From the NCBI GenBank assembly GCA_026418175.1, contig JAOABX010000016.1, positions 1 to 56,074 on the forward strand: a stretch of DNA of 56,074 nucleotides, written 5' to 3'. The notes below the pieces were generated by a model. It was not told the origin of the DNA and did no database searches. It was given only the letters and a program-made list of their open reading frames with translations. The DNA comes from Flavobacteriales bacterium (GTDB taxonomy: Bacteria; Bacteroidota; Bacteroidia; CAIKAF01). Every line of letters starts with the position of its first letter. The first letter of the stretch is position 1. This document shows positions 1 to 56,074 of this stretch, piece by piece. Position numbers and translations under genes: made by a program.

Positions 1-2
1 GG

Positions 3-25
3 AAAACCCCTATGGAGGTTTTTCT
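3..25 (+). terminator. possible terminator of an upstream gene
   Basis: An imperfect hairpin (AAAACCCC against GGAGGTTTT) is followed by a short T-rich stretch at the very left edge. It could end a gene lying outside the window. The arm match is imperfect and no gene is visible, so this is weak. The rest of 26-100 shows nothing I recognise. Confidence 0.3.
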
Positions 26-100
26 AAAACATCTCTTAAAAAAAGAAATGTGTCGCACTTACTAGTTGAATCCGCATTCTCCAAAAATTGTTGCACTATT

Positions 101-131
101 TTTGGGAATTAAAAGTTGTAATGTATATTTG
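101..131 (+). promoter_or_regulatory. Bacteroidota sigma-A type promoter for the tRNA genes
   Basis: TTTG at 101-104, a 19-base spacer, then TATATTTG at 124-131 fits the Bacteroidota consensus TTTG-N19/20-TAnnTTTG exactly. It lies 33 bases before tRNA-Gly, leaving a short 5' leader for RNase P to remove. No other promoter is visible before tRNA-Leu. Confidence 0.8.
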
Positions 132-164
132 TAACCCGTTTTAAACGGCAAGTTCTTTGTATAA

Positions 165-238
<74 letters not shown>

Positions 239-240
239 TA

Positions 241-272
241 AACAGTGCAGGAATTCTGCGCTGTTTTTTTTT
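241..272 (+). terminator. terminator-like hairpin between the two tRNA genes
   Basis: AACAGTGCAG pairs with CTGCGCTGTT (one G-T pair) around a short loop and is followed by a run of nine T. This has the form of a rho-independent terminator, yet tRNA-Leu follows within 20 bases without a visible promoter of its own. Confidence 0.75.
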
Positions 273-288
273 ACCCACACCTTATAAC

Positions 289-373
289 GCCCGGGTGGTG
301 GAATGGTAGACACGCAGGACTTAAAATCCTGTGGCCAGTAATGGCTGTGCGGGTTCAAGTCCCGCCCCGGGTA
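289..373 (+). tRNA. tRNA-Leu (anticodon TAA)
   Basis: An 85-base class II tRNA with a long variable arm. The acceptor arm GCCCGGG pairs with CCCGGGT (366-372), the first pair being G-T, and the discriminator is A. The anticodon stem CAGGA/TCCTG holds the loop CTTAAAA with anticodon TAA. The T-arm carries GGTTCAAGTCC. CCA is not encoded. It decodes UUA and UUG, UUA being a heavily used codon in this AT-rich genome. Confidence 0.97.
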
Positions 374-375
374 CT

Positions 376-422
376 AAATAGAATGATAATAGCTAGAAAA
401 TATTTTCATTCTATTTTTTTTT
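376..422 (+). terminator. rho-independent terminator after tRNA-Leu
   Basis: AATAGAATGA near 377-386 pairs with TCATTCTATT ending near 415, followed by a run of T. It ends the tRNA transcript. Confidence 0.75.
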
Positions 423-479
423 ATTGCTATAATTTAATAATTAATCATTTAATCATCATATTTTACAGAGTGTTTAAAT

Positions 480-513
480 AAAAAAGGCAGCGAGTTAGCT
501 GCCTTTTTTATTT
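480..513 (-). terminator. terminator for the T9SS cargo gene
   Basis: The hairpin AAAAAGGCAGC / GCTGCCTTTTT is symmetrical and has A/T runs on both sides, so it can work in either direction. On the minus strand it stands about 15 bases after the stop of the gene ending at 527. Confidence 0.8.
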
Positions 514-526
514 TGGTGTAAAGTTC

Positions 527-2419
527 TTATTTACTAATTATTATTCGATGTATCTGAGTATGATCACCAATTTTAATTGATACATTGTACAATCCGGCTG
601 CTAATGTTGTAGTATTTAATTGGAACAACTGGCTTCCGGCAGAAACCTGACCTTTGTCAGCCATCATCACTACTTCGCCCAGCATATTAATTAAAGAAAT
701 TTGTACTTCATTTTGCTGGTTCATATTTAGACTAATGTTTACAAATTCGTGAGCAGGATTAGGATATATATTGATGATAGTAGGATTGTTTTCATCTTCT
801 ATGGATGAAAACACTGACATCACATTAATATTATCTACATAAATATTATTACCATATCCATTTACACAAACAAATTTTATAAATAATTCGGTAGCACTAC
901 CATAGCTGCTTAAATCAACCTGCTCGTTTCTCCATTGAGTAGCTGTAGGAGTAAAGTTTGAAGTAGTAGCAGGTGCAGTAGCTAGCGAGGAGCCTGCCTT
1001 ATTATATACTACGTTCCAATTATCACCACAATCTGTGGATACTTCAACTTTTAAGCGATCGGTGTAGCTTGAATTGTAAATGGCATGAGCTACATCAAAT
1101 GTTAAAGTTGGATTTTGAAGGGCACTAATATTTACCGGTTTAACGATTAATGCATCTTCAGCCCCAATAGAACCATAATTAAAACAATTTACACGCATGG
1201 AGTTACTTGTATTTCCTGTAGATACACGGGTCCAAGTTAAACCACCATCCGGATTGTCTAAACCAAAATCAACCGGAGGAAAAGTTGTAGAGGTGAATGA
1301 TTCAGAAATAGGAGCTGTAGCAGCAGTTGCTGGAGCAATGTAGAAAGAAGTTGAAACTTGGCCACAATTTCCAACAGTAGTAATTCCGTTATTATTAACA
1401 TTGGTAACCCACACTTTAAGAGTGTGGGTGCCAGAAGGAAGTCCTGAGATAGTTGGAATGTTTACATTGGCACTTGCCCCTAATGCTAAGCTGCCACTCC
1501 AGTTGGTTGTTTGAACCGGATTATTGTTAATTTGATAATTGATTATTGCAGACGTGATATTGTTGCTCCCTTTATTTTTAATAGTAACAACGGGATCAAT
1601 GCTAGTTCCGCAGGTAATTTGATCAAGTCCTGAAATATTAGTTACCATTAAATAATCAATTGGATTGCTGATACCAGCCTGGAATACTTCTTTGGTTGTA
1701 TTATTTTGTATGAATGCCACAACTGCAATTTGGGATTCATCATAAATATAATTTGGGATAGGTCCTGAAAAATTAAAGGTCAATGATTCTGATGTATTCC
1801 ATGTATTTTGAACTGAAGTGCCATTAGCATCAGGATACATTCTTCTTACCACATTATGGAAATTTTTTTCACCATTACTTCCTGGAGCGGTAGTAAAACA
1901 AATTTCCTTTTCAATCATAGCTACATGTAATCTAAATTGAGCTGTGTTATTACTATATGCATTTGGCGTTGTAATTGTTACTTCAATAAAAATAGAATCA
2001 TTATTTGCATTAAATGAATGCAATACATTCATAGCAAATGGAGTGGTTACACCATATCGAGCATCTAACTCCGCCTGATCTAAATTAGCTAAAGCACCTG
2101 AATAATTAGGGCCTGCAAATGCTGTCCCATCCAATGCACCCCAAGGTACTCCAGATACAGAATAGTATGTAACACGTGGTCCTACCCAGGTTTGCGTTTG
2201 GGAATTCATGGGATCTGTTCCTGGCCAGTTCGTTTGATATTTAATGCCAATAACTTTGCTTGTGTTATTGTCTAAGAATGCGCTATATGCAGGATTTTGT
2301 GATGCACAAGGCCCGCAACTTGCATTCGAAAAAGCTTCTGCCAATACAGTACGCTGAACCTGAGCTATTCCAGCAAAGCTCATCGAAGCACCAGTTAATA
2401 AGAGTAATAACTTTTTCAT
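527..2419 (-). CDS. T9SS-secreted protein: Omp28-like thioredoxin fold, adhesin-type domain, C-terminal sorting domain
   Basis: This is a 630-residue exported protein. The start was set at MKKLLLLLTG, which gives a clean signal peptide ending near GIAQ; an ATG two codons upstream (2425) is possible. The region after the signal resembles Omp28-type outer membrane proteins, with a CGPC motif at about residue 36-39 like a thioredoxin CxxC active site. A CARDB/Ig-like segment follows (about 265-360), then a cleaved-adhesin/MAM-like jelly roll (about 375-540, with PTLTFDVAHA and VEVSTDCGDNW). The last 80 residues form a type A T9SS sorting domain (IYPNPAHEF, then GLYNVSI). The protein should cross the inner membrane by Sec and the outer membrane by T9SS, ending at the cell surface or outside. 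Whether the CxxC is redox active is inference. A terminator follows at 480-513. Confidence 0.85.
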   Translation of the reverse strand: MKKLLLLLTGASMSFAGIAQVQRTVLAEAFSNASCGPCASQNPAYSAFLDNNTSKVIGIKYQTNWPGTDPMNSQTQTWVGPRVTYYSVSGVPWGALDGTAFAGPNYSGALANLDQAELDARYGVTTPFAMNVLHSFNANNDSIFIEVTITTPNAYSNNTAQFRLHVAMIEKEICFTTAPGSNGEKNFHNVVRRMYPDANGTSVQNTWNTSESLTFNFSGPIPNYIYDESQIAVVAFIQNNTTKEVFQAGISNPIDYLMVTNISGLDQITCGTSIDPVVTIKNKGSNNITSAIINYQINNNPVQTTNWSGSLALGASANVNIPTISGLPSGTHTLKVWVTNVNNNGITTVGNCGQVSTSFYIAPATAATAPISESFTSTTFPPVDFGLDNPDGGLTWTRVSTGNTSNSMRVNCFNYGSIGAEDALIVKPVNISALQNPTLTFDVAHAIYNSSYTDRLKVEVSTDCGDNWNVVYNKAGSSLATAPATTSNFTPTATQWRNEQVDLSSYGSATELFIKFVCVNGYGNNIYVDNINVMSVFSSIEDENNPTIINIYPNPAHEFVNISLNMNQQNEVQISLINMLGEVVMMADKGQVSAGSQLFQLNTTTLAAGLYNVSIKIGDHTQIHRIIISK

Positions 2420-2552
2420 AAACATAATATTAATGTATCACAATACTACAAATTATTTTAACATATAGTTATTTTTTTAACTTTTTGAAGTTTCTATCTT
2501 GCAATTTACTTTAATATTCTACGTTAGATCAAATTCTTATACATTTGGCTTG

Positions 2553-3647
2553 ATGAAAAATTCAGCTTTTTTAGGGTTCTTGATTTGTTGCTTATTGAAT
2601 ATCCAGGTGAGTTGGTCTCAATTGGGAGGAAGTAGCACATTCAATTTTTTAAAAATGCCTAATTCTGCTCGCATAGAATCATTGGGTGGAGCTACACCAG
2701 CCTTGTTTGATAATGACTTAAGCTTAGGGATACAAAATCCTGCCGTGTATAACCGGGGTATGCATAATCAGATGCAGTTTAGCTTTAATAATTATTTTGC
2801 TAACATTGGATATGGCTTTGCAGGCTATTCAAGAACCTGGGATAAAATCGGCTCATTCATGGGGGGCATTCAGTATTTTAATTACGGTGATTTTTCCCGC
2901 ACAGACGAATATGGAAACATTCAAGGTACATTTACGGCTCAAGATGTGGCAATCTACATTGGGTATTCCAGAGCTTTTTTTGATTCCTTGCTTTTTGTAG
3001 GAGCAAATATTAAAAACATCATCTCTCAGTATGCTGAATATAATTCGTATGGCTTGGCTCTCGATTTGGGTGCTATGTATGTAAGCAAAAACAAATTATT
3101 TACAGCTGGTCTGGCTTTAAAAAATATGGGTGGACAACTTGATCCCTATACTTCTGGAAATAGAGAACCCATTCCGTTTGAAATTCAGCTAGGAGTATCT
3201 CAGGCTTTCAAACATGTTCCTCTTCGGTTTTTTTTAACAGCTACTAACTTGCAACGTCCCGATTTGAGTTATGCAGATAAAGAAAACCGGTTTATTCTTG
3301 ACCCGCTAACCGGCGATTCGATTGATACAAAAATTGGACTTGGTTTAAATATTCTTCGTCATTTTGTGATAGGTATGGAATTATCGCCATTCAAACGCAG
3401 GTTATTTTTACGTCTTGCCTATAATTTTCAGCGGGGAGGAGAAATGGGTATTGATGCATTAAATGGTGCTGTTGGTTTAAGTTATGGAGTTGGAATTAGA
3501 ATTTCCCATTTTACCATTAGTTATGGCAGAGCTCATTATTTCGTTACCAATTCTCCCAATCATTTTACGCTAAACGTGAATTTGGATGGATTTTTAAAAG
3601 CAAGAAAGAAACGAGAAGATGCTCCTGGTCCTCCGAAAGCAGAATAA
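2553..3647 (+). CDS. porQ: type IX secretion system protein PorQ
   Basis: A 364-residue outer membrane protein of the PorV/PorQ (FadL-like barrel) group. The start is at MKNSAFLGFL, which opens a signal peptide ending near SWSQ; the open frame extends 18 codons further upstream without a signal sequence. The mature N-terminus, with GGSSTFNFLKMPNSARIES and then LGGATPALFDND, is the typical PorQ beginning, followed by many alternating aromatic barrel strands. PorQ works in the T9SS attachment complex that handles sorting-domain cargo at the outer membrane. The divergent neighbour upstream is itself a T9SS cargo. The last residues are charged (KARKKRED) and could be periplasmic. Confidence 0.85.
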   Translation: MKNSAFLGFLICCLLNIQVSWSQLGGSSTFNFLKMPNSARIESLGGATPALFDNDLSLGIQNPAVYNRGMHNQMQFSFNNYFANIGYGFAGYSRTWDKIGSFMGGIQYFNYGDFSRTDEYGNIQGTFTAQDVAIYIGYSRAFFDSLLFVGANIKNIISQYAEYNSYGLALDLGAMYVSKNKLFTAGLALKNMGGQLDPYTSGNREPIPFEIQLGVSQAFKHVPLRFFLTATNLQRPDLSYADKENRFILDPLTGDSIDTKIGLGLNILRHFVIGMELSPFKRRLFLRLAYNFQRGGEMGIDALNGAVGLSYGVGIRISHFTISYGRAHYFVTNSPNHFTLNVNLDGFLKARKKREDAPGPPKAE

Positions 3648-3650
3648 AAA

Positions 3651-4427
3651 TTATTGCTTGTTCTTCTTATCTTCCTGATAACTTTTATAACAGCGATCTA
3701 TAGCTACCATAAGGTCATAGTTGGTTGCATTGGCAATAAATTCACTTCCCATATTACAATATCCAAGAAAGCGGTCAATTTCTTTTTCGTCAATACCGGT
3801 AACTTGTTGAATTAAATCTTTGGTCAATTTAGCACTGGCTACTGCATCTTTGTTTTGATTTTCCAAAATTTCCTGAAGTTTTTCAAGTTCCTTAGCCCTG
3901 CGATTAAATTTATTGTATAGAGCAGTAAAAGGGCCCTTGATTGTATAGCCAAAATTTTCTTTCGGTGCTACATACCTTTTGTAATATGTGGGGTCTCCAG
4001 CTACCAGCCCATTATCATCTACCGGTATTTTCATACTTTCAAAATCTTTTTTGAACCTTTCGTAATTAAATATGCCGATATCTACTTGATCTAAATTATA
4101 TACAACTTTTTCAAGCCAAATATTTACTGTGTATTCAGAACTGTTGAAATTTGCAGGGAGCCAAAATCTAAATTTCTTATACCCAATTGCCGTAAACTCC
4201 AACGTGTCATTCACTGCCATGAGCGTGGAAAAAAAACCGGTGATGGTGGATATGGTTCCGGTTTTGTTTTTTTTGTTTACAATGTCAACAAATGGAATAA
4301 CACTAGAGGAGTCTTTTTGGTAAACATAGCCGGAAACCTGAACAAGTTTGGGTTGTGCATTGGTATAAACCTTCCCAATACCAACAGCAAACAAAACGAA
4401 TAAACATTTTATTATACCGGCTTTCAT
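3651..4427 (-). CDS. exported carboxypeptidase-regulatory-like domain protein
   Basis: A 258-residue protein starting at MKAGIIKCLF, which gives a signal peptide ending near NAQ. Residues about 25-110 form a CarboxypepD_reg-like beta-sandwich (VSGYVYQKDSSSVIPFVDIV, then TGTISTITGFF and FTAIGYKKF), the domain also found at the front of TonB receptors. The C-terminal half is helical and charged, with no known enzyme motif. Proteins of this form are common in Bacteroidota and are usually periplasmic or outer-membrane associated; their function is unknown. The gene ends three bases from the stop of the convergent porQ. Confidence 0.7.
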   Translation of the reverse strand: MKAGIIKCLFVLFAVGIGKVYTNAQPKLVQVSGYVYQKDSSSVIPFVDIVNKKNKTGTISTITGFFSTLMAVNDTLEFTAIGYKKFRFWLPANFNSSEYTVNIWLEKVVYNLDQVDIGIFNYERFKKDFESMKIPVDDNGLVAGDPTYYKRYVAPKENFGYTIKGPFTALYNKFNRRAKELEKLQEILENQNKDAVASAKLTKDLIQQVTGIDEKEIDRFLGYCNMGSEFIANATNYDLMVAIDRCYKSYQEDKKNKQ

Positions 4428-4510
4428 GCAGTAAAATTCGAAACTAAAACCGAGAATTTCCAAAAAAATTGCAGAAATATAGTTAAATACTTATAGAACA
4501 ATCGTTCTCA

Positions 4511-5344
4511 CTAATCCTTAGGCCTTTTCCATTTCTTATTTTTTTGAAGTACGGCCCAAATAGGCACATGATCTGAAATTTTACGGCAAGCTTTTAATGA
4601 CTCAAAATCCAAGGTTATATCAATAATTCCTCCGGCATTTGATGAAACTCGATCGGCTGGATAAAGTATATGATCGTATGAATTAGCAAATTTTTCATTT
4701 TCCCTGATTTCAGTTTTTAGTGAGGTTTTTATATCATTTATAGCGTCCAAATAAGTTCTGGTTCTTAATGAATCGTAGGCTTTGTGTGTAAAGGTAAGAT
4801 TAAAATCACCGGCATAAATCAGCCGCTCTTTCTTGTGTAATTCGTAGATACGGTGTAGTTGAGCAATTTCCCGAGCGGGATTTTTGGCTGTAGGTACTGC
4901 ATGCAAATTGGCAATTAAGAAAGTATCTTTTTTCAAGGCGAAACGCCCCAAATATGGTTCCCGATCCATGCTGTCTGCCAACTCCTGATTGAGCCATGGG
5001 AATCCACAAAGTTTTATCTTTTTTGTATTCCATAAATACGCATACCGTTCACTACCTTTACCACTGGTAGGTTCGCTAACTGCAAAATCCCAACTACTGC
5101 CATTCAGTTCCAACAGGCTGTCTATTATTTTTATGGCTCTTATTCCATCGGTCCCGGTATTTACTTCTTGAATGGCTATCAAATCAAAATTTTTCAATGT
5201 GCTAGATATATATGATAATGATGCCTGGTCTTTCGATTTTCCTAAGTTGGCAATATTCCAGGAGCAAAATCTAATCTGACTAATTCCCTGTAGTAAAAAA
5301 AAAGTAAGAGAAAACCAGATTAGAGTGATAATTCTAATTATCAT
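4511..5344 (-). CDS. secreted endonuclease/exonuclease/phosphatase family protein
   Basis: 277 residues. A hydrophobic N-terminus (residues 5-22) reads as a signal peptide. The body has the DNase I-like order of motifs: SWNIANLG, then DLIAIQEV (catalytic Glu), a central LIANLHAVPT (His), YAGDFNLT (Asp/Asn pair) and a C-terminal SDHVPIWAVL (Asp-His). All expected active-site residues of this metal-dependent hydrolase superfamily are present. The substrate may be extracellular DNA, or a phosphate ester as in other family members; the sequence does not decide. It is a single gene on the minus strand. Confidence 0.8.
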   Translation of the reverse strand: MIIRIITLIWFSLTFFLLQGISQIRFCSWNIANLGKSKDQASLSYISSTLKNFDLIAIQEVNTGTDGIRAIKIIDSLLELNGSSWDFAVSEPTSGKGSERYAYLWNTKKIKLCGFPWLNQELADSMDREPYLGRFALKKDTFLIANLHAVPTAKNPAREIAQLHRIYELHKKERLIYAGDFNLTFTHKAYDSLRTRTYLDAINDIKTSLKTEIRENEKFANSYDHILYPADRVSSNAGGIIDITLDFESLKACRKISDHVPIWAVLQKNKKWKRPKD

Positions 5345-5446
5345 AAAAACAGTGCTTTATAGCTTACAAAAGTTCATTTACTCAAGCAATTAAAGCCAAA
5401 TATAGGAAACCGACAATTTCTGATAAAAAATTATTCACAGCGTATG

Positions 5447-5478
5447 TTTGTATTTTAGAGAATCAATCCTTACTTTTG
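5447..5478 (+). promoter_or_regulatory. promoter of rplU-rpmA
   Basis: TTTG at 5447-5450, a 20-base spacer and TACTTTTG at 5471-5478 match the Bacteroidota consensus. The leader to the rplU ATG is only about 25 bases, which leaves little space for a folded regulatory leader. Confidence 0.8.
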
Positions 5479-5509
5479 CACTCCCTAAATGAGGTAAAAC
5501 ATTATTATC

Positions 5510-5824
5510 ATGTACGCAATTGTAGATATCGCAGGTCAGCAGTTCAAAGTTGAGAAAAATCAGGAGTTGTTTGTTCATCGTTTGGATGGAAAAGAAGGTG
5601 GAAAGGTTGAGTTTGATCGTGTTCTGCTGATTGATAACGGCGGAAAAGTAACTGTCGGCACTCCCAACATTGATGGTGCCAAGGTTGATGCTAAAATCAT
5701 ATCGCATGTTAAAGGCGACAAAGTTTTAGTATTTAAAAAGAAGAGAAGAAAAGGGTATCAAAAATTAAACGGTCATAGGCAATATTTGACAAAAATTCAA
5801 ATTGAAAACATTTCAGCAAAATAA
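5510..5824 (+). CDS. rplU: 50S ribosomal protein L21
   Basis: 104 residues, the usual length. It begins [20 protein letters not shown] and contains the family's [14 protein letters not shown] and [17 protein letters not shown] stretches. L21 binds 23S rRNA in the large subunit. It is followed after 16 bases by rpmA in the standard rplU-rpmA arrangement, under the promoter at 5447-5478. Confidence 0.97.
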
Positions 5825-5840
5825 TTAAAACCATCATATC

Positions 5841-6101
5841 ATGGCTCACAAGAAAGGTGTAGGAAGTTCAAAAAACGGTCGTGAATCAGAAAGTAAACGA
5901 CTCGGAGTAAAAATATACGGTGGCCAGCAGGCAATTGCTGGTAATATCATTGTTCGTCAGCGTGGAACTCGCCATTATCCCGGGCTAAATGTAGGTATGG
6001 GGAAAGACCACACTTTATTTGCGTTGACTGATGGTATAGTACAATTTAAGAAGGGTAGAAACGCAAAATCATACGTTTCTGTTATTCCTTCTGAAAACTA
6101 A
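5841..6101 (+). CDS. rpmA: 50S ribosomal protein L27
   Basis: 86 residues beginning [20 protein letters not shown], the classic L27 N-terminus that reaches towards the peptidyl transferase centre. There is no extra cleavable N-terminal extension of the kind found in Firmicutes. It is co-transcribed with rplU and ended by the terminator at 6122-6160. Confidence 0.97.
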
Positions 6102-6121
6102 TAGACAGCTCTTAACGTATT

Positions 6122-6160
6122 AAAAACTCTTCGGAATTGCCGGAGAGTTTTTTGTTTTTA
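6122..6160 (+). terminator. terminator of rplU-rpmA
   Basis: AAAACTCTTCGG pairs with CCGGAGAGTTTT over about 12 pairs (one G-T) around the loop AATTG, followed by a T-rich tract. Confidence 0.85.
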
Positions 6161-6188
6161 TATCATACAAAGCACTTAGATTATTCCA

Positions 6189-6196
6189 TAGTTTTG
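6189..6196 (+). promoter_or_regulatory. -7 element of serS
   Basis: TAGTTTTG fits TAnnTTTG and stands 19 bases before the serS ATG. No TTTG is found at the expected distance upstream, so only the -7 element is claimed. Confidence 0.5.
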
Positions 6197-6214
6197 CAAT
6201 ACAAATAGAATATC

Positions 6215-7486
6215 ATGTTACAAATACAGTTTATTCGCGAACATACTGCTGAAGTAATTGAGCGCCTAAAAAAACGTAATATTGATGCTGAAACGCTTAT
6301 AAATAAAGCACTTGAAATTGATGACATGCGAAAAAAAGCCCAGTATGATTGTGATGCTTTGCTTGCAGAGTCTAACCAGTTGTCGCGTACTGTGGGAGAA
6401 TTGATGAAGGCCGGAAATAAAGCAGAAGCAGAAGCTATTCGCAGTCGTTCGGCAGCTTTGAAAGAGGATATCAAAAACTTAGAAGAAAAAGTAAAACAAT
6501 TGGAGGCAGAACTTCAGCAACATTTAAATCAAATTCCCAATACCCCGTATCATATGGTACCTGAGGGGAAGGGTGCAGACGATAATTTAGAAATTAGAAA
6601 AGGTGGCTCGATTCCTTCATTGCCTGAACATGCCTTGCCACACTGGGAGTTGGCAGCCAAGTATAATCTCATTGATTTTGAGCTTGGAGTTAAAATTACC
6701 GGCGCAGGTTTTCCAGTGTATAAAGGAAAGATGGCTCGGTTGCAACGAGCCATGGTTAATTTTTTGCTCGATCAGAATACCAAAGCTGGATATACAGAAT
6801 ATGTTCCGCCTCTGGTAGTAAATGAGGCCAGCGGGTATGGAACAGGCCAATTGCCCGATAAGGAAGGACAAATGTATTTTATAGGTGAAGATAATTTGTA
6901 TCTTATTCCTACTTCAGAAGTACCACTTACGAATTTCTTTCGAGATGAAATTTTAAAAGCGGAAGATTTGCCTATTAAATTAACGGCATTTACTCCTTGT
7001 TTCCGACGCGAAGCCGGTTCATATGGTAAAGATGTGCGTGGACTCAATCGCTTACACCAGTTTGATAAGGTTGAAATTGTTCAAATTGCACATCCTGATA
7101 AATCTTATCAGATTCTGGAAGAAATGGTTGCTCATGTAGAAGGAATAATTCAATTGCTCGGATTACCCTATCGAATTCTTCGCTTGTGTGGTGGCGACAT
7201 GGGGTTTGCTTCTGCCATGACCTATGATTTTGAGGTTTACAGCGCTGCTCAAAACAAATGGCTTGAGGTAAGTTCTGTTTCTAATTTTGAATCATTTCAG
7301 GCCAATCGGATGAAGCTTCGTTTCAAAGAAGGAAATGAAAAACCTCGATTGGCCCATACACTCAATGGCAGCTCATTGGCTTTCCCAAGAATTTTGGCTG
7401 CTCTGATGGAAAATAATCAATCGGAGCAAGGTATATTGTTGCCTGCAATATTGCAGCAATATGCAGGATTTGAATACTTAAACTAA
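6215..7486 (+). CDS. serS: serine--tRNA ligase
   Basis: 423 residues, typical for bacterial SerRS. The N-terminal 100 residues are the long coiled-coil arm that grips the tRNA variable loop (heptads around LKEDIKNLEEKVKQLEAELQ). The class II catalytic domain follows, with LIPTSEVPLTN, CFRREAGSYGKDVRGLNRLHQ (motif 2), FEVYSAAQNKWLEVSSVSNF and the C-terminal motif 3 around TLNGSSLAFPRILAALMENN. Many SerRS have GSGLA where this has GSSLA. It charges tRNA-Ser. Its stop codon directly abuts that of the convergent methyltransferase. Confidence 0.96.
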   Translation: MLQIQFIREHTAEVIERLKKRNIDAETLINKALEIDDMRKKAQYDCDALLAESNQLSRTVGELMKAGNKAEAEAIRSRSAALKEDIKNLEEKVKQLEAELQQHLNQIPNTPYHMVPEGKGADDNLEIRKGGSIPSLPEHALPHWELAAKYNLIDFELGVKITGAGFPVYKGKMARLQRAMVNFLLDQNTKAGYTEYVPPLVVNEASGYGTGQLPDKEGQMYFIGEDNLYLIPTSEVPLTNFFRDEILKAEDLPIKLTAFTPCFRREAGSYGKDVRGLNRLHQFDKVEIVQIAHPDKSYQILEEMVAHVEGIIQLLGLPYRILRLCGGDMGFASAMTYDFEVYSAAQNKWLEVSSVSNFESFQANRMKLRFKEGNEKPRLAHTLNGSSLAFPRILAALMENNQSEQGILLPAILQQYAGFEYLN

Positions 7487-8239
7487 CTAATTGGGTTTTT
7501 TAGCTAAAATAGTATGTTGAATTGGGGCCCGCCAGCCGGATAATGGCTTTGCACTAATTTCTTTAAAACCATTCTTATCTAATAATGCTTTGGCCTGATT
7601 GGGTGTTAAAAAATTCAATACACTTTTTATCAGATAGCTGAAAATGGTAGAATTTCCCGTTAAAATAGTAGATATTGGAATAATAAATCCATATCCTAAA
7701 ATTTTCCAGTAAGGTCGGGAATACCAGGTATCTGACAGCGAATAATCATGAATGCATAAGGTGCCTCCCGGCTTTAAAATTCGATATAATCCCTGTACAC
7801 AGGCCTCATAGTCGGGCATGTTTCTCAGGCCATACGCCATAAAAATGGCGTCGAATGAATTCTCTGGAAAATCAAGTTTCATGGCATCTTTTAGCATAAA
7901 CTCAACTTTCCCCGATTGTATTTCTTTCGAAAATTTTTTTTCGGCAATAGCCAGCATTTCTTCAGAATTATCTACACCCGTAATCTTTCCATTGGGTAAA
8001 ACACCTAAGCAGGCTAGGGTAGATTTTCCTGTTCCGCAGCATAGGTCTAGCACATGTTCATTGCCTTTAAGGTTCATCCTTCGGGCACTGGTGTTTAAAT
8101 CTTGCTGATACCCTTGGCTCATGGATGTGGCAAAATCATACCTTGAGGCAATTCGGTTAAATTCTTTGGGTACATTTACTTTATTTTCAATTAGAAAATC
8201 GGAAGTATGCTTGGTTGTTGTTGTGTTTACCATTGGCAT
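7487..8239 (-). CDS. UbiE/COQ5 (MenG)-family SAM-dependent methyltransferase
   Basis: 250 residues. It has the UbiE-type N-terminus (EFNRIASRYDFATSMSQGYQ), SAM motif I LDLCCGTGKS at 64-73, and AYGLRNMPDYEACVQGLYRI, which is close to the family's AFGxRN signature, then ILKPGGTL. The C-terminal part (FSYLIKSVLNFLTP) also matches the family layout. MenG methylates demethylmenaquinone, and that is the likeliest role in a menaquinone-using Bacteroidota. However, the motifs diverge from textbook MenG and the gene stands divergent from carotenoid genes, so another isoprenoid-type substrate is possible. No gene symbol is given for that reason. A minus-strand -7 element is at 8315-8322. Confidence 0.75.
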   Translation of the reverse strand: MPMVNTTTTKHTSDFLIENKVNVPKEFNRIASRYDFATSMSQGYQQDLNTSARRMNLKGNEHVLDLCCGTGKSTLACLGVLPNGKITGVDNSEEMLAIAEKKFSKEIQSGKVEFMLKDAMKLDFPENSFDAIFMAYGLRNMPDYEACVQGLYRILKPGGTLCIHDYSLSDTWYSRPYWKILGYGFIIPISTILTGNSTIFSYLIKSVLNFLTPNQAKALLDKNGFKEISAKPLSGWRAPIQHTILAKKPN

Positions 8240-8435
8240 GATGAATGAATAATGAAATTATTTAAATGAATGTATAAAATATGATTTTTTGGAATAATAT
8301 TTGTTAAATTTTTTCAAACCTAAACAATTTTAAAGTCCCTGCATTTTTTTATTAGCGTACCTATAATTTAAAAATTATCAATCGTTTAACGAACAAAATG
8401 ATTTTCTAATTGTTTCATACTTAACGAAAAAAGTT
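8240..8435. promoter_or_regulatory. divergent regulatory region between the methyltransferase and crt genes
   Basis: This is an AT-rich 196-base spacer. A minus-strand -7 element TAGGTTTG (8322-8315) can serve the methyltransferase, with a leader of about 75 bases. On the plus side no TAnnTTTG is seen. The octamer TTAACGAA occurs twice in direct orientation, at 8386-8393 and 8421-8428 (35 bases apart), the second close to the crtI start. Such a pair could be a regulator site; that is inference. Confidence 0.45.
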
Positions 8436-9908
8436 TTGGGAAAAAAAGTTATCATAGCAGGAGCTGGTTTGGGTGGTTTAACAACTGCTCTTAGACTTAC
8501 CACCAAAGGATATCAGGTAGAAATCCTTGAAAAGTATCATCAGGCAGGTGGGCGGTTGAATGAATTGAAATTGGATGGTTTTACTTTTGATGTAGGGCCT
8601 TCCTTTTTCAGCATGAGTTATGAATTTGACGAATTGTTCAAATCATGCAACATGGAAAACCCACTAACCTACCAACAATTAGATCCATTGTACGTAGTAA
8701 ATTTTGCAGGCTCGGATAAACGATATCATATTTATAAGGATTTGAAGAAATTAGCTGAAGAGTTTAAGCACATTGAACCTGACTTTGAAGCAAAGGCAAG
8801 AAAATATCTCGATAATGCAAAAGCCATTTTTCATGATACGGAATACAAAGTTGTGAAGCGAAATTTTAACGGCATAACAGATTATCTGTTATCGTTAGCT
8901 TCTGTTCCTTGGAAACATGCTCCCCGGATGTTTCGTAGTATGTGGGCTGAATTGGATAAGTATTTTGTATCTCACGAGGTTAAAGTAATTTTTTCACTAG
9001 TTGCTTTTTTCTTAGGCGACACGCCTTTTGCCACACCGGCAGTTTACAAACTTTTAAATTACACAGAACTTGAACATGATGGATATTGGAATGTAAAAGG
9101 AGGCATGTATCGAATCACCGAAAGCCTTGTTAATGAATTAGAGCGTCGTGGTGTGAAAATACATTATAATACGGAGATAGTAGAAGTTGTAGCCGATCGT
9201 TCTGGTGTAAAGGCTTTTGTTGATCAGCATGGAAAAGAGTGGACAGGAGATATTTTTGTTTCTAATAGTGATGCGGCATCGTTTCGTGGTAAAATATTAA
9301 AACGAAAAAAATACTCTGAAGAGCGATTAGATAAGATGCATTGGACATTGGCCCCATTTACAATATATTTAGGAGTAAGAGGGAAAATTGATGGACTTCA
9401 ACATCATAACTATTTTTTGGGAACCAATTTTGAAGAATATGCTGACCAAATTTTTAAGTTGTCGGTTAATCCTCAGAAACCATATTACTATGTTAATGTA
9501 AGTAGTAAGTCTAACCCGGAATGTGCACCAGAAGGCTGCGAAAACTTGTTTATTCTTTGTCCGGTTCCTGACCTTCGATATAAGAAATCGTGGAAAGATG
9601 AACAGGAATTGGCAGATACAATCATTGAAGACTTAGGAAATCGTGTAGGGTATGATATCAAATCAAATATTATTGCCCAAAAAATTATGAGTCCGGAAGC
9701 TTGGAGAGACCATTTTAATTTATACAGAGGAAGTGGTTTGGGCTTAGCTCACGGATTAAATCAAATTGGGGCTTTCAGGCCTGCAAATAAAGATGAAGAA
9801 TATTCCAACCTGTATTATGTGGGAGCATCTACAATTCCCGGTACAGGCTTACCGATAGTAGTAATTAGTTCAAAACTCGTAACCGAACGAATCACCCATG
9901 AGCATTAG
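8436..9908 (+). CDS. crtI: phytoene desaturase (CrtI-type carotenoid desaturase)
   Basis: 490 residues from a TTG codon; no in-frame ATG or GTG exists before the dinucleotide-binding motif GAGLGG (residues 9-14), so TTG is the only sensible start. The N-terminus is a Rossmann FAD-binding fold, followed by GGRLNELKLDGFTFDVGPSFF. The C-terminus has LYYVGASTIPGTGLPIVVIS, the flavin-contacting end of the CrtI family. The enzyme desaturates phytoene stepwise to lycopene at the membrane. It overlaps crtB by 11 bases, which implies translational coupling. Homologous desaturases acting on other carotenoids look alike, but the crtB and crtYcd neighbours favour phytoene. Confidence 0.9.
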   Translation: MGKKVIIAGAGLGGLTTALRLTTKGYQVEILEKYHQAGGRLNELKLDGFTFDVGPSFFSMSYEFDELFKSCNMENPLTYQQLDPLYVVNFAGSDKRYHIYKDLKKLAEEFKHIEPDFEAKARKYLDNAKAIFHDTEYKVVKRNFNGITDYLLSLASVPWKHAPRMFRSMWAELDKYFVSHEVKVIFSLVAFFLGDTPFATPAVYKLLNYTELEHDGYWNVKGGMYRITESLVNELERRGVKIHYNTEIVEVVADRSGVKAFVDQHGKEWTGDIFVSNSDAASFRGKILKRKKYSEERLDKMHWTLAPFTIYLGVRGKIDGLQHHNYFLGTNFEEYADQIFKLSVNPQKPYYYVNVSSKSNPECAPEGCENLFILCPVPDLRYKKSWKDEQELADTIIEDLGNRVGYDIKSNIIAQKIMSPEAWRDHFNLYRGSGLGLAHGLNQIGAFRPANKDEEYSNLYYVGASTIPGTGLPIVVISSKLVTERITHEH

Positions 9909-10737
9909 TCTGTATCATCATACTGCGAATGAATGCAGTGAATTGGTAACACGCCGTTATAGTACTTCTTTTTCGCTGGGAATACGCATGCTTGGCAAAG
10001 CATACCGTAAGCCCATTTATGCTATTTATGGTTTTGTTCGTGTAGCTGATGAAATTGTAGACACTTTTCATGATTACGATAAAAAAACATTAATTGAGGA
10101 ATTTGAACGTGATACTTGGCTTGCTATAGAGCGGGGAATTAGTACAAACCCAATTTTGCATGCATTTGCTCGTACCATTAATAAATATCACATCGATCAT
10201 CAGCTAGTAGTGGCTTTCCTTGAAAGCATGAAAATGGACCTCTACAATAAAAAATACGATGCTGCTTTGTATGATCAATATATATACGGATCGGCAGAAG
10301 TTGTTGGGTTAATGTGTTTAAAGGTGTTTTGTGACGGTAGCCATGAAATGTATGAACGTCTGAAGTCTCATGCTAGAAGTTTGGGCGCAGCATTTCAAAA
10401 AGTAAATTTTTTAAGAGACCTGAAAGATGATTATGCAGATCGAGGACGTGTTTATTTCCCGAATGTTGACTTTTCTGCATTTGATGAACATACTAAAAAA
10501 CAAATAGAAGAAGATATTCAACGTGATTTCGACCATGCGTTGGCTGGCATTCGACAATTGCCTGAAGGTAGCAGAATCGGAGTTTATTTGGCGTATAAAT
10601 ACTATCTTAAGTTATTTAAAAAAATTAAAGCCATTCGCCCATCTCGAATTATGCAAGAACGTATAAGAATAAGTAATGTCAGAAAAATTACCATACTGGC
10701 ACGTTCGTTTGCTATGCATAAAATGAATCTTTTTTAA
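9898..10737 (+). CDS. crtB: phytoene synthase
   Basis: 279 residues of the squalene/phytoene synthase family. The two Asp-rich motifs that bind magnesium-diphosphate are present: DEIVD at 51-55 and DLKDD at 174-178, the latter within VNFLRDLKDDYADRGRVYFP. It joins two geranylgeranyl diphosphates to phytoene. The start ATG lies inside the end of crtI (11-base overlap), and the next gene follows five bases after the stop. A squalene-type product is possible in this family but unlikely in this operon. Confidence 0.9.
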   Translation: MSISLYHHTANECSELVTRRYSTSFSLGIRMLGKAYRKPIYAIYGFVRVADEIVDTFHDYDKKTLIEEFERDTWLAIERGISTNPILHAFARTINKYHIDHQLVVAFLESMKMDLYNKKYDAALYDQYIYGSAEVVGLMCLKVFCDGSHEMYERLKSHARSLGAAFQKVNFLRDLKDDYADRGRVYFPNVDFSAFDEHTKKQIEEDIQRDFDHALAGIRQLPEGSRIGVYLAYKYYLKLFKKIKAIRPSRIMQERIRISNVRKITILARSFAMHKMNLF

Positions 10738-10742
10738 TCATA

Positions 10743-11447
10743 ATGGATTCTAGGTACACATACTTTGTACTTGATTTGGCATCCATCTTCTTTCCGCTTA
10801 TTTTATCTTTCGATAAAAAAGTACATTTTTATACTCGTTGGAAATTTTTATTTCCTGCACTTTTCTTCAATGCTGTAATATTTATTGCTTGGGATGAGTT
10901 TTTTACCCGTATGGGTATATGGTATTTTAATCCTGATTATCTTTTAGGTTACTATATTGGTAGTTTACCAATTGAGGAATGGTTGTTTTTTCTAGCTATC
11001 CCATATGCTTGTATCTTTATTTATGATTGTTTGAAAGCATACTTTCCAGATTTTTTACAATCGGTTGCCCGTAGGATTACCTATCTGGCAATTCCTTTAT
11101 TTTTTATACTCGGTTTTATCTATATTCAGCATTGGTACACTGCAGTTACGTTTTTGTTGTTGGCAATAATTTTACTATTTCATATTCTAATTTATAAAAC
11201 CCGCTTTTTAGGTTATTTTTATCTAATGTGGCTTATACACCTTGTTCCTTTTTTTATAATAAATGGGTATTTAACTTCTTTGCCTGTAGTGATATATAAT
11301 AATGCTGAAAATATGGGAATAAGAATTGGTACAATACCTTTTGAGGATGCTTTTTATTCTATGTTAAAACTTATCATCATAGTTTCGCTATATGAAGGCC
11401 TTCAACTTTACAAGAATAAAAAGTTTGTTAATTCTCATAAAAACTGA
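10743..11447 (+). CDS. lycopene cyclase, CrtYcd type
   Basis: 234 residues, almost entirely membrane-embedded, with about six to seven hydrophobic segments. Two repeats of the lycopene-cyclase domain can be seen, each with an acidic signature: AWDEFFTRMGIWYF followed by LPIEEWLFF in the first half, and a matching IPFEDAFYSM in the second. This is the fused form of the heterodimeric CrtYc/CrtYd cyclase found in Bacteroidota, archaea and fungi. It closes the ends of lycopene to give beta-rings. No crtZ hydroxylase lies in the cluster, so beta-carotene is the predicted local end product. Confidence 0.85.
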   Translation: MDSRYTYFVLDLASIFFPLILSFDKKVHFYTRWKFLFPALFFNAVIFIAWDEFFTRMGIWYFNPDYLLGYYIGSLPIEEWLFFLAIPYACIFIYDCLKAYFPDFLQSVARRITYLAIPLFFILGFIYIQHWYTAVTFLLLAIILLFHILIYKTRFLGYFYLMWLIHLVPFFIINGYLTSLPVVIYNNAENMGIRIGTIPFEDAFYSMLKLIIIVSLYEGLQLYKNKKFVNSHKN

Positions 11448-11506
11448 TTTTTATCATATTTTATATGCATAATCTGAGGTTACTTTGTTTTCATAAATTT
11501 ATTATT

Positions 11507-12415
11507 ATGAAAACAACCTCTTTGATTAAAACAATGGCTATTTCTATAGCTATTTTAGTTTCAGTATGGTCTTGTAAAAAAGCTGATCCTATTGAAGGTG
11601 TGATTAGCATTCCTAACTCTGTACTTCGTTCTGGTGAAATACCTGCTTCGCAAGGGTCTAATATCCCGGTAATCAACTCCGTACAGCACAATAACAGTTT
11701 TATAGCAGGAGGAGGGGTTCCTATTCAGATTCTGGCTACAGCCTCTAGTGGTAATATTACAAAAGTTTATGTGGGGTTAGAAGGATTTGCCGGGTATTAT
11801 GAGATTAGCATTGCCCAGGCTACGATATTTGTAAATCCGATTGTGGCGCAATCTGTAACCCAAGATGAACTTACATTTAATCTTTCTGTAGGGGATAATA
11901 GCGGAAATGTTAGTGAGTTATACACGTTTTCTGTAACTCGAATTGACGTTGGAACAGGCCGTTTGCAAGTGAGTTTAACATTTGATAAAAATACTGACTT
12001 AGATTTGTATCTGGTAGAGCCTGATGGAGAGACTATATATTATGGAAATAGTACTTCTTCAAACGGAGGTTATTTAGATCTTGACTCAAATCCTGGCTGT
12101 TACATTGACGGAGTAAATAATGAAAATATTACGTATGATGAACAATCAGAAATAGAACCCGGTACATATACAGTGCGTGTAAATAATTATGCAGATTGTG
12201 TAAATCAGCAGGTTAATTATACAGTTGTAGCAAGGTACAATGGGCAGATTATTGCTACCAGCGGAAATAGTAATCCATACAATGGTTCTTTTGCTGCAGG
12301 TACTGCTGTTGGTGGAGGAGAAAATGCCGGTCAGGTGATTTTTACATTTAATATAGCAAATGGACAAAGTGGTTCAAGAACTATGCCCACAACTAAGGCC
12401 AGCTTTAAAAACTAA
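11507..12415 (+). CDS. lipoprotein with a YfaP/DUF2135-like domain
   Basis: 302 residues starting at MKTTSLIKTMAI. A lipobox-like WSC with Cys at about residue 22 (VSVWSCKK) predicts a lipid-anchored protein. An N-terminal Ig-like part (about 50-150) is followed by a beta domain with TDLDLYLVEPDGETIYYGN, YLDLDSNPGCYIDGVNNE and PGTYTVRVNNYAD. This closely resembles the YfaP/DUF2135 type, in which aspartates look suited to calcium binding. The function is unknown. It lies 59 bases after crtYcd on the same strand; it may be read from the crt transcript or from a weak promoter (TACTTTG near 11481). A terminator follows at 12440. Confidence 0.7.
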   Translation: MKTTSLIKTMAISIAILVSVWSCKKADPIEGVISIPNSVLRSGEIPASQGSNIPVINSVQHNNSFIAGGGVPIQILATASSGNITKVYVGLEGFAGYYEISIAQATIFVNPIVAQSVTQDELTFNLSVGDNSGNVSELYTFSVTRIDVGTGRLQVSLTFDKNTDLDLYLVEPDGETIYYGNSTSSNGGYLDLDSNPGCYIDGVNNENITYDEQSEIEPGTYTVRVNNYADCVNQQVNYTVVARYNGQIIATSGNSNPYNGSFAAGTAVGGGENAGQVIFTFNIANGQSGSRTMPTTKASFKN

Positions 12416-12439
12416 TACGATAAGAAATATTGTATGGAG

Positions 12440-12470
12440 AAGGTCGGAAATTTCCGGCCTTTTTTATTTT
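12440..12470. terminator. bidirectional terminator
   Basis: AAGGTCGGAAA pairs with TTTCCGGCCTT (one G-T) and runs into T. It ends the lipoprotein transcript and lies against the stop codon (12464-12466) of the convergent dehydrogenase gene, so one hairpin serves both sides. Confidence 0.8.
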
Positions 12471-13666
12471 TCATCAACATATTCCTGTAAATAGCTGAAA
12501 TAACGGGTTAATTGACCGTTTTCAGCTATGGTAGCCTTTTCAAGGATCTGATCCTTATCTCCTTCTATTAATAATGGAATAATAGTTTTAGACAAGGTGT
12601 GCCCAAAGTCATCGGATGCATCACGTGGTAATTCACAGGGTAAATTATCTACTGCCATAACAGTGATTGACTCTTTTTCAAAAGCAGCTGTTTCTTTGCC
12701 TGTTTTTGCATCATACCCATAAAAAGGTTCAGAAATGGTAGATGCTCGAATCGTACTAGGGATAGGCCCTCCAATATCACAACTAATATCGGCTATCAGT
12801 TGTATTTTGCAAGAAGGGCTTGCTAACTCTTCCCGGGTGAAAAACCGGGGTGCTTGGGGTGACCAAAAATGTCCGGCAATGTAGAGGTCAGTATGGGGTA
12901 AAAATTTTGCAAAATCACTTTCAAATAATTCCGGATGATTAAAAAACTCGGTTTCAGAAAATGCGCTGCCGTCTTTTCTTCGATTATAAACCGGAAATTC
13001 AACCTGGGTGTACACTGGTTCTTGGTATGATTGGCTGATGAAATCTTGCCAAGAAACTTCTCGTATTCCCATTTCATTTAAAATTTCTTTGGCTCCATTG
13101 CCCACTTTCCCTGCTCCTGTAAGGAGAATTTTGATAGGAGAAAGTATTACTTTTTTCAGCTCATTTTCTAATTCTTTACGGTCAAAGCACTTATGCGCCG
13201 GTTTTAGTGAATACATTTTGGTGCGTATTCCCCAACCTCTAAAGGCATTGTAGGCCCCTACAATACCGGCATAGCGCCCAAAACCTATTATTCTTCCATC
13301 GTTAGGAAATTTTAGGCATTCATAATCAATTAAACGGATGTTTTTTTTCAAGATGGCTTGTAACAGTTTACGGTTATGTTCTTGTTTTTTGATAGTGTGA
13401 GAAAAAAATAAGTAGGTCTTATTTTCAATTAATGCATTTACCGGAACTTCTTTTACCCCAAGTATTACTTCACAATCAGTTAAATGATTAACAACAGGTA
13501 TGTTATGTTGTTCATATTCCTTGTCAGAATAGCACCGTTCTGGATAACTTTCGACCACAATTTGTAGCTGAGGGTATTTTTTTAGTAATGATTGGCATTG
13601 AGTTGGAGTAAGTGGAACTCGAAAGTCTGGTGGATTTTTGCGTTCACGTATAATTCCAATTTTCAT
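12464..13666 (-). CDS. saccharopine dehydrogenase / lysine-ketoglutarate reductase-like protein
   Basis: 400 residues starting at the ATG of MKIGIIRERK; an upstream TTG is in frame but unlikely. It has the alanine-dehydrogenase/PNT-type N-terminal fold (RERKNPPDFRVPLTPTQC, then VILGVKEVP, TYLFFSHTIKKQEHN and IRLIDYECL). A nucleotide-binding core begins at ILLTGAGKVGNGAKEIL. This order and wording match the LKR half of the lysine catabolic enzyme and fungal Lys1. Such enzymes interconvert lysine plus 2-oxoglutarate and saccharopine using NAD(P)H. No partner saccharopine-cleaving gene lies next to it, so the direction of the pathway is not shown. Confidence 0.75.
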   Translation of the reverse strand: MKIGIIRERKNPPDFRVPLTPTQCQSLLKKYPQLQIVVESYPERCYSDKEYEQHNIPVVNHLTDCEVILGVKEVPVNALIENKTYLFFSHTIKKQEHNRKLLQAILKKNIRLIDYECLKFPNDGRIIGFGRYAGIVGAYNAFRGWGIRTKMYSLKPAHKCFDRKELENELKKVILSPIKILLTGAGKVGNGAKEILNEMGIREVSWQDFISQSYQEPVYTQVEFPVYNRRKDGSAFSETEFFNHPELFESDFAKFLPHTDLYIAGHFWSPQAPRFFTREELASPSCKIQLIADISCDIGGPIPSTIRASTISEPFYGYDAKTGKETAAFEKESITVMAVDNLPCELPRDASDDFGHTLSKTIIPLLIEGDKDQILEKATIAENGQLTRYFSYLQEYVDEK

Positions 13667-13818
13667 GAGATAAACCAAATTAAGCCATGAAGGTACATGA
13701 TTTTTTTCTATTGAATCTACAGGGTTTTTCAGATAAAAAAGGAATCACGTTAATAATCCATAAATACTTGTATAGCCAATAAAAATAAGTGAAATTTGTG
13801 GATGAAAAAATAAGGGAT

Positions 13819-14115
13819 ATGAAGCTTACTACTATCAATTTTTCTCATGAGGTAGATGTAGAAGAAGATATTTCCATCTTATTAGAAGAATTGGAAGTAA
13901 AAAAACTCATATTACACAATGATGATTTTAATACATTTGATTGGGTGATACAAACACTGATTGAGGTTTGTGGCCATTCAGCCGAGCAGGCAGAGCAATG
14001 TGCTTACATTGTTCATTTTAAAGGGAAATGTCAAGTGAAACATGGTAGTGAAAATGAGATGAAAAAGCTCTGTAAAATATTGCAACACCGAGGCCTTACT
14101 GCTACAGTAGAATAA
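13819..14115 (+). CDS. clpS: ATP-dependent Clp protease adaptor ClpS
   Basis: 98 residues from ATG 13819 (a GTG at 13789 would add ten residues). It has the ClpS core: LILHNDDFNTFDWVIQTL, then the helical EVCGHSAEQAEQCAYIVHFK and GKCQVKHGS. The Asn-Asp-Asp patch is the recognition site for N-end-rule substrates. ClpS hands proteins with destabilising N-terminal residues to ClpAP/ClpCP for degradation. No clp ATPase gene lies beside it. Confidence 0.9.
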   Translation: MKLTTINFSHEVDVEEDISILLEELEVKKLILHNDDFNTFDWVIQTLIEVCGHSAEQAEQCAYIVHFKGKCQVKHGSENEMKKLCKILQHRGLTATVE

Positions 14116-14149
14116 TGCATTATATTAGTTAAATTCATACATATTCTTT

Positions 14150-14157
14150 TATATTTG
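14150..14157 (+). promoter_or_regulatory. -7 element of nfeD-floA
   Basis: TATATTTG fits TAnnTTTG. It ends only seven bases before the nfeD ATG, so the transcript would have almost no leader. No strong TTTG is seen upstream. Confidence 0.5.
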
Positions 14158-14164
14158 TAAGTGT

Positions 14165-14632
14165 ATGACGCTTACTACCATACTTCTTCTAATTGCAATT
14201 GGCTTGTTGGTAATTTTAGCCGAAATATTCTTAGTTCCGGGAAGTACGGTTATTGGCATTGTTGGGGTTATACTATTAATAATAGGGGTGGTAGGTGCTT
14301 TTTATTCATTGGGACGTACCGGAGGTTTTGTTGTATTTGGAGTTACATTAATACTAATTTCAATCTTGGGATATCTGGGATTTAAATCAAATACGTGGCA
14401 ATTATTTGCTGTAAAATCATCCATCAATAGTAAGGCACCTGCAGAAGCAATAGGCTTTCATATTGGAGATAAGGGTAAAACCATAACCCGTTGCGCACCT
14501 ATTGGAAAGGCTGAATTTGAAAATGGCCGCATTGAAGAAGTTTATTCTTTTGGGGATTTTATTGAGGAAAATACCCCTGTAGTGATTCACAAAATCCAGG
14601 ATAAAAAAATTATTGTAAAACCTTTAACATAA
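14165..14632 (+). CDS. NfeD-family membrane protein (short form)
   Basis: 155 residues: two to three closely spaced membrane segments (about 3-75; the first includes IGLLVILAEIFLVPGSTVIG), then a small beta-rich OB-like domain (about 90-155; GDKGKTITRCAPIGKAEFEN) at the membrane surface. This is the short NfeD type, without the ClpP-like protease domain, that is regularly paired with flotillin genes. The gene sits six bases before the flotillin gene, making a two-gene operon. NfeD proteins are thought to act with flotillins in membrane microdomains; the molecular role is not settled. Confidence 0.85.
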   Translation: MTLTTILLLIAIGLLVILAEIFLVPGSTVIGIVGVILLIIGVVGAFYSLGRTGGFVVFGVTLILISILGYLGFKSNTWQLFAVKSSINSKAPAEAIGFHIGDKGKTITRCAPIGKAEFENGRIEEVYSFGDFIEENTPVVIHKIQDKKIIVKPLT

Positions 14633-14638
14633 CTAACT

Positions 14639-15643
14639 ATGAATGATGCTGCACCTTTGTATTTGCTAGGAGGAATTGCTGTAGGAGTTATTCTTTTCTT
14701 TTTAATTTTCTTTTACTTCTTACCCTTTGGACTTTGGATTTCGGCCCAGTTTGCAGGAGTTCGAATTAATCTGTTTCAGTTGGCATTTATGCGTATTCGT
14801 AAAGTTCCTCCAGGTATTATTGTAAAAGCCATGGTAACTGCCACTAAAGCCGGTCTTTCTATTAAAAGGGATGATTTAGAGGCACATTATTTAGCAGGGG
14901 GAAGGGTAATACCTGTCATTAATGCGTTAATTTCTGCTGATAAAGCCAATATTGATTTGGATTTTAAAACAGCAACAGCTATTGACTTGGCCGGACGTGA
15001 TGTATTTGAAGCCGTGCAGCTATCAGTTAATCCAAAAGTGATAAATACTCCGCCCATTGCTGCAGTTGCTAAAGACGGTATTCAGCTAATTGCTAAGGCC
15101 CGGGTAACAGTACGTGCTAACATCCGCCGACTGGTTGGAGGTGCCGGAGAAGAGACTATCATAGCACGTATTGGTGAGGGTGTGGTTTCTTCCATTGGTT
15201 CTTCGGCCAATCATAAAGAAGTACTCGAAAATCCGGATATGATATCAAAGACCGTGCTTGCAAAAGGTTTGGATGCCGGAACTGCTTTCGAAATTTTATC
15301 CATTGATATTGCTGATGTAGATGTAGGTAAAAATATTGGAGCTCAATTACAAATGGACCAAGCACAGGCAGATAAAAATATTGCCCAGGCAAAGGCCGAA
15401 GAACGTCGGGCTATGGCCATTGCATTAGAGCAGGAAATGAAAGCTAGGGCTCAGGAAGCTCGTGCTAAAGTAATTGAAGCCGAAGCTGAGATCCCCAAAG
15501 CAATGGCGGAAGCTTTTCGTAGCGGCAACCTGGGTATAATGGATTACTACAAAATGCAAAATATTCAAGCAGATACTTCAATGCGAGAATCTATTGCCAA
15601 GCCTGGCACTACAGGGAAACCCAATGATTCTAAGTCGGAATAA
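14639..15643 (+). CDS. floA: flotillin-like protein FloA
   Basis: 334 residues of the FloA (formerly UPF0365) family. An N-terminal hairpin membrane segment (about 5-40) is followed by an SPFH-like domain ([40 protein letters not shown]) and a long Ala/Glu-rich helix (about 230-300, [20 protein letters not shown] onward) that drives oligomer formation. Flotillins assemble at membrane microdomains and affect protein organisation and fluidity. It is the second gene of an operon with nfeD and is followed by a clear terminator. Confidence 0.93.
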
Positions 15644-15664
15644 TTGAATTATTTGATTTGTTTT

Positions 15665-15693
15665 TCACCCCTGCATTTCAGGGGTGATTTTTT
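15665..15693 (+). terminator. terminator of nfeD-floA
   Basis: TCACCCCTG pairs with CAGGGGTGA (nine pairs) around a five-base loop and runs into TTTTTT. Confidence 0.9.
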
Positions 15694-15716
15694 ATTATTT
15701 CAATATAGCATATAGC

Positions 15717-16265
15717 ATGAGTCAAAATCCCTGGAAAACCATTTCCAAACAATTAATGTATGAAAACCCTTGGATTCGTGTTGAAGAGCATAACGTGATT
15801 AATCCGTCTGGGAAAAAAGGTATTTACGGTACTGTACATTTTAAAAATATTGCCATTGGTATTATTCCGGTAGACAATGAGGATAATACCTGGATTGTTG
15901 GTCAATACCGTTATCCGCTCGAACAATACAGTTGGGAAATTATTGAAGGGGGTGGTAAAATTGGTATAGATCCATTGGATTCGGCCAAACGTGAATTATT
16001 AGAAGAAGCTGGTATTGTAGCTAACCAGTGGGAGTTACTCACTACATTACATACCAGTAATTCAGTAACGGATGAACTTGGAATAATTTATGTGGCCAGA
16101 GATCTGCATTTTACCCAGTCGCAACCCGATGAAACCGAACAACTAGTAGTTAAAAAAATTCCCATCAAGGATGCTGTAAATATGGTACTTAACAATGAAA
16201 TTACCGATTCAATATCCATGATCGGTCTAATGCGCTATTGGCTAAAATATGGTATAACCAAATAA
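15717..16265 (+). CDS. Nudix hydrolase, ADP-ribose pyrophosphatase-like
   Basis: 182 residues starting at MSQNPWKTIS. The domain layout (VEEHNVINPSGKKGIYGTV, then VGQYRYPLEQYSWEIIEGGG) is that of ADP-ribose/GDP-mannose type Nudix enzymes. The metal-binding helix RELLEEAGI is intact at 92-100. The upstream half of the Nudix box is altered: the position of the first conserved Glu, seven residues before RELLEE, is Ile84, and the loop is short. Since REUxEE supplies the main metal ligands, activity is still expected. The substrate is a nucleoside diphosphate linked to another group, probably ADP-ribose. Confidence 0.85.
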   Translation: MSQNPWKTISKQLMYENPWIRVEEHNVINPSGKKGIYGTVHFKNIAIGIIPVDNEDNTWIVGQYRYPLEQYSWEIIEGGGKIGIDPLDSAKRELLEEAGIVANQWELLTTLHTSNSVTDELGIIYVARDLHFTQSQPDETEQLVVKKIPIKDAVNMVLNNEITDSISMIGLMRYWLKYGITK

Positions 16266-16287
16266 AAAAATAATTGTTAGTATAGGA

Positions 16288-18648
16288 TTAAAAATTGAAG
16301 TCCCAACGTAAGGTGAAATTTCGAGGAGCATTCATCATACCTGGCCGAATGGCATATTCCAGATTACCTAGGTTTTTAATTATAAATGATACTTTACTAT
16401 TCCATTTTTTTATACGATATGATGCACGGATATCAATTACAAAATCACCATCGCGATGAAGGCGATTATTTATGTATCCTGTGTAGAAATTAGGAATTAC
16501 AATATTTAAAAATGTGAAATTTTGATCTACTTTTTCCATAAAGGTGTTGTACATCATGTTAACTCCCAAGCCCAGGTTTTTCCAGTTTAGTTGCAAGTCC
16601 ATGCGAATCATATGTCTATTTCTAAAAGGAAGAATTAAGGTGTCTTTGGGAGTAGTTATCACGTTTTCGCCATAGATTCCAAACATGTTGCTTAAATAAT
16701 TTCCTACATTTTCTTGTGAAGGGCTTTTAGCAAGATCGCCAGGGTAGGAGTATGTGTACCCCATAAAAGGTATAATTTCAATTGAGCCAACTTTTCCTTG
16801 ACCCATCAAAGAAACTTCAAACCCTGCAATTCGGGCACGTTCTATATTAAATGGTTTAAATCCTAAGTATTGGGTAGAAGGAGGGGTATTGGGTGGTGGA
16901 TATATTCCAATGTTGTATTGAATCATATTATCATATTCCATCCAAAACAGAGCTAAATCAGCAAACCCGGCCCAGTTACGGGTAATTCGAAAACCTTGCT
17001 TCAATGCTACTTCTGTACTCCATCCTTTTTCAGGTAGCAAACCAAAGTTTGGAAAGATCTTGATTCCTCCGGTTTCAGCTTGAACAAATCGTTCAGCCAA
17101 GGAGGGTATTCGATAGGATTGGCCGAACGAAAGTCGTAAAAATGTGGCTTTGGCTGCTTTAATGTTTGCTCCCATTCTGAATACCGGTATAGAACCTTCT
17201 ACCAGGGAATCGGCTCCATTGATTTCGTAACGTACTCCTGCCATAAGGTTCAGCCATTTCCAGGTAAATTCAAGTTGGGCGAAAGCAGCGGCTGAATATG
17301 TCTGAAAATACATTTTGGGGTTGCCAGTGGTATCCAGCTGAATTGAATCGACAAAAATGCTGCTTTGTACCCAACCATATGAACCAGTGGCACCCACTGT
17401 AACCGTAAATAAATCTTTAAAAAAACGTCGTTGAAATTGATAATCGGCATAAGCAATGTTGGCTACCGTATTGATATCAGACCCTGTGCCCCACCGAAAT
17501 TTTCGATATATCCGAGAATTGAAAATATGCCGATTCCCTTTTTTATCAAAATACCGAATGTGTGGGTCTATGTTAAAGTAATAATATTTATCATTAGAGC
17601 CGCTATAGCTACGGTAAGCATTGTCTTCTGAATCTTTCCAAAGGAAAAAACGGCCACTGTTTTCCAACATAAAACTTCCATTCACGCCAAACGATAAGCC
17701 TTCTTTTTTGGGGCTTCGATACCGTGATTTAAAATTTATTCTTCCTCTGAATTCGTCGTTATTTTCTAAATAACTACGCTCAAAGTGATAATTGCCTCCT
17801 ATTACTAAATCAACGTTTTCTTTTATTTTTCTACTATGATTAAAAAACATCCCATTAGCAAAAGGCTGTTCCCATTCTGGATACCATTCTTGTTCAGGCC
17901 TGTTAGGATCTCCATAAATCAAGGTATATGGACTAATGGTAGTGGCTGGTTTTTCTCCTGGCCAAGTAGTAATGACGTTAATAATACCATTTAATGAACC
18001 TGAACCATAAAGTACGGAAGCAGCTCCTTTAATTACCTCAATTTGGTCAGTTATTTCAATTGGTATATACTGCCAGTCTGCATTGGCTTGATCAGCAGCT
18101 AAGATAGGCATACCATCAATCATCACATTGACCCGACTTCCCACACCATACGAAAATCCTGACCCCCCACGAATCGAAACCTGACCATCGGTAACTGTTA
18201 CACCGGGTGTTTTTTGTACCACTTCACCGGCTTCCACTGCATTGGTGTTTTGTATAAGTTGTGCAGAAACAACGTCAATAGTTACAGTTTCTTCAGTTAC
18301 ATTTTTTTCATACCGGCTTCCGGTTACTACCATTAAATTTAGTTCTTTGGCCGAGGGTATTAGTTTAACATTCCATACTTTATTTTCGCCGGCCATTAAA
18401 ACAAATGTTGATTTTTGATTGTCGTATCCAATGTAGCTTGCAGTAAATGTATGTTCACCCGGTTCTGTTTCTATGGTATATAAACCATCTAAATCAGTAC
18501 TAGTAACGGGTTTGCCATCTATCATCAGTGTGGCACCAATCAGAGCTTCACCGGTCTTGGCATCAGTAATCTTACCTGTTAACACAGATTTTTGAGCATA
18601 AAGAATAGGGAAGGTTATAAGAGTAAAAAACGTAAAAATTTTATGCAT
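16288..18648 (-). CDS. TonB-dependent receptor with carboxypeptidase-like N-terminal domain
   Basis: 786 residues. The start was set at MHKIFTFFTL because a -7 promoter element (18674-18667) overlaps the alternative ATG codons at 18666-18669; this leaves a signal peptide ending near YAQ. Residues about 20-105 are a CarboxypepD_reg-like domain (LTGKITDAKTGEALIGATL). The plug domain follows (VEAGEVVQKTPGVTVTDGQV, SIRGGSGFSYGVGSRVNV) and then a 22-strand-type barrel ending in an aromatic residue (WDFNF). It is an outer membrane importer powered by TonB. No SusD partner lies beside it, so it looks like a siderophore/cofactor/metal-type receptor, not a SusCD glycan pair; the substrate is unknown. 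Confidence 0.88.
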   Translation of the reverse strand: MHKIFTFFTLITFPILYAQKSVLTGKITDAKTGEALIGATLMIDGKPVTSTDLDGLYTIETEPGEHTFTASYIGYDNQKSTFVLMAGENKVWNVKLIPSAKELNLMVVTGSRYEKNVTEETVTIDVVSAQLIQNTNAVEAGEVVQKTPGVTVTDGQVSIRGGSGFSYGVGSRVNVMIDGMPILAADQANADWQYIPIEITDQIEVIKGAASVLYGSGSLNGIINVITTWPGEKPATTISPYTLIYGDPNRPEQEWYPEWEQPFANGMFFNHSRKIKENVDLVIGGNYHFERSYLENNDEFRGRINFKSRYRSPKKEGLSFGVNGSFMLENSGRFFLWKDSEDNAYRSYSGSNDKYYYFNIDPHIRYFDKKGNRHIFNSRIYRKFRWGTGSDINTVANIAYADYQFQRRFFKDLFTVTVGATGSYGWVQSSIFVDSIQLDTTGNPKMYFQTYSAAAFAQLEFTWKWLNLMAGVRYEINGADSLVEGSIPVFRMGANIKAAKATFLRLSFGQSYRIPSLAERFVQAETGGIKIFPNFGLLPEKGWSTEVALKQGFRITRNWAGFADLALFWMEYDNMIQYNIGIYPPPNTPPSTQYLGFKPFNIERARIAGFEVSLMGQGKVGSIEIIPFMGYTYSYPGDLAKSPSQENVGNYLSNMFGIYGENVITTPKDTLILPFRNRHMIRMDLQLNWKNLGLGVNMMYNTFMEKVDQNFTFLNIVIPNFYTGYINNRLHRDGDFVIDIRASYRIKKWNSKVSFIIKNLGNLEYAIRPGMMNAPRNFTLRWDFNF

Positions 18649-18666
18649 CTTCAAACAATCGTTCAT

Positions 18667-18674
18667 CAAAAGTA
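18667..18674 (-). promoter_or_regulatory. -7 element of the TonB receptor gene
   Basis: Read on the minus strand this is TACTTTTG, matching TAnnTTTG. It overlaps the most upstream possible ATG and therefore argues for translation starting at 18648. Confidence 0.55.
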
Positions 18675-18792
18675 ATCATATTCTTCATCTGCTGATAACA
18701 CAGATTAAATGAATAACTAACATAATATTTTGATAAATTATTCAATTTGTGAATGGAAGGTTTTGCTATAAGAAAGCATAATGGATAATTAC

Positions 18793-18800
18793 TAATTTTG
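18793..18800 (+). promoter_or_regulatory. -7 element of asnS
   Basis: TAATTTTG matches TAnnTTTG, 17 bases before the asnS ATG. The nearest TTTG upstream (18762-18765) is 27 bases away, longer than usual, so the -33 element is uncertain. Confidence 0.5.
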
Positions 18801-18817
18801 CAGCCTAATTTGATATT

Positions 18818-20266
18818 ATGGTCAGAACCGAAATAAATACACTTCTTCAACGAGTATCGGTTGGAACCCGTGTAAACGTGAAAGGATGGGTGCGTACATT
18901 TCGAAGCAATCGTTTTATTTCATTGAATGACGGAAGTACTATTCATAACCTCCAGTGTGTGGTTGATTTTGAAAAGATGGACGAGGAGCTATTAAAGCGG
19001 ATAACTACCGGTGCTTGTTTAAGTATTACGGGTATTCTGGCCGAATCATTAGGCAAAGGGCAAAAAGTGGAAGTATTAGTGGAGAATTTGGAAATATTGG
19101 GTGATTCAGAAGCAGATGTTTCCAAAGGAGACGTTTATCCGTTACAACCCAAAGCGCATTCGTTGGAATTTTTACGTGAAATTGCACATCTTCGATTTCG
19201 TACAAACACCTTTGGAGCTGTTTTCAGAATTCGTCATGCTATGACGTATGCCATGCATAAATTTTTTCACGATCGAGGTTTCTTCAATATACATACACCT
19301 ATCATTACTGCCAGCGATGCAGAAGGAGCCGGCGAAATGTTCAGGGTAACTACACTTGATCCTAAAAACCCTCCGCTTACTGAAAATGGAGAGGTAGATT
19401 TTAGGGAAGATTTTTTTGGCCGCCAAACCAATCTTACTGTATCCGGCCAGCTTGAAGCCGAACTGGCAGCACTGGCTTTGGGTAAAGTTTATACCTTTGG
19501 ACCAACGTTTCGGGCTGAAAATTCAAATACAGCACGCCATCTGGCAGAATTTTGGATGATTGAACCGGAGGTAGCTTTTGCTGATCTTAACGATAACATG
19601 GATTTGGCTGAAGCTAACTTAAAATATTTGGTTCAATATGCATTAGAGCATTGTGCTGATGACTTGGCCTTTTTAAATCAGCGTGCATTGGATGAAGAAA
19701 AAAACAAGAAAAAAGAAGAGCGAAGCGAAATGTCGCTTTTAGAAAGGTTACAGTTTGTAGTTGAAAATCCATTTGAAAGAATTACCTACACTGAAGCAAT
19801 TGAAATTTTAGAAAAATCAAAACCCAACAAAGAGAAAAAGTTTCAGTATCCTATTCAGGGGTGGGGAACTGATTTGCAAAGCGAGCATGAGCGATACTTG
19901 GTAGAAAAGCATTTTAAAAAACCGGTAATTCTAACTGATTATCCTAAAGATATCAAGGCCTTTTACATGCGACTGAATGATGATGGTAAAACCGTTCGTG
20001 CCATGGATATTTTATTCCCTGGTATTGGAGAAATTGTGGGTGGATCGCAACGGGAAGAACGGCTGGATTATTTAAGAAAGCGAATGCAGGAAATGCATAT
20101 TCCGGAACAAGAACTTTATTGGTATTTGGATACCCGAAAATTTGGTACAGCCCCACATGCCGGATATGGCCTTGGCTTTGAACGCTTATTACTGTTTGTT
20201 ACGGGAATGACCAATGTTCGTGATGTAATACCATTTCCACGAACTCCCAAAAGCGCCGACTTTTAA
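18818..20266 (+). CDS. asnS: asparagine--tRNA ligase
   Basis: 482 residues. The N-terminal OB-fold anticodon-binding domain (about 15-105; [20 protein letters not shown]) is followed by the class II catalytic core with [20 protein letters not shown], the [20 protein letters not shown] region and the C-terminal [18 protein letters not shown] (motif 3). The absence of the bacterial AspRS insert and the overall wording mark it as AsnRS. It lets the cell charge tRNA-Asn directly, without the tRNA-dependent amidation route. Confidence 0.95.
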
Positions 20267-20291
20267 TATATGCAATAACAAACAAGATATC

Positions 20292-20299
20292 TACCTTTG
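20292..20299 (+). promoter_or_regulatory. -7 element of the DinB-NRDE-ATP-grasp-LysE operon
   Basis: TACCTTTG matches TAnnTTTG, 47 bases before the first gene. No clear -33 TTTG is seen. Confidence 0.5.
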
Positions 20300-20346
20300 C
20301 ATGACTTTTAATGAATTCAATTTAGTGTGTTACTCAACAGTTTATC

Positions 20347-20859
20347 ATGAATATTTTAGCGGCAACGCATCATACGCTTAAAAATTTAACCCTTTTTCTA
20401 CAACAAATTGAAGCTGAAAACTATCGTCAGCCTTTACTTGTTTTTAATGGCTCATCTTTGGGTGAGCACACCCGGCATATTTTGGAGTTTTACCAGTGTT
20501 TGTTCAGTCAGCAAGAGCAACACTTTATCAATTACGACCGTCGTGAACGAAGCCGTTCCTTGCAGCAAGAGCCAGAAATAGCAATACATGTTATTCATCA
20601 AATTCTTAATATGCTTGATAGTGTTGATTTGAACAAGCAGCTTCAACTCGTTGTAGCCTATGATACCCAAAATGATGCTACAGACAATATGCCTACGAAT
20701 TTAAAACGGGAGATAACCTATTGTTTAGAACATGCTATTCATCATATGGCTTTAATCAAAATAGGAGTACTTACTAATTTTCCACATATTGTACTTTCAG
20801 ATGATTTTGGGATCGCACCTTCTACTATTAAACATCAACAACGCGTATGTGTACAGTAA
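20347..20859 (+). CDS. DinB-like four-helix metal-binding protein
   Basis: 170 residues. It has the DinB/YfiT helical layout with a probable His triad: His41 and nearby His44 in SLGEHTRHILEFYQ, and His129/His133 in YCLEHAIHHMALIKIG. Members of this superfamily bind Zn or Ni, and several are thiol S-transferases acting with bacillithiol, mycothiol or glutathione; others are uncharacterised. It is the first gene of a four-gene operon, and its end overlaps the next gene by 13 bases, implying coupled translation. A role in thiol chemistry is inference. Confidence 0.75.
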   Translation: MNILAATHHTLKNLTLFLQQIEAENYRQPLLVFNGSSLGEHTRHILEFYQCLFSQQEQHFINYDRRERSRSLQQEPEIAIHVIHQILNMLDSVDLNKQLQLVVAYDTQNDATDNMPTNLKREITYCLEHAIHHMALIKIGVLTNFPHIVLSDDFGIAPSTIKHQQRVCVQ

Positions 20860-21566
20860 CATATATCCCAACGCGGAATGGCTTTTTTTTAACTTCTAAC
20901 CGCGACGAATCTCCCACCCGAATAACTGAGACTCCTAAGCCGTACGAACTTTGGAATGGTTTATGCCATGTTGTATTTCCTAGGGATACGCAGGCCGGAG
21001 GATCGTGGATTGCCATGGCTTCTAATGGTCAAGTGGCTTGCTTGCTTAATGGCGCCTTTATAAAGCATGAACGGCAATTGCCTTATCGTAAAAGTCGGGG
21101 ATTAATTCTTTTGGAGTATTTTGAAAATTATTCTCCACTTCAATTTGCTGAACAAGTTGATCTTCATCAAATTGAACCATTCACCTTACTAATGATTAAT
21201 CAAGATGAATTTTGTGAACTTAGGTATGATGGAAGTGAACGGCACATCCGAATACTTGATAAAGCGCAGCCGTATATTTGGTCATCTGCTACTTTGTATA
21301 ATTTGGAGGAATCATATCAAAAAGAGCAACATTTTATGGAGTGGCTGCATTCAGAACCTTCTTTGAATGTACACTCAATAATGAAATTTCATGGATTAAA
21401 TAATTGTAAAGGCTTTTTATTGGATAGGCCTCAGGTAAAAACAGTAAGTATAACTACCGTATATCAGCAGCTTCACATACAGGATATGCATTATGCTGAT
21501 CTACAATTTGGATCTATTAATCATTTTCAACTCCCACTACAACGTGAACAAACCTCGATATCATAG
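20847..21566 (+). CDS. NRDE-family (TANGO2-like) protein
   Basis: 239 residues. The N-terminus MCTVTYIPTRNGFFLTSNRD, with Arg-Asp-Glu completing the NRDE motif, is diagnostic of the NRDE/TANGO2 family. A Cys directly after the initiator Met is also the arrangement of N-terminal-nucleophile amidohydrolases, in which Met removal exposes the Cys; the wider family is thought to share that fold. The biochemical function of TANGO2-like proteins is not settled. The gene overlaps both neighbours, so it is translated as part of the operon. Acylase or amidase activity is inference from Cys2. Confidence 0.85.
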   Translation: MCTVTYIPTRNGFFLTSNRDESPTRITETPKPYELWNGLCHVVFPRDTQAGGSWIAMASNGQVACLLNGAFIKHERQLPYRKSRGLILLEYFENYSPLQFAEQVDLHQIEPFTLLMINQDEFCELRYDGSERHIRILDKAQPYIWSSATLYNLEESYQKEQHFMEWLHSEPSLNVHSIMKFHGLNNCKGFLLDRPQVKTVSITTVYQQLHIQDMHYADLQFGSINHFQLPLQREQTSIS

Positions 21567-22605
21567 CTGGAAAGACCACCCTTTTTTTATTAAACTTCTC
21601 CACTGGGAATACTGGCCATTTGCCATTGTTTATTTTCCTGTGTTTTTTTATTATGCATGGCTGTGTATTCGTGCCAGGGCTTTGTGGTTTTTTAGCGCTG
21701 CTAACCCAGGAATTGAAACGGGAGGAATGCTGGGCGAAACTAAAACGCCAATTTTACAAATGGTTCCTGATGAATTTAAACCTAAAACCATTTTCCCGGC
21801 TGCCCAGTCAACACTACATGAAATTAAACAAATGATGGCTGATGCAGGTATTGAATATCCCATTATTGCCAAGCCTGATCGAGGAGAAAGAGGGTTATTG
21901 GTTGAACGAATTACATCCGACGAACAACTGGAAGCATACATCAAAAAGCTTTCGATACCATTTATAATTCAAGAGTTTGTTACATTTAAAGAAGAATTTG
22001 CCATCTTGTATTATATCCTTCCGGGTGAAACTATAGGACGCGTGGCTTCTGTTACCGTGAAAGAATTTTTAAAAGCTAAAGGTGATGGTAAATCAACATT
22101 AGAAGAACTAATTTTAAAAAATCAAAGAGCTATTTTACAGTGGGAAAAATTGGTTCGAAAATTTGGTCATCGTTTCAAAGAAGTGCTCGCCGAAGGCGAA
22201 GAGCTGGAATTGGAACCCATAGGGAATCATGTTCGTGGCACTAAGTTTTTAGATGGAAGTTACTTAATTGATGAACAATTAAACCAGGTTTTTCATCGTA
22301 TTACATCCCGTCTGAATGGAGTATATTATTGCCGGTATGATTTAAAATGTACTTCAATTGAAGATTTGAAACAAGGGAAAAACATACGCATTGTAGAAGT
22401 AAATGGAGTAGGGGCAGAGCCAGCACATATTTATGATCCTAACTATAAAATATTACAGGCTTGGAAAGACATTTTTCGATTGTGGGACGCAATATTTATA
22501 ATTGCACGTCATAATCATCAACAGGGAGTACCATACATGACTACCAAACAGGTTTTAAACCAGTGGAAACTGATTAGAAAATATCGTAAAATGCAGGCCG
22601 CATGA
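21544..22605 (+). CDS. membrane-anchored ATP-grasp protein, D-Ala-D-Ala ligase-like
   Basis: 353 residues from GTG 21544; an ATG at 21493 would add 17 residues and overlap the NRDE gene by 74 bases. A hydrophobic helix near the N-terminus (YWPFAIVYFPVFFYYAWLCI) suggests membrane anchoring. The rest is an ATP-grasp fold: the ATP-binding Lys in PIIAKPDRGERGLL, the hinge FIIQEFVTFKEEF, and the metal-binding end IRIVEVNGVGAEPAHIYDP (Glu and Asn). ATP-grasp enzymes join a carboxylate to an amine or thiol through an acyl phosphate. The substrate is unknown. It overlaps the LysE gene by four bases. Confidence 0.75.
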   Translation: MNKPRYHSWKDHPFFIKLLHWEYWPFAIVYFPVFFYYAWLCIRARALWFFSAANPGIETGGMLGETKTPILQMVPDEFKPKTIFPAAQSTLHEIKQMMADAGIEYPIIAKPDRGERGLLVERITSDEQLEAYIKKLSIPFIIQEFVTFKEEFAILYYILPGETIGRVASVTVKEFLKAKGDGKSTLEELILKNQRAILQWEKLVRKFGHRFKEVLAEGEELELEPIGNHVRGTKFLDGSYLIDEQLNQVFHRITSRLNGVYYCRYDLKCTSIEDLKQGKNIRIVEVNGVGAEPAHIYDPNYKILQAWKDIFRLWDAIFIIARHNHQQGVPYMTTKQVLNQWKLIRKYRKMQAA

Positions 22606-23240
22606 ACCAGTACATCAGCGAATTTTTAATCGGTTTTGGAGTGAGTTATTTATTTTCACTTCCACCCGGAATGATTAGTCTGAATGTGCTGCAAACTACT
22701 ATTCAAAAAGGCTTATTGAGTGCATTTTGGCTGGCATTAGCTGCTGTATTAATTGAGTCAGTGCAGGCTTTTGTGGGGGTTAAGTTTTCCGAATGGATCA
22801 ATCAGCATGAAAACTTAAAATTAGGCTTAGAGATGTTTGTTATTCCGGTGTTTCTTGCGTTAGGAATTGGCAATATAGTTATTGGTATAAAAACTATTCG
22901 AAATAAAGAAAAAGCATCCCTTCAGCCCAAAAAAACCATTGGTAGTTTTTGGAAAGGATTAATTGTAAGTGCATTGAATCCGGTGGCCATCCCATTTTGG
23001 GTAGTTTGGTCAACGGGTATTAGTGAAAAGAACTTGTTGGTAATGGAAACATCACACATCCTGGTGTTTGTTTTTGGCACTACGCTAGGTACCCTAGCTT
23101 GTTTAATGACGTATGCAATATTAAGTGCGGTGATTGCTAAACGAATTCATGCAGTAAAAGTGTGGATGAATATCATTGTTGGCTCATTGTTTATCGGATT
23201 AGCCATAGTTCAAACAGTAAGTGTTTTAATAAAACACTAA
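22602..23240 (+). CDS. LysE-family transporter
   Basis: 212 residues with about six membrane segments. The N-terminus carries the family's small-residue pattern (FLIGFGVSYLFSLPPGMISL NVLQ region), and the middle has VSALNPVAIPFWVVW, close to the LysE/RhtB NPK-type signature. LysE proteins export amino acids or related small metabolites. It is the last gene of the four-gene operon (ATGA overlap with the ATP-grasp gene) and overlaps the stop of the convergent FTR1 gene by four bases, with no terminator between them. Confidence 0.85.
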   Translation: MNQYISEFLIGFGVSYLFSLPPGMISLNVLQTTIQKGLLSAFWLALAAVLIESVQAFVGVKFSEWINQHENLKLGLEMFVIPVFLALGIGNIVIGIKTIRNKEKASLQPKKTIGSFWKGLIVSALNPVAIPFWVVWSTGISEKNLLVMETSHILVFVFGTTLGTLACLMTYAILSAVIAKRIHAVKVWMNIIVGSLFIGLAIVQTVSVLIKH

Positions 23241-24073
23241 ACAGTAGTTGGGGATTTTTTCTCAAATCGAATCCATAAATATCCAATAATCAATAAATAT
23301 AAAATATAGCTAATTACTTCGGTAAGGCTTGGATTACCGTTATATCCGAACAAAGCATTTAGAAAACTGCCAATACTTCCTTTTTCATGAAAGGCAGGAT
23401 AGGAACCATCTATGTTTGGTGACGGATTTATATCCCATACATGTTCTATTACAGAAGGAATAATTTCTGCTTCATTCAACTCATGTACACCGTGAGCCAT
23501 TAATCCTGCTGCAATTAGTAACAAAATAATTGTAGTGATATTAAAAAATGCTCGAAAATTTAGTTTTACAGTTCCAGCAAAAATTCCGTAACATAAGCCA
23601 AAAGCAGCTATTAATCCAAGTAATGCTCCGATTAAAACATGTAATTCAGCAGAAAGGTCAAGCCCAATAAAAAACAAAACCGTTTCTACTCCTTCTCGAA
23701 AAACGGAAAAGAAAATCAATGAAAATATACCAATCGATCGATTGCTATTTATATGCCCCTCTAACTCTGATTTTATTTGAACGGCACTGGTTTTAAAACG
23801 TACCAGCCATAAAATCATGAATGCTAGTAACACGGAGGTAGTAATCATAGATACTCCTTCAAAAATATATTCTGCAGGCCCTTCAAATTCTAGTTTAATA
23901 GCTTTGAAAATGGCAGCTAATAAAAAACTTCCAAGAATGGCAGCCAATGCACCTGCATATACCACACGGTTGTATTGCATTGAACCTGATTTTTTCAATG
24001 CCCCCAGTACAATAAATAAAATCAAAAAGGCTTCAAACCCTTCGCGAAATAAAATAATAAAACTCTCTGCCAT
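23237..24073 (-). CDS. FTR1-family high-affinity iron permease
   Basis: 278 residues, about seven membrane segments. Both iron-channel motifs of the family are present: REGFE at 10-14 and REGVE at 126-130. FTR1/EfeU permeases move ferric iron produced by oxidation of ferrous iron at the outer face of the inner membrane, so they need a redox partner (a multicopper oxidase in fungi, EfeO/EfeB in enterobacteria). Here no such oxidase is adjacent. Instead the upstream gene, 23 bases away on the same strand, encodes a membrane-anchored protein with a haem-c motif. Confidence 0.9.
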   Translation of the reverse strand: MAESFIILFREGFEAFLILFIVLGALKKSGSMQYNRVVYAGALAAILGSFLLAAIFKAIKLEFEGPAEYIFEGVSMITTSVLLAFMILWLVRFKTSAVQIKSELEGHINSNRSIGIFSLIFFSVFREGVETVLFFIGLDLSAELHVLIGALLGLIAAFGLCYGIFAGTVKLNFRAFFNITTIILLLIAAGLMAHGVHELNEAEIIPSVIEHVWDINPSPNIDGSYPAFHEKGSIGSFLNALFGYNGNPSLTEVISYILYLLIIGYLWIRFEKKSPTTV

Positions 24074-24096
24074 GAAAATATAGTTACAGTATTAAT

Positions 24097-24654
24097 TTAA
24101 TAAACCTGATTAGTGAAAGCTGGGGTATCGGGAATTTTTATTTTTATAAAGCTGTGCTTGGTAGCAGTATGGCAGCCATTGCAATTGGTAATCAGGTTGG
24201 TATATTCCAGCTCTACGTTTTTTAAATCTTTCGATTCAATGGCTTTTTCGAGCGGTTCAATGGCCGGAATTCCCCAAGTTTTCATTTGTTCGTTAATTCG
24301 TATTCCGTCTTCTACTATGTCATCTTCAGCCACTTCTTCCATAGTTTCTTCAGCTTCTTCTAAGTAAAATGAAGCTAATTCCCAGTTTTTATTTTTTGCT
24401 GCAAACCACAATTTGTTTGTGTATAGCTGAAGGCGATTCATGTAAATAGCCAATTCTACTTCTTCATCATCATCTTTTTCTTTTTCTCCAGTTTCTCCAT
24501 CTTCTTCATCTTCCTCCGAATGAGCTGTTGTAAATGTTTGCTGGTTTTTTAGTTTATCAACTTGTTTTTGCAAGCGATTCATAGATACTACCAAATACAG
24601 GCAAACAGCCAGCATGGTTATTAATCCCAGTCCGTAAACAATAGATTTATTCAT
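24097..24654 (-). CDS. membrane-anchored acidic cytochrome c'-like protein
   Basis: 185 residues. One N-terminal membrane helix (7-24) anchors the protein with its body outside. A very acidic stretch follows (47-67, almost all Glu/Asp with a few Lys), then a helical domain, and a single haem-c site CNGCH at 158-162 near the C-terminus. A helical bundle with CxxCH in the last helix is the arrangement of cytochrome c'/c556. Its position directly upstream of the FTR1 gene suggests the pair forms one iron-uptake unit, with the acidic stretch binding Fe(II) and the haem taking the electron. That mechanism is inference. Confidence 0.7.
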   Translation of the reverse strand: MNKSIVYGLGLITMLAVCLYLVVSMNRLQKQVDKLKNQQTFTTAHSEEDEEDGETGEKEKDDDEEVELAIYMNRLQLYTNKLWFAAKNKNWELASFYLEEAEETMEEVAEDDIVEDGIRINEQMKTWGIPAIEPLEKAIESKDLKNVELEYTNLITNCNGCHTATKHSFIKIKIPDTPAFTNQVY

Positions 24655-24674
24655 AATTTTTTTAAAATTAAATA

Positions 24675-24682
24675 CAAAATTA
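24675..24682 (-). promoter_or_regulatory. -7 element of the cytochrome-FTR1 operon
   Basis: On the minus strand this reads TAATTTTG, matching TAnnTTTG, about 20 bases before the ATG of the cytochrome-like gene. I see no obvious Fur box nearby. Confidence 0.5.
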
Positions 24683-24771
24683 ACTAAAGCATAATATCGT
24701 GCATAAATTCTTAAGCAAATACCTCAAATGAGGGATATCGGTATTAGCTCCTTAAAAAATAACGGAATTGT

Positions 24772-24779
24772 TACCTTTG
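24772..24779 (+). promoter_or_regulatory. -7 element of yebC
   Basis: TACCTTTG matches TAnnTTTG, 19 bases before the chosen ATG at 24799. Confidence 0.5.
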
Positions 24780-24798
24780 TTCACAAAACGTGAAATAT

Positions 24799-25506
24799 AT
24801 GGGACGGATATTTGAGAAACGAAAGCATAAAATTTTTGCCCGTAATGCTAAGATTTCAAAACTCTATACCAAATTTGGAAAAGAAATATCCATTGCAGTA
24901 AAAGCCGGTGGTCCTAACCCAGAAAGTAATCCTAGATTAAAGCAAATTATTCAAAATGCCCGGGGGGCAGATATGCCCAAAGACCGTATTGAAGCAGCCA
25001 TTAAACGGGCTAGCGATAAAGGGTCTGAAAATTATGAAGAAGTAGTTTATGAGGGGTATGGACCTCATGGCGTGGCAATTGTAGTAGAAACGGCAACGGA
25101 TAATCCAACGCGTACGGTTGCCAATATCCGCATGTATTTTAACAGGGCAGGAGGCTCATTGGGAACCTCCGGATCGTTAGATTATTTGTTTACTCGCATG
25201 GGGGTATTTCAAATCAAAGCTGAAGGTCATAAGTTGGAAGATTTAGAGTTAGATTTGATAGATTTTGGGGCAGAAGAAATTGAAGAATCAGAGGGGATAA
25301 TTTATGTATATACATCCTTTGAAAATTTCGGAAAAATGCAAAAAGCCCTGGATGAAAAAGGAATTCAGGTAATTAATGCTGAACTTCAAAGAATACCTAA
25401 TTCTACCACCGAACTTACACCCGAGCAGGAAGAAGACATCATAAAGTTAATTGAAAAAATAGAGGAAGATGATGACGTTACCAATGTTTTCCACAATATG
25501 AAGTAA
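24799..25506 (+). CDS. YebC/PmpR-family DNA-binding regulatory protein
   Basis: 235 residues from ATG 24799 (MGRIFEKRKHKIF), which matches the family's start; a GTG three codons upstream is also in frame. Core motifs are present: YTKFGKEISIAVKAGGPNPE, NARGADMPKDRIEAAIKRAS and YEGYGPHGVAIVVE. The family includes DNA-binding regulators; some members have been shown to help ribosomes through proline-rich stretches. It stands alone on its strand. Confidence 0.92.
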   Translation: MGRIFEKRKHKIFARNAKISKLYTKFGKEISIAVKAGGPNPESNPRLKQIIQNARGADMPKDRIEAAIKRASDKGSENYEEVVYEGYGPHGVAIVVETATDNPTRTVANIRMYFNRAGGSLGTSGSLDYLFTRMGVFQIKAEGHKLEDLELDLIDFGAEEIEESEGIIYVYTSFENFGKMQKALDEKGIQVINAELQRIPNSTTELTPEQEEDIIKLIEKIEEDDDVTNVFHNMK

Positions 25507-25565
25507 TATATTCATGTATAGTAAATTATTAGGGAGTTAATTTCCTGTTACTGTAAAATAAAATT

Positions 25566-25573
25566 TACATTTG
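25566..25573 (+). promoter_or_regulatory. -7 element of the cyclase gene
   Basis: TACATTTG matches TAnnTTTG, 32 bases before the ATG. TTTC at 25541-25544, 21 bases upstream, is a possible weak -33. Confidence 0.5.
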
Positions 25574-25605
25574 CATTTTGTTATACAGAACTCAGATACC
25601 CCCTA

Positions 25606-26622
25606 ATGACTAAATTTACTAAACAACGAATAAATAACTGTTTTAAAGCGGGGATACTTGGCGCTTTATTAACATTGATAAACGTATTAGAAGAGGGGAC
25701 GGTTCAAATTAAATATCCCATTGTAGGCTTCATTGCCGGTTTTTTAACAGGTGTTTTTGAACTATTTATTTATCGCAATCGTTTAAAAAACGTCAATTTT
25801 TTTGTTGGCTTACTTATTAAATCAATTACTTATACCATTAGTGTTTATTTAATCATTTTATTTTCTCTATCGCTCATCTACCGAATTACTGGAAACCTCG
25901 ATGCAGCCAATATTCTTGATAATTTTATGAATAATGAATTTTTAATGGTTACATTCAAAACTTTTAAGGGTTCATTATTTATTGTTTTTCTTTTTCAACT
26001 GGATGCTTTGCTTGGCGATGGCACATTTCGAAAATATGTTTTTGGGAAATACCATAAGCCACAAAAAGAACACATGGTATTTATGTTTTTGGATGTAAAA
26101 TCGTCCACCAAATTGGCCGAAACTCTGGGAGATGAAATGTATTATTCTCTCATTGACGATTTTTTTCATGATATTTCAGAACCCATTATTGACTCAGATG
26201 CAGAGATTTACAAATATGTAGGAGATGAAGTGATTATTTGTTGGCCCATTGAAAAAGGCTTGGCACCACCCACTGCGGTTGATTTATTTTTTAACATTCG
26301 ACATAAAATTCGTAAACGTCGTGACTATTACATTTCCCGCTACGGAGTCATCCCTGAATTCAAAGCCGGCATACATGAAGGCTCTGTAATTACAGCCCTA
26401 ATAGGCGATATTCGCAAGGAAATAGTTTACAATGGAGATGTATTGAATACTGCTGCCCGCTTGCAGGAAATATGTAATGATTACAATGCCGGATTGCTAA
26501 TTTCAGAATCACTGTTTCGTAAGTTAAAATGGACAGGCCGATATTCTGCTAAGAGTTTGGGGGTGATTCAACTGAAAGGTAAATTGAAACCCATGGAAGT
26601 GTTTAAAATAGAAGAACACTAA
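25606..26622 (+). CDS. membrane-bound class III adenylate/guanylate cyclase
   Basis: 338 residues. Four hydrophobic segments in residues 15-145 form the membrane domain. The cyclase homology domain follows: MVFMFLDVKSSTKLAETLGD carries the first metal-binding Asp, YKYVGDEVIICWP the second, and YNGDVLNTAARLQEICNDYN the base- and ribose-contact region ending in the conserved Asn-Arg pair. All catalytic positions I can align appear intact, so an active cyclase making cAMP or cGMP is likely. The ligand of the short membrane domain is unknown. It is a single gene with its own promoter. Confidence 0.85.
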   Translation: MTKFTKQRINNCFKAGILGALLTLINVLEEGTVQIKYPIVGFIAGFLTGVFELFIYRNRLKNVNFFVGLLIKSITYTISVYLIILFSLSLIYRITGNLDAANILDNFMNNEFLMVTFKTFKGSLFIVFLFQLDALLGDGTFRKYVFGKYHKPQKEHMVFMFLDVKSSTKLAETLGDEMYYSLIDDFFHDISEPIIDSDAEIYKYVGDEVIICWPIEKGLAPPTAVDLFFNIRHKIRKRRDYYISRYGVIPEFKAGIHEGSVITALIGDIRKEIVYNGDVLNTAARLQEICNDYNAGLLISESLFRKLKWTGRYSAKSLGVIQLKGKLKPMEVFKIEEH

Positions 26623-26673
26623 TCTTTTCAACATCTGTTAGCAAATTGCAGGAACGCACTGTTACATTTCTCT

Positions 26674-26681
26674 TATTTTTG
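26674..26681 (+). promoter_or_regulatory. -7 element of the nucleoid-protein gene
   Basis: TATTTTTG matches TAnnTTTG, 24 bases before the ATG at 26706. The -33 element is not clear. Confidence 0.4.
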
Positions 26682-26705
26682 ATTAGTTCAATTTAAATAA
26701 TTGCT

Positions 26706-27743
26706 ATGCTTAATTTTTCTCAGTCCCGTATTGCACGCATCAGCCTTCATTTTATAGGGAATAAACCGGCAGGTGGAAAACTGCAATTATCCAATGCTCC
26801 TTTTTCAGTAAATGAAGAGTGGTTGGAAGATATCTTGAAAAAGTATTTTCTAAATCCATTCAAAGAGCCATACTTTTATCATTTTGATGGCGAGAAAAAC
26901 GCTGCCCAAGATTGTGTAAATAGAATTTTCGATAGCATTACTAACTTTCATAAAGAATCGCAGCAATTAGCTTTGTTACTATTTGATTCTGCTACACATC
27001 CAAAGATAAAAGAAGGAGAGTTTTATGTGGTGATGTTTGAAGATTGTATTATTGAAGATGAAGTGGTAAATGCAATAGGACTGTTCAAATCAGAAAACAA
27101 GGATACGTTTCTAAAAGTTTTTGTTCGAAATGAACAGGCAGAGATTAATGCTGAAGAAGGGATAAATATCCATAAACTTGATAAAGGCTGTATTATTTTT
27201 AATACAGAACGTGATAAAGGATATAAAATTTGCATGATTGATAACACTAACAAGTTGCATGAAGCGCAGTATTGGAAAACAGACTTTTTAGGTTTAAAAC
27301 ATTCCGATTCATCGTATTATTCTACCATGCAGTATATGGAAATGGTAAAACATTTCAGTGAAGATTTCCTTTCGCCTCAAAACCATGTTCCCAAAGAAGA
27401 ACAATTGCATTTTTTGAAAAAAACAGCCGATTATTTTCAGGAAAAAGAAACTTTTGATATAAGCGAATTTAAACAAGAAGTAATCATTGAGCCTGAAATG
27501 ATGAATGCGTTTGATGAATACTTAGCTGCATTCAGTGAAGAGCGTGAAGTGCCGGTTATGGATAAGTTCCAGATTTCTACTGCAGCGGTTAATAAAAGTT
27601 CAAATAAATTTTTCCGTAGTGTAATTAAACTCGACAAGAACTTTCATTTGTATGTACATGGCAATGCTGATTTTATCGAACGAGGATTTGATAAAGAACG
27701 GGGCTTAAATTATTACAAACTATATTTTCGAGAAGAAAGCTAA
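26706..27743 (+). CDS. nucleoid-associated protein, NdpA/YejK family
   Basis: 345 residues. The N-terminal SQSRIARISLHFIGNKPAGG, SATHPKIKEGEFYVVMFEDC and VVNAIGLFKSENKDTFLKVF are characteristic of the Bacteroidota branch of the NdpA family. NdpA/YejK proteins bind double-stranded DNA and the nucleoid; YejK also interacts with topoisomerase IV in E. coli. The specific role here is not shown. It is a single gene converging with gldN, with a shared hairpin between them. Confidence 0.85.
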   Translation: MLNFSQSRIARISLHFIGNKPAGGKLQLSNAPFSVNEEWLEDILKKYFLNPFKEPYFYHFDGEKNAAQDCVNRIFDSITNFHKESQQLALLLFDSATHPKIKEGEFYVVMFEDCIIEDEVVNAIGLFKSENKDTFLKVFVRNEQAEINAEEGINIHKLDKGCIIFNTERDKGYKICMIDNTNKLHEAQYWKTDFLGLKHSDSSYYSTMQYMEMVKHFSEDFLSPQNHVPKEEQLHFLKKTADYFQEKETFDISEFKQEVIIEPEMMNAFDEYLAAFSEEREVPVMDKFQISTAAVNKSSNKFFRSVIKLDKNFHLYVHGNADFIERGFDKERGLNYYKLYFREES

Positions 27744-27751
27744 TAAATTAA

Positions 27752-27783
27752 TAAAAGCAGCATATCTTAAGATATGCCGCTTT
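27752..27783 (-). terminator. terminator after gldN
   Basis: A 13-pair hairpin with one mismatch (AGCAGCATATCTT/AAGATATGCCGCT). On the minus strand it is followed by CTTTTATT, so it works best for gldN; on the plus strand the T tract is short. Confidence 0.7.
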
Positions 27784-27818
27784 CCCTCTCTGCGCTTCTG
27801 TTTTTGGTGAATCGCATA

Positions 27819-28682
27819 TTAATACTCCCAAAGATTATGTTCAAATTCCATGATTTTATTTTTCATGTCTTCAGCTTCATACAATGCATCTAATTCAGCC
27901 AGATAATCCTGAATCATTCGATCGTGGGTATTATCTTGCTTGTATATGGTACTGCTAAACATCCGGTTGCGAAACGCATCGTCATAACTCATACGTTGTG
28001 CCAAATTATATGGATTATAGATTTTGTATGATGCCAGAAAATTACGCGCTTCTTCAAAATTAATCCAAAACATATCTTTCAGGCCTCGCAAATCGCCGGT
28101 ATTCCGGTCATAAACTTCAATTACCGGACAAATTGCTAAGATGCGAACTTCCATTACACTGCGCTTTCTATCAAAGACCCAATCCTCTTTTAATTTTAGT
28201 TGTTTTACCCGAAATGCATCAAATGGCTCTTCAATCAATACTGGCCGTTCAGTGTAAGGAGGATTGGCATCCGGTATCATCACAGTATCTCGATAAACTC
28301 CAATTTTCAATGCTTCTTCTCTGTCCATTACAACCCGTAAATCGTCATACATTGGATCGTATGGTGTTAATTTACCCAATTCTATTCCTAAACGAATGAG
28401 ACTGATTAAATTAATTCTTTCATTGCCCGGTGTGAGTGGATAAAAATAAATTTGATTGAGTTTTTGTCGAAAGTCAATTTTATGCCATACCCGCCTTGCC
28501 CACATCATGTCTGCCTCCCTTACATGTACGTATGGCACTGCCCGTTTACCTTCTTCTTCATCCATGTATTTGCCATAAAAATTTCTTGAAACAGGTTCCA
28601 GTACTTGTGCTGAATTATTGGTAAATAAAAACGTGACAATACTGAATAATACAATTAATTTTTTTCCTGCCATTGCATTCAT
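27819..28682 (-). CDS. gldN: gliding motility / type IX secretion protein GldN
   Basis: 287 residues with an N-terminal signal peptide (cleavage near NSAQ). It has the GldN wording: ADMMWARRVWHKIDFRQKLN, PFDAFRVKQLKLKEDWVFDR and LKDMFWINFEEARNFLASYK. GldN (PorN) binds GldK in the periplasmic ring of the T9SS. In most Bacteroidota it is the last gene of gldKLMN; here gldKLM are not adjacent, since the neighbours are an NdpA-like gene and an HDAC-like gene. It may be a separated or second copy. An ATG three codons downstream could also be the start. Confidence 0.9.
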   Translation of the reverse strand: MNAMAGKKLIVLFSIVTFLFTNNSAQVLEPVSRNFYGKYMDEEEGKRAVPYVHVREADMMWARRVWHKIDFRQKLNQIYFYPLTPGNERINLISLIRLGIELGKLTPYDPMYDDLRVVMDREEALKIGVYRDTVMIPDANPPYTERPVLIEEPFDAFRVKQLKLKEDWVFDRKRSVMEVRILAICPVIEVYDRNTGDLRGLKDMFWINFEEARNFLASYKIYNPYNLAQRMSYDDAFRNRMFSSTIYKQDNTHDRMIQDYLAELDALYEAEDMKNKIMEFEHNLWEY

Positions 28683-28821
28683 AACGATTTATTGTTTTAG
28701 GTGAATGAATTTGGACAGGTAAACATGGATTCATATTTTCTGTTTTTTATTTATAAACGTTGCATTTTTATTAAAGCGTATATTAGACAGTTGTAATTTG
28801 TAATAATTTTAACAAATATCT

Positions 28822-29724
28822 ATGTTACATATAGCTTGGTCATCTGTTTATGCTCATCCGCTTCCTGAAGGACACCGCTTTCCTATGGCCAAGTACAATC
28901 TAATACCTGAACAACTTATTTACGAAGGAACAATCACTTCGGCAAATTTATTTGAACCCCCTCCGGCAACCTTTGAAACTCTTTCATTAACGCATGATAT
29001 AATGTATCTTAAAAAGCTTGAACTGGGATTGCTTACAGATTCTGAAATTCGAAAAACCGGTTTCCCATTTTCAAAAGCACTGGTACATCGTGAAAAAGTA
29101 ATTATGGAGGGGACAGTGCAAGCCGCAATGTTTGCACTAAAATATGGTGTTTCACTGAATATAGCCGGTGGTACACACCATGCATTTTCTGATCGGGGAG
29201 AGGGGTTTTGTTTGTTGAATGATATTGCCATTGCTGCAAATGTATTACTGCATGAGCGTAAAGTTTCTAAAATTCTGGTGGTTGATCTAGATGTACATCA
29301 AGGTAATGGAACAGCTGCTTTGTTTCAACATGACGTTCGAGTATTTACATTTTCGATGCATGGAAAAAAAAATTATCCGTTTCATAAAGAAAAATCCGAT
29401 TTGGATATAGCATTAGAGGATGGGACATCCGATGAAGAATATCTTAGTTTATTAGATTATCATCTGAAATTGCTTATGGATGCTGTTCAGCCTGAATTTG
29501 TATTTTTTCAAAGCGGAGTAGATATCATTGAGTCTGATAAATTAGGGAAACTGAATGTTAGCATAGAAGGATGCCGTCAGCGTGACAAATTGGTGTTTGA
29601 AGTATGCAAAAAAAACAAAGTACCGGTTTGTGCCAGCATGGGTGGTGGATATAGTCCTCGGCTATCAGATATTGTAGAAGCACATGCAAATACGTTCCGA
29701 TTGGCTCAGGAACTATTTTTTTAA
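28822..29724 (+). CDS. histone-deacetylase-superfamily protein (AcuC/Hdac-like)
   Basis: 300 residues. All catalytic features of zinc deacetylases are visible: the His pair in AGGTHHAF (119-120), zinc ligands Asp157 and His159 in VVDLDVHQGNGT, the third ligand Asp234 in QSGVDI, and a catalytic Tyr in MGGGYSPRL (277). Bacterial relatives remove acetyl groups from acetyl-CoA synthetase, polyamines or other small amides; the substrate cannot be told. It has a 7-base TAATTTG near 28794 that may be a variant -7 element. Confidence 0.88.
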   Translation: MLHIAWSSVYAHPLPEGHRFPMAKYNLIPEQLIYEGTITSANLFEPPPATFETLSLTHDIMYLKKLELGLLTDSEIRKTGFPFSKALVHREKVIMEGTVQAAMFALKYGVSLNIAGGTHHAFSDRGEGFCLLNDIAIAANVLLHERKVSKILVVDLDVHQGNGTAALFQHDVRVFTFSMHGKKNYPFHKEKSDLDIALEDGTSDEEYLSLLDYHLKLLMDAVQPEFVFFQSGVDIIESDKLGKLNVSIEGCRQRDKLVFEVCKKNKVPVCASMGGGYSPRLSDIVEAHANTFRLAQELFF

Positions 29725-29785
29725 AAAAATAAAATTAAGTTAGATTACAAAACAAATTAATGTATAATAAAGCCCAGAGCAATGT

Positions 29786-29814
29786 TTTGAATTCAGGTAA
29801 ATCTGTTACTTTTA
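29786..29814 (+). promoter_or_regulatory. probable promoter of the 29819 gene
   Basis: TTTG at 29786-29789, a 17-base spacer, then TACTTTTA at 29807-29814 (one base off TAnnTTTG). The ATG follows only four bases later, so the mRNA would be leaderless or nearly so. Confidence 0.4.
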
Positions 29815-29818
29815 TTCC

Positions 29819-30322
29819 ATGTTTCGGTTTTTAGTTGTCATAATCCTTTTATTTTTTTCAATTCAAGCCGAAGCCCAGCGGTTTATGACCTTTCAGCCAC
29901 CGGGAGGCCCACGAAAAAAAATAACGTACTCGTTAATGGACGAGATTACTCTTAAATTTAAAGGTGAAAAAGGGTTCTATACAGGCAGTATTACACATAT
30001 TACCGATACTGCTTTTTTTGTAAACAATATTGCCGTAAAGCCTTCACAAGTAGATGCCCTGCGTATTCGCACGGGCAAAGACCGGGCCATTATTCCTCGC
30101 CTGCTGGGTGGTGGCGCTCACCTATATTTAGCAGTGCGTATAGTCAATAGTTTAATAAATAATTTAAATCCTATCATCACTCCTTGGGAATTGATTATTT
30201 GTAGTGCAATCATTGCTCCCTATTATATATATGAATTTGCCGTTAATACTAAAATCAGGGTTTATCGGGTAACCCCTTATCGGCCGTTGCGTATTGTAAT
30301 TTTGGATAATAATTTATACTAA
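29819..30322 (+). CDS. hypothetical exported or membrane protein
   Basis: 167 residues. A signal peptide is likely (hydrophobic 3-16, then QAEAQ). The middle holds a small beta-rich segment (DEITLKFKGEKGFYTGSITH, then ITDTAFFVNNIAVKPSQVDA), a pattern seen in Bacteroidota envelope proteins where a value is stated and compared. One or two hydrophobic stretches follow (about 100-140, including ITPWELIICSAIIAPYYIYE). I do not recognise a family with a known function. The next gene follows 67 bases downstream with its own promoter. Confidence 0.6.
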   Translation: MFRFLVVIILLFFSIQAEAQRFMTFQPPGGPRKKITYSLMDEITLKFKGEKGFYTGSITHITDTAFFVNNIAVKPSQVDALRIRTGKDRAIIPRLLGGGAHLYLAVRIVNSLINNLNPIITPWELIICSAIIAPYYIYEFAVNTKIRVYRVTPYRPLRIVILDNNLY

Positions 30323-30333
30323 AGAAAAAATTA

Positions 30334-30367
30334 TTTGTTATAAGTTATATAATATAATTTAGCTTTG
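30334..30367 (+). promoter_or_regulatory. promoter of the 30390 gene
   Basis: TTTG at 30334-30337, a 22-base spacer and TAGCTTTG at 30360-30367, close to the Bacteroidota consensus. The ATG follows 22 bases later. Confidence 0.55.
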
Positions 30368-30389
30368 ATCATACCTAACCATTTTGTTT

Positions 30390-30989
30390 ATGAAATCAAA
30401 TATTGTTATTTACAGCTTGAAATATTTTATCATACTATTAATTTTCCCCACTTCAATTGTTGCACAAAAAAAATTTCATCATCCCAGAATAAAAATTAAT
30501 ACACCTAATAAGCAACAAACAATTCTTAAGGAAAGTAATGAAGAAGAACCATTAAAAAAAATTAATCTGAATAACTCATTGTTTGAAGAACAATGGATTG
30601 AAGCAATTAACAATAATGATAACCATAATGAAAATTTAGATGCTTTCAACCCGCAATCAATTCATCCCATACTGGATGAACAAAAATTATTACCATCGCA
30701 TGTACATGAAAATATAAATACAAAGTTATTTTTGGGTAGCATAAAACCCACTGTTTTTTATTCATTAAAGCAACATAGAAAATTATTGATAATTGAAAAA
30801 TCTTCAAAGAATATAAAAACATTAGCTATTATTGGGGTTATTATATTTTTAATTGGCCTTGGTTTCTTAGTTTTAGCATTAGTATCCATTGGCAATAATT
30901 GGCAATTTGTATTATTTATAATATTTTTATTATTATTCCTGCTTTTTGCATTTATTGGAACATGGCTTGTTTTAAAATCAGGTTTATAA
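30390..30989 (+). CDS. hypothetical membrane protein
   Basis: 199 residues starting at MKSNIVIYSL; a TTG two codons upstream is in frame. A signal peptide ends near VAQ. A polar, Asn- and Lys-rich central part (about 25-130) has no recognisable domain. Two strong membrane helices close the protein (about 145-170 and 173-198). The arrangement of a soluble outer part plus a C-terminal helical hairpin resembles small Bacteroidota envelope proteins of unknown function. The asparagine/isoleucine richness reflects low GC. No function is proposed. Confidence 0.55.
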   Translation: MKSNIVIYSLKYFIILLIFPTSIVAQKKFHHPRIKINTPNKQQTILKESNEEEPLKKINLNNSLFEEQWIEAINNNDNHNENLDAFNPQSIHPILDEQKLLPSHVHENINTKLFLGSIKPTVFYSLKQHRKLLIIEKSSKNIKTLAIIGVIIFLIGLGFLVLALVSIGNNWQFVLFIIFLLLFLLFAFIGTWLVLKSGL

Positions 30990-31001
30990 ATACAAAAATT
31001 T

Positions 31002-34000
31002 CTAATTATCTATATTCACAATCAGTCCTTCTGAATGTGATGAAAATTCTGGTGCGTACATACATTGCAGGGTGGTAATTCCGTTGGAAAATACACCCCT
31101 ATGTGTAACCCGAACGGGATATTCAAAAACATAGGTTCCTCTCGGTAAATATTCGATAAAGAAATGCGATGCTGCATCGCGTGTTGATTCATAATACCCC
31201 AATCCATCTTGCCAACGGTAACCAGAAAATACATTTTCAGGTTCAAAGGCTGATGCTCGTAAGTCTTTTAAATGAACGTATTCCAAATTTCGGTCCGATT
31301 GAATCTCTATTCTTACTTTTACCTTGTCGCCCACTTTTAATACTGTTTTTTCACTGATTGGCTCCAATATTGGGCCGCGGTCTGAGCGAATTTGCTTGAA
31401 CAATTTCTTAGTAATTTTTACATTGGTAGCAGCTGAAGTAATCTTATCTAAATCTTCAAAATATTGCCAATACAAAGCACCCCAAGCAATACCATCAGTG
31501 TTCTTCTGTACTGAAACTTCACCCATCTCTGCCCGAATAGCTTCTCTTCCCCATGACGTTTTGTAGTAGCCGGTTCCTGCTTCGGTCTTTATTTCTGTAT
31601 GTATTTTCGGATCTATGGTAATACTGCCCAGTTTTACTACTACCGGTTCGGTATCCTCTAGCCAGGTTATATTCTGCATCAGTAATGCATAGCAAGCATC
31701 TGCTGTAGCTTTAGTGGTTTTCCAGTCGTTGGTTTGTTTATTTTTCAATAGCCACAATTGCATATCTTCTATTGCTTTTTTATCGGACATAACTTCACTA
31801 AAAGCTTCAATCATTAATGCCTGAGTTTCAATGGGTGCGTCATACCAGAAGTAAGAATTATTTTGTTTCCAATACATTCCCATTTCTTCGTTTCGAATAG
31901 CATTTTCACTCAAAGATCGAATGATTTGCTGAGCCATATTGGTTTCATTGGCTCGTTGCATTATCAATGCAATCATTCCTCGCATCATCATGCTTTCTGT
32001 ATTCCAGTATGCTTTGGCCTGATTGAAATAAAAATTATATGCTTCCGTATATTGCTTATCTAGTTCCTTTTCTGGAAAGTAGCTTCTTGCAAATAAATAT
32101 TGAATTTGGGTTGCTCCAATTTGTTTTTTTGTAAGGTCAACTTTGTATTTCTTTAACTGATGATAATCTTCCTGCATACGTTCATCCAGGTAATACAATG
32201 CTTTTGAAATCATATCACCTACTTTACCGGTATGATCTTGCACACCAAGTTTTTTCAACCTTCCAAAACCTGTTACAATGTATTGAGTGATAAAACGGTT
32301 ATCTGGCCCGCCTGCAAACCAAGGCCAACCACCATTTGATACTTGCAGCTTTTCCAATTTCATCAGAGTTGATGCTGTTTCATTTTTCATTCGATTTAAA
32401 TCAAATAAAAGCGCTATACGTTGTTTTCGTTCTGTTTCGTTTTTAGCATCCATCACCCAAGGAGTTTCTTGTAGAATCACTTCTTTTAACTCCTGATTTT
32501 TTTCAAGGTTGGAAAGTAAAGTGCCGGGTTGCTGAGTTTTCCACACATCAAAAACTTTTTTAATGCGAGGATTGGAATTAGCAATATGTGAAGCCAGTGC
32601 GTTTGCATACAACCGATTAAATGTTTGTTCACTGCATTCATGTGGATATTCCATCATGTAAGGCAGTGCCTGTATTGCATACCAGGCAGGTTGAGAAGTA
32701 AATTCCAGTGTAAGCCGGTGATGGCGGATAGTTGAAGAAATTTCGCTCTGACGTAACTTTTCAAGTCTAAATGTACGCGTTGCTTTTCCACGTATAGGTA
32801 AGGGTAATGATTCAGTAACAAGAATACGGTTTGATAATACAGGAATTGACATTTCTTCTCCATCTGAATGTACTCCTCCATCAGCTACGATTTGGTAGGT
32901 AATGGCATAAACCTGTTGTGGTATTTCAATTTTCCACACAAACATTTCACTTTTACCTTTAGCAATAGTTTTTGTAATAACAGGATTCGTTAACTTACAT
33001 GAGAGGGCAATGTCTTTTTGCTGAATGGCATCGGTTAGAGAAAGCGTTACTTTCACAGGTAAGTCCTGGTTACTTAGATTGGTTACTTTGGTTGAGAAAT
33101 ATAGTATATCACCTTCACGGAAAAAACGAGGTGCATACGAATTTACCATCAGTTGCTTTTTAGTAACTACCTCTTCGGTAAGCATTCCGAATTTTAAATC
33201 TCGAGTATGGGCCATTGCTTGAAAGTTCCATCGTGTAATGGATTCCGGCATACGAAACGAAAAGACTACTTCACCTTGTTCGTTGGTTTGTAAGTGCGGA
33301 TAAAAAAAGGCGGTTTCAGCAAAATTAGAACGTGTCTGTAAAGAATTATTAATTCTTTTTTCTAAGTCAGTTTGTTCCTCCTTTCCTTTTTGATTTTGCT
33401 CTTCATCATTAATGCTTGTATTCCCGGTAATTCTGGTTTCATTACGATGATCTTCGTTTTTATCTTTCTTTCGGGGTGATGTAGTTTCTTTTTCTTCAAA
33501 AATTGGCGCATCCATTGTCATAGTTTCTAAAGCATATCCAGCATATGAACCATTGCGGTACATCCATACGGAATAGGCCAACATATTACATCCAAAATTG
33601 GCCATGTTTTGGTATTGGGGAAACTTCCATTCTGTATATGTAGTCCATGATGGTGCGTACAACGAAGATTTGCTAAGATGCAGATGATCAGATGATGCCC
33701 ACTGACGCATGCTGTAACCGTAGGTATAAGGATTAAACCACCATTTGGAAGGGCGAAATGCATCCAAGCTGGCATCATACATGCTTACTAATATCTCTGC
33801 AGTAGTGACTTGGTTCCCTTGATCTTTTACAGTTATTTTCCACTCTTCTTCAACTCCAGGTAACAATTCATTTCTAAAAGTAGCAAACTTCAGTTTTAAA
33901 TCTTTATTTGAATATGGAACTTCTATGTAATGTTGAAATGTATATGCTCTGTTTTCTATGATGGCTGTAAAATGTACATCAAAACCACCCCGATGTATTT

Positions 34001-37000
34001 CTTTCACAGGGATTCGAATCAATTTTTGTGTGTTGCTTAACATAATGATTTGTTTGCTCACCATTTGTCCCCGATGTTCAATTTCCATTCGTATCTCTAA
34101 TTGCTTGGCTGCTGTAGAAATTAAAAACAGGGCTTCCTCTCCTGGCTCTGCAGAAGTTTTTATTGGAATGTAGGATATAAATTCTTTGGCAAAAGGTTTA
34201 GATTCATGCAAATCGTACATTTTTACAATCTGTCGATAAGAGGCGGTTTCTCCATATCCATCCAACGTTTTAGCTTCAATAAGGTAAACACCCTGTTTTA
34301 ATGAAAGATTTGCAGGCTTTAATGTATTATTCGATTTGTTATTGAAAGTTGTATTTAAGATGACCTCGCCTCTTTTCCAGTTTTCCTCCAAATGCTCATT
34401 AGCAAATGGTAAATGTGGAAAAGCTTGATGATATTCTGATTCATTCAACACTGGTTCATCTACTCTTCCCCAACCTTTTTGTTTAAATAAGCGGGATGGC
34501 TCTTCCAAACGAGTTATGGTTAGTTGTCCACTGTTTTCTGCTGGATAATTTTCCATGTTAAGAACTTCCAGCTTATAAAGAGAAGTATCTTTTACATTCA
34601 AAACATTTGGAATATTTCCCCTCACTTGAATGGAAGCGTATCCCACCTGAACGGTTCGAGTTGCAGTACGTGTTTCACCGTTTATATCAGTAACATTGAT
34701 TTCGATGGTATAGTAAAATGTTGGCTCCCACTTTTTGCTGATACTTCTGTCAGGAATGGCTTCAAATGTTACACTGAATGCTCCATTTTCATCGGTTATT
34801 GTGCTTCCGCCGGCAATTTCCATACGTGGAGAATCTGAAATTAATCCCCCACGCCAATAATAAAACCAAGGTGGAAACATGGCATTGCGATAAATTCGGT
34901 AAGAAACCTGTGCTCCATCAACTGCAAAGCCGCTGAGTGCTTTAGCGGAACCACTAACAGTTACTTGATCGCCTAACCGAAATTCATTGCGAATGGTATC
35001 AAACAGAATTTCAAATTTGGGTCGTTTGTATTCTTCTACTGAAAAACTTATAGTTGAAATTTCATTTCCTAAAGTCCATTCACCGGTAAGCAAATTCATT
35101 GGAAGTTCAAATGACCCTGAAAAAGTTCCAAATTCATTTGAGGTTACGTTTAGTTTGGAGACTTCCTGATAGTTGGCATCAAAAAGTTTGATGGTGGTTT
35201 TATAATTTGTAACAATTTTAGATTCGGTTCCTTTCATAAAATTACCCCGATTAATAACGATGCCTTTGAAATGCACCGTTTGCCCTGGGCGAAAAATGGA
35301 TCTATCTAAGAAATAATGAATGCTAATCCCTTTCTCATCATAGTATTCATACCAGTCTTTATATTGATACAACGAGCTTGGTGAAACATAACGATCTTTG
35401 CCTTTGCGTAATTCAATGCGGAAATTATTATAGTAGTCTTTAGTGATAAATGGTACTCGCAATTCTCCTTGCTTATTCGTTTTAAAAGTTCGGATAAGTT
35501 GAGATTCATAACGGCGATTGATATAATTATACTGTTCTTGGTATAATCGTACTTCAACATCCTGAGCAGGATGTCCACTTTCTCGTTCGGCAACCACGAT
35601 GGTATTTTCTCTGTAATTATTTTCCGGACGAGAAAGGTGCATTAAATTGGTAACCCAGAAATCAGATAGTGCGATAGCTGAACTCGGATAATCAAACGAA
35701 GGTTTATCAGAAGCAAGCAGTACATAAAAACCTAGTTCACGGGGCGGTAAAGCAATTTCGGTAGTATGATTTTGTAAATCTGCCGAAGATTTAAGAGTCT
35801 GCTGCCATGTTGCCAGCGGTTGTTGCTTTCTTAAATATATCAGCAAACTATCAAAATGATTGTATTTATAGCGTTTTTCCAAATCTACCCAAGCATCATG
35901 ATTGATGGAGTATAATCTTAGGTGAACTTCCTGAAGATTTCTATAGCGAAGATGTACCGGGATAAATTTTCCCGGAAGGTTGCCGTGTTCTGTTGTAATT
36001 TCTAAAGTGGGCAATAGTATTTGTTCTTTTAAAGCACGAGCATTATTGGCTCCCAGTGTTTTAGGGAATCGTTGAATGACTTCTTCACATATCTGCAATG
36101 CTTTTAGTATATCCATTCGATAACGATGAGTTTGTTCATTAAATGCATCATAAGTTTCGCCTAGTTTTTTATATGTGCTTGCAAGTTCTACCAATACTTC
36201 GGCTGTTACATCGTTAGTAATGTATTTTTTTTGTAGTGCATCCAGTGCCTGGATATATAAGCTGTCTTTATTTTCAATGGTGCTATGGTTGTAAACAAAT
36301 TTCAGGCGATTTAAATCAGCATCTACCAACGCATCCCATTGCTTATTGAAAACATGAAATTCAAGTAATTTTTGATAAATTAAGATGGCCTGATATTGAT
36401 TATTTAATGTATCGGTTGTTGGTATATTATATTTTGAAAATTGTTCAGCTGGCATAAAAAATTCTGACCGGTTCATTTCAAAACTATTTGCTGGTTGGGT
36501 TAATCCTGTTTCAGCATGTTGAAATATTTCGATAGCTTTGTAAGCAAGTATATCATACAAGGTAGGCCGGCGTGATTTTAATGAATCATTTCCTTCTAAA
36601 ATTGCGATGTATTTATCTGTTGTAATTTTTTGCAAATTTTCTGGTTGAGACAGCGATTGGCAAAATGAATAAATGGTTTCTGAAAATAGGCGGTTCAAAT
36701 CCCAGGTAAGAATATCATCATTGCTTGCATCGGTTATAGGAGTTCTATTGTAAAATTGCCACCGATAGTTTTGATAATAATTCCACAGCAAATTGCCACG
36801 AAGGCTATATAAGACTTGTTTATAGGGCGAAGGAGCTTGCCTAATTTCTTGCTGTAATAAATTATATGAAACTTTAAAAGCATCCTCATCCAGTGTTTCA
36901 CTATACTTCATTAAATAAATTAGCGATTTCACCAACTGTGGATAGTTATTGTCTTTTTTTGCCAATTTTCGGATTGATTCTACTTCTTTTTTTGATGATT

Positions 37001-37169
37001 CAGTCAATCCAAGTTTTTCAAGCGAATCTACCTTGGCCCAATATTTTTCATACGAATCATAAGGACGAAACGGTTTTTGGGGTATAATGATGGTGAAAGT
37101 GGCAAATAGGGCCAAACTGCTAAACAAGGCAATAAAACCAGTAGCTCGAAGAAATATTCGGTTTTTCAT
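31002..37169 (-). CDS. very large alpha-2-macroglobulin-like protein with intact thioester motif
   Basis: 2055 residues. The start was set at MKNRIFLRATGF, which opens a signal/anchor sequence; a -7-like element lies upstream of it and downstream of the alternative start at 37244. The N-terminal 400 residues are helical and TPR-like. Macroglobulin domains follow, including the MG2-type FLDRSIFRPGQTVHFKGIVI. A highly charged stretch (about 1220-1280) lies where a bait region would be, just before the A2M domain (ETAFFYPHLQTNEQGEVVFS; MPESITRWNF). The thioester motif CSEQ has Cys at about 1512 in EYPHECSEQTFNR, followed by a terpenoid-cyclase-like helical domain and a receptor-type beta domain. 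Bacterial homologues trap proteases in the periplasm. The usual pbpC partner is not adjacent. Confidence 0.9.
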   Translation of the reverse strand: MKNRIFLRATGFIALFSSLALFATFTIIIPQKPFRPYDSYEKYWAKVDSLEKLGLTESSKKEVESIRKLAKKDNNYPQLVKSLIYLMKYSETLDEDAFKVSYNLLQQEIRQAPSPYKQVLYSLRGNLLWNYYQNYRWQFYNRTPITDASNDDILTWDLNRLFSETIYSFCQSLSQPENLQKITTDKYIAILEGNDSLKSRRPTLYDILAYKAIEIFQHAETGLTQPANSFEMNRSEFFMPAEQFSKYNIPTTDTLNNQYQAILIYQKLLEFHVFNKQWDALVDADLNRLKFVYNHSTIENKDSLYIQALDALQKKYITNDVTAEVLVELASTYKKLGETYDAFNEQTHRYRMDILKALQICEEVIQRFPKTLGANNARALKEQILLPTLEITTEHGNLPGKFIPVHLRYRNLQEVHLRLYSINHDAWVDLEKRYKYNHFDSLLIYLRKQQPLATWQQTLKSSADLQNHTTEIALPPRELGFYVLLASDKPSFDYPSSAIALSDFWVTNLMHLSRPENNYRENTIVVAERESGHPAQDVEVRLYQEQYNYINRRYESQLIRTFKTNKQGELRVPFITKDYYNNFRIELRKGKDRYVSPSSLYQYKDWYEYYDEKGISIHYFLDRSIFRPGQTVHFKGIVINRGNFMKGTESKIVTNYKTTIKLFDANYQEVSKLNVTSNEFGTFSGSFELPMNLLTGEWTLGNEISTISFSVEEYKRPKFEILFDTIRNEFRLGDQVTVSGSAKALSGFAVDGAQVSYRIYRNAMFPPWFYYWRGGLISDSPRMEIAGGSTITDENGAFSVTFEAIPDRSISKKWEPTFYYTIEINVTDINGETRTATRTVQVGYASIQVRGNIPNVLNVKDTSLYKLEVLNMENYPAENSGQLTITRLEEPSRLFKQKGWGRVDEPVLNESEYHQAFPHLPFANEHLEENWKRGEVILNTTFNNKSNNTLKPANLSLKQGVYLIEAKTLDGYGETASYRQIVKMYDLHESKPFAKEFISYIPIKTSAEPGEEALFLISTAAKQLEIRMEIEHRGQMVSKQIIMLSNTQKLIRIPVKEIHRGGFDVHFTAIIENRAYTFQHYIEVPYSNKDLKLKFATFRNELLPGVEEEWKITVKDQGNQVTTAEILVSMYDASLDAFRPSKWWFNPYTYGYSMRQWASSDHLHLSKSSLYAPSWTTYTEWKFPQYQNMANFGCNMLAYSVWMYRNGSYAGYALETMTMDAPIFEEKETTSPRKKDKNEDHRNETRITGNTSINDEEQNQKGKEEQTDLEKRINNSLQTRSNFAETAFFYPHLQTNEQGEVVFSFRMPESITRWNFQAMAHTRDLKFGMLTEEVVTKKQLMVNSYAPRFFREGDILYFSTKVTNLSNQDLPVKVTLSLTDAIQQKDIALSCKLTNPVITKTIAKGKSEMFVWKIEIPQQVYAITYQIVADGGVHSDGEEMSIPVLSNRILVTESLPLPIRGKATRTFRLEKLRQSEISSTIRHHRLTLEFTSQPAWYAIQALPYMMEYPHECSEQTFNRLYANALASHIANSNPRIKKVFDVWKTQQPGTLLSNLEKNQELKEVILQETPWVMDAKNETERKQRIALLFDLNRMKNETASTLMKLEKLQVSNGGWPWFAGGPDNRFITQYIVTGFGRLKKLGVQDHTGKVGDMISKALYYLDERMQEDYHQLKKYKVDLTKKQIGATQIQYLFARSYFPEKELDKQYTEAYNFYFNQAKAYWNTESMMMRGMIALIMQRANETNMAQQIIRSLSENAIRNEEMGMYWKQNNSYFWYDAPIETQALMIEAFSEVMSDKKAIEDMQLWLLKNKQTNDWKTTKATADACYALLMQNITWLEDTEPVVVKLGSITIDPKIHTEIKTEAGTGYYKTSWGREAIRAEMGEVSVQKNTDGIAWGALYWQYFEDLDKITSAATNVKITKKLFKQIRSDRGPILEPISEKTVLKVGDKVKVRIEIQSDRNLEYVHLKDLRASAFEPENVFSGYRWQDGLGYYESTRDAASHFFIEYLPRGTYVFEYPVRVTHRGVFSNGITTLQCMYAPEFSSHSEGLIVNIDN

Positions 37170-37221
37170 GTAAGTAATTTTGTGATTATACACGCCGGAA
37201 ATAATCCGGTTCATTCTTCTG

Positions 37222-37229
37222 TAAAAGTA
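37222..37229 (-). promoter_or_regulatory. -7-like element of the macroglobulin gene
   Basis: On the minus strand this reads TACTTTTA, one base off TAnnTTTG. It lies 53 bases before the chosen start and inside the reading frame of the longer alternative, which supports the shorter protein. Confidence 0.35.
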
Positions 37230-37276
37230 ATTTAATCTCGACATTTCGCTGTATATTCGAATAAAAATTAACGATT

Positions 37277-38503
37277 GTGAGTTTGCTGTTAACCAATGCT
37301 ATTTTTGGGGGTGACCTGAAAGGTGTCGAACGGATTGCGTTTCCGCTTCCTCGTGAGCTATCCATATATTCTGCAGCATTTCATCAGGCAGGAATTAAAC
37401 ATACACGGTATGATACTTTACTAATAAAAAATGATGCATTCAAGGAATATCTTTTTACGCAGCGATTCGAGCGAATTTGCTTACATATTCCTGAAGGGTG
37501 TATTGATAAGGCAATTAATTTGATAAGTTTTATCAAGCAAACCGAAGAACTTAAAAATACTTCGATTATTTGTTTGGGATTGGGTGTGAATAAATATGAA
37601 AATGTATTATTTGATGCAGGAGTATCAATTATTTTGCATGATGGGAACGAACATTCGCTGGTTCATTTAATAAATACGCTTCAAACACCATTTAATCCTT
37701 TTTTGGATGAAGTAAAAGGGATTACATTTCGTAATGTGCTTGGTAATTTGATAAAACAACCCGATGGTGAATACGTACCACGCACTTTTGCACCGGATTA
37801 TAGTGGCATTTCATTAGATCGTTACTTAAAAAATACGAATACGTATATCATTCCAATCGATAAAAAAAATGGAGAATTTTATACCGGTCCGGAGGAAGCA
37901 CAAATTGAAAAGCAACATGTAGAATCTATCTATCAATTGGATTGTTGGATTTATATAGCTGATCCGTTTTTATACCTTCAAAAATTAGCCTTTCTTCCAA
38001 AATCCCAGGCTGGGTTTTTAGAAAAGATAATGGTCAATGTTTCACAAAAGCCAGATATGGGAGTGATGATGCAGGCAGGATGTAAAAGAATGCAACTACT
38101 TGTTTCTCCGGAATCATTTATTGAATGGATGAACGGTGGCTATCCGGAATTACAAAATAACCTGGCCGTTCAATACGGTACAGAACTTACTTGGAATATT
38201 TGTATCAAAGATCAGCCTATTGACTACGAAATTATGAAACCACTCTATGATTGGTTCATTGCTCGCCCCATGGTAAAAATTAAGTTTAGCGTACATGCTG
38301 ATTTACTTACAGAATTATATGGATCTACTAATGAAAAATTAATGAAAAAATACATAAAGCTTCAACAAAAAATCAATCATATTTCAGCATTTGTTCATGC
38401 CAAACAACAACTAAATAGTTATTCTGGAAAATGGAAAAATTTGAAACCGGCATATCATTTAGCCCGTATTCGTGCAGCTATAGAATCTTTTAATATTCCG
38501 TAA
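37277..38503 (+). CDS. probable degenerate B12-binding/radical-SAM-like protein
   Basis: 408 residues from a GTG start. I see a two-domain layout like BchE-type B12-binding radical SAM enzymes. Residues 1-135 resemble the cobalamin-binding fold, ending in VLFDAGVSIILHDGNEHSLV (compare the usual G-x-D-x-V-x-x-GEGE pattern). Residues 145-190 match the linker (VKGITFRNVLGNLIKQPDGE, then PDYSGISLDRYL), and 225-285 resemble the radical-SAM barrel (ADPFLY; MMQAGCKRMQLLVSPESF). The CxxxCxxC cluster motif, expected near 190-200, is absent. It would therefore be a non-catalytic relative. The next gene starts one base after the stop. The homology is by eye and needs a profile search. Confidence 0.5.
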   Translation: MSLLLTNAIFGGDLKGVERIAFPLPRELSIYSAAFHQAGIKHTRYDTLLIKNDAFKEYLFTQRFERICLHIPEGCIDKAINLISFIKQTEELKNTSIICLGLGVNKYENVLFDAGVSIILHDGNEHSLVHLINTLQTPFNPFLDEVKGITFRNVLGNLIKQPDGEYVPRTFAPDYSGISLDRYLKNTNTYIIPIDKKNGEFYTGPEEAQIEKQHVESIYQLDCWIYIADPFLYLQKLAFLPKSQAGFLEKIMVNVSQKPDMGVMMQAGCKRMQLLVSPESFIEWMNGGYPELQNNLAVQYGTELTWNICIKDQPIDYEIMKPLYDWFIARPMVKIKFSVHADLLTELYGSTNEKLMKKYIKLQQKINHISAFVHAKQQLNSYSGKWKNLKPAYHLARIRAAIESFNIP

Positions 38504-38504
38504 A

Positions 38505-39281
38505 ATGAAATTACGAATTGTGATTTTCTTTATGCTGATTTCTAGTATATTGGTTGCCCAACCTTCAGATAAAGATCTGAAAAAAGGATTCAGATATAAT
38601 AATTATTTTGAATTAAGCGGTTTGGTTAGCCCGGATTTATATGGAGGAACCGGTAGTTGGAGTCATTACCATAATACCGGCAAGAAAAAAAAGAATTTTA
38701 AAATTGGGTATGGAACTCGAATTACCTCCGTTTTTGGTATTGATCGAAATTATGTTACCGCTCCGGCAAAACTTACTCGCGGAGTAACCGGCCCGATTGC
38801 TGTTTTTAGCGAACGGCAGTTGGATAATTACGATACCATTTATTTGGCGCGTCCACAGGTGAATAGCCTGAATTTGTATTTTTCAATTCAATACACACTA
38901 TTCCGAAGATTTGATTTGGGTTTGAATGCTGATTTGGCTGGTGTAAGCTTTGGAACTAAAGAAATTGCAGAATATACGTCTTCTAAAAACAATCCAGGTG
39001 AGTTTTCACAAGCACAACGAGCTTATCCTACTGGTTTTAATTTGATGTTGTTGGGTGATAATAATATTGGATCGCTAAATTCTGAAGTGTTTGCACGCTT
39101 TTGGATTACCAATCAATGGGCGGTAAAAGCTTCATTGAATTTTGTATTTACGGAATATACAACTGTAAACACATTACGATTAGGAAATGATAGATTTAGA
39201 GACAGATCCTTTATGGCCGGAGTTGCTGTAACATTTTGTCCCTGGAGAAGTGAAATTTTTTACAGCGATAAAAACAAATAA
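38505..39281 (+). CDS. probable outer membrane beta-barrel protein
   Basis: 258 residues with a signal peptide (cleavage near VAQPS). The mature part alternates polar and aromatic residues in strand-length pieces (YNNYFELSGLVSPDLYGG; NSLNLYFSIQYTLFRRFDLG; NQWAVKASLNFVFTEYTTVN) and ends in a strand close to the C-terminus, the pattern of a small outer membrane barrel. No specific family is recognised. Its ATG is one base after the stop of the pseudo-radical-SAM gene, so the two are translated together and probably work in one process. Confidence 0.6.
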   Translation: MKLRIVIFFMLISSILVAQPSDKDLKKGFRYNNYFELSGLVSPDLYGGTGSWSHYHNTGKKKKNFKIGYGTRITSVFGIDRNYVTAPAKLTRGVTGPIAVFSERQLDNYDTIYLARPQVNSLNLYFSIQYTLFRRFDLGLNADLAGVSFGTKEIAEYTSSKNNPGEFSQAQRAYPTGFNLMLLGDNNIGSLNSEVFARFWITNQWAVKASLNFVFTEYTTVNTLRLGNDRFRDRSFMAGVAVTFCPWRSEIFYSDKNK

Positions 39282-39316
39282 TTATAATTATAGTTATACC
39301 ATTATATAGTAATAGA

Positions 39317-39862
39317 ATGAAAAAAAGATTCATCAGTTTCGTAATAACTGCATTAATATCTGCAATGGCAAGTGCTCAGCATTGGAATGTAAAATCAGAT
39401 GCAGTGAGTATTGAATTTAAAATAAAGAACTTTGGTGTATGGGTAAAAGGAAGTTTCAGTGGTCTGCAAGCACATATTCATTTTGATAAGAATCGGCCTG
39501 AAACATCTTCTATAACTGCAACCCTTGATGCTTCATCTGTTAATACTGGAATTCAAGCAAGGGATAACCATTTGCGAAAAGAAGAATTTTTTGATGTAAA
39601 AAACTATCCAACAATTTCGTATCAATCGGCATTTATAAAAAAGAAAGACGATAAATACGAAATGACTGGAACGCTAACCATGAAAGGAGTAGCAAAAACT
39701 ATTGTTATTCCATTTATTTTTATTGAAGATGGCGGGAAAGGTGTTTTTCGTGCTTCATTTGATATTGATCGTACCGAATTTGGAGTTGGTGCCAAAAGCG
39801 GACCGATGGGAAAAATTGTAAAGTTGGAAGTTTCTGTAGCTGTTATTGCCGGGCATCATTAA
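39317..39862 (+). CDS. YceI-family periplasmic protein
   Basis: 181 residues with a signal peptide ending near ASAQ. The YceI lipocalin-like fold is evident: SIEFKIKNFGVWVKGSFSGL, ATLDASSVNTGIQARDNHLR, KEEFFDVKNYPTISYQSAFI and MTGTLTMKGVAKTIVIPF. YceI proteins bind long isoprenoid or amphipathic molecules in the periplasm. It is 35 bases after the barrel gene on the same strand and may share its transcript. Confidence 0.9.
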   Translation: MKKRFISFVITALISAMASAQHWNVKSDAVSIEFKIKNFGVWVKGSFSGLQAHIHFDKNRPETSSITATLDASSVNTGIQARDNHLRKEEFFDVKNYPTISYQSAFIKKKDDKYEMTGTLTMKGVAKTIVIPFIFIEDGGKGVFRASFDIDRTEFGVGAKSGPMGKIVKLEVSVAVIAGHH

Positions 39863-39866
39863 ATTA

Positions 39867-40307
39867 TTAATAAGTAATTGGGTAACAAGGGCAGTTAACC
39901 TTTTTTTTTGTTTCCGGCAAATCCTCAATCCGAAAAACAGAAGCCAAAGAATCTGCCGATTCAATGTGCATACGCACATACATATCATTATGAATTATAC
40001 CGTCTATAATATAAACCGGAAAAGGTTTTCTGCGGGTTTTACTAATACCAAATCGCACATTACCGTTCTTAATGAAATGATTCAATACTGAATCATTTAG
40101 TTGATAGCAATTTAAGTAACACATTCCCGCATCTTCATGCAACCAATTGCTGCGTAAAATTTTATCTTTTACTCTACCACCGGGCCACCAGCTCAGCAAG
40201 TCTGTGCGGTTACGAACCCAAAGAAAATGAACAGCTACTGAGCCGATAGCTAATCCTGCCAAGTAGAATATTATCCCGCGAAGAATTTTATTCAATTTCG
40301 TTCCCAT
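39867..40307 (-). CDS. hypothetical membrane-anchored protein downstream of ald
   Basis: 146 residues. One N-terminal membrane helix (about 9-27) and a soluble part with a fairly conserved look (SNWLHEDAGMCYLNCYQLND; FGISKTRRKPFPVYIIDGII) and a CPCY near the C-terminus. The segment NGNVRFGISKTRRKPFPVY faintly recalls DUF4258-type proteins, but I cannot support that. Its start codon overlaps the stop of the alanine-dehydrogenase-like gene by one base, so it is the third gene of the tsaE-ald operon. Function unknown. Confidence 0.6.
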   Translation of the reverse strand: MGTKLNKILRGIIFYLAGLAIGSVAVHFLWVRNRTDLLSWWPGGRVKDKILRSNWLHEDAGMCYLNCYQLNDSVLNHFIKNGNVRFGISKTRRKPFPVYIIDGIIHNDMYVRMHIESADSLASVFRIEDLPETKKKVNCPCYPITY

Positions 40308-41533
40308 TAAAAAGCAGCCATTAGTAAATCAATATCCTTGTAGGGAATCTGGTACATTTCGCCAAAAAATTTATTGGTAAGAATGCCTTGGTATAAATAC
40401 ACTCCACTGCGCATGTAGGCATATTTATGCAAACATTTTTCAATACCACCTTCTTCGCCTATAGAAATTAAAATTGGAGCAAAAATATTGCTTAATGCAA
40501 TAGAAGCAGTATGAGCAACTCGTGATGGAATGTTCGGTACACAGTAATGAGTTACTCCAAATCGCTTAAATACCGGAGAAGTATGATTGGTTGGTTGTGA
40601 TGTTTCAAAACATCCGCCTTGGTCAATACTTACATCTACGATTACGGAACCGTATTTCATATCGCTTACCATTTGCTCTGTAACCACACAAGGAGTTCTT
40701 CCTTCGGGAGCCCGTAATGCACCAATGGCTACATCAGCAGTGGCTAGTCGTTTGGCAAGTTCATCCTGCTGTATCAATGCCGTAAATACTAACTGATTTC
40801 CCAGGTTGTTTTTAATTCTGGAAAGCCTTGTGAGTGAATTGTCAAATATCCGAACTTCTGCCCCCAGTCCTAAAGCTGCACGTGCTGCATTTTCACCTAC
40901 AATGCCTGCACCGATAATTACAATTTCAATGGGCGGAATACCTGTTACACCTCCCAACATTAGTCCTTTTCCTTCATTTACATTACTGAGATATTCAGCA
41001 GCAATTAAAATAGCTGTGCTTCCTGCAATTTCACCCATACTTTTTACTACCGGATACACGCCGGTTTCATCTTTAAGGTAATTAAATGCAATGGCGGTAG
41101 CTTTTTTTGCTGATAATTTACGAATGATATTGCCGTATTGAGTTGAACTTTGAACTGCCGAAATGAAAACTTGTTTGGGTCGAATCAGTTCTATTTCTTC
41201 TTCGGTTGGTGGTGAAACTTTGATTACAATATCTGCTTTGTAAATTTCCTCTTTGGAATATGCAATTTGAGCACCTGCTTCAGAATAATCTTTGTCCTGA
41301 AAATTAGCATTTTTCCCAGCATCTGCTTCAATGATTACTTGATGGCCGTATGCCGTAATTATTGAAACAGCCTGAGGTACTAAGGGTATCCGGTTTTCTT
41401 GAAACGAGGTTTCCTTAGGTATTCCTATACTGATTTGTGTGGATCGCCGACCCACTTCCAACATTTCTTCCTGTGGCAACAAAATGCCCGACCGTTGTAG
41501 TTCTTTGAGTGTAAGGGTAGGATTATGCATCAT
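40307..41533 (-). CDS. ald: alanine dehydrogenase-like protein
   Basis: 408 residues. About 35 residues precede the usual start of the family (GIPKETSFQENRIPLVPQAV). The NAD site IVIIGAGIVGENAARAALGL and the catalytic-Asp motif VDVSIDQGGCFE are clear, the latter placing it nearer to alanine dehydrogenase than to transhydrogenase PntA. The substrate-binding Arg (ENRIPL) and Lys (VIKVSPP) are present. The position that carries the catalytic His in characterised alanine dehydrogenases (FLHLA) reads ISAVQ here. The enzyme may have altered activity. It overlaps tsaE by four bases. Confidence 0.8.
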   Translation of the reverse strand: MMHNPTLTLKELQRSGILLPQEEMLEVGRRSTQISIGIPKETSFQENRIPLVPQAVSIITAYGHQVIIEADAGKNANFQDKDYSEAGAQIAYSKEEIYKADIVIKVSPPTEEEIELIRPKQVFISAVQSSTQYGNIIRKLSAKKATAIAFNYLKDETGVYPVVKSMGEIAGSTAILIAAEYLSNVNEGKGLMLGGVTGIPPIEIVIIGAGIVGENAARAALGLGAEVRIFDNSLTRLSRIKNNLGNQLVFTALIQQDELAKRLATADVAIGALRAPEGRTPCVVTEQMVSDMKYGSVIVDVSIDQGGCFETSQPTNHTSPVFKRFGVTHYCVPNIPSRVAHTASIALSNIFAPILISIGEEGGIEKCLHKYAYMRSGVYLYQGILTNKFFGEMYQIPYKDIDLLMAAF

Positions 41534-41949
41534 ACATTTTCTACAATATCAATGATTCGATCGTTTCCTTCTTGCTGAATGGTGACTTGAATATGTGGAA
41601 CATCGTTTAATAGTTTCCCTGCATGTTCAGGCCACTCAATGAAACATATTTCCCCACTAAATAGATAATCATCAAAACCTATGGCTTGTAATTCAGCTTC
41701 ATTGGCAATTCGGTAAAGATCAAAATGAAATATTTTTCCTTTGGGGTAAAGGTACTCATTTACAATGGAAAAAGTGGGGCTGGAAGTAGATTGTTTAACC
41801 CCAAGTGTTTTGGCTACAAGGCTGACCAATGTAGTCTTTCCGGCTCCCATGGTGCCATACAGTAATACCAACGGGGTTTTTTTTAGCAATTTGGTTAAAT
41901 ATGTAATTACGGGTTGCAAATGCTCAACATTATGTACAATAAACTGCAT
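41530..41949 (-). CDS. tsaE: tRNA threonylcarbamoyladenosine biosynthesis protein TsaE
   Basis: 139 residues from MQFIVHNVEH; 20 upstream codons in frame do not match the family. The Walker A motif GTMGAGKTTLV, then TSSPTFSIVNEY, FHFDLYRIANEAE and CFIEWPEHAGK, are all characteristic. TsaE is the ATPase that works with TsaB and TsaD to make the t6A modification at position 37 of ANN-decoding tRNAs. It is translationally coupled to the alanine-dehydrogenase-like gene (ATGA-type overlap). Confidence 0.93.
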   Translation of the reverse strand: MQFIVHNVEHLQPVITYLTKLLKKTPLVLLYGTMGAGKTTLVSLVAKTLGVKQSTSSPTFSIVNEYLYPKGKIFHFDLYRIANEAELQAIGFDDYLFSGEICFIEWPEHAGKLLNDVPHIQVTIQQEGNDRIIDIVENV

Positions 41950-42178
41950 ATTCAAAGTTCTGAAAAAAATCAGAATATGCATGCAGCATAAATGCAAGAT
42001 GTGAGTCATACTTTGTATAAAAACTTAAAAAAATGAATCAAAAATTTTTTTTATACCATTAGATGTGTCTTAAATGTTTAATAAGCTAATTGTTTTGATT
42101 GGGATTATCTAATAAACTTTACCGAATGTTCGGCACAATATTTGGGCATGAATCAGTGAGTAAATTTTTCATAGGGGT
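41950..42178. other. intergenic region upstream of tsaE
   Basis: About 230 AT-rich bases without a gene. I see no complete promoter of the TTTG/TAnnTTTG type reading into tsaE and no repeat. The terminator of the next gene closes it at 42179. Confidence 0.4.
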
Positions 42179-42217
42179 AAAAAAAGAGGCTATCGGGAAA
42201 CCGAAGCCTCTTTTTTG
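42179..42217 (-). terminator. terminator of the TlpA-like gene
   Basis: AAAAAGAGGCT / AGCCTCTTTTTT with an inner TCGG-GAAA-CCGA stem-loop. The hairpin is symmetrical and has T runs on either strand; on the minus strand it follows the gene ending at 42237. Confidence 0.85.
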
Positions 42218-42236
42218 ATTTTAATAATATCAAAAT

Positions 42237-42782
42237 TTACTGCACCAACTGCTGAAGCTGGGTGTGTAAAGCTTCGCCACGCAGGTTTTTGGCAATTATA
42301 ATTCCTTCACCATCAATTAAATAATTGTTAGGGATGGAATTAATGCCATAAGTTTTAGCGGCTACACTGTTCCACCATTGCAAGTCACTCACATGTTCTT
42401 TCCAAATTAAACCATCTTGTGAAATAGCAGTTATCCATTGATTTTTATCACGGTCAAGGGATACCGAATACACTCGAAATCCTTTTTTTCCGCCTTTCAT
42501 TTTTTTATCTTTAAAGTCATTGTAGGCCTTTACAATATTGGGGTTTTCACGCCGACAAGGACCACACCATGCTGCCCAAAAATCAATTAACACAATATAG
42601 CCTTTGAGTGAAGAAAGCTTTATGGTTTTTCCATCCGGATCTTTTAAATCAATTTCCGGGGCTTTGTCACCAATGTTCAAACCAACATTCTGGTCCGGCT
42701 TAAAAAAGTTTTTCCCTTGCAGAATAAATCCGCCGGTAACTATCATTACCAGTGCGAATAAAATGATGTTTATTTTTTTCAT
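42237..42782 (-). CDS. TlpA-like thioredoxin-fold protein
   Basis: 181 residues starting at MKKINIILFA; an N-terminal hydrophobic segment (4-23) is a signal or anchor. The thioredoxin-like domain has the AhpC/TSA-type entry GDKAPEIDLKDPDGKTIKLS, the active site FWAAWCGPCRREN (CGPC) and the cis-Pro loop YGINSIPNNYLID. It is a membrane-anchored or periplasmic thiol reductase of the TlpA/ResA class, possibly used in cytochrome c maturation or disulfide repair. It lies 48 bases after murA on the same strand. Confidence 0.85.
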   Translation of the reverse strand: MKKINIILFALVMIVTGGFILQGKNFFKPDQNVGLNIGDKAPEIDLKDPDGKTIKLSSLKGYIVLIDFWAAWCGPCRRENPNIVKAYNDFKDKKMKGGKKGFRVYSVSLDRDKNQWITAISQDGLIWKEHVSDLQWWNSVAAKTYGINSIPNNYLIDGEGIIIAKNLRGEALHTQLQQLVQ

Positions 42783-42830
42783 ATTTCTAAAATATTCTGT
42801 TTTAATATAATTAAATATCATGCCAAATTA

Positions 42831-44138
42831 TTATGATATCCGGGTAATACGTGCTCCAAGTTTATTTAATCGTTGATCAATAAATTGATAACCGCGATCA
42901 ATCTGTTCAATATTATGAATACGGCTCGTGCCTTCAGCACTTAAGGCAGCATTTAGCAAAGCCATCCCGGCGCGGATATCGGGAGAAGTCATTTCAATGC
43001 CCCGAAGCGGATATTTTCTGTCTAAACCAATAACCGTAGCCCGGTGTGGATCGCATAAAATAATCTGGGCTCCCATATCAATCAGCTTATCCACAAAAAA
43101 CAAGCGGCTTTCAAACATTTTCTGATGGATGAGTACGCTTCCTTTGGCTTGAATCGCTGTAACCAACACAATGCTGATTAAATCAGGAGTAAATCCAGGC
43201 CAAGGTGCATCATAAATTGTGAGAATGGAACCATCCATAAAGGTATCAATCTCATAGCTTTTTTGTTGAGGGATGATTATATCATCGCCATTTTTTACCA
43301 AAATGATACCTAATTTTTCAAACACATCCGGAATAATTCCCAAATGCTTAATTCCACAGTTCTTAATGGTAATTTCTGACTGGGTCAATGCAGCCAATCC
43401 AATAAACGAACCTACTTCAATCATATCAGGTAGGGTATGATGCACACAACCACTCAATTTATCAACCCCTTGAATTGTTAGCAGGTTTGAACCTATTCCG
43501 CTGATTTGTGCCCCCATGCTATTTAGCATTGAACATAGCTGTTGAATATAAGGTTCGCAAGCAGCATTGTAAATGGTAGTTGTACCTTCTGCTAGTACAG
43601 ATGCCATTATTACGTTGGCGGTGCCGGTTACAGAAATTTCATCCATGTGGATGTATGTACCTTTGAGGCCGGTAGTATGTGCCCGGTAGAAAGAGCCGTT
43701 GTCATCTATATCCAAGGTAACTCCTAATTTAAAAAGGCCAGTAAAATGGGTATCTAACCTTCTGCGGCCAATTTTATCTCCTCCCGGGCGCGGAATAAAT
43801 CCTTGTTTAAATCGTGCCAGCATGGGGCCTAAGAGCATTATTGATCCACGAAGCCGGGCTGCTGACTCTTTAAATCGCTGACTTTTTAAGTATTCTATAT
43901 TTATTTCATCTGCCTGAAATTCATAATCTCCCTGTTGCAACTTATTTACTTTTACGCCCATTTCGCTAAGAATTTCAATCAGGCGCATTACATCATGAAT
44001 CTCAGGGATGTTGGTAATTGTTACTTTTTGGTCAGTAAGTAATACGGCGCAGATTGTTTGCAGGGTTTCGTTTTTAGCACCCTGTGGTGTAATTTCACCT
44101 TTCAGCGGGTATCCGCCCTGAATTACAAATGAACTCAC
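42831..44138 (-). CDS. murA: UDP-N-acetylglucosamine 1-carboxyvinyltransferase
   Basis: 435 residues. MurA makes UDP-GlcNAc-enolpyruvate, the first committed step of peptidoglycan synthesis. The active-site Lys22-Asn23 pair (PQGAKNETL), the inside-out barrel repeats, APWPGFTPDL (catalytic-loop Asp) and the C-terminal IEQIDRGYQFIDQRL are all present. The loop that carries Cys115 in E. coli (PGGCxIG) reads PGGDKIGRRRLD here, with Asp at residue 121. Cys-to-Asp at this site keeps activity and gives fosfomycin resistance in other bacteria. It forms an operon with the DUF4290 gene (three-base gap). Confidence 0.95.
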   Translation of the reverse strand: MSSFVIQGGYPLKGEITPQGAKNETLQTICAVLLTDQKVTITNIPEIHDVMRLIEILSEMGVKVNKLQQGDYEFQADEINIEYLKSQRFKESAARLRGSIMLLGPMLARFKQGFIPRPGGDKIGRRRLDTHFTGLFKLGVTLDIDDNGSFYRAHTTGLKGTYIHMDEISVTGTANVIMASVLAEGTTTIYNAACEPYIQQLCSMLNSMGAQISGIGSNLLTIQGVDKLSGCVHHTLPDMIEVGSFIGLAALTQSEITIKNCGIKHLGIIPDVFEKLGIILVKNGDDIIIPQQKSYEIDTFMDGSILTIYDAPWPGFTPDLISIVLVTAIQAKGSVLIHQKMFESRLFFVDKLIDMGAQIILCDPHRATVIGLDRKYPLRGIEMTSPDIRAGMALLNAALSAEGTSRIHNIEQIDRGYQFIDQRLNKLGARITRIS

Positions 44139-44141
44139 GGA

Positions 44142-44873
44142 TTATTCAGATTTAGGGTTTTGAGAAGGATGTTGTTTGGGTCGGTTGGACTGAAAGCCAT
44201 TGCCTCCGTTATTTTTTTGAAAATTTTTATGAAACTTTTTGCCTCCACCCTGTTGAAAGCCTTTTTTATGAAAGCTTTTTCCTTGTTTTTGTGATTGAGA
44301 TTGTTGCTGATTTTTCTTATTCAATCCCAAAATTTCTTGGGTGCTTGTCATTCTGTGTGTATCATTGAAAACTAGCTCACCGTTAGACATTTCAAACAAA
44401 TGTTGTTTAATCAGCTCATCATTTACTGAATCACGATTCCAGTTGAGATATGATTTTTTCATAAGGTTGGCAATTACCTCAATGAACTTATTACGTAATT
44501 CAGGATCTTCTGTTTCTTTGGCTTTTTCTATAAAATTTTCAATATTTTTTCCGTAATGCCGATAGCGAATGTTTTGCTGAGGATAATGCAATCGGGGAGG
44601 TCGTTTTTTTTCCTCCGGTTCGGGTTTGGGAAACGGAGAATCAACATCCAACTTATATTCTGAAATAGCAAACAAGTGATCCCACAGCTTATGATTAAAA
44701 TCTTCAACGTCCTTATAGTTTGGATTGGTAGAAGCCATTACGCTAATAATAGTTCGTGCAGCACGATTGCGTTCCTCACGATCGGGAATATTTACGGCAT
44801 ATTGAACCATTGTTTGTATGTTACGCCCATATTCAGGCAAGAGCAATTTTTCTCTTTGAGAATTATAAATCAT
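44142..44873 (-). CDS. DUF4290 protein
   Basis: 243 residues. The N-terminal 170 residues are a soluble helical domain with conserved-looking MIYNSQREKLLLPEYGRNIQ and ASTNPNYKDVEDFNHKLWDH, typical of DUF4290, a Bacteroidota family with no known function. The tail (about 190-243) is a Lys/Gln/Asn/Gly-rich low-complexity segment of the kind found in RNA-binding proteins. It lies immediately upstream of murA on the same strand with a three-base gap, so the two are expressed together. Confidence 0.8.
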   Translation of the reverse strand: MIYNSQREKLLLPEYGRNIQTMVQYAVNIPDREERNRAARTIISVMASTNPNYKDVEDFNHKLWDHLFAISEYKLDVDSPFPKPEPEEKKRPPRLHYPQQNIRYRHYGKNIENFIEKAKETEDPELRNKFIEVIANLMKKSYLNWNRDSVNDELIKQHLFEMSNGELVFNDTHRMTSTQEILGLNKKNQQQSQSQKQGKSFHKKGFQQGGGKKFHKNFQKNNGGNGFQSNRPKQHPSQNPKSE

Positions 44874-44916
44874 GTAAAAGAATTTTTAAATAAGGAAGTA
44901 GTTAACAATCAACTCC

Positions 44917-44924
44917 CAAAGTTA
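44917..44924 (-). promoter_or_regulatory. -7 element of the DUF4290-murA operon
   Basis: On the minus strand this reads TAACTTTG, matching TAnnTTTG, about 43 bases before the DUF4290 ATG. The -33 element is not clear. Confidence 0.5.
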
Positions 44925-44978
44925 TACAATTTATTTGCAATTTTTCATCTAGTTAAAATCTTTACAAAATAAAAAACT

Positions 44979-45746
44979 TTAGGCTAATCGTGCTATTGCA
45001 TCCCGTTCAAGAATGGTTAGGATATATTTCTGTTCTTTTAGCAATTCAAAACATTCTAGTTTTTCTTCCATTTTTAAATGTTCGTGTTCAAACGAAATAA
45101 TCCGAGGTTTTATACGATGAAACGGGAACATGCGTATTACTTCTCCATCAAATCCCTCGGCATCAATTTGTAATAAATCAAGCCTGGGAAATTCAAATTT
45201 ATCCAAAAGCTGGTCAAATGTTACAGTATCTATTTTTTCTTCACGAATCCATTCGTTGGGATTGATGGGTAGAGAATCTCCATATTTTTTGGCGTTTCGT
45301 TCCACATATCCATCATTAATTTTAGAAAGAAGTGTTTCTTTTTTAAAGGAAGTTAAACCGGTTGCCCAACGTTTTTTGCTAAATGAAATGCGGTAAATAA
45401 CAGCTTTTCCAGGCTCTTTGCCAATGGCTGCATTAAGTAAATGAATGTGGGGCCTTTTTTTGTGTAATGGAGCAAGTTCATTAGAAAATACCTCGGGTAA
45501 GGGTTCAAGTAACACTCCTTGCCAGCAGTTATGCAACGTAATGAAATGTATTAGCGGGTCTCGAACTAATCCGTCATTAGCCCCTATTTGTATAAAATAT
45601 ACATCATTTACCTTGCCAAGGTAACGTTTAATAAAATATTCCGGTTTATGGGGCGAGGGTTTCCAAAATAATTTCAAGAGCCATTTCCAAATGATGAAAT
45701 CTGATTTAAAGAAAAATTTGCGGATATGATGTAAAATGCGTTTCAA
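44979..45746 (-). CDS. FkbM-family methyltransferase
   Basis: 255 residues. It has the FkbM pattern: DVYFIQIGANDGLVRDPL (SAM motif I), GVLLEPLPEVF, then VTFDQLLDKFEFPRLDLLQI leading to DAEGFDGEVIRMF and a C-terminal PRIISFEHEHL. These enzymes O-methylate sugars or polyketides. No glycosyltransferase cluster surrounds it, so the acceptor is unknown. It is a single gene, divergent from the YkgJ-like gene. Confidence 0.85.
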   Translation of the reverse strand: MKRILHHIRKFFFKSDFIIWKWLLKLFWKPSPHKPEYFIKRYLGKVNDVYFIQIGANDGLVRDPLIHFITLHNCWQGVLLEPLPEVFSNELAPLHKKRPHIHLLNAAIGKEPGKAVIYRISFSKKRWATGLTSFKKETLLSKINDGYVERNAKKYGDSLPINPNEWIREEKIDTVTFDQLLDKFEFPRLDLLQIDAEGFDGEVIRMFPFHRIKPRIISFEHEHLKMEEKLECFELLKEQKYILTILERDAIARLA

Positions 45747-45780
45747 GAGAAGGTATTAACTTTATGCAAAATAATAAAAC

Positions 45781-46275
45781 TTGCAGCAATACTCAGAAAT
45801 TATTCAAAAAGCTCGGTCAAGGAAAAAAGAACTCCGAAAATTTTGCAATGGTTTAAAGACAAAAAAGTCGGGCTTCGTTGATCAGTTGTTTCATGAAGCG
45901 CATGAAAAAGCATTTGATGAAATAGATTGTTTGGCTTGTGCCAATTGTTGCAAAACCACCGGGCCGTTATTTACATCGAAAGATGTGGAGCGTATAGCGG
46001 CTTACTTAAAATTGAAACCCGGCGAGTTTGCTGAAAAATATTTGCGTATTGATGAAGATGAAGATTATGTATTAAAGCAGGTTCCATGTGCTTTTCTTTT
46101 AAATGATAATCGTTGTAGTATTTACGAAGTACGCCCCAAAGCCTGTCGGGAGTACCCCCATACAGACAGGCGTGATATGCAGGGAATTATAGATTTAACC
46201 TATAAAAATGCATTCGTATGTCCAGCCGTGGCTAGGATATTTGAAATGATTGAACGTAGAGTTAATTCTAAATAA
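45781..46275 (+). CDS. YkgJ-family cysteine cluster protein
   Basis: 164 residues from a TTG codon; no in-frame ATG precedes the conserved part. Eight Cys are arranged as C50-C53-C56-C57 (DCLACANCCK) and C103, C112, C122, C147 (RCSIYEVRPKACREYP between). This is the UPF0153/YkgJ pattern, thought to bind zinc or an iron-sulfur cluster. No enzymatic activity is firmly known for the family. Single gene. Confidence 0.85.
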   Translation: MQQYSEIIQKARSRKKELRKFCNGLKTKKSGFVDQLFHEAHEKAFDEIDCLACANCCKTTGPLFTSKDVERIAAYLKLKPGEFAEKYLRIDEDEDYVLKQVPCAFLLNDNRCSIYEVRPKACREYPHTDRRDMQGIIDLTYKNAFVCPAVARIFEMIERRVNSK

Positions 46276-46289
46276 AAAATATAAATAAA

Positions 46290-47168
46290 TTAAACGAAGC
46301 TGTCAGCTTGTACGGCATTATTTATTTTTTTTACCAGCCCTTGTAATACTTTTCCGGGGCCTACTTCAATAAATTCAGTGGCTCCGTCTTGGATCATATT
46401 TTGAATAGTTTGTGTCCATCGAACGGCTCCGGTTAGTTGATCAATCAAATTTTTTCGAATAATTTCCGGATCAGAAGAAGGCAAAGCATTGATATTTTGA
46501 TACACTGGCCAAATTGGTGTTTGGAAAGGGGTTTGTTCAATGGCTTCTGCTAATTCTTGGCGAGCAGGCTCCATCAGCGGGGAGTGAAAAGCCCCGGCTA
46601 CATTGAGTATAATGGCTCGTTTGGCACCTGCCTGTTTTAATAATTCACAAGCTTTATTTACCCCATCTATAGTCCCAGAAATTACTAATTGCCCCGGACA
46701 ATTATAATTAGCTGGAACTACAACATCATCTACTTGGGCACAAATTTTTTCTACAGTATCGTCGTCCAGCCCCAATACCGCAGCCATAGTGGAAGGTTGC
46801 ATTTCGCAGGCTTTTTGCATGGCATTAGCTCTACGGGCTACCAGCCGTAACCCATCTTCAAAAGTTAAGCAGTGATTAACAACCAGTGCAGAAAACTCAC
46901 CCAGCGAATGGCCAGCTACCATATCGCCTGACAACGCACCATCAGCTGCCATCGCTTGCACCACAGAATGAATAAATATGGCAGGTTGAGTTACGTTCGT
47001 TTGGCGAAGTTGGTCTTCAGAGCCTTCAAACATAATCTGGGTAATGGGGAAACCGAGTATTTCATTAGCTTTTTCAAACAATGCACGTGCTTTTTCTGAT
47101 TGCTGGTATAAGTCTTTTCCCATTCCAGGAAACTGCGAACCTTGTCCGGGAAATATCAATGCTTTCAT
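46290..47168 (-). CDS. fabD: malonyl CoA-acyl carrier protein transacylase
   Basis: 292 residues. PGQGSQ at 7-12, the nucleophile Ser88 in AGHSLGEFSA, and the general-base His in VAGAFHSPLM are all in place. FabD loads malonyl groups onto ACP for fatty acid synthesis. It is 42 bases downstream of folE on the same strand and away from the other fab genes. Confidence 0.95.
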   Translation of the reverse strand: MKALIFPGQGSQFPGMGKDLYQQSEKARALFEKANEILGFPITQIMFEGSEDQLRQTNVTQPAIFIHSVVQAMAADGALSGDMVAGHSLGEFSALVVNHCLTFEDGLRLVARRANAMQKACEMQPSTMAAVLGLDDDTVEKICAQVDDVVVPANYNCPGQLVISGTIDGVNKACELLKQAGAKRAIILNVAGAFHSPLMEPARQELAEAIEQTPFQTPIWPVYQNINALPSSDPEIIRKNLIDQLTGAVRWTQTIQNMIQDGATEFIEVGPGKVLQGLVKKINNAVQADSFV

Positions 47169-47210
47169 GCTACATTTATTTATCGGTTTGTAATAACGAA
47201 TATAAAAAAA

Positions 47211-47807
47211 TCAGGCAAGTTTGGCAGAAAGTAACGAAATAAATTCTTGGCGGGTGGTGATGTTTTCAAACTCTCCAGTAAATGCAGAAGTTGTAGTAAG
47301 CGAATTTTGCTTTTGTACTCCACGCATTTGCATACATAAATGATGACATTCCAGTACTACCGCTACTCCCAGAGGTTTTAAAACTTTTTGAATGCAATCG
47401 CGAATTTCCATCGTGAGCCGTTCTTGTACTTGTAAGCGACGGGCATAAGCATCAACTACTCGTGGTATTTTACTTAATCCGCAAATGGTTCCGTTGGGAA
47501 TATATGCTACGTGCGCCTTTCCAAAAAAAGGAATCATGTGATGTTCGCACATGGAATATACTTCAATATCTTTTACAATTACCATTTCACTGTAATCTTC
47601 ATGAAAAATGGCGCTGCGCAAAATGTCTTCCGGATTGATTTTGTATCCCTGCGTTAAATATTGCATTGCTTTTGCCACACGTTCCGGTGTTTTTTGTAAT
47701 CCTTCCCGGTTCACATCTTCTCCTAGCAGGGCTATAGTTTCTCTGTAAATATCAGACAAACGATGTGTGGTTTCTTCATTGTAGTTTTCCTGTTTATTAT
47801 ATCCCAT
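47211..47807 (-). CDS. folE: GTP cyclohydrolase I (FolE, type IA)
   Basis: 198 residues. Zinc ligands are seen in [17 protein letters not shown] and [12 protein letters not shown], and the core [20 protein letters not shown] is intact. It turns GTP into 7,8-dihydroneopterin triphosphate, the common precursor of folate, queuosine-type compounds and tetrahydrobiopterin. Two genes for 6-pyruvoyl-tetrahydropterin-synthase-like proteins, which use exactly this product, lie directly upstream on the same strand. It also has its own -7 element. Confidence 0.95.
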
Positions 47808-47829
47808 GCGAATTTACTTTTGGTGATTA

Positions 47830-47837
47830 CAAACATA
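47830..47837 (-). promoter_or_regulatory. -7 element of folE
   Basis: On the minus strand this reads TATGTTTG, matching TAnnTTTG, about 22 bases before the folE ATG. The -33 element is not clear. Confidence 0.45.
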
Positions 47838-47903
47838 CATTTTTCAATACGGAAAGCCCACGAATCTGTTCTATTGGGTAAAAAAATAAAATAAATTATG
47901 GTT

Positions 47904-48323
47904 TTAAGCTGGAAATTCTACAAAATTTCGGGGTGTTTCATATAATCGAATGTGGAGGTCAAAAGATGGGTGAATATGCGGCCTGAGAATTTGATAAATC
48001 ACAACCACAATGTTTTCAGCCGTGGGGTTTAGGTTTTTGAATTCTTCGGTATCCAGGTTTAAATTTCGGTGATCAAATCGTTCAATCACTTGTTTGTGAA
48101 TTATATCCGACAGAATTTTCATGTCCATCACATAGCCGGTTTGTGGGTCAATTTCTCCGGTTACCTTTACTTCCAGTTCGTAATTGTGACCATGAAAATG
48201 AGGATTATTGCATTGGCCAAATACTTTTTCATTGGTTGCTTCATCCCAAAATGGGTTATGAAGCCGGTGAGCTGCATTAAAGTGCTCACGTCTAATTACG
48301 GATACTTTTTGTGGTGCTGACAT
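47904..48323 (-). CDS. 6-pyruvoyl-tetrahydropterin synthase-like protein (copy 1)
   Basis: 139 residues. Zinc ligands are His19 (HFNAAHRL), His44 and His46; the catalytic Cys38 lies in FGQCNNPHFHGHNYEL, and the Asp84-His85 pair in ERFDHRNLNLD completes the triad; Glu129 in LYETPRN binds the pterin. The Cys-to-HGH spacing (C-x5-HGH) is that of animal PTPS, not of typical QueD (C-x3-HGH). It converts dihydroneopterin triphosphate to 6-pyruvoyl-tetrahydropterin or, as QueD, to 6-carboxytetrahydropterin. It is paired with a second copy and folE. Confidence 0.88.
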   Translation of the reverse strand: MSAPQKVSVIRREHFNAAHRLHNPFWDEATNEKVFGQCNNPHFHGHNYELEVKVTGEIDPQTGYVMDMKILSDIIHKQVIERFDHRNLNLDTEEFKNLNPTAENIVVVIYQILRPHIHPSFDLHIRLYETPRNFVEFPA

Positions 48324-48355
48324 GCTTTAAGAAACAATGCAATTTCAAATTGGTT

Positions 48356-48781
48356 TTAATCTCCATAATATTCCACATAAATTCTTGGAGTTTCGTAGAG
48401 TTTGATGCTATGAAGGGTTACGCCAGGGGGTAAATGAGGCAGTAGTTCATTCCAAATGCCGATGGCTAAATTTTCGGTAGAGCACATTTTCCCTTGCATA
48501 AAGTCAACATCCAAATTCAGGTTTTTATGATCCAGTTTTTCTATAATGTGTTCCTGAATTATTTTACTGAGTTTCTTTACGTCAAAAATAAAACCGGTTT
48601 CAGGATCCGGATTCCCTTTAACGGTTACGTAAAGTTCAAAATTGTGACCATGCCAGTTTTCATTGGCACATTTACCAAACACTTCTTCATTTTTCTGCCT
48701 GTCCCATGCAGGATTGTAAAGCTTATGGGCAGCATTAAAATGTTCTTTTCGGGTAAGGTAAACCATATCTTTTTTAGGCAA
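48356..48781 (-). CDS. 6-pyruvoyl-tetrahydropterin synthase-like protein (copy 2)
   Basis: 141 residues, clearly a paralogue of copy 1 with the same residues at the same positions: His19, Cys38 (FGKCANENWHGHNFEL), His44, His46, Asp84-His85 (EKLDHKNLNLD) and LYETPRIYVEY at the end. It has the same C-x5-HGH spacing. Outside the active site the two copies differ widely, so the duplication is not recent. It lies 32 bases upstream of copy 1 and is the first gene of the ptps-ptps-folE-fabD row. Confidence 0.88.
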   Translation of the reverse strand: MPKKDMVYLTRKEHFNAAHKLYNPAWDRQKNEEVFGKCANENWHGHNFELYVTVKGNPDPETGFIFDVKKLSKIIQEHIIEKLDHKNLNLDVDFMQGKMCSTENLAIGIWNELLPHLPPGVTLHSIKLYETPRIYVEYYGD

Positions 48782-48891
48782 AGGTATTCAATTTACCCAT
48801 GCAATTAAAGAATAAAATTGAATAGAATATATACAGTCTTATTTGTTTGGTTTGATTTTTAAATAATTGCTTTTCTTTGAAAAAAAAAGTT

Positions 48892-49857
48892 ATGGAAATA
48901 AAACCAGAAATAGCAGCACGTATCAAGTTACTCGAAGAAAAATATGCAGCCATGGGGCAGGATTTGGCTTCTTACCTCGATGGGCTTCTTTATGCAGATT
49001 ATCTTACTTATTGGGATTATATTCATTTAGACACCTTGTTAAGTTTGCAAAATCCCAAGACTAACTTTCCTGACGAGGAAATCTTTATTATGTATCATCA
49101 AATTACAGAATTGTACTTTAAACTTTGCCTGCATGAATTAAAACAAATTTCCAATGCAGCACCTATAACAAAATCTTTTTTGAAAGAGCGTGTGGCTCGA
49201 ATAAATCGTTATTTTGAAGCACTCACACGTTCGTTTGCTATCATGATTAATGGCATGGATCCAGCACAATTTTTAAAATTCAGAATGTCATTACTTCCTG
49301 CTAGCGGTTTTCAGTCAGCTCAATACCGGCTTATTGAAGTTTATGCTACTGATTTTAAAGAATTAGTGGATAAAGAACATCGTGATGCTTTTAAATCGAG
49401 TGGCGAAACTTCCATAGAAAAAATGTTTGAACATATATACTGGAAACAGGGAGCTACTGAACTTTCAAGCGGGAAAAAAACCTTAACACTCCGGCAATTT
49501 GAAACAAAATATGCACAAACTATTATTGATACAGCGAAGAAGGTACAGGGAAAAACATTGTGGGATCAGTATAATCGTCTTAGTGATGAAGAAAAAAATG
49601 ACACAGAAGTAATCAATCAATTAAAACAACTTGATTTAAATGTGAATGTAAACTGGCCTTTGGTGCATTACAAGTCAGCTGTACGCTATTTGCAAAAAAA
49701 TCCGGAAGACATCAAAGCTACCGGAGGCACTAACTGGCAGAAATACCTTCCTCCGCGTTTTCAGCGACGAATTTTTTATCCGGCATTATGGACCAACGAA
49801 GAATTGGAAGACTGGGGTACTGGTATGAAACGCATTTTTGAAATGGAGTTGCCGTAA
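48892..49857 (+). CDS. tryptophan 2,3-dioxygenase family protein
   Basis: 321 residues from ATG 48892; an upstream TTG is in frame. TDO signatures: ADYLTYWDYIHLDTLLSLQ, DEEIFIMYHQITELYFKLCL with the distal His69, FRMSLLPASGFQSAQYRLIE with the carboxylate-binding Arg131, and the likely haem-ligating His259 in NWPLVHYKSAVRY followed by ATGGTNWQKYLPPRF. The enzyme opens the indole ring of tryptophan to N-formylkynurenine. No kynurenine-pathway gene lies beside it. It is divergent from the pterin genes. Confidence 0.88.
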   Translation: MEIKPEIAARIKLLEEKYAAMGQDLASYLDGLLYADYLTYWDYIHLDTLLSLQNPKTNFPDEEIFIMYHQITELYFKLCLHELKQISNAAPITKSFLKERVARINRYFEALTRSFAIMINGMDPAQFLKFRMSLLPASGFQSAQYRLIEVYATDFKELVDKEHRDAFKSSGETSIEKMFEHIYWKQGATELSSGKKTLTLRQFETKYAQTIIDTAKKVQGKTLWDQYNRLSDEEKNDTEVINQLKQLDLNVNVNWPLVHYKSAVRYLQKNPEDIKATGGTNWQKYLPPRFQRRIFYPALWTNEELEDWGTGMKRIFEMELP

Positions 49858-49901
49858 TAAACTTAAACATAAGTTAGCACTAAATACCTACTCCTATTTC
49901 T

Positions 49902-49928
49902 TTTGCATATTGATTATTTCGTACTTTG
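49902..49928 (+). promoter_or_regulatory. possible promoter of the DUF5686 gene
   Basis: TTTG at 49902-49905, a 16-base spacer and TACTTTG at 49922-49928, one base shorter than TAnnTTTG. The ATG follows four bases later, which would give a leaderless mRNA. Confidence 0.35.
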
Positions 49929-49932
49929 TATC

Positions 49933-52365
49933 ATGATGAAAAAATTCATCTTGATAGGTTTTGTTTTGCATGTTTTTGTGGGAATGCATGCACAAGTGTT
50001 AATATTTGGAGAAGTAACCGATGCAAGAACACGAAAACCACTGGCATTTGCAAACATTTATGAACAGGGAAAAAACAATGGTACTTTTACAGATATTGAT
50101 GGGAAGTTTAAATTGAAAGTAGAGTCACTGCCTTCTACGATTCAATTTTCTATCATTGGTTACAGAAAACAGGTGCTTACTATAACAGAATCCAATCGAG
50201 CAGACATTTTTATTCAGTTGGAACCACTTGAAGTTGAATTAAAGGAAGTTGTTATATTTCCTGGCATTAATCCGGCTGAGGAGCTGGTAAAGAAGCTTTT
50301 GGCGCGTCGTGATACGCTGAATCCCAATAAACTTGATGCATACACATACACTGCCTATCATAAATTTTTATTCACTACGGCGGTTGATACATCTCTTTCA
50401 ACAAATTCTGAATTATATAAAAATTTAAAGGATTCATTGCGAATTAATGATACGATGAATCGTCAGCTTAATCAGTTTTTAGATAAAAATCATTTGTTTA
50501 TCAACGAAAGTGTAACTGAAAAGCGCTTTATGAAGCCCGATAGAAATTATGAACTTGTTATTGCTTCCAAAACATCCGGGATGCAACTGCCAATTATTTC
50601 TACTTTAATTACACAATTACAATCATTATCTTTTTATGAAAATACATTTTCCATTTTCGGAATGCATTACATCAATCCTATTTCAAAAGCTGGTTTAAAA
50701 AGTTATTGGTATGAAATAGCTGATACTACGTTTTCAGGCAATGATACAGTAATTGTAATAAACTATCAACCACGAAAAAACTTAAAAGATGAATCATTAT
50801 TGAAAGGAGTTTTAAATGTAAATCTTAAACATCTTGCATTAGAAACAGGTATAGCGATTCCCACCAATACCGATGAAGGAATTCATTTAACCATACGACA
50901 ACAATATGCCCGTATGGATTCTATTCATTGGTTTCCTGTACAATTAAATACTGATATATCTTCAAATTTTCTTGTTATTAACGAGAAAAAATTAATAGGG
51001 GAAGGGAGAACTTACATTAAAAACATCCAGATAAACCCCAAGTTAAAAGCCGGACAATTTGGCGCCATAGAAATTGACGTGGATGAACATGCCGTAAAAG
51101 ATAATGAAAAGATTCTGCCTCAATACCGTGAATATCCTTTGTCTGGCAAAGATTCATCTACATACCGGGTTTTAGATAGTTTAGGGAAAGCCCTCAAATT
51201 AGATCGGCGTATCATGGCGCTTGAAGCCATCTTGACTGGCAAATTGCGAATTCGGTTTATTGATATAGACCTAAATCGAATTTTTACATATAATAATTAC
51301 GAAGGCGTAAGATTAGGTGCCGGTTTAAGCACCAACAACCAGTTGGTTAAATGGTGGCTCATTGGTGGACATTTTGGATACGGTTTTAAAGACAAAGCTT
51401 TTAAATATGGGGCCTATACTGAGTTTATACCACATCGTAAAACAGATACCCGAATCAGGCTGGAATACAAACGTGATCTTGCCGAATCTGGCAATCAGGA
51501 TATTCCTTTAGAAGCTCCATTTAATCTGGATAATATAGCCCGCTCATACACCTTGAATATTTTTGACAGTATTCATTTATTTGAAGGCAGTGTGCGTTTT
51601 AAGCCGGTGCAGAATTTGCATCTTCGGTTGGGTTTTAATCATCAAATTGTTGATCCCACGCTTCCTTATCGTTACTTGCCGGATACTACTTTCAATCAAC
51701 AATTTAAGTTTACTGAATTACAATTTACAGCACGCTGGGGAATCAAGGAAAAATATTTTCCGTTGGGGCATTTATATTTAAGCATGGGCACCCAATATCC
51801 AATCTTATGGCTACACATAGCACAAGGAATTCCTGCGCTCAATAACCCATTTACATATACCCGCATATTTGCTAAGATTGAAGAAACCCTTGATTTTAAA
51901 AAAGCAGGCAAACTAAGAACTATTCTAAGTGGGGGAATAGTTTTTGGTGATGTACCATATAACAGAATGTTTAATGAGCGGGGAAGCTTTGCCACATTTT
52001 CAATTGTTGCACGCAGTGCATTTGAAACCATGCGTCCCAATGAATTTGTATCTGATAAATTTATTTCCTGGTTTTTGAGTTACAATTTTGGAATCCTATT
52101 TAAAGTAGGGAAAGTTATTCGACCGGAATTTAGTTTGGTACACAATTTGGGTTTTGGCTGGATGAAAGAACCATTACGCCATCAAGGCATACCTTTTAAA
52201 ACCATGGAAAAGGGATTTTTTGAAGGTGGTTTTGTAATAGATAAACTACTTTACTTTAATGGTACAGGCTTTGGCGTTGGTACTTTTTATCGATATGGTA
52301 CATATGTTGACCCTGTATGGTATAAAAACTTTTATGTAAAGATGTCTGTAACATTTGGATTATAA
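49933..52365 (+). CDS. DUF5686 outer membrane protein with carboxypeptidase-like N-terminal domain
   Basis: 810 residues from the ATG pair at 49933/49936, which opens a signal peptide ending near MHAQ. Residues about 22-105 form a CarboxypepD_reg-like domain (FGEVTDARTRKPLAFANIYE; FTDIDGKFKLKV). The long remainder has the DUF5686 pattern: ELVKKLLARRDTLNPNKLDA, YTAYHKF, LKDESLLKGVLNVN, then a barrel-like second half (GVRLGAGLSTNNQLVKWWLI onward to the C-terminal VKMSVTFGL). It is predicted to be an outer membrane barrel of TonB-receptor style but without a plug. Function unknown. Confidence 0.85.
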   Translation: MMKKFILIGFVLHVFVGMHAQVLIFGEVTDARTRKPLAFANIYEQGKNNGTFTDIDGKFKLKVESLPSTIQFSIIGYRKQVLTITESNRADIFIQLEPLEVELKEVVIFPGINPAEELVKKLLARRDTLNPNKLDAYTYTAYHKFLFTTAVDTSLSTNSELYKNLKDSLRINDTMNRQLNQFLDKNHLFINESVTEKRFMKPDRNYELVIASKTSGMQLPIISTLITQLQSLSFYENTFSIFGMHYINPISKAGLKSYWYEIADTTFSGNDTVIVINYQPRKNLKDESLLKGVLNVNLKHLALETGIAIPTNTDEGIHLTIRQQYARMDSIHWFPVQLNTDISSNFLVINEKKLIGEGRTYIKNIQINPKLKAGQFGAIEIDVDEHAVKDNEKILPQYREYPLSGKDSSTYRVLDSLGKALKLDRRIMALEAILTGKLRIRFIDIDLNRIFTYNNYEGVRLGAGLSTNNQLVKWWLIGGHFGYGFKDKAFKYGAYTEFIPHRKTDTRIRLEYKRDLAESGNQDIPLEAPFNLDNIARSYTLNIFDSIHLFEGSVRFKPVQNLHLRLGFNHQIVDPTLPYRYLPDTTFNQQFKFTELQFTARWGIKEKYFPLGHLYLSMGTQYPILWLHIAQGIPALNNPFTYTRIFAKIEETLDFKKAGKLRTILSGGIVFGDVPYNRMFNERGSFATFSIVARSAFETMRPNEFVSDKFISWFLSYNFGILFKVGKVIRPEFSLVHNLGFGWMKEPLRHQGIPFKTMEKGFFEGGFVIDKLLYFNGTGFGVGTFYRYGTYVDPVWYKNFYVKMSVTFGL

Positions 52366-52424
52366 CCAAATTCTTAATCAATGTTATCAAATACTCAATT
52401 AAAGTATTGAAATACAAAATAAAA

Positions 52425-52455
52425 TTTGGTTACATACAGGTTTGTTGTATCTTTA
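52425..52455 (+). promoter_or_regulatory. promoter of the RRM protein gene
   Basis: TTTG at 52425-52428, a 19-base spacer and TATCTTTA at 52448-52455 (one base off consensus). The leader of about 25 bases is T-rich. Confidence 0.5.
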
Positions 52456-52483
52456 CCATGTTAACTTTTTAATTTCATTTTTT

Positions 52484-52729
52484 ATGACCCTTTACGTTGG
52501 GAACATTCCCTTTAATCTCAGAGAAGAAGAATTGCAAAATGTATTTGCACAGTATGGAGAAGTATCCTCTGTGAAAATCATTAAAGACAAATTCACCGGA
52601 AAATCAAAAGGTTTTGCATTTGTTGAAATGACTAGCTCAGAAGCCGGAAACAACGCCGTTTCACAAGTAAATGGAATGGAGGTAAAAGGCCGACAGCTTA
52701 AAGTAAATGAAGCAAAGCCCAGACAATAA
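52484..52729 (+). CDS. small RNA-binding protein with one RRM domain
   Basis: 81 residues from ATG 52484 (MTLYVGNIPFNL). Almost the whole protein is a single RNA recognition motif: RNP2 is LYVGNI at 3-8, RNP1 is KGFAFVEM, and the final strand is RQLKVNEAKPR. The glycine-rich tail found in many cyanobacterial and Bacteroidota RRM proteins is missing. It binds single-stranded RNA; the targets are unknown. Single gene with its own promoter and a strong terminator. Confidence 0.93.
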   Translation: MTLYVGNIPFNLREEELQNVFAQYGEVSSVKIIKDKFTGKSKGFAFVEMTSSEAGNNAVSQVNGMEVKGRQLKVNEAKPRQ

Positions 52730-52750
52730 TAAAGGTAGATTTTCTGAAAA

Positions 52751-52782
52751 AAGAAGCCCCGAATTTCGGGGCTTTTCTTTTA
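52751..52782 (+). terminator. terminator of the RRM gene
   Basis: AAGCCCCGAA pairs with TTCGGGGCTT and runs into TTCTTTT. Confidence 0.9.
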
Positions 52783-52812
52783 TAGTTTTTTCATAACAAA
52801 CTAAAATCTATA

Positions 52813-52986
52813 TTTCAGAATGGTACAGTGGAGAATAGAATAGGGGTTATACGAAGATTTTTACCTAAGAAAACAAACCTTAATTTTGTAACTGATGAGA
52901 TGGTGAAAGAAATTGAAAATTAAATTAACAACAGACCCGTAAGAAAATTTAATTACTTAACTCCTAATCAAGTGCTACTTAAATAA
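52813..52986 (+). pseudogene. remnant of an IS30-family transposase C-terminus
   Basis: In one frame (the frame of 52831) the translation reads GTVENRIGVIRRFLPKKTNL, NFVTDEMVKEIEN, stop, then INNRPVRKFNYLTPNQVLLK and a final stop at 52984-52986. This matches the end of IS30-type transposases: the catalytic-Glu region (VENRIG), the FPK segment, and the closing NNRPRK-LNYLTPxEV. An internal TAA and the loss of everything upstream show it is dead. No terminal inverted repeat is recognised. It is the only identifiable content of the 300-base gap between the RRM gene and the OmpA gene. Confidence 0.75.
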
Positions 52987-53030
52987 TTGCACTTATGACT
53001 TGAACTTACAAACAATTAAATTTTAAATTA

Positions 53031-55025
53031 TTATTGTTTAATATCAATAACCCTTATTTCAACTCTCCTATTAACAGCATGCTCATCTTCTGTACAATTT
53101 ACATTATTTTTACAATGATTTTTTAACTGTTTTTCCCCATACCCTTTTGCAATAATAGCATCAGAGGATACACCATTGGACAATAAGTATTTTACACAAC
53201 TTTCAGCTCTTTTTTGTGAAAGTTTTAAGTTATAATTGTCTTTACCTCGTGAATCTGTATGTGCGCTTAATTCAAATTTTGCATATGGATTTTCTTTGAT
53301 TATTTGTATAATTTTATTTAGTTCAACAAACGATTGAGGTAATAAATCTGCTTTATTATATTCAAAAAGTATATCTCTAAATTCCAATTTATCTTTCTTT
53401 TCTAATTTTTTATAGCCTAAAAATTCTATTTCAATAATTTTTTGATTTTTTTCATATTTAATTATTCGTTTAGGATCTAAAATAATATATTTATCTTTCA
53501 TTAATTCAACGTCGTATAAAAATTTGGGCAATAAACTGTCAATTTTTAAATATCCATTATTAATAATATATTTTTTATTTATATTGCCACTGCTTAAATT
53601 AAACTCTGCATTATCTATTGGTATTTTCAAGTTTTTATCATAAAATTTAACTATAAGCGATACAAATGGTAAAGGATATTCTATTTTATATTTTTCATCA
53701 ATAGTAATACTATCTCTGTTCGAAAAAAAAACAGCAACTCGTTCTTCTGTAAATTTATATCCAAAATCATCTCTATGTGAATTAATAGGTGAGGGGTAAA
53801 TAAATGGTTCACCCACTGGTAAACCATCTACTAAACGAATACCTATTATGTCATATCCCCCATAACCCATGTAACCATTACTAGAAAATGTTAGTAATGA
53901 ATCACCACTCACAGTTGGGTATAATTCGTTCATAGGAGTATTAATATTTTCATTTAACAATTTCATGTTATCCCAGTCCCAACTATTGTCAGTATTTCTT
54001 GTAACATATGCTATGTCAAATTGCAGATTGGCATTACCTTTATTAGTGGCAAAATATAAGACTTTTCCATTTGCTGTTATAATGGGGTGAATAAAATCAC
54101 TGTTATCATAGTTTAAAGGAATTATCGTAGCCGTCTCATCAATTCGAGGGGACTCAAAGAAAGCCATATAATTTCTGTAGTTAACTGGCTTATTTTTTAA
54201 TTCTTTCTTTTTTAATTCAACAGTTTGTGTATGTTGTTTAGCATAAATGTATTTTTTTTGTATTGGGTCAAAAGTAATTCCAGCAGAATAAAAATGGCTG
54301 CGTAAAGCAGGAATAGTTCTATTTTCATTTTCAGTAAATTTAAAACCATAGGGTTGATAATAAGATTTAAATTTATCTTTTGAATTTACTTCAATACCTT
54401 CATCTTTTTGTAATTTGATACTTACTAACTCCTGATTTATTTGGTCATATCCAATACCAGTAAATATGCCTTTTTGATTTGTTTTTATTTTTTCAAGTTT
54501 TTCATATTCAATAGTTGAAATCTTATTATTTTGTAAATAATTTAGTCTTTTAATTTCATAATCAAGATAAGTAATTTGATTTGCTACATCTTTACAAACA
54601 GATCTATCATCAACATATTTTGAGACGTATTTTTCATATTCTTTCTGAGGCATTTCGTTAATTTTACTACGTAAATCCAATAGATATTTTATAGCTTGAT
54701 CATAATTTTTATTATATTCATAAATTTGTTTCATGTGAATAAAATACCAAATAGGAACAACTGAAAATTTTTTCCTATTTTTTTTTGCATCATTATAAAA
54801 CTGAACAGATCTAAAATAATCTCTTTTTTTAAAATAAATATAACCTAATACCCACTTTGCTTCATTACTATTTTTAAATTTTGAAAGTTGTTCAGCTAAT
54901 ACTAAAGCATTATCATAATATCCATTACTTACAAGTTCATATAATTTAGCATATTCTCTTTCTTGGGAATATAAAAATGTAATAGAACAAAATAATGCAA
55001 TTATTGCTATAAATAATCTTTTCAT
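53031..55025 (-). CDS. PorE-like OmpA-family protein: TPR, beta-propeller, CRD and OmpA domains
   Basis: 664 residues. A signal peptide (1-20) is followed by TPR-type helices (about 25-130), a WD40/PD40-like propeller (about 260-460; PIITANGKVLYFATNKGNAN and SGDSLLTFSSNGYMGYGGYD), a small carboxypeptidase-regulatory-like domain (about 465-545) and a C-terminal OmpA-like peptidoglycan-binding domain (FELSAHTDSRGKDNYNLKLS; KGYGEKQL; NRRVEIRV). This is the domain order of PorE of the T9SS, which ties the machinery to peptidoglycan, and of the partners of PorP/SprF proteins. The gene is markedly richer in AAA/ATA codons than its neighbours. It is 41 bases downstream of the porP-like gene. Confidence 0.85.
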   Translation of the reverse strand: MKRLFIAIIALFCSITFLYSQEREYAKLYELVSNGYYDNALVLAEQLSKFKNSNEAKWVLGYIYFKKRDYFRSVQFYNDAKKNRKKFSVVPIWYFIHMKQIYEYNKNYDQAIKYLLDLRSKINEMPQKEYEKYVSKYVDDRSVCKDVANQITYLDYEIKRLNYLQNNKISTIEYEKLEKIKTNQKGIFTGIGYDQINQELVSIKLQKDEGIEVNSKDKFKSYYQPYGFKFTENENRTIPALRSHFYSAGITFDPIQKKYIYAKQHTQTVELKKKELKNKPVNYRNYMAFFESPRIDETATIIPLNYDNSDFIHPIITANGKVLYFATNKGNANLQFDIAYVTRNTDNSWDWDNMKLLNENINTPMNELYPTVSGDSLLTFSSNGYMGYGGYDIIGIRLVDGLPVGEPFIYPSPINSHRDDFGYKFTEERVAVFFSNRDSITIDEKYKIEYPLPFVSLIVKFYDKNLKIPIDNAEFNLSSGNINKKYIINNGYLKIDSLLPKFLYDVELMKDKYIILDPKRIIKYEKNQKIIEIEFLGYKKLEKKDKLEFRDILFEYNKADLLPQSFVELNKIIQIIKENPYAKFELSAHTDSRGKDNYNLKLSQKRAESCVKYLLSNGVSSDAIIAKGYGEKQLKNHCKNNVNCTEDEHAVNRRVEIRVIDIKQ

Positions 55026-55066
55026 ATGTCATTATATTAAACTATTATAATAATGCATGTATAAAA

Positions 55067-55990
55067 CTAAAATCTAGGGCAACTTACTGCCAACTTTTTC
55101 TTCGTATTAAGTCCGGTATATATTAACATTACCTCATGTCCATGATAAAACGTATTATCTCTAAATCCTAAGCCCATATTATATCCATATCCTAAAAACC
55201 ATTGCCTGGCTATCTTGGCATGCAATTGTACCAATAATGTTTGCAATGTTCTATATGATAATCCGAATCCAAACACATTGTTATAACTCATATTCAAATT
55301 TATATCCACTTGCATCGGTGAGCCAGCTATTTGCTTGAACAATACACTCGGCGTTAAACTCCACTGCTCTCCTAACCTAAATCGATAGCCACTGTGCAAA
55401 ATAAATTGTATATCATTTATATTTACACGTATTACAGGATCGTTAGGCCTTAACTTTATCAAATTATTGGTTCCAATTCCTACATAAAAGTTATCCCGAA
55501 AATAATATGCCCCCAACTTGAAATCTGGTGCAAACTTGTTCACTTGCTGATTAATCACACTTGGATCTGGATTGGGCACATTTAATATGCTATAATCGAT
55601 ATTCACATTTTGCATCCCTGCACTTATTCCAAAACTTAAATAATTTCTCAAATCTAAACGTACACGATACGCAAAATTTACATTTACAAAATTGTAAAAT
55701 CGATTCCCTATCTTATCCAACGCATATTGCCCGCCTATAACTGCATTGGTTTGTCCTATCGGTGCTGTTAAATCCACTAACCCATGCAACGGTGCTCCTT
55801 CAAAACCTCCCATCTGATAATTAAACAATATTGAAGCCGTTAATTGGTCATAACTCCCCATCGCTGCCGGATTTATTATTGGCTGGTAATGATTATATAA
55901 ATTATATTGGCTTCGCTCTTGACTATAGAGTAATATTTGAATTTGAAATATTACTAGTACTATATTTATTTTTTGCAACCATCTTTTCAT
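55067..55990 (-). CDS. PorP/SprF-family type IX secretion membrane protein
   Basis: 307 residues with a signal peptide ending near LYSQ. The beginning of the mature protein, YNLYNHYQPIINPAAMGSYD, and the repeated barrel strands (LTASILFNYQMGGFEGAP; VIGGQYALDKIGNRFYNFVN) are characteristic of the PorP/SprF family. These barrels act in T9SS secretion, often of one dedicated giant adhesin encoded upstream in the same operon (as sprB-sprF). Here the upstream side is beyond the window edge. It forms an operon with the PorE-like gene. Confidence 0.88.
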   Translation of the reverse strand: MKRWLQKINIVLVIFQIQILLYSQERSQYNLYNHYQPIINPAAMGSYDQLTASILFNYQMGGFEGAPLHGLVDLTAPIGQTNAVIGGQYALDKIGNRFYNFVNVNFAYRVRLDLRNYLSFGISAGMQNVNIDYSILNVPNPDPSVINQQVNKFAPDFKLGAYYFRDNFYVGIGTNNLIKLRPNDPVIRVNINDIQFILHSGYRFRLGEQWSLTPSVLFKQIAGSPMQVDINLNMSYNNVFGFGLSYRTLQTLLVQLHAKIARQWFLGYGYNMGLGFRDNTFYHGHEVMLIYTGLNTKKKLAVSCPRF

Positions 55991-56074
55991 ACATAAATCT
56001 TTTAAGTATTATTTATTTTATTCTAAATAAAATTTATTTTAATTATCTAATACTACATATCCTTTGTATAAAGG

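Follow-up and report, generated by a model that had tools for sequence, protein, structure and literature searches.

Reviews of bacterial aminolipids describe acyltransferase routes (PMC11631085, PMC10191378). In the Gly-Ser dipeptide lipids (flavolipin, lipid 430 and lipid 654) and the Gly-Ser-Orn lipids, a second amino acid is joined through an amide bond to the carboxylate of an acyl-amino acid; Gly-Ser and Gly-Ser-Orn lipids are core metabolites of Chitinophaga (PMC8433624), and the pathway to the Gly-Ser lipids was stated to be unknown in a 2023 review (PMC10191378). The known pathways of ornithine and glycine lipid synthesis (OlsBA, OlsF and GlsAB) operate without an ATP-grasp ligase, a DinB protein, an NRDE protein or an exporter. 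Ligases are found together with amidases in other described systems: glutathionylspermidine synthetase/amidase is an example of a synthetase/amidase cycle, and in mycothiol detoxification a ligase is accompanied by a DinB-type transferase, which is paired with an amidase and export. Humans deficient in TANGO2 suffer from a serious disease, and what proteins of the TANGO2 (NRDE) family do at the molecular level is under debate. Human TANGO2 binds acyl-CoA via NRDE (PMC11867700).

Here we describe a locus from a Flavobacteriales genome (2.68 Mb, 99.7% complete) in which a DinB-like protein, a TANGO2-fold protein, an ATP-grasp ligase and an exporter are encoded by overlapping genes. The whole stretch of DNA that was analysed, 56,074 nucleotides in length, is referred to as the window, and the locus comprises the following features.

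20292..20299, + strand: TACCTTTG, which fits the Bacteroidota -7 consensus TANNTTTG (sequence; weak as promoter evidence)
20347..20859, + strand: DinB-like gene, 170 aa (ORF call)
20847..20859, + strand: 13 nt shared by the last codons of dinB and the first of nrde; ATGTGTACAGTAA gives ...C-V-Q-stop in one frame and M-C-T-V- in the other
20847..21566, + strand: NRDE/TANGO2 gene, 239 aa (ORF call, Pfam TANGO2)
21544..22605, + strand: membrane-anchored ATP-grasp ligase gene, 353 aa from a GTG start (ORF call, fold)
22602..23240, + strand: LysE-family exporter gene, 212 aa (ORF call, Pfam LysE)

The ORF coordinates bear out the arrangement proposed in the initial annotation, with consecutive overlaps of 13 nt (DinB/NRDE), 23 nt (NRDE/ATP-grasp) and 4 nt (ATP-grasp/LysE). 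The 23-nt overlap is favoured over a longer ATG alternative because two same-genus homologues (L037 and L038) have the same GTG start at the aligned position. The single -7 element behind which the four genes had been placed is present, but it constitutes weak promoter evidence only, because 63 TANNTTTG octamers occur across the window (87 expected from shuffling). AsnRS is encoded upstream of the module, and genes for an FTR1 permease and a cytochrome c'-like protein lie downstream on the opposite strand. Comparison with a same-genus genome gave dN/dS values of about 0.10 for DinB, 0.12 for NRDE and 0.05 for ATP-grasp, indicative of purifying selection on these genes; the LysE gene showed saturated dS against the same-genus genome G002, and dN/dS is hence given for the other three genes only.

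Of 60 relatives, 18 carry ATP-grasp homologues, as do 16 named genomes, and in most of these the NRDE and DinB genes directly adjoin. Sediminibacterium goheungense DSM 28323 and Galbibacter orientalis DSM 19592 (homologues L030 and L032) are laboratory strains with the operon. Among 395 Bacteroidota genomes, which are related by descent so that hypergeometric p-values for co-occurrence are not to be taken literally, ATP-grasp was present in 72, NRDE (strong matches) in 38 and DinB in 63; ATP-grasp shared a genome with DinB in 60 cases against 11.5 expected, the two genes lying within 5 kb of each other in 51, and with NRDE in 34 cases against 6.9 expected, within 5 kb in 28. The agreement in presence is clear all the same, as is the linkage, which spans at least seven families. 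The identical 13-nt DinB/NRDE overlap is kept in 26 of the 28 linked Bacteroidota genomes and recurs in two Salinivibrio species, and gene fusions are also found: NRDE and ATP-grasp form a single open frame in three genomes (L033, L062 and L064), and in one (L063) LysE and a second ATP-grasp are likewise joined. The initial annotation had left it to a gene-neighbourhood search whether the four genes adjoin one another in this genome only, and the families proved to co-occur and to be linked across Bacteroidota and also, with VTT in place of LysE, in Vibrionaceae. Chance adjacency of the four genes is ruled out by this phylum-wide linkage, and the linkage, the kept 13-nt overlap and the fusions together leave us in very little doubt that the four genes form a conserved functional unit. 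A search of open-licence papers returned none describing the DinB, NRDE and ATP-grasp set, in agreement with the initial annotation, which knew of no such system; an earlier description elsewhere is possible.

The partners of the ligase are not equally constant. In 58 Bacteroidia loci, a biased sample picked by ATP-grasp homology, the genes found within 6 kb were DinB in 42, NRDE in 46, LysE in 30, YHS in 25, DoxX in 23 and CRP in 12, making LysE the least constant partner of the module, and an OlsB-type gene was found within 6 kb in 0 of the 58. Two same-genus genomes, G002 and G003, lack DinB and NRDE genome-wide and have kept ATP-grasp and LysE behind AsnRS; the module therefore consists of two separable halves.

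Structure prediction, proposed earlier for the ATP-grasp and NRDE proteins, was run on both. By sequence, the ATP-grasp protein gave a weak match to RimK (E 0.006, below cut-off), and none of the Ddl models came near its cut-off, though some homologues are labelled D-alanine--D-alanine ligase. The structure model (pLDDT 90.5) was matched by Foldseek to cyanophycin synthetase (E 3.6e-10), with the folds of GshF and Ddl also similar. Membership of the ATP-grasp superfamily is clear from this predicted fold, which resembles those of carboxylate-amine ligases and is peptide-ligase-like. The catalytic residues are present as well: K110 corresponds to the catalytic Lys, and D266, E285 and N287 to the Mg-binding Asp/Glu/Asn set of the superfamily, and all four are invariant in an alignment of 15 rows and in every one of the 30 sequences of a wider one. 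A non-functional ATP-grasp, which the initial annotation had named as a way for its proposal to fail, is ruled out by these invariant residues. The window's protein shares the fold and catalytic residues of cyanophycin synthetase, GshF and Ddl; it differs from them in having an N-terminal membrane helix, in a fold-alignment identity of about 9-20% and in scoring below all curated cut-offs. This hydrophobic helix, at about residues 25-44 within WEYWPFAIVYFPVFFYYAW, is conserved in the ATP-grasp family. The same-genus ATP-grasp is 90% identical to that of the window.

The NRDE protein matches Pfam TANGO2 (E 2.8e-17, 64.1 bits against a cut-off of 22.6), and its structure model (pLDDT 89.7) is closest among PDB folds to human TANGO2 (8sv7/9bwa), followed by acyl-CoA:isopenicillin N acyltransferase and bile salt hydrolases, all of which share an Ntn-hydrolase type fold. 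The motif N18-R19-D20-E21 is present in the window's protein, with R19-D20-E21 invariant in the alignment, and Cys2, which is exposed upon removal of Met, is invariant in 22 of 22 NRDE sequences. The protein thus resembles the TANGO2/NRDE family in Pfam assignment, fold and motif, whereas it shares only about 14% identity with human TANGO2 in the fold alignment and is encoded in an operon or fused to ATP-grasp. It may be an amidase, or an acyl-binding partner rather than a cutting enzyme.

The DinB-like protein itself does not match Pfam DinB, and a search of solved structures with its alignment found no sequence match to any solved DinB. Its homologue L053, from a second Bacteroidota class, scores 26.1 bits against the Pfam DinB cut-off of 23 and is tied to the window's family by profile (E about 1e-35). 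Histidines H129, H132 and H133 are present in 20 of 20 aligned sequences and H41 and H44 in 19 of 20, and these five residues form a candidate metal site; the site expected of the DinB superfamily has three His. The exporter matches Pfam LysE (E 1.9e-16, 60.6 bits against a cut-off of 25.6). LysE proteins are classically exporters of amino acids, not lipids.

Outside Bacteroidia the ligase is found in other company. In the second Bacteroidota class it forms the C-terminus of a three-part protein, a/b-hydrolase::VTT::ATP-grasp, about 820-900 aa long, whose gene adjoins those for an OlsB-type GNAT (PF13444), DinB and a PlsC-type acyltransferase; in 30 of 31 genomes of this class the distance from ATP-grasp to the GNAT is no more than about 4 kb, and the other two genes are usually there as well. 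Loci of Pseudomonadota were taken from plasmid records. The order is SDR-VTT-ATPgrasp-DinB-NRDE in Salinivibrio and VTT-ATPgrasp-DinB-NRDE-YHS-DoxX-OlsF-like in Vibrio sp. THAF191d; Photobacterium has the order of Vibrio, with the OlsF-like frame apparently shifted. Variovorax has an iron-redox-enzyme gene, ATP-grasp and an OlsB-like gene, Azospirillum a VTT::ATP-grasp fusion, and Paracoccus ATP-grasp, an a/b-hydrolase and VTT. Against the NCBIfam equivalog models, neither the OlsF-like protein of Vibrio nor the OlsB-like one of Variovorax reaches the cut-off. In Vibrionaceae a VTT (DedA-type) protein replaces LysE, and the accessory set of Bacteroidia (DinB, NRDE, YHS and DoxX) is combined with a lipid acyltransferase. 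Around the same ligase, NRDE and a/b-hydrolase, and likewise LysE and VTT, appear as alternative parts, which supports a logic of ligase, hydrolase fold and transporter that recurs with non-homologous parts.

In a tree of 81 ATP-grasps, the sequences of Pseudomonadota and the second class form one supported group (99/95) apart from those of Bacteroidia. The Ols-linked ATP-grasps are therefore a separate clade, and the substrate may have changed between the two. The PF13444 acyltransferase is absent from the window's own genome; it occurs in 24 of the 41 ATP-grasp-bearing Bacteroidia genomes sampled and is adjacent to ATP-grasp in none of them, and because it is unlinked to the module in Bacteroidia, action on a lipid is rated lower for the window's genome.

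The explanation that we tentatively prefer is a tailoring of acylated amino acids by the module. Its targets would most likely be aminolipids or a related lipid carboxylate, and we infer the reactions, in their substrate and order, as follows. Anchored in the membrane through its N-terminal helix, the ATP-grasp protein would activate the free carboxylate of an acyl-amino acid as an acyl phosphate at the expense of ATP and would then join an amine or a second amino acid to it through an amide bond. The NRDE/TANGO2 protein would hold the acylated substrate in its Ntn-hydrolase fold, where Cys2 would cut amide or thioester bonds in turnover or editing, or the protein would present the acyl group. 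The same molecule would undergo another reaction, perhaps dependent on a thiol or a metal, catalysed by the DinB-like metal protein, and LysE, or VTT in relatives, would carry the product out or across the membrane, the predicted direction of transport. Tailoring of acylated amino acids is favoured by the position of ATP-grasp beside OlsB/OlsF-type N-acyltransferases in several relatives, and also by the co-occurrence and linkage of the genes, the fusions, the invariant residues, the peptide-ligase-like and Ntn-hydrolase folds, the VTT::ATP-grasp fusions in Azospirillum and the binding of acyl-CoA by human TANGO2. The missing PF13444 gene is the main difficulty, and the separate clade of Ols-linked ATP-grasps, the sub-cut-off scores of the Vibrio and Variovorax Ols proteins and the classical role of LysE in amino-acid export also speak against it. 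The Bacteroidia branch may act on another acylated substrate, or on a free one. The proposal of the initial annotation that the four proteins act on one metabolite accordingly stands as far as a functional unit is concerned, in view of the linkage, overlaps and fusions; its free small-molecule substrate fares less well, since the genes that surround the module in relatives suggest acylated amino acids or lipids instead.

A cycle of synthetase and amidase acting on a free, peptide-like metabolite, in essence the version of the initial annotation, in which ATP-grasp would form an amide, NRDE would hydrolyse it and LysE would export an amino-acid-like product, accounts for the NRDE::ATP-grasp fusions, the folds like those of cyanophycin synthetase, GshF, Ddl and bile salt hydrolases, the identity of the exporter as LysE and the lack of an OlsB-type gene in the window's genome. 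It sits poorly with the conserved membrane anchor on ATP-grasp and with the relatives in which VTT replaces LysE and OlsB/OlsF genes adjoin. The distribution of PF13444, absent here and found in only part of the sampled Bacteroidia, sets the grading of both explanations: the tailoring of acylated amino acids is kept tentative, and the cycle on a free metabolite is considered rather unlikely. Detoxification by a low-molecular-weight thiol or its conjugates, similar to that by mycothiol or bacillithiol, would have ATP-grasp make or extend a peptide-like cofactor, DinB transfer it to electrophiles, NRDE act as the amidase and LysE export the cleaved conjugate. Some enzymes of the DinB superfamily are thiol S-transferases, the mycothiol system offers a precedent for transferase, amidase and export, and redox-type neighbours (YHS, DoxX, DM13 and AhpC/TSA) and CRP regulators occur in relatives. 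The bacillithiol gene bshC is found in the window's genome, but 79 of the 80 genomes of the class have it whether or not they carry the module, and it is thus uninformative. The window's DinB family has no sequence match to any solved DinB, and no biosynthetic genes homologous to those of the glutathionylspermidine or mycothiol systems are linked to the module. This thiol chemistry also gives no account of the membrane anchor, the fusions to VTT or the neighbouring OlsB/OlsF genes; we regard it as unlikely.

A role in haem or iron handling, in which NRDE would be a chaperone of haem, the role suggested for TANGO2/HRG-9, and the adjoining iron genes would take part, appears very improbable. A haem role has been published for TANGO2 homologues (HRG-9), the FTR1 permease and cytochrome c'-like genes adjoin the module in the window, and a HemJ-like gene adjoins ATP-grasp in L047. 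However, the FTR1/cytochrome pair lies on the opposite, convergent strand and is not found beside the module in relatives, and the pair was rejected as part of the module for these reasons. The ATP-grasp ligase and its fusion to NRDE would also remain unexplained by haem handling.

Kept across two bacterial phyla, the module may act on amino-acid-containing membrane lipids or similar fatty amino acids. The resemblance to ornithine and glycine lipid synthesis lies in the Ols-type genes that elsewhere adjoin the same ATP-grasp together with DinB and, in Vibrionaceae, NRDE; the membrane ATP-grasp is a candidate maker of the amide link in Gly-Ser and Gly-Ser-Orn lipids, and no lipid-characterised producer was matched to the module in this analysis. 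A doubtful proposal is that the module gives Bacteroidota and Pseudomonadota an undescribed pathway to lipids capped with a dipeptide or an amine. ATP-grasp would then supply the missing ligase between lipid carboxylate and amine, such as is needed for Gly-Ser lipids of the flavolipin kind; the TANGO2-type protein and DinB would be its processing partners, and LysE/VTT an exporter or flippase. If true, this would provide a bacterial setting for working out the function of the TANGO2 family. The ligase family is a concrete candidate for the type of step needed in the immune-active Gly-Ser lipids of Bacteroidota. Because the operon joins a TANGO2-fold protein with an ATP-dependent ligase, a DinB metal-type protein and a transporter, and related loci add aminolipid acyltransferases, the function of the family becomes testable by simple genetics and lipidomics.

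The Cys-x-Gln tail at the C-terminus of the DinB-like protein was considered as a functional element and rejected as a by-product of the nrde start, ATGTGYACAGTAA, read in the other frame. The tail is missing from DinB proteins whose genes are not followed by NRDE.

The two same-genus genomes (loci L037 and L038) retain the ATP-grasp and LysE genes of the module but lack both DinB and NRDE. The ATP-grasp family also occurs in other arrangements, listed here with the iron-related genes adjoining the module in the window:

L065, 6536-10175: ATP-grasp, NRDE, ATP-grasp, LysE
L095, 5079-8011: ATP-grasp adjacent to a haem-oxygenase-like iron enzyme (PF14518)
L104, 6104-9884: ATP-grasp adjacent to a haem-oxygenase-like iron enzyme (PF14518)
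Window, 23237-24654, convergent with the module: FTR1-type iron permease, c'-type cytochrome-like gene

The single NRDE gene of L065 lies between two diverged ATP-grasp genes, the second of which falls into a separate subclade shared with the LysE::ATP-grasp fusion of L063. At L095 and L104, the ATP-grasp/PF14518 pair is joined by a methyltransferase in Komagataeibacter and by an OlsB-like (aminolipid N-acyltransferase-type) gene in Variovorax, and these loci look like a further lipid-type cluster.

A (seleno)protein with a YHS domain and a membrane protein resembling DoxX are repeatedly encoded upstream or downstream of the module (L028, L066, L081, L082 and L093), a recurrence spanning Flavobacteriaceae, Chitinophagaceae and Vibrio. 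The FTR1-type permease/c'-type cytochrome-like pair was not found adjoining the module in relatives. Elsewhere, the window carries a carotenoid cluster (8436-11444; amine oxidase/CrtI-like, phytoene synthase and lycopene cyclase) and a very large bacterial alpha-2-macroglobulin (31002-37244; 2080 aa).
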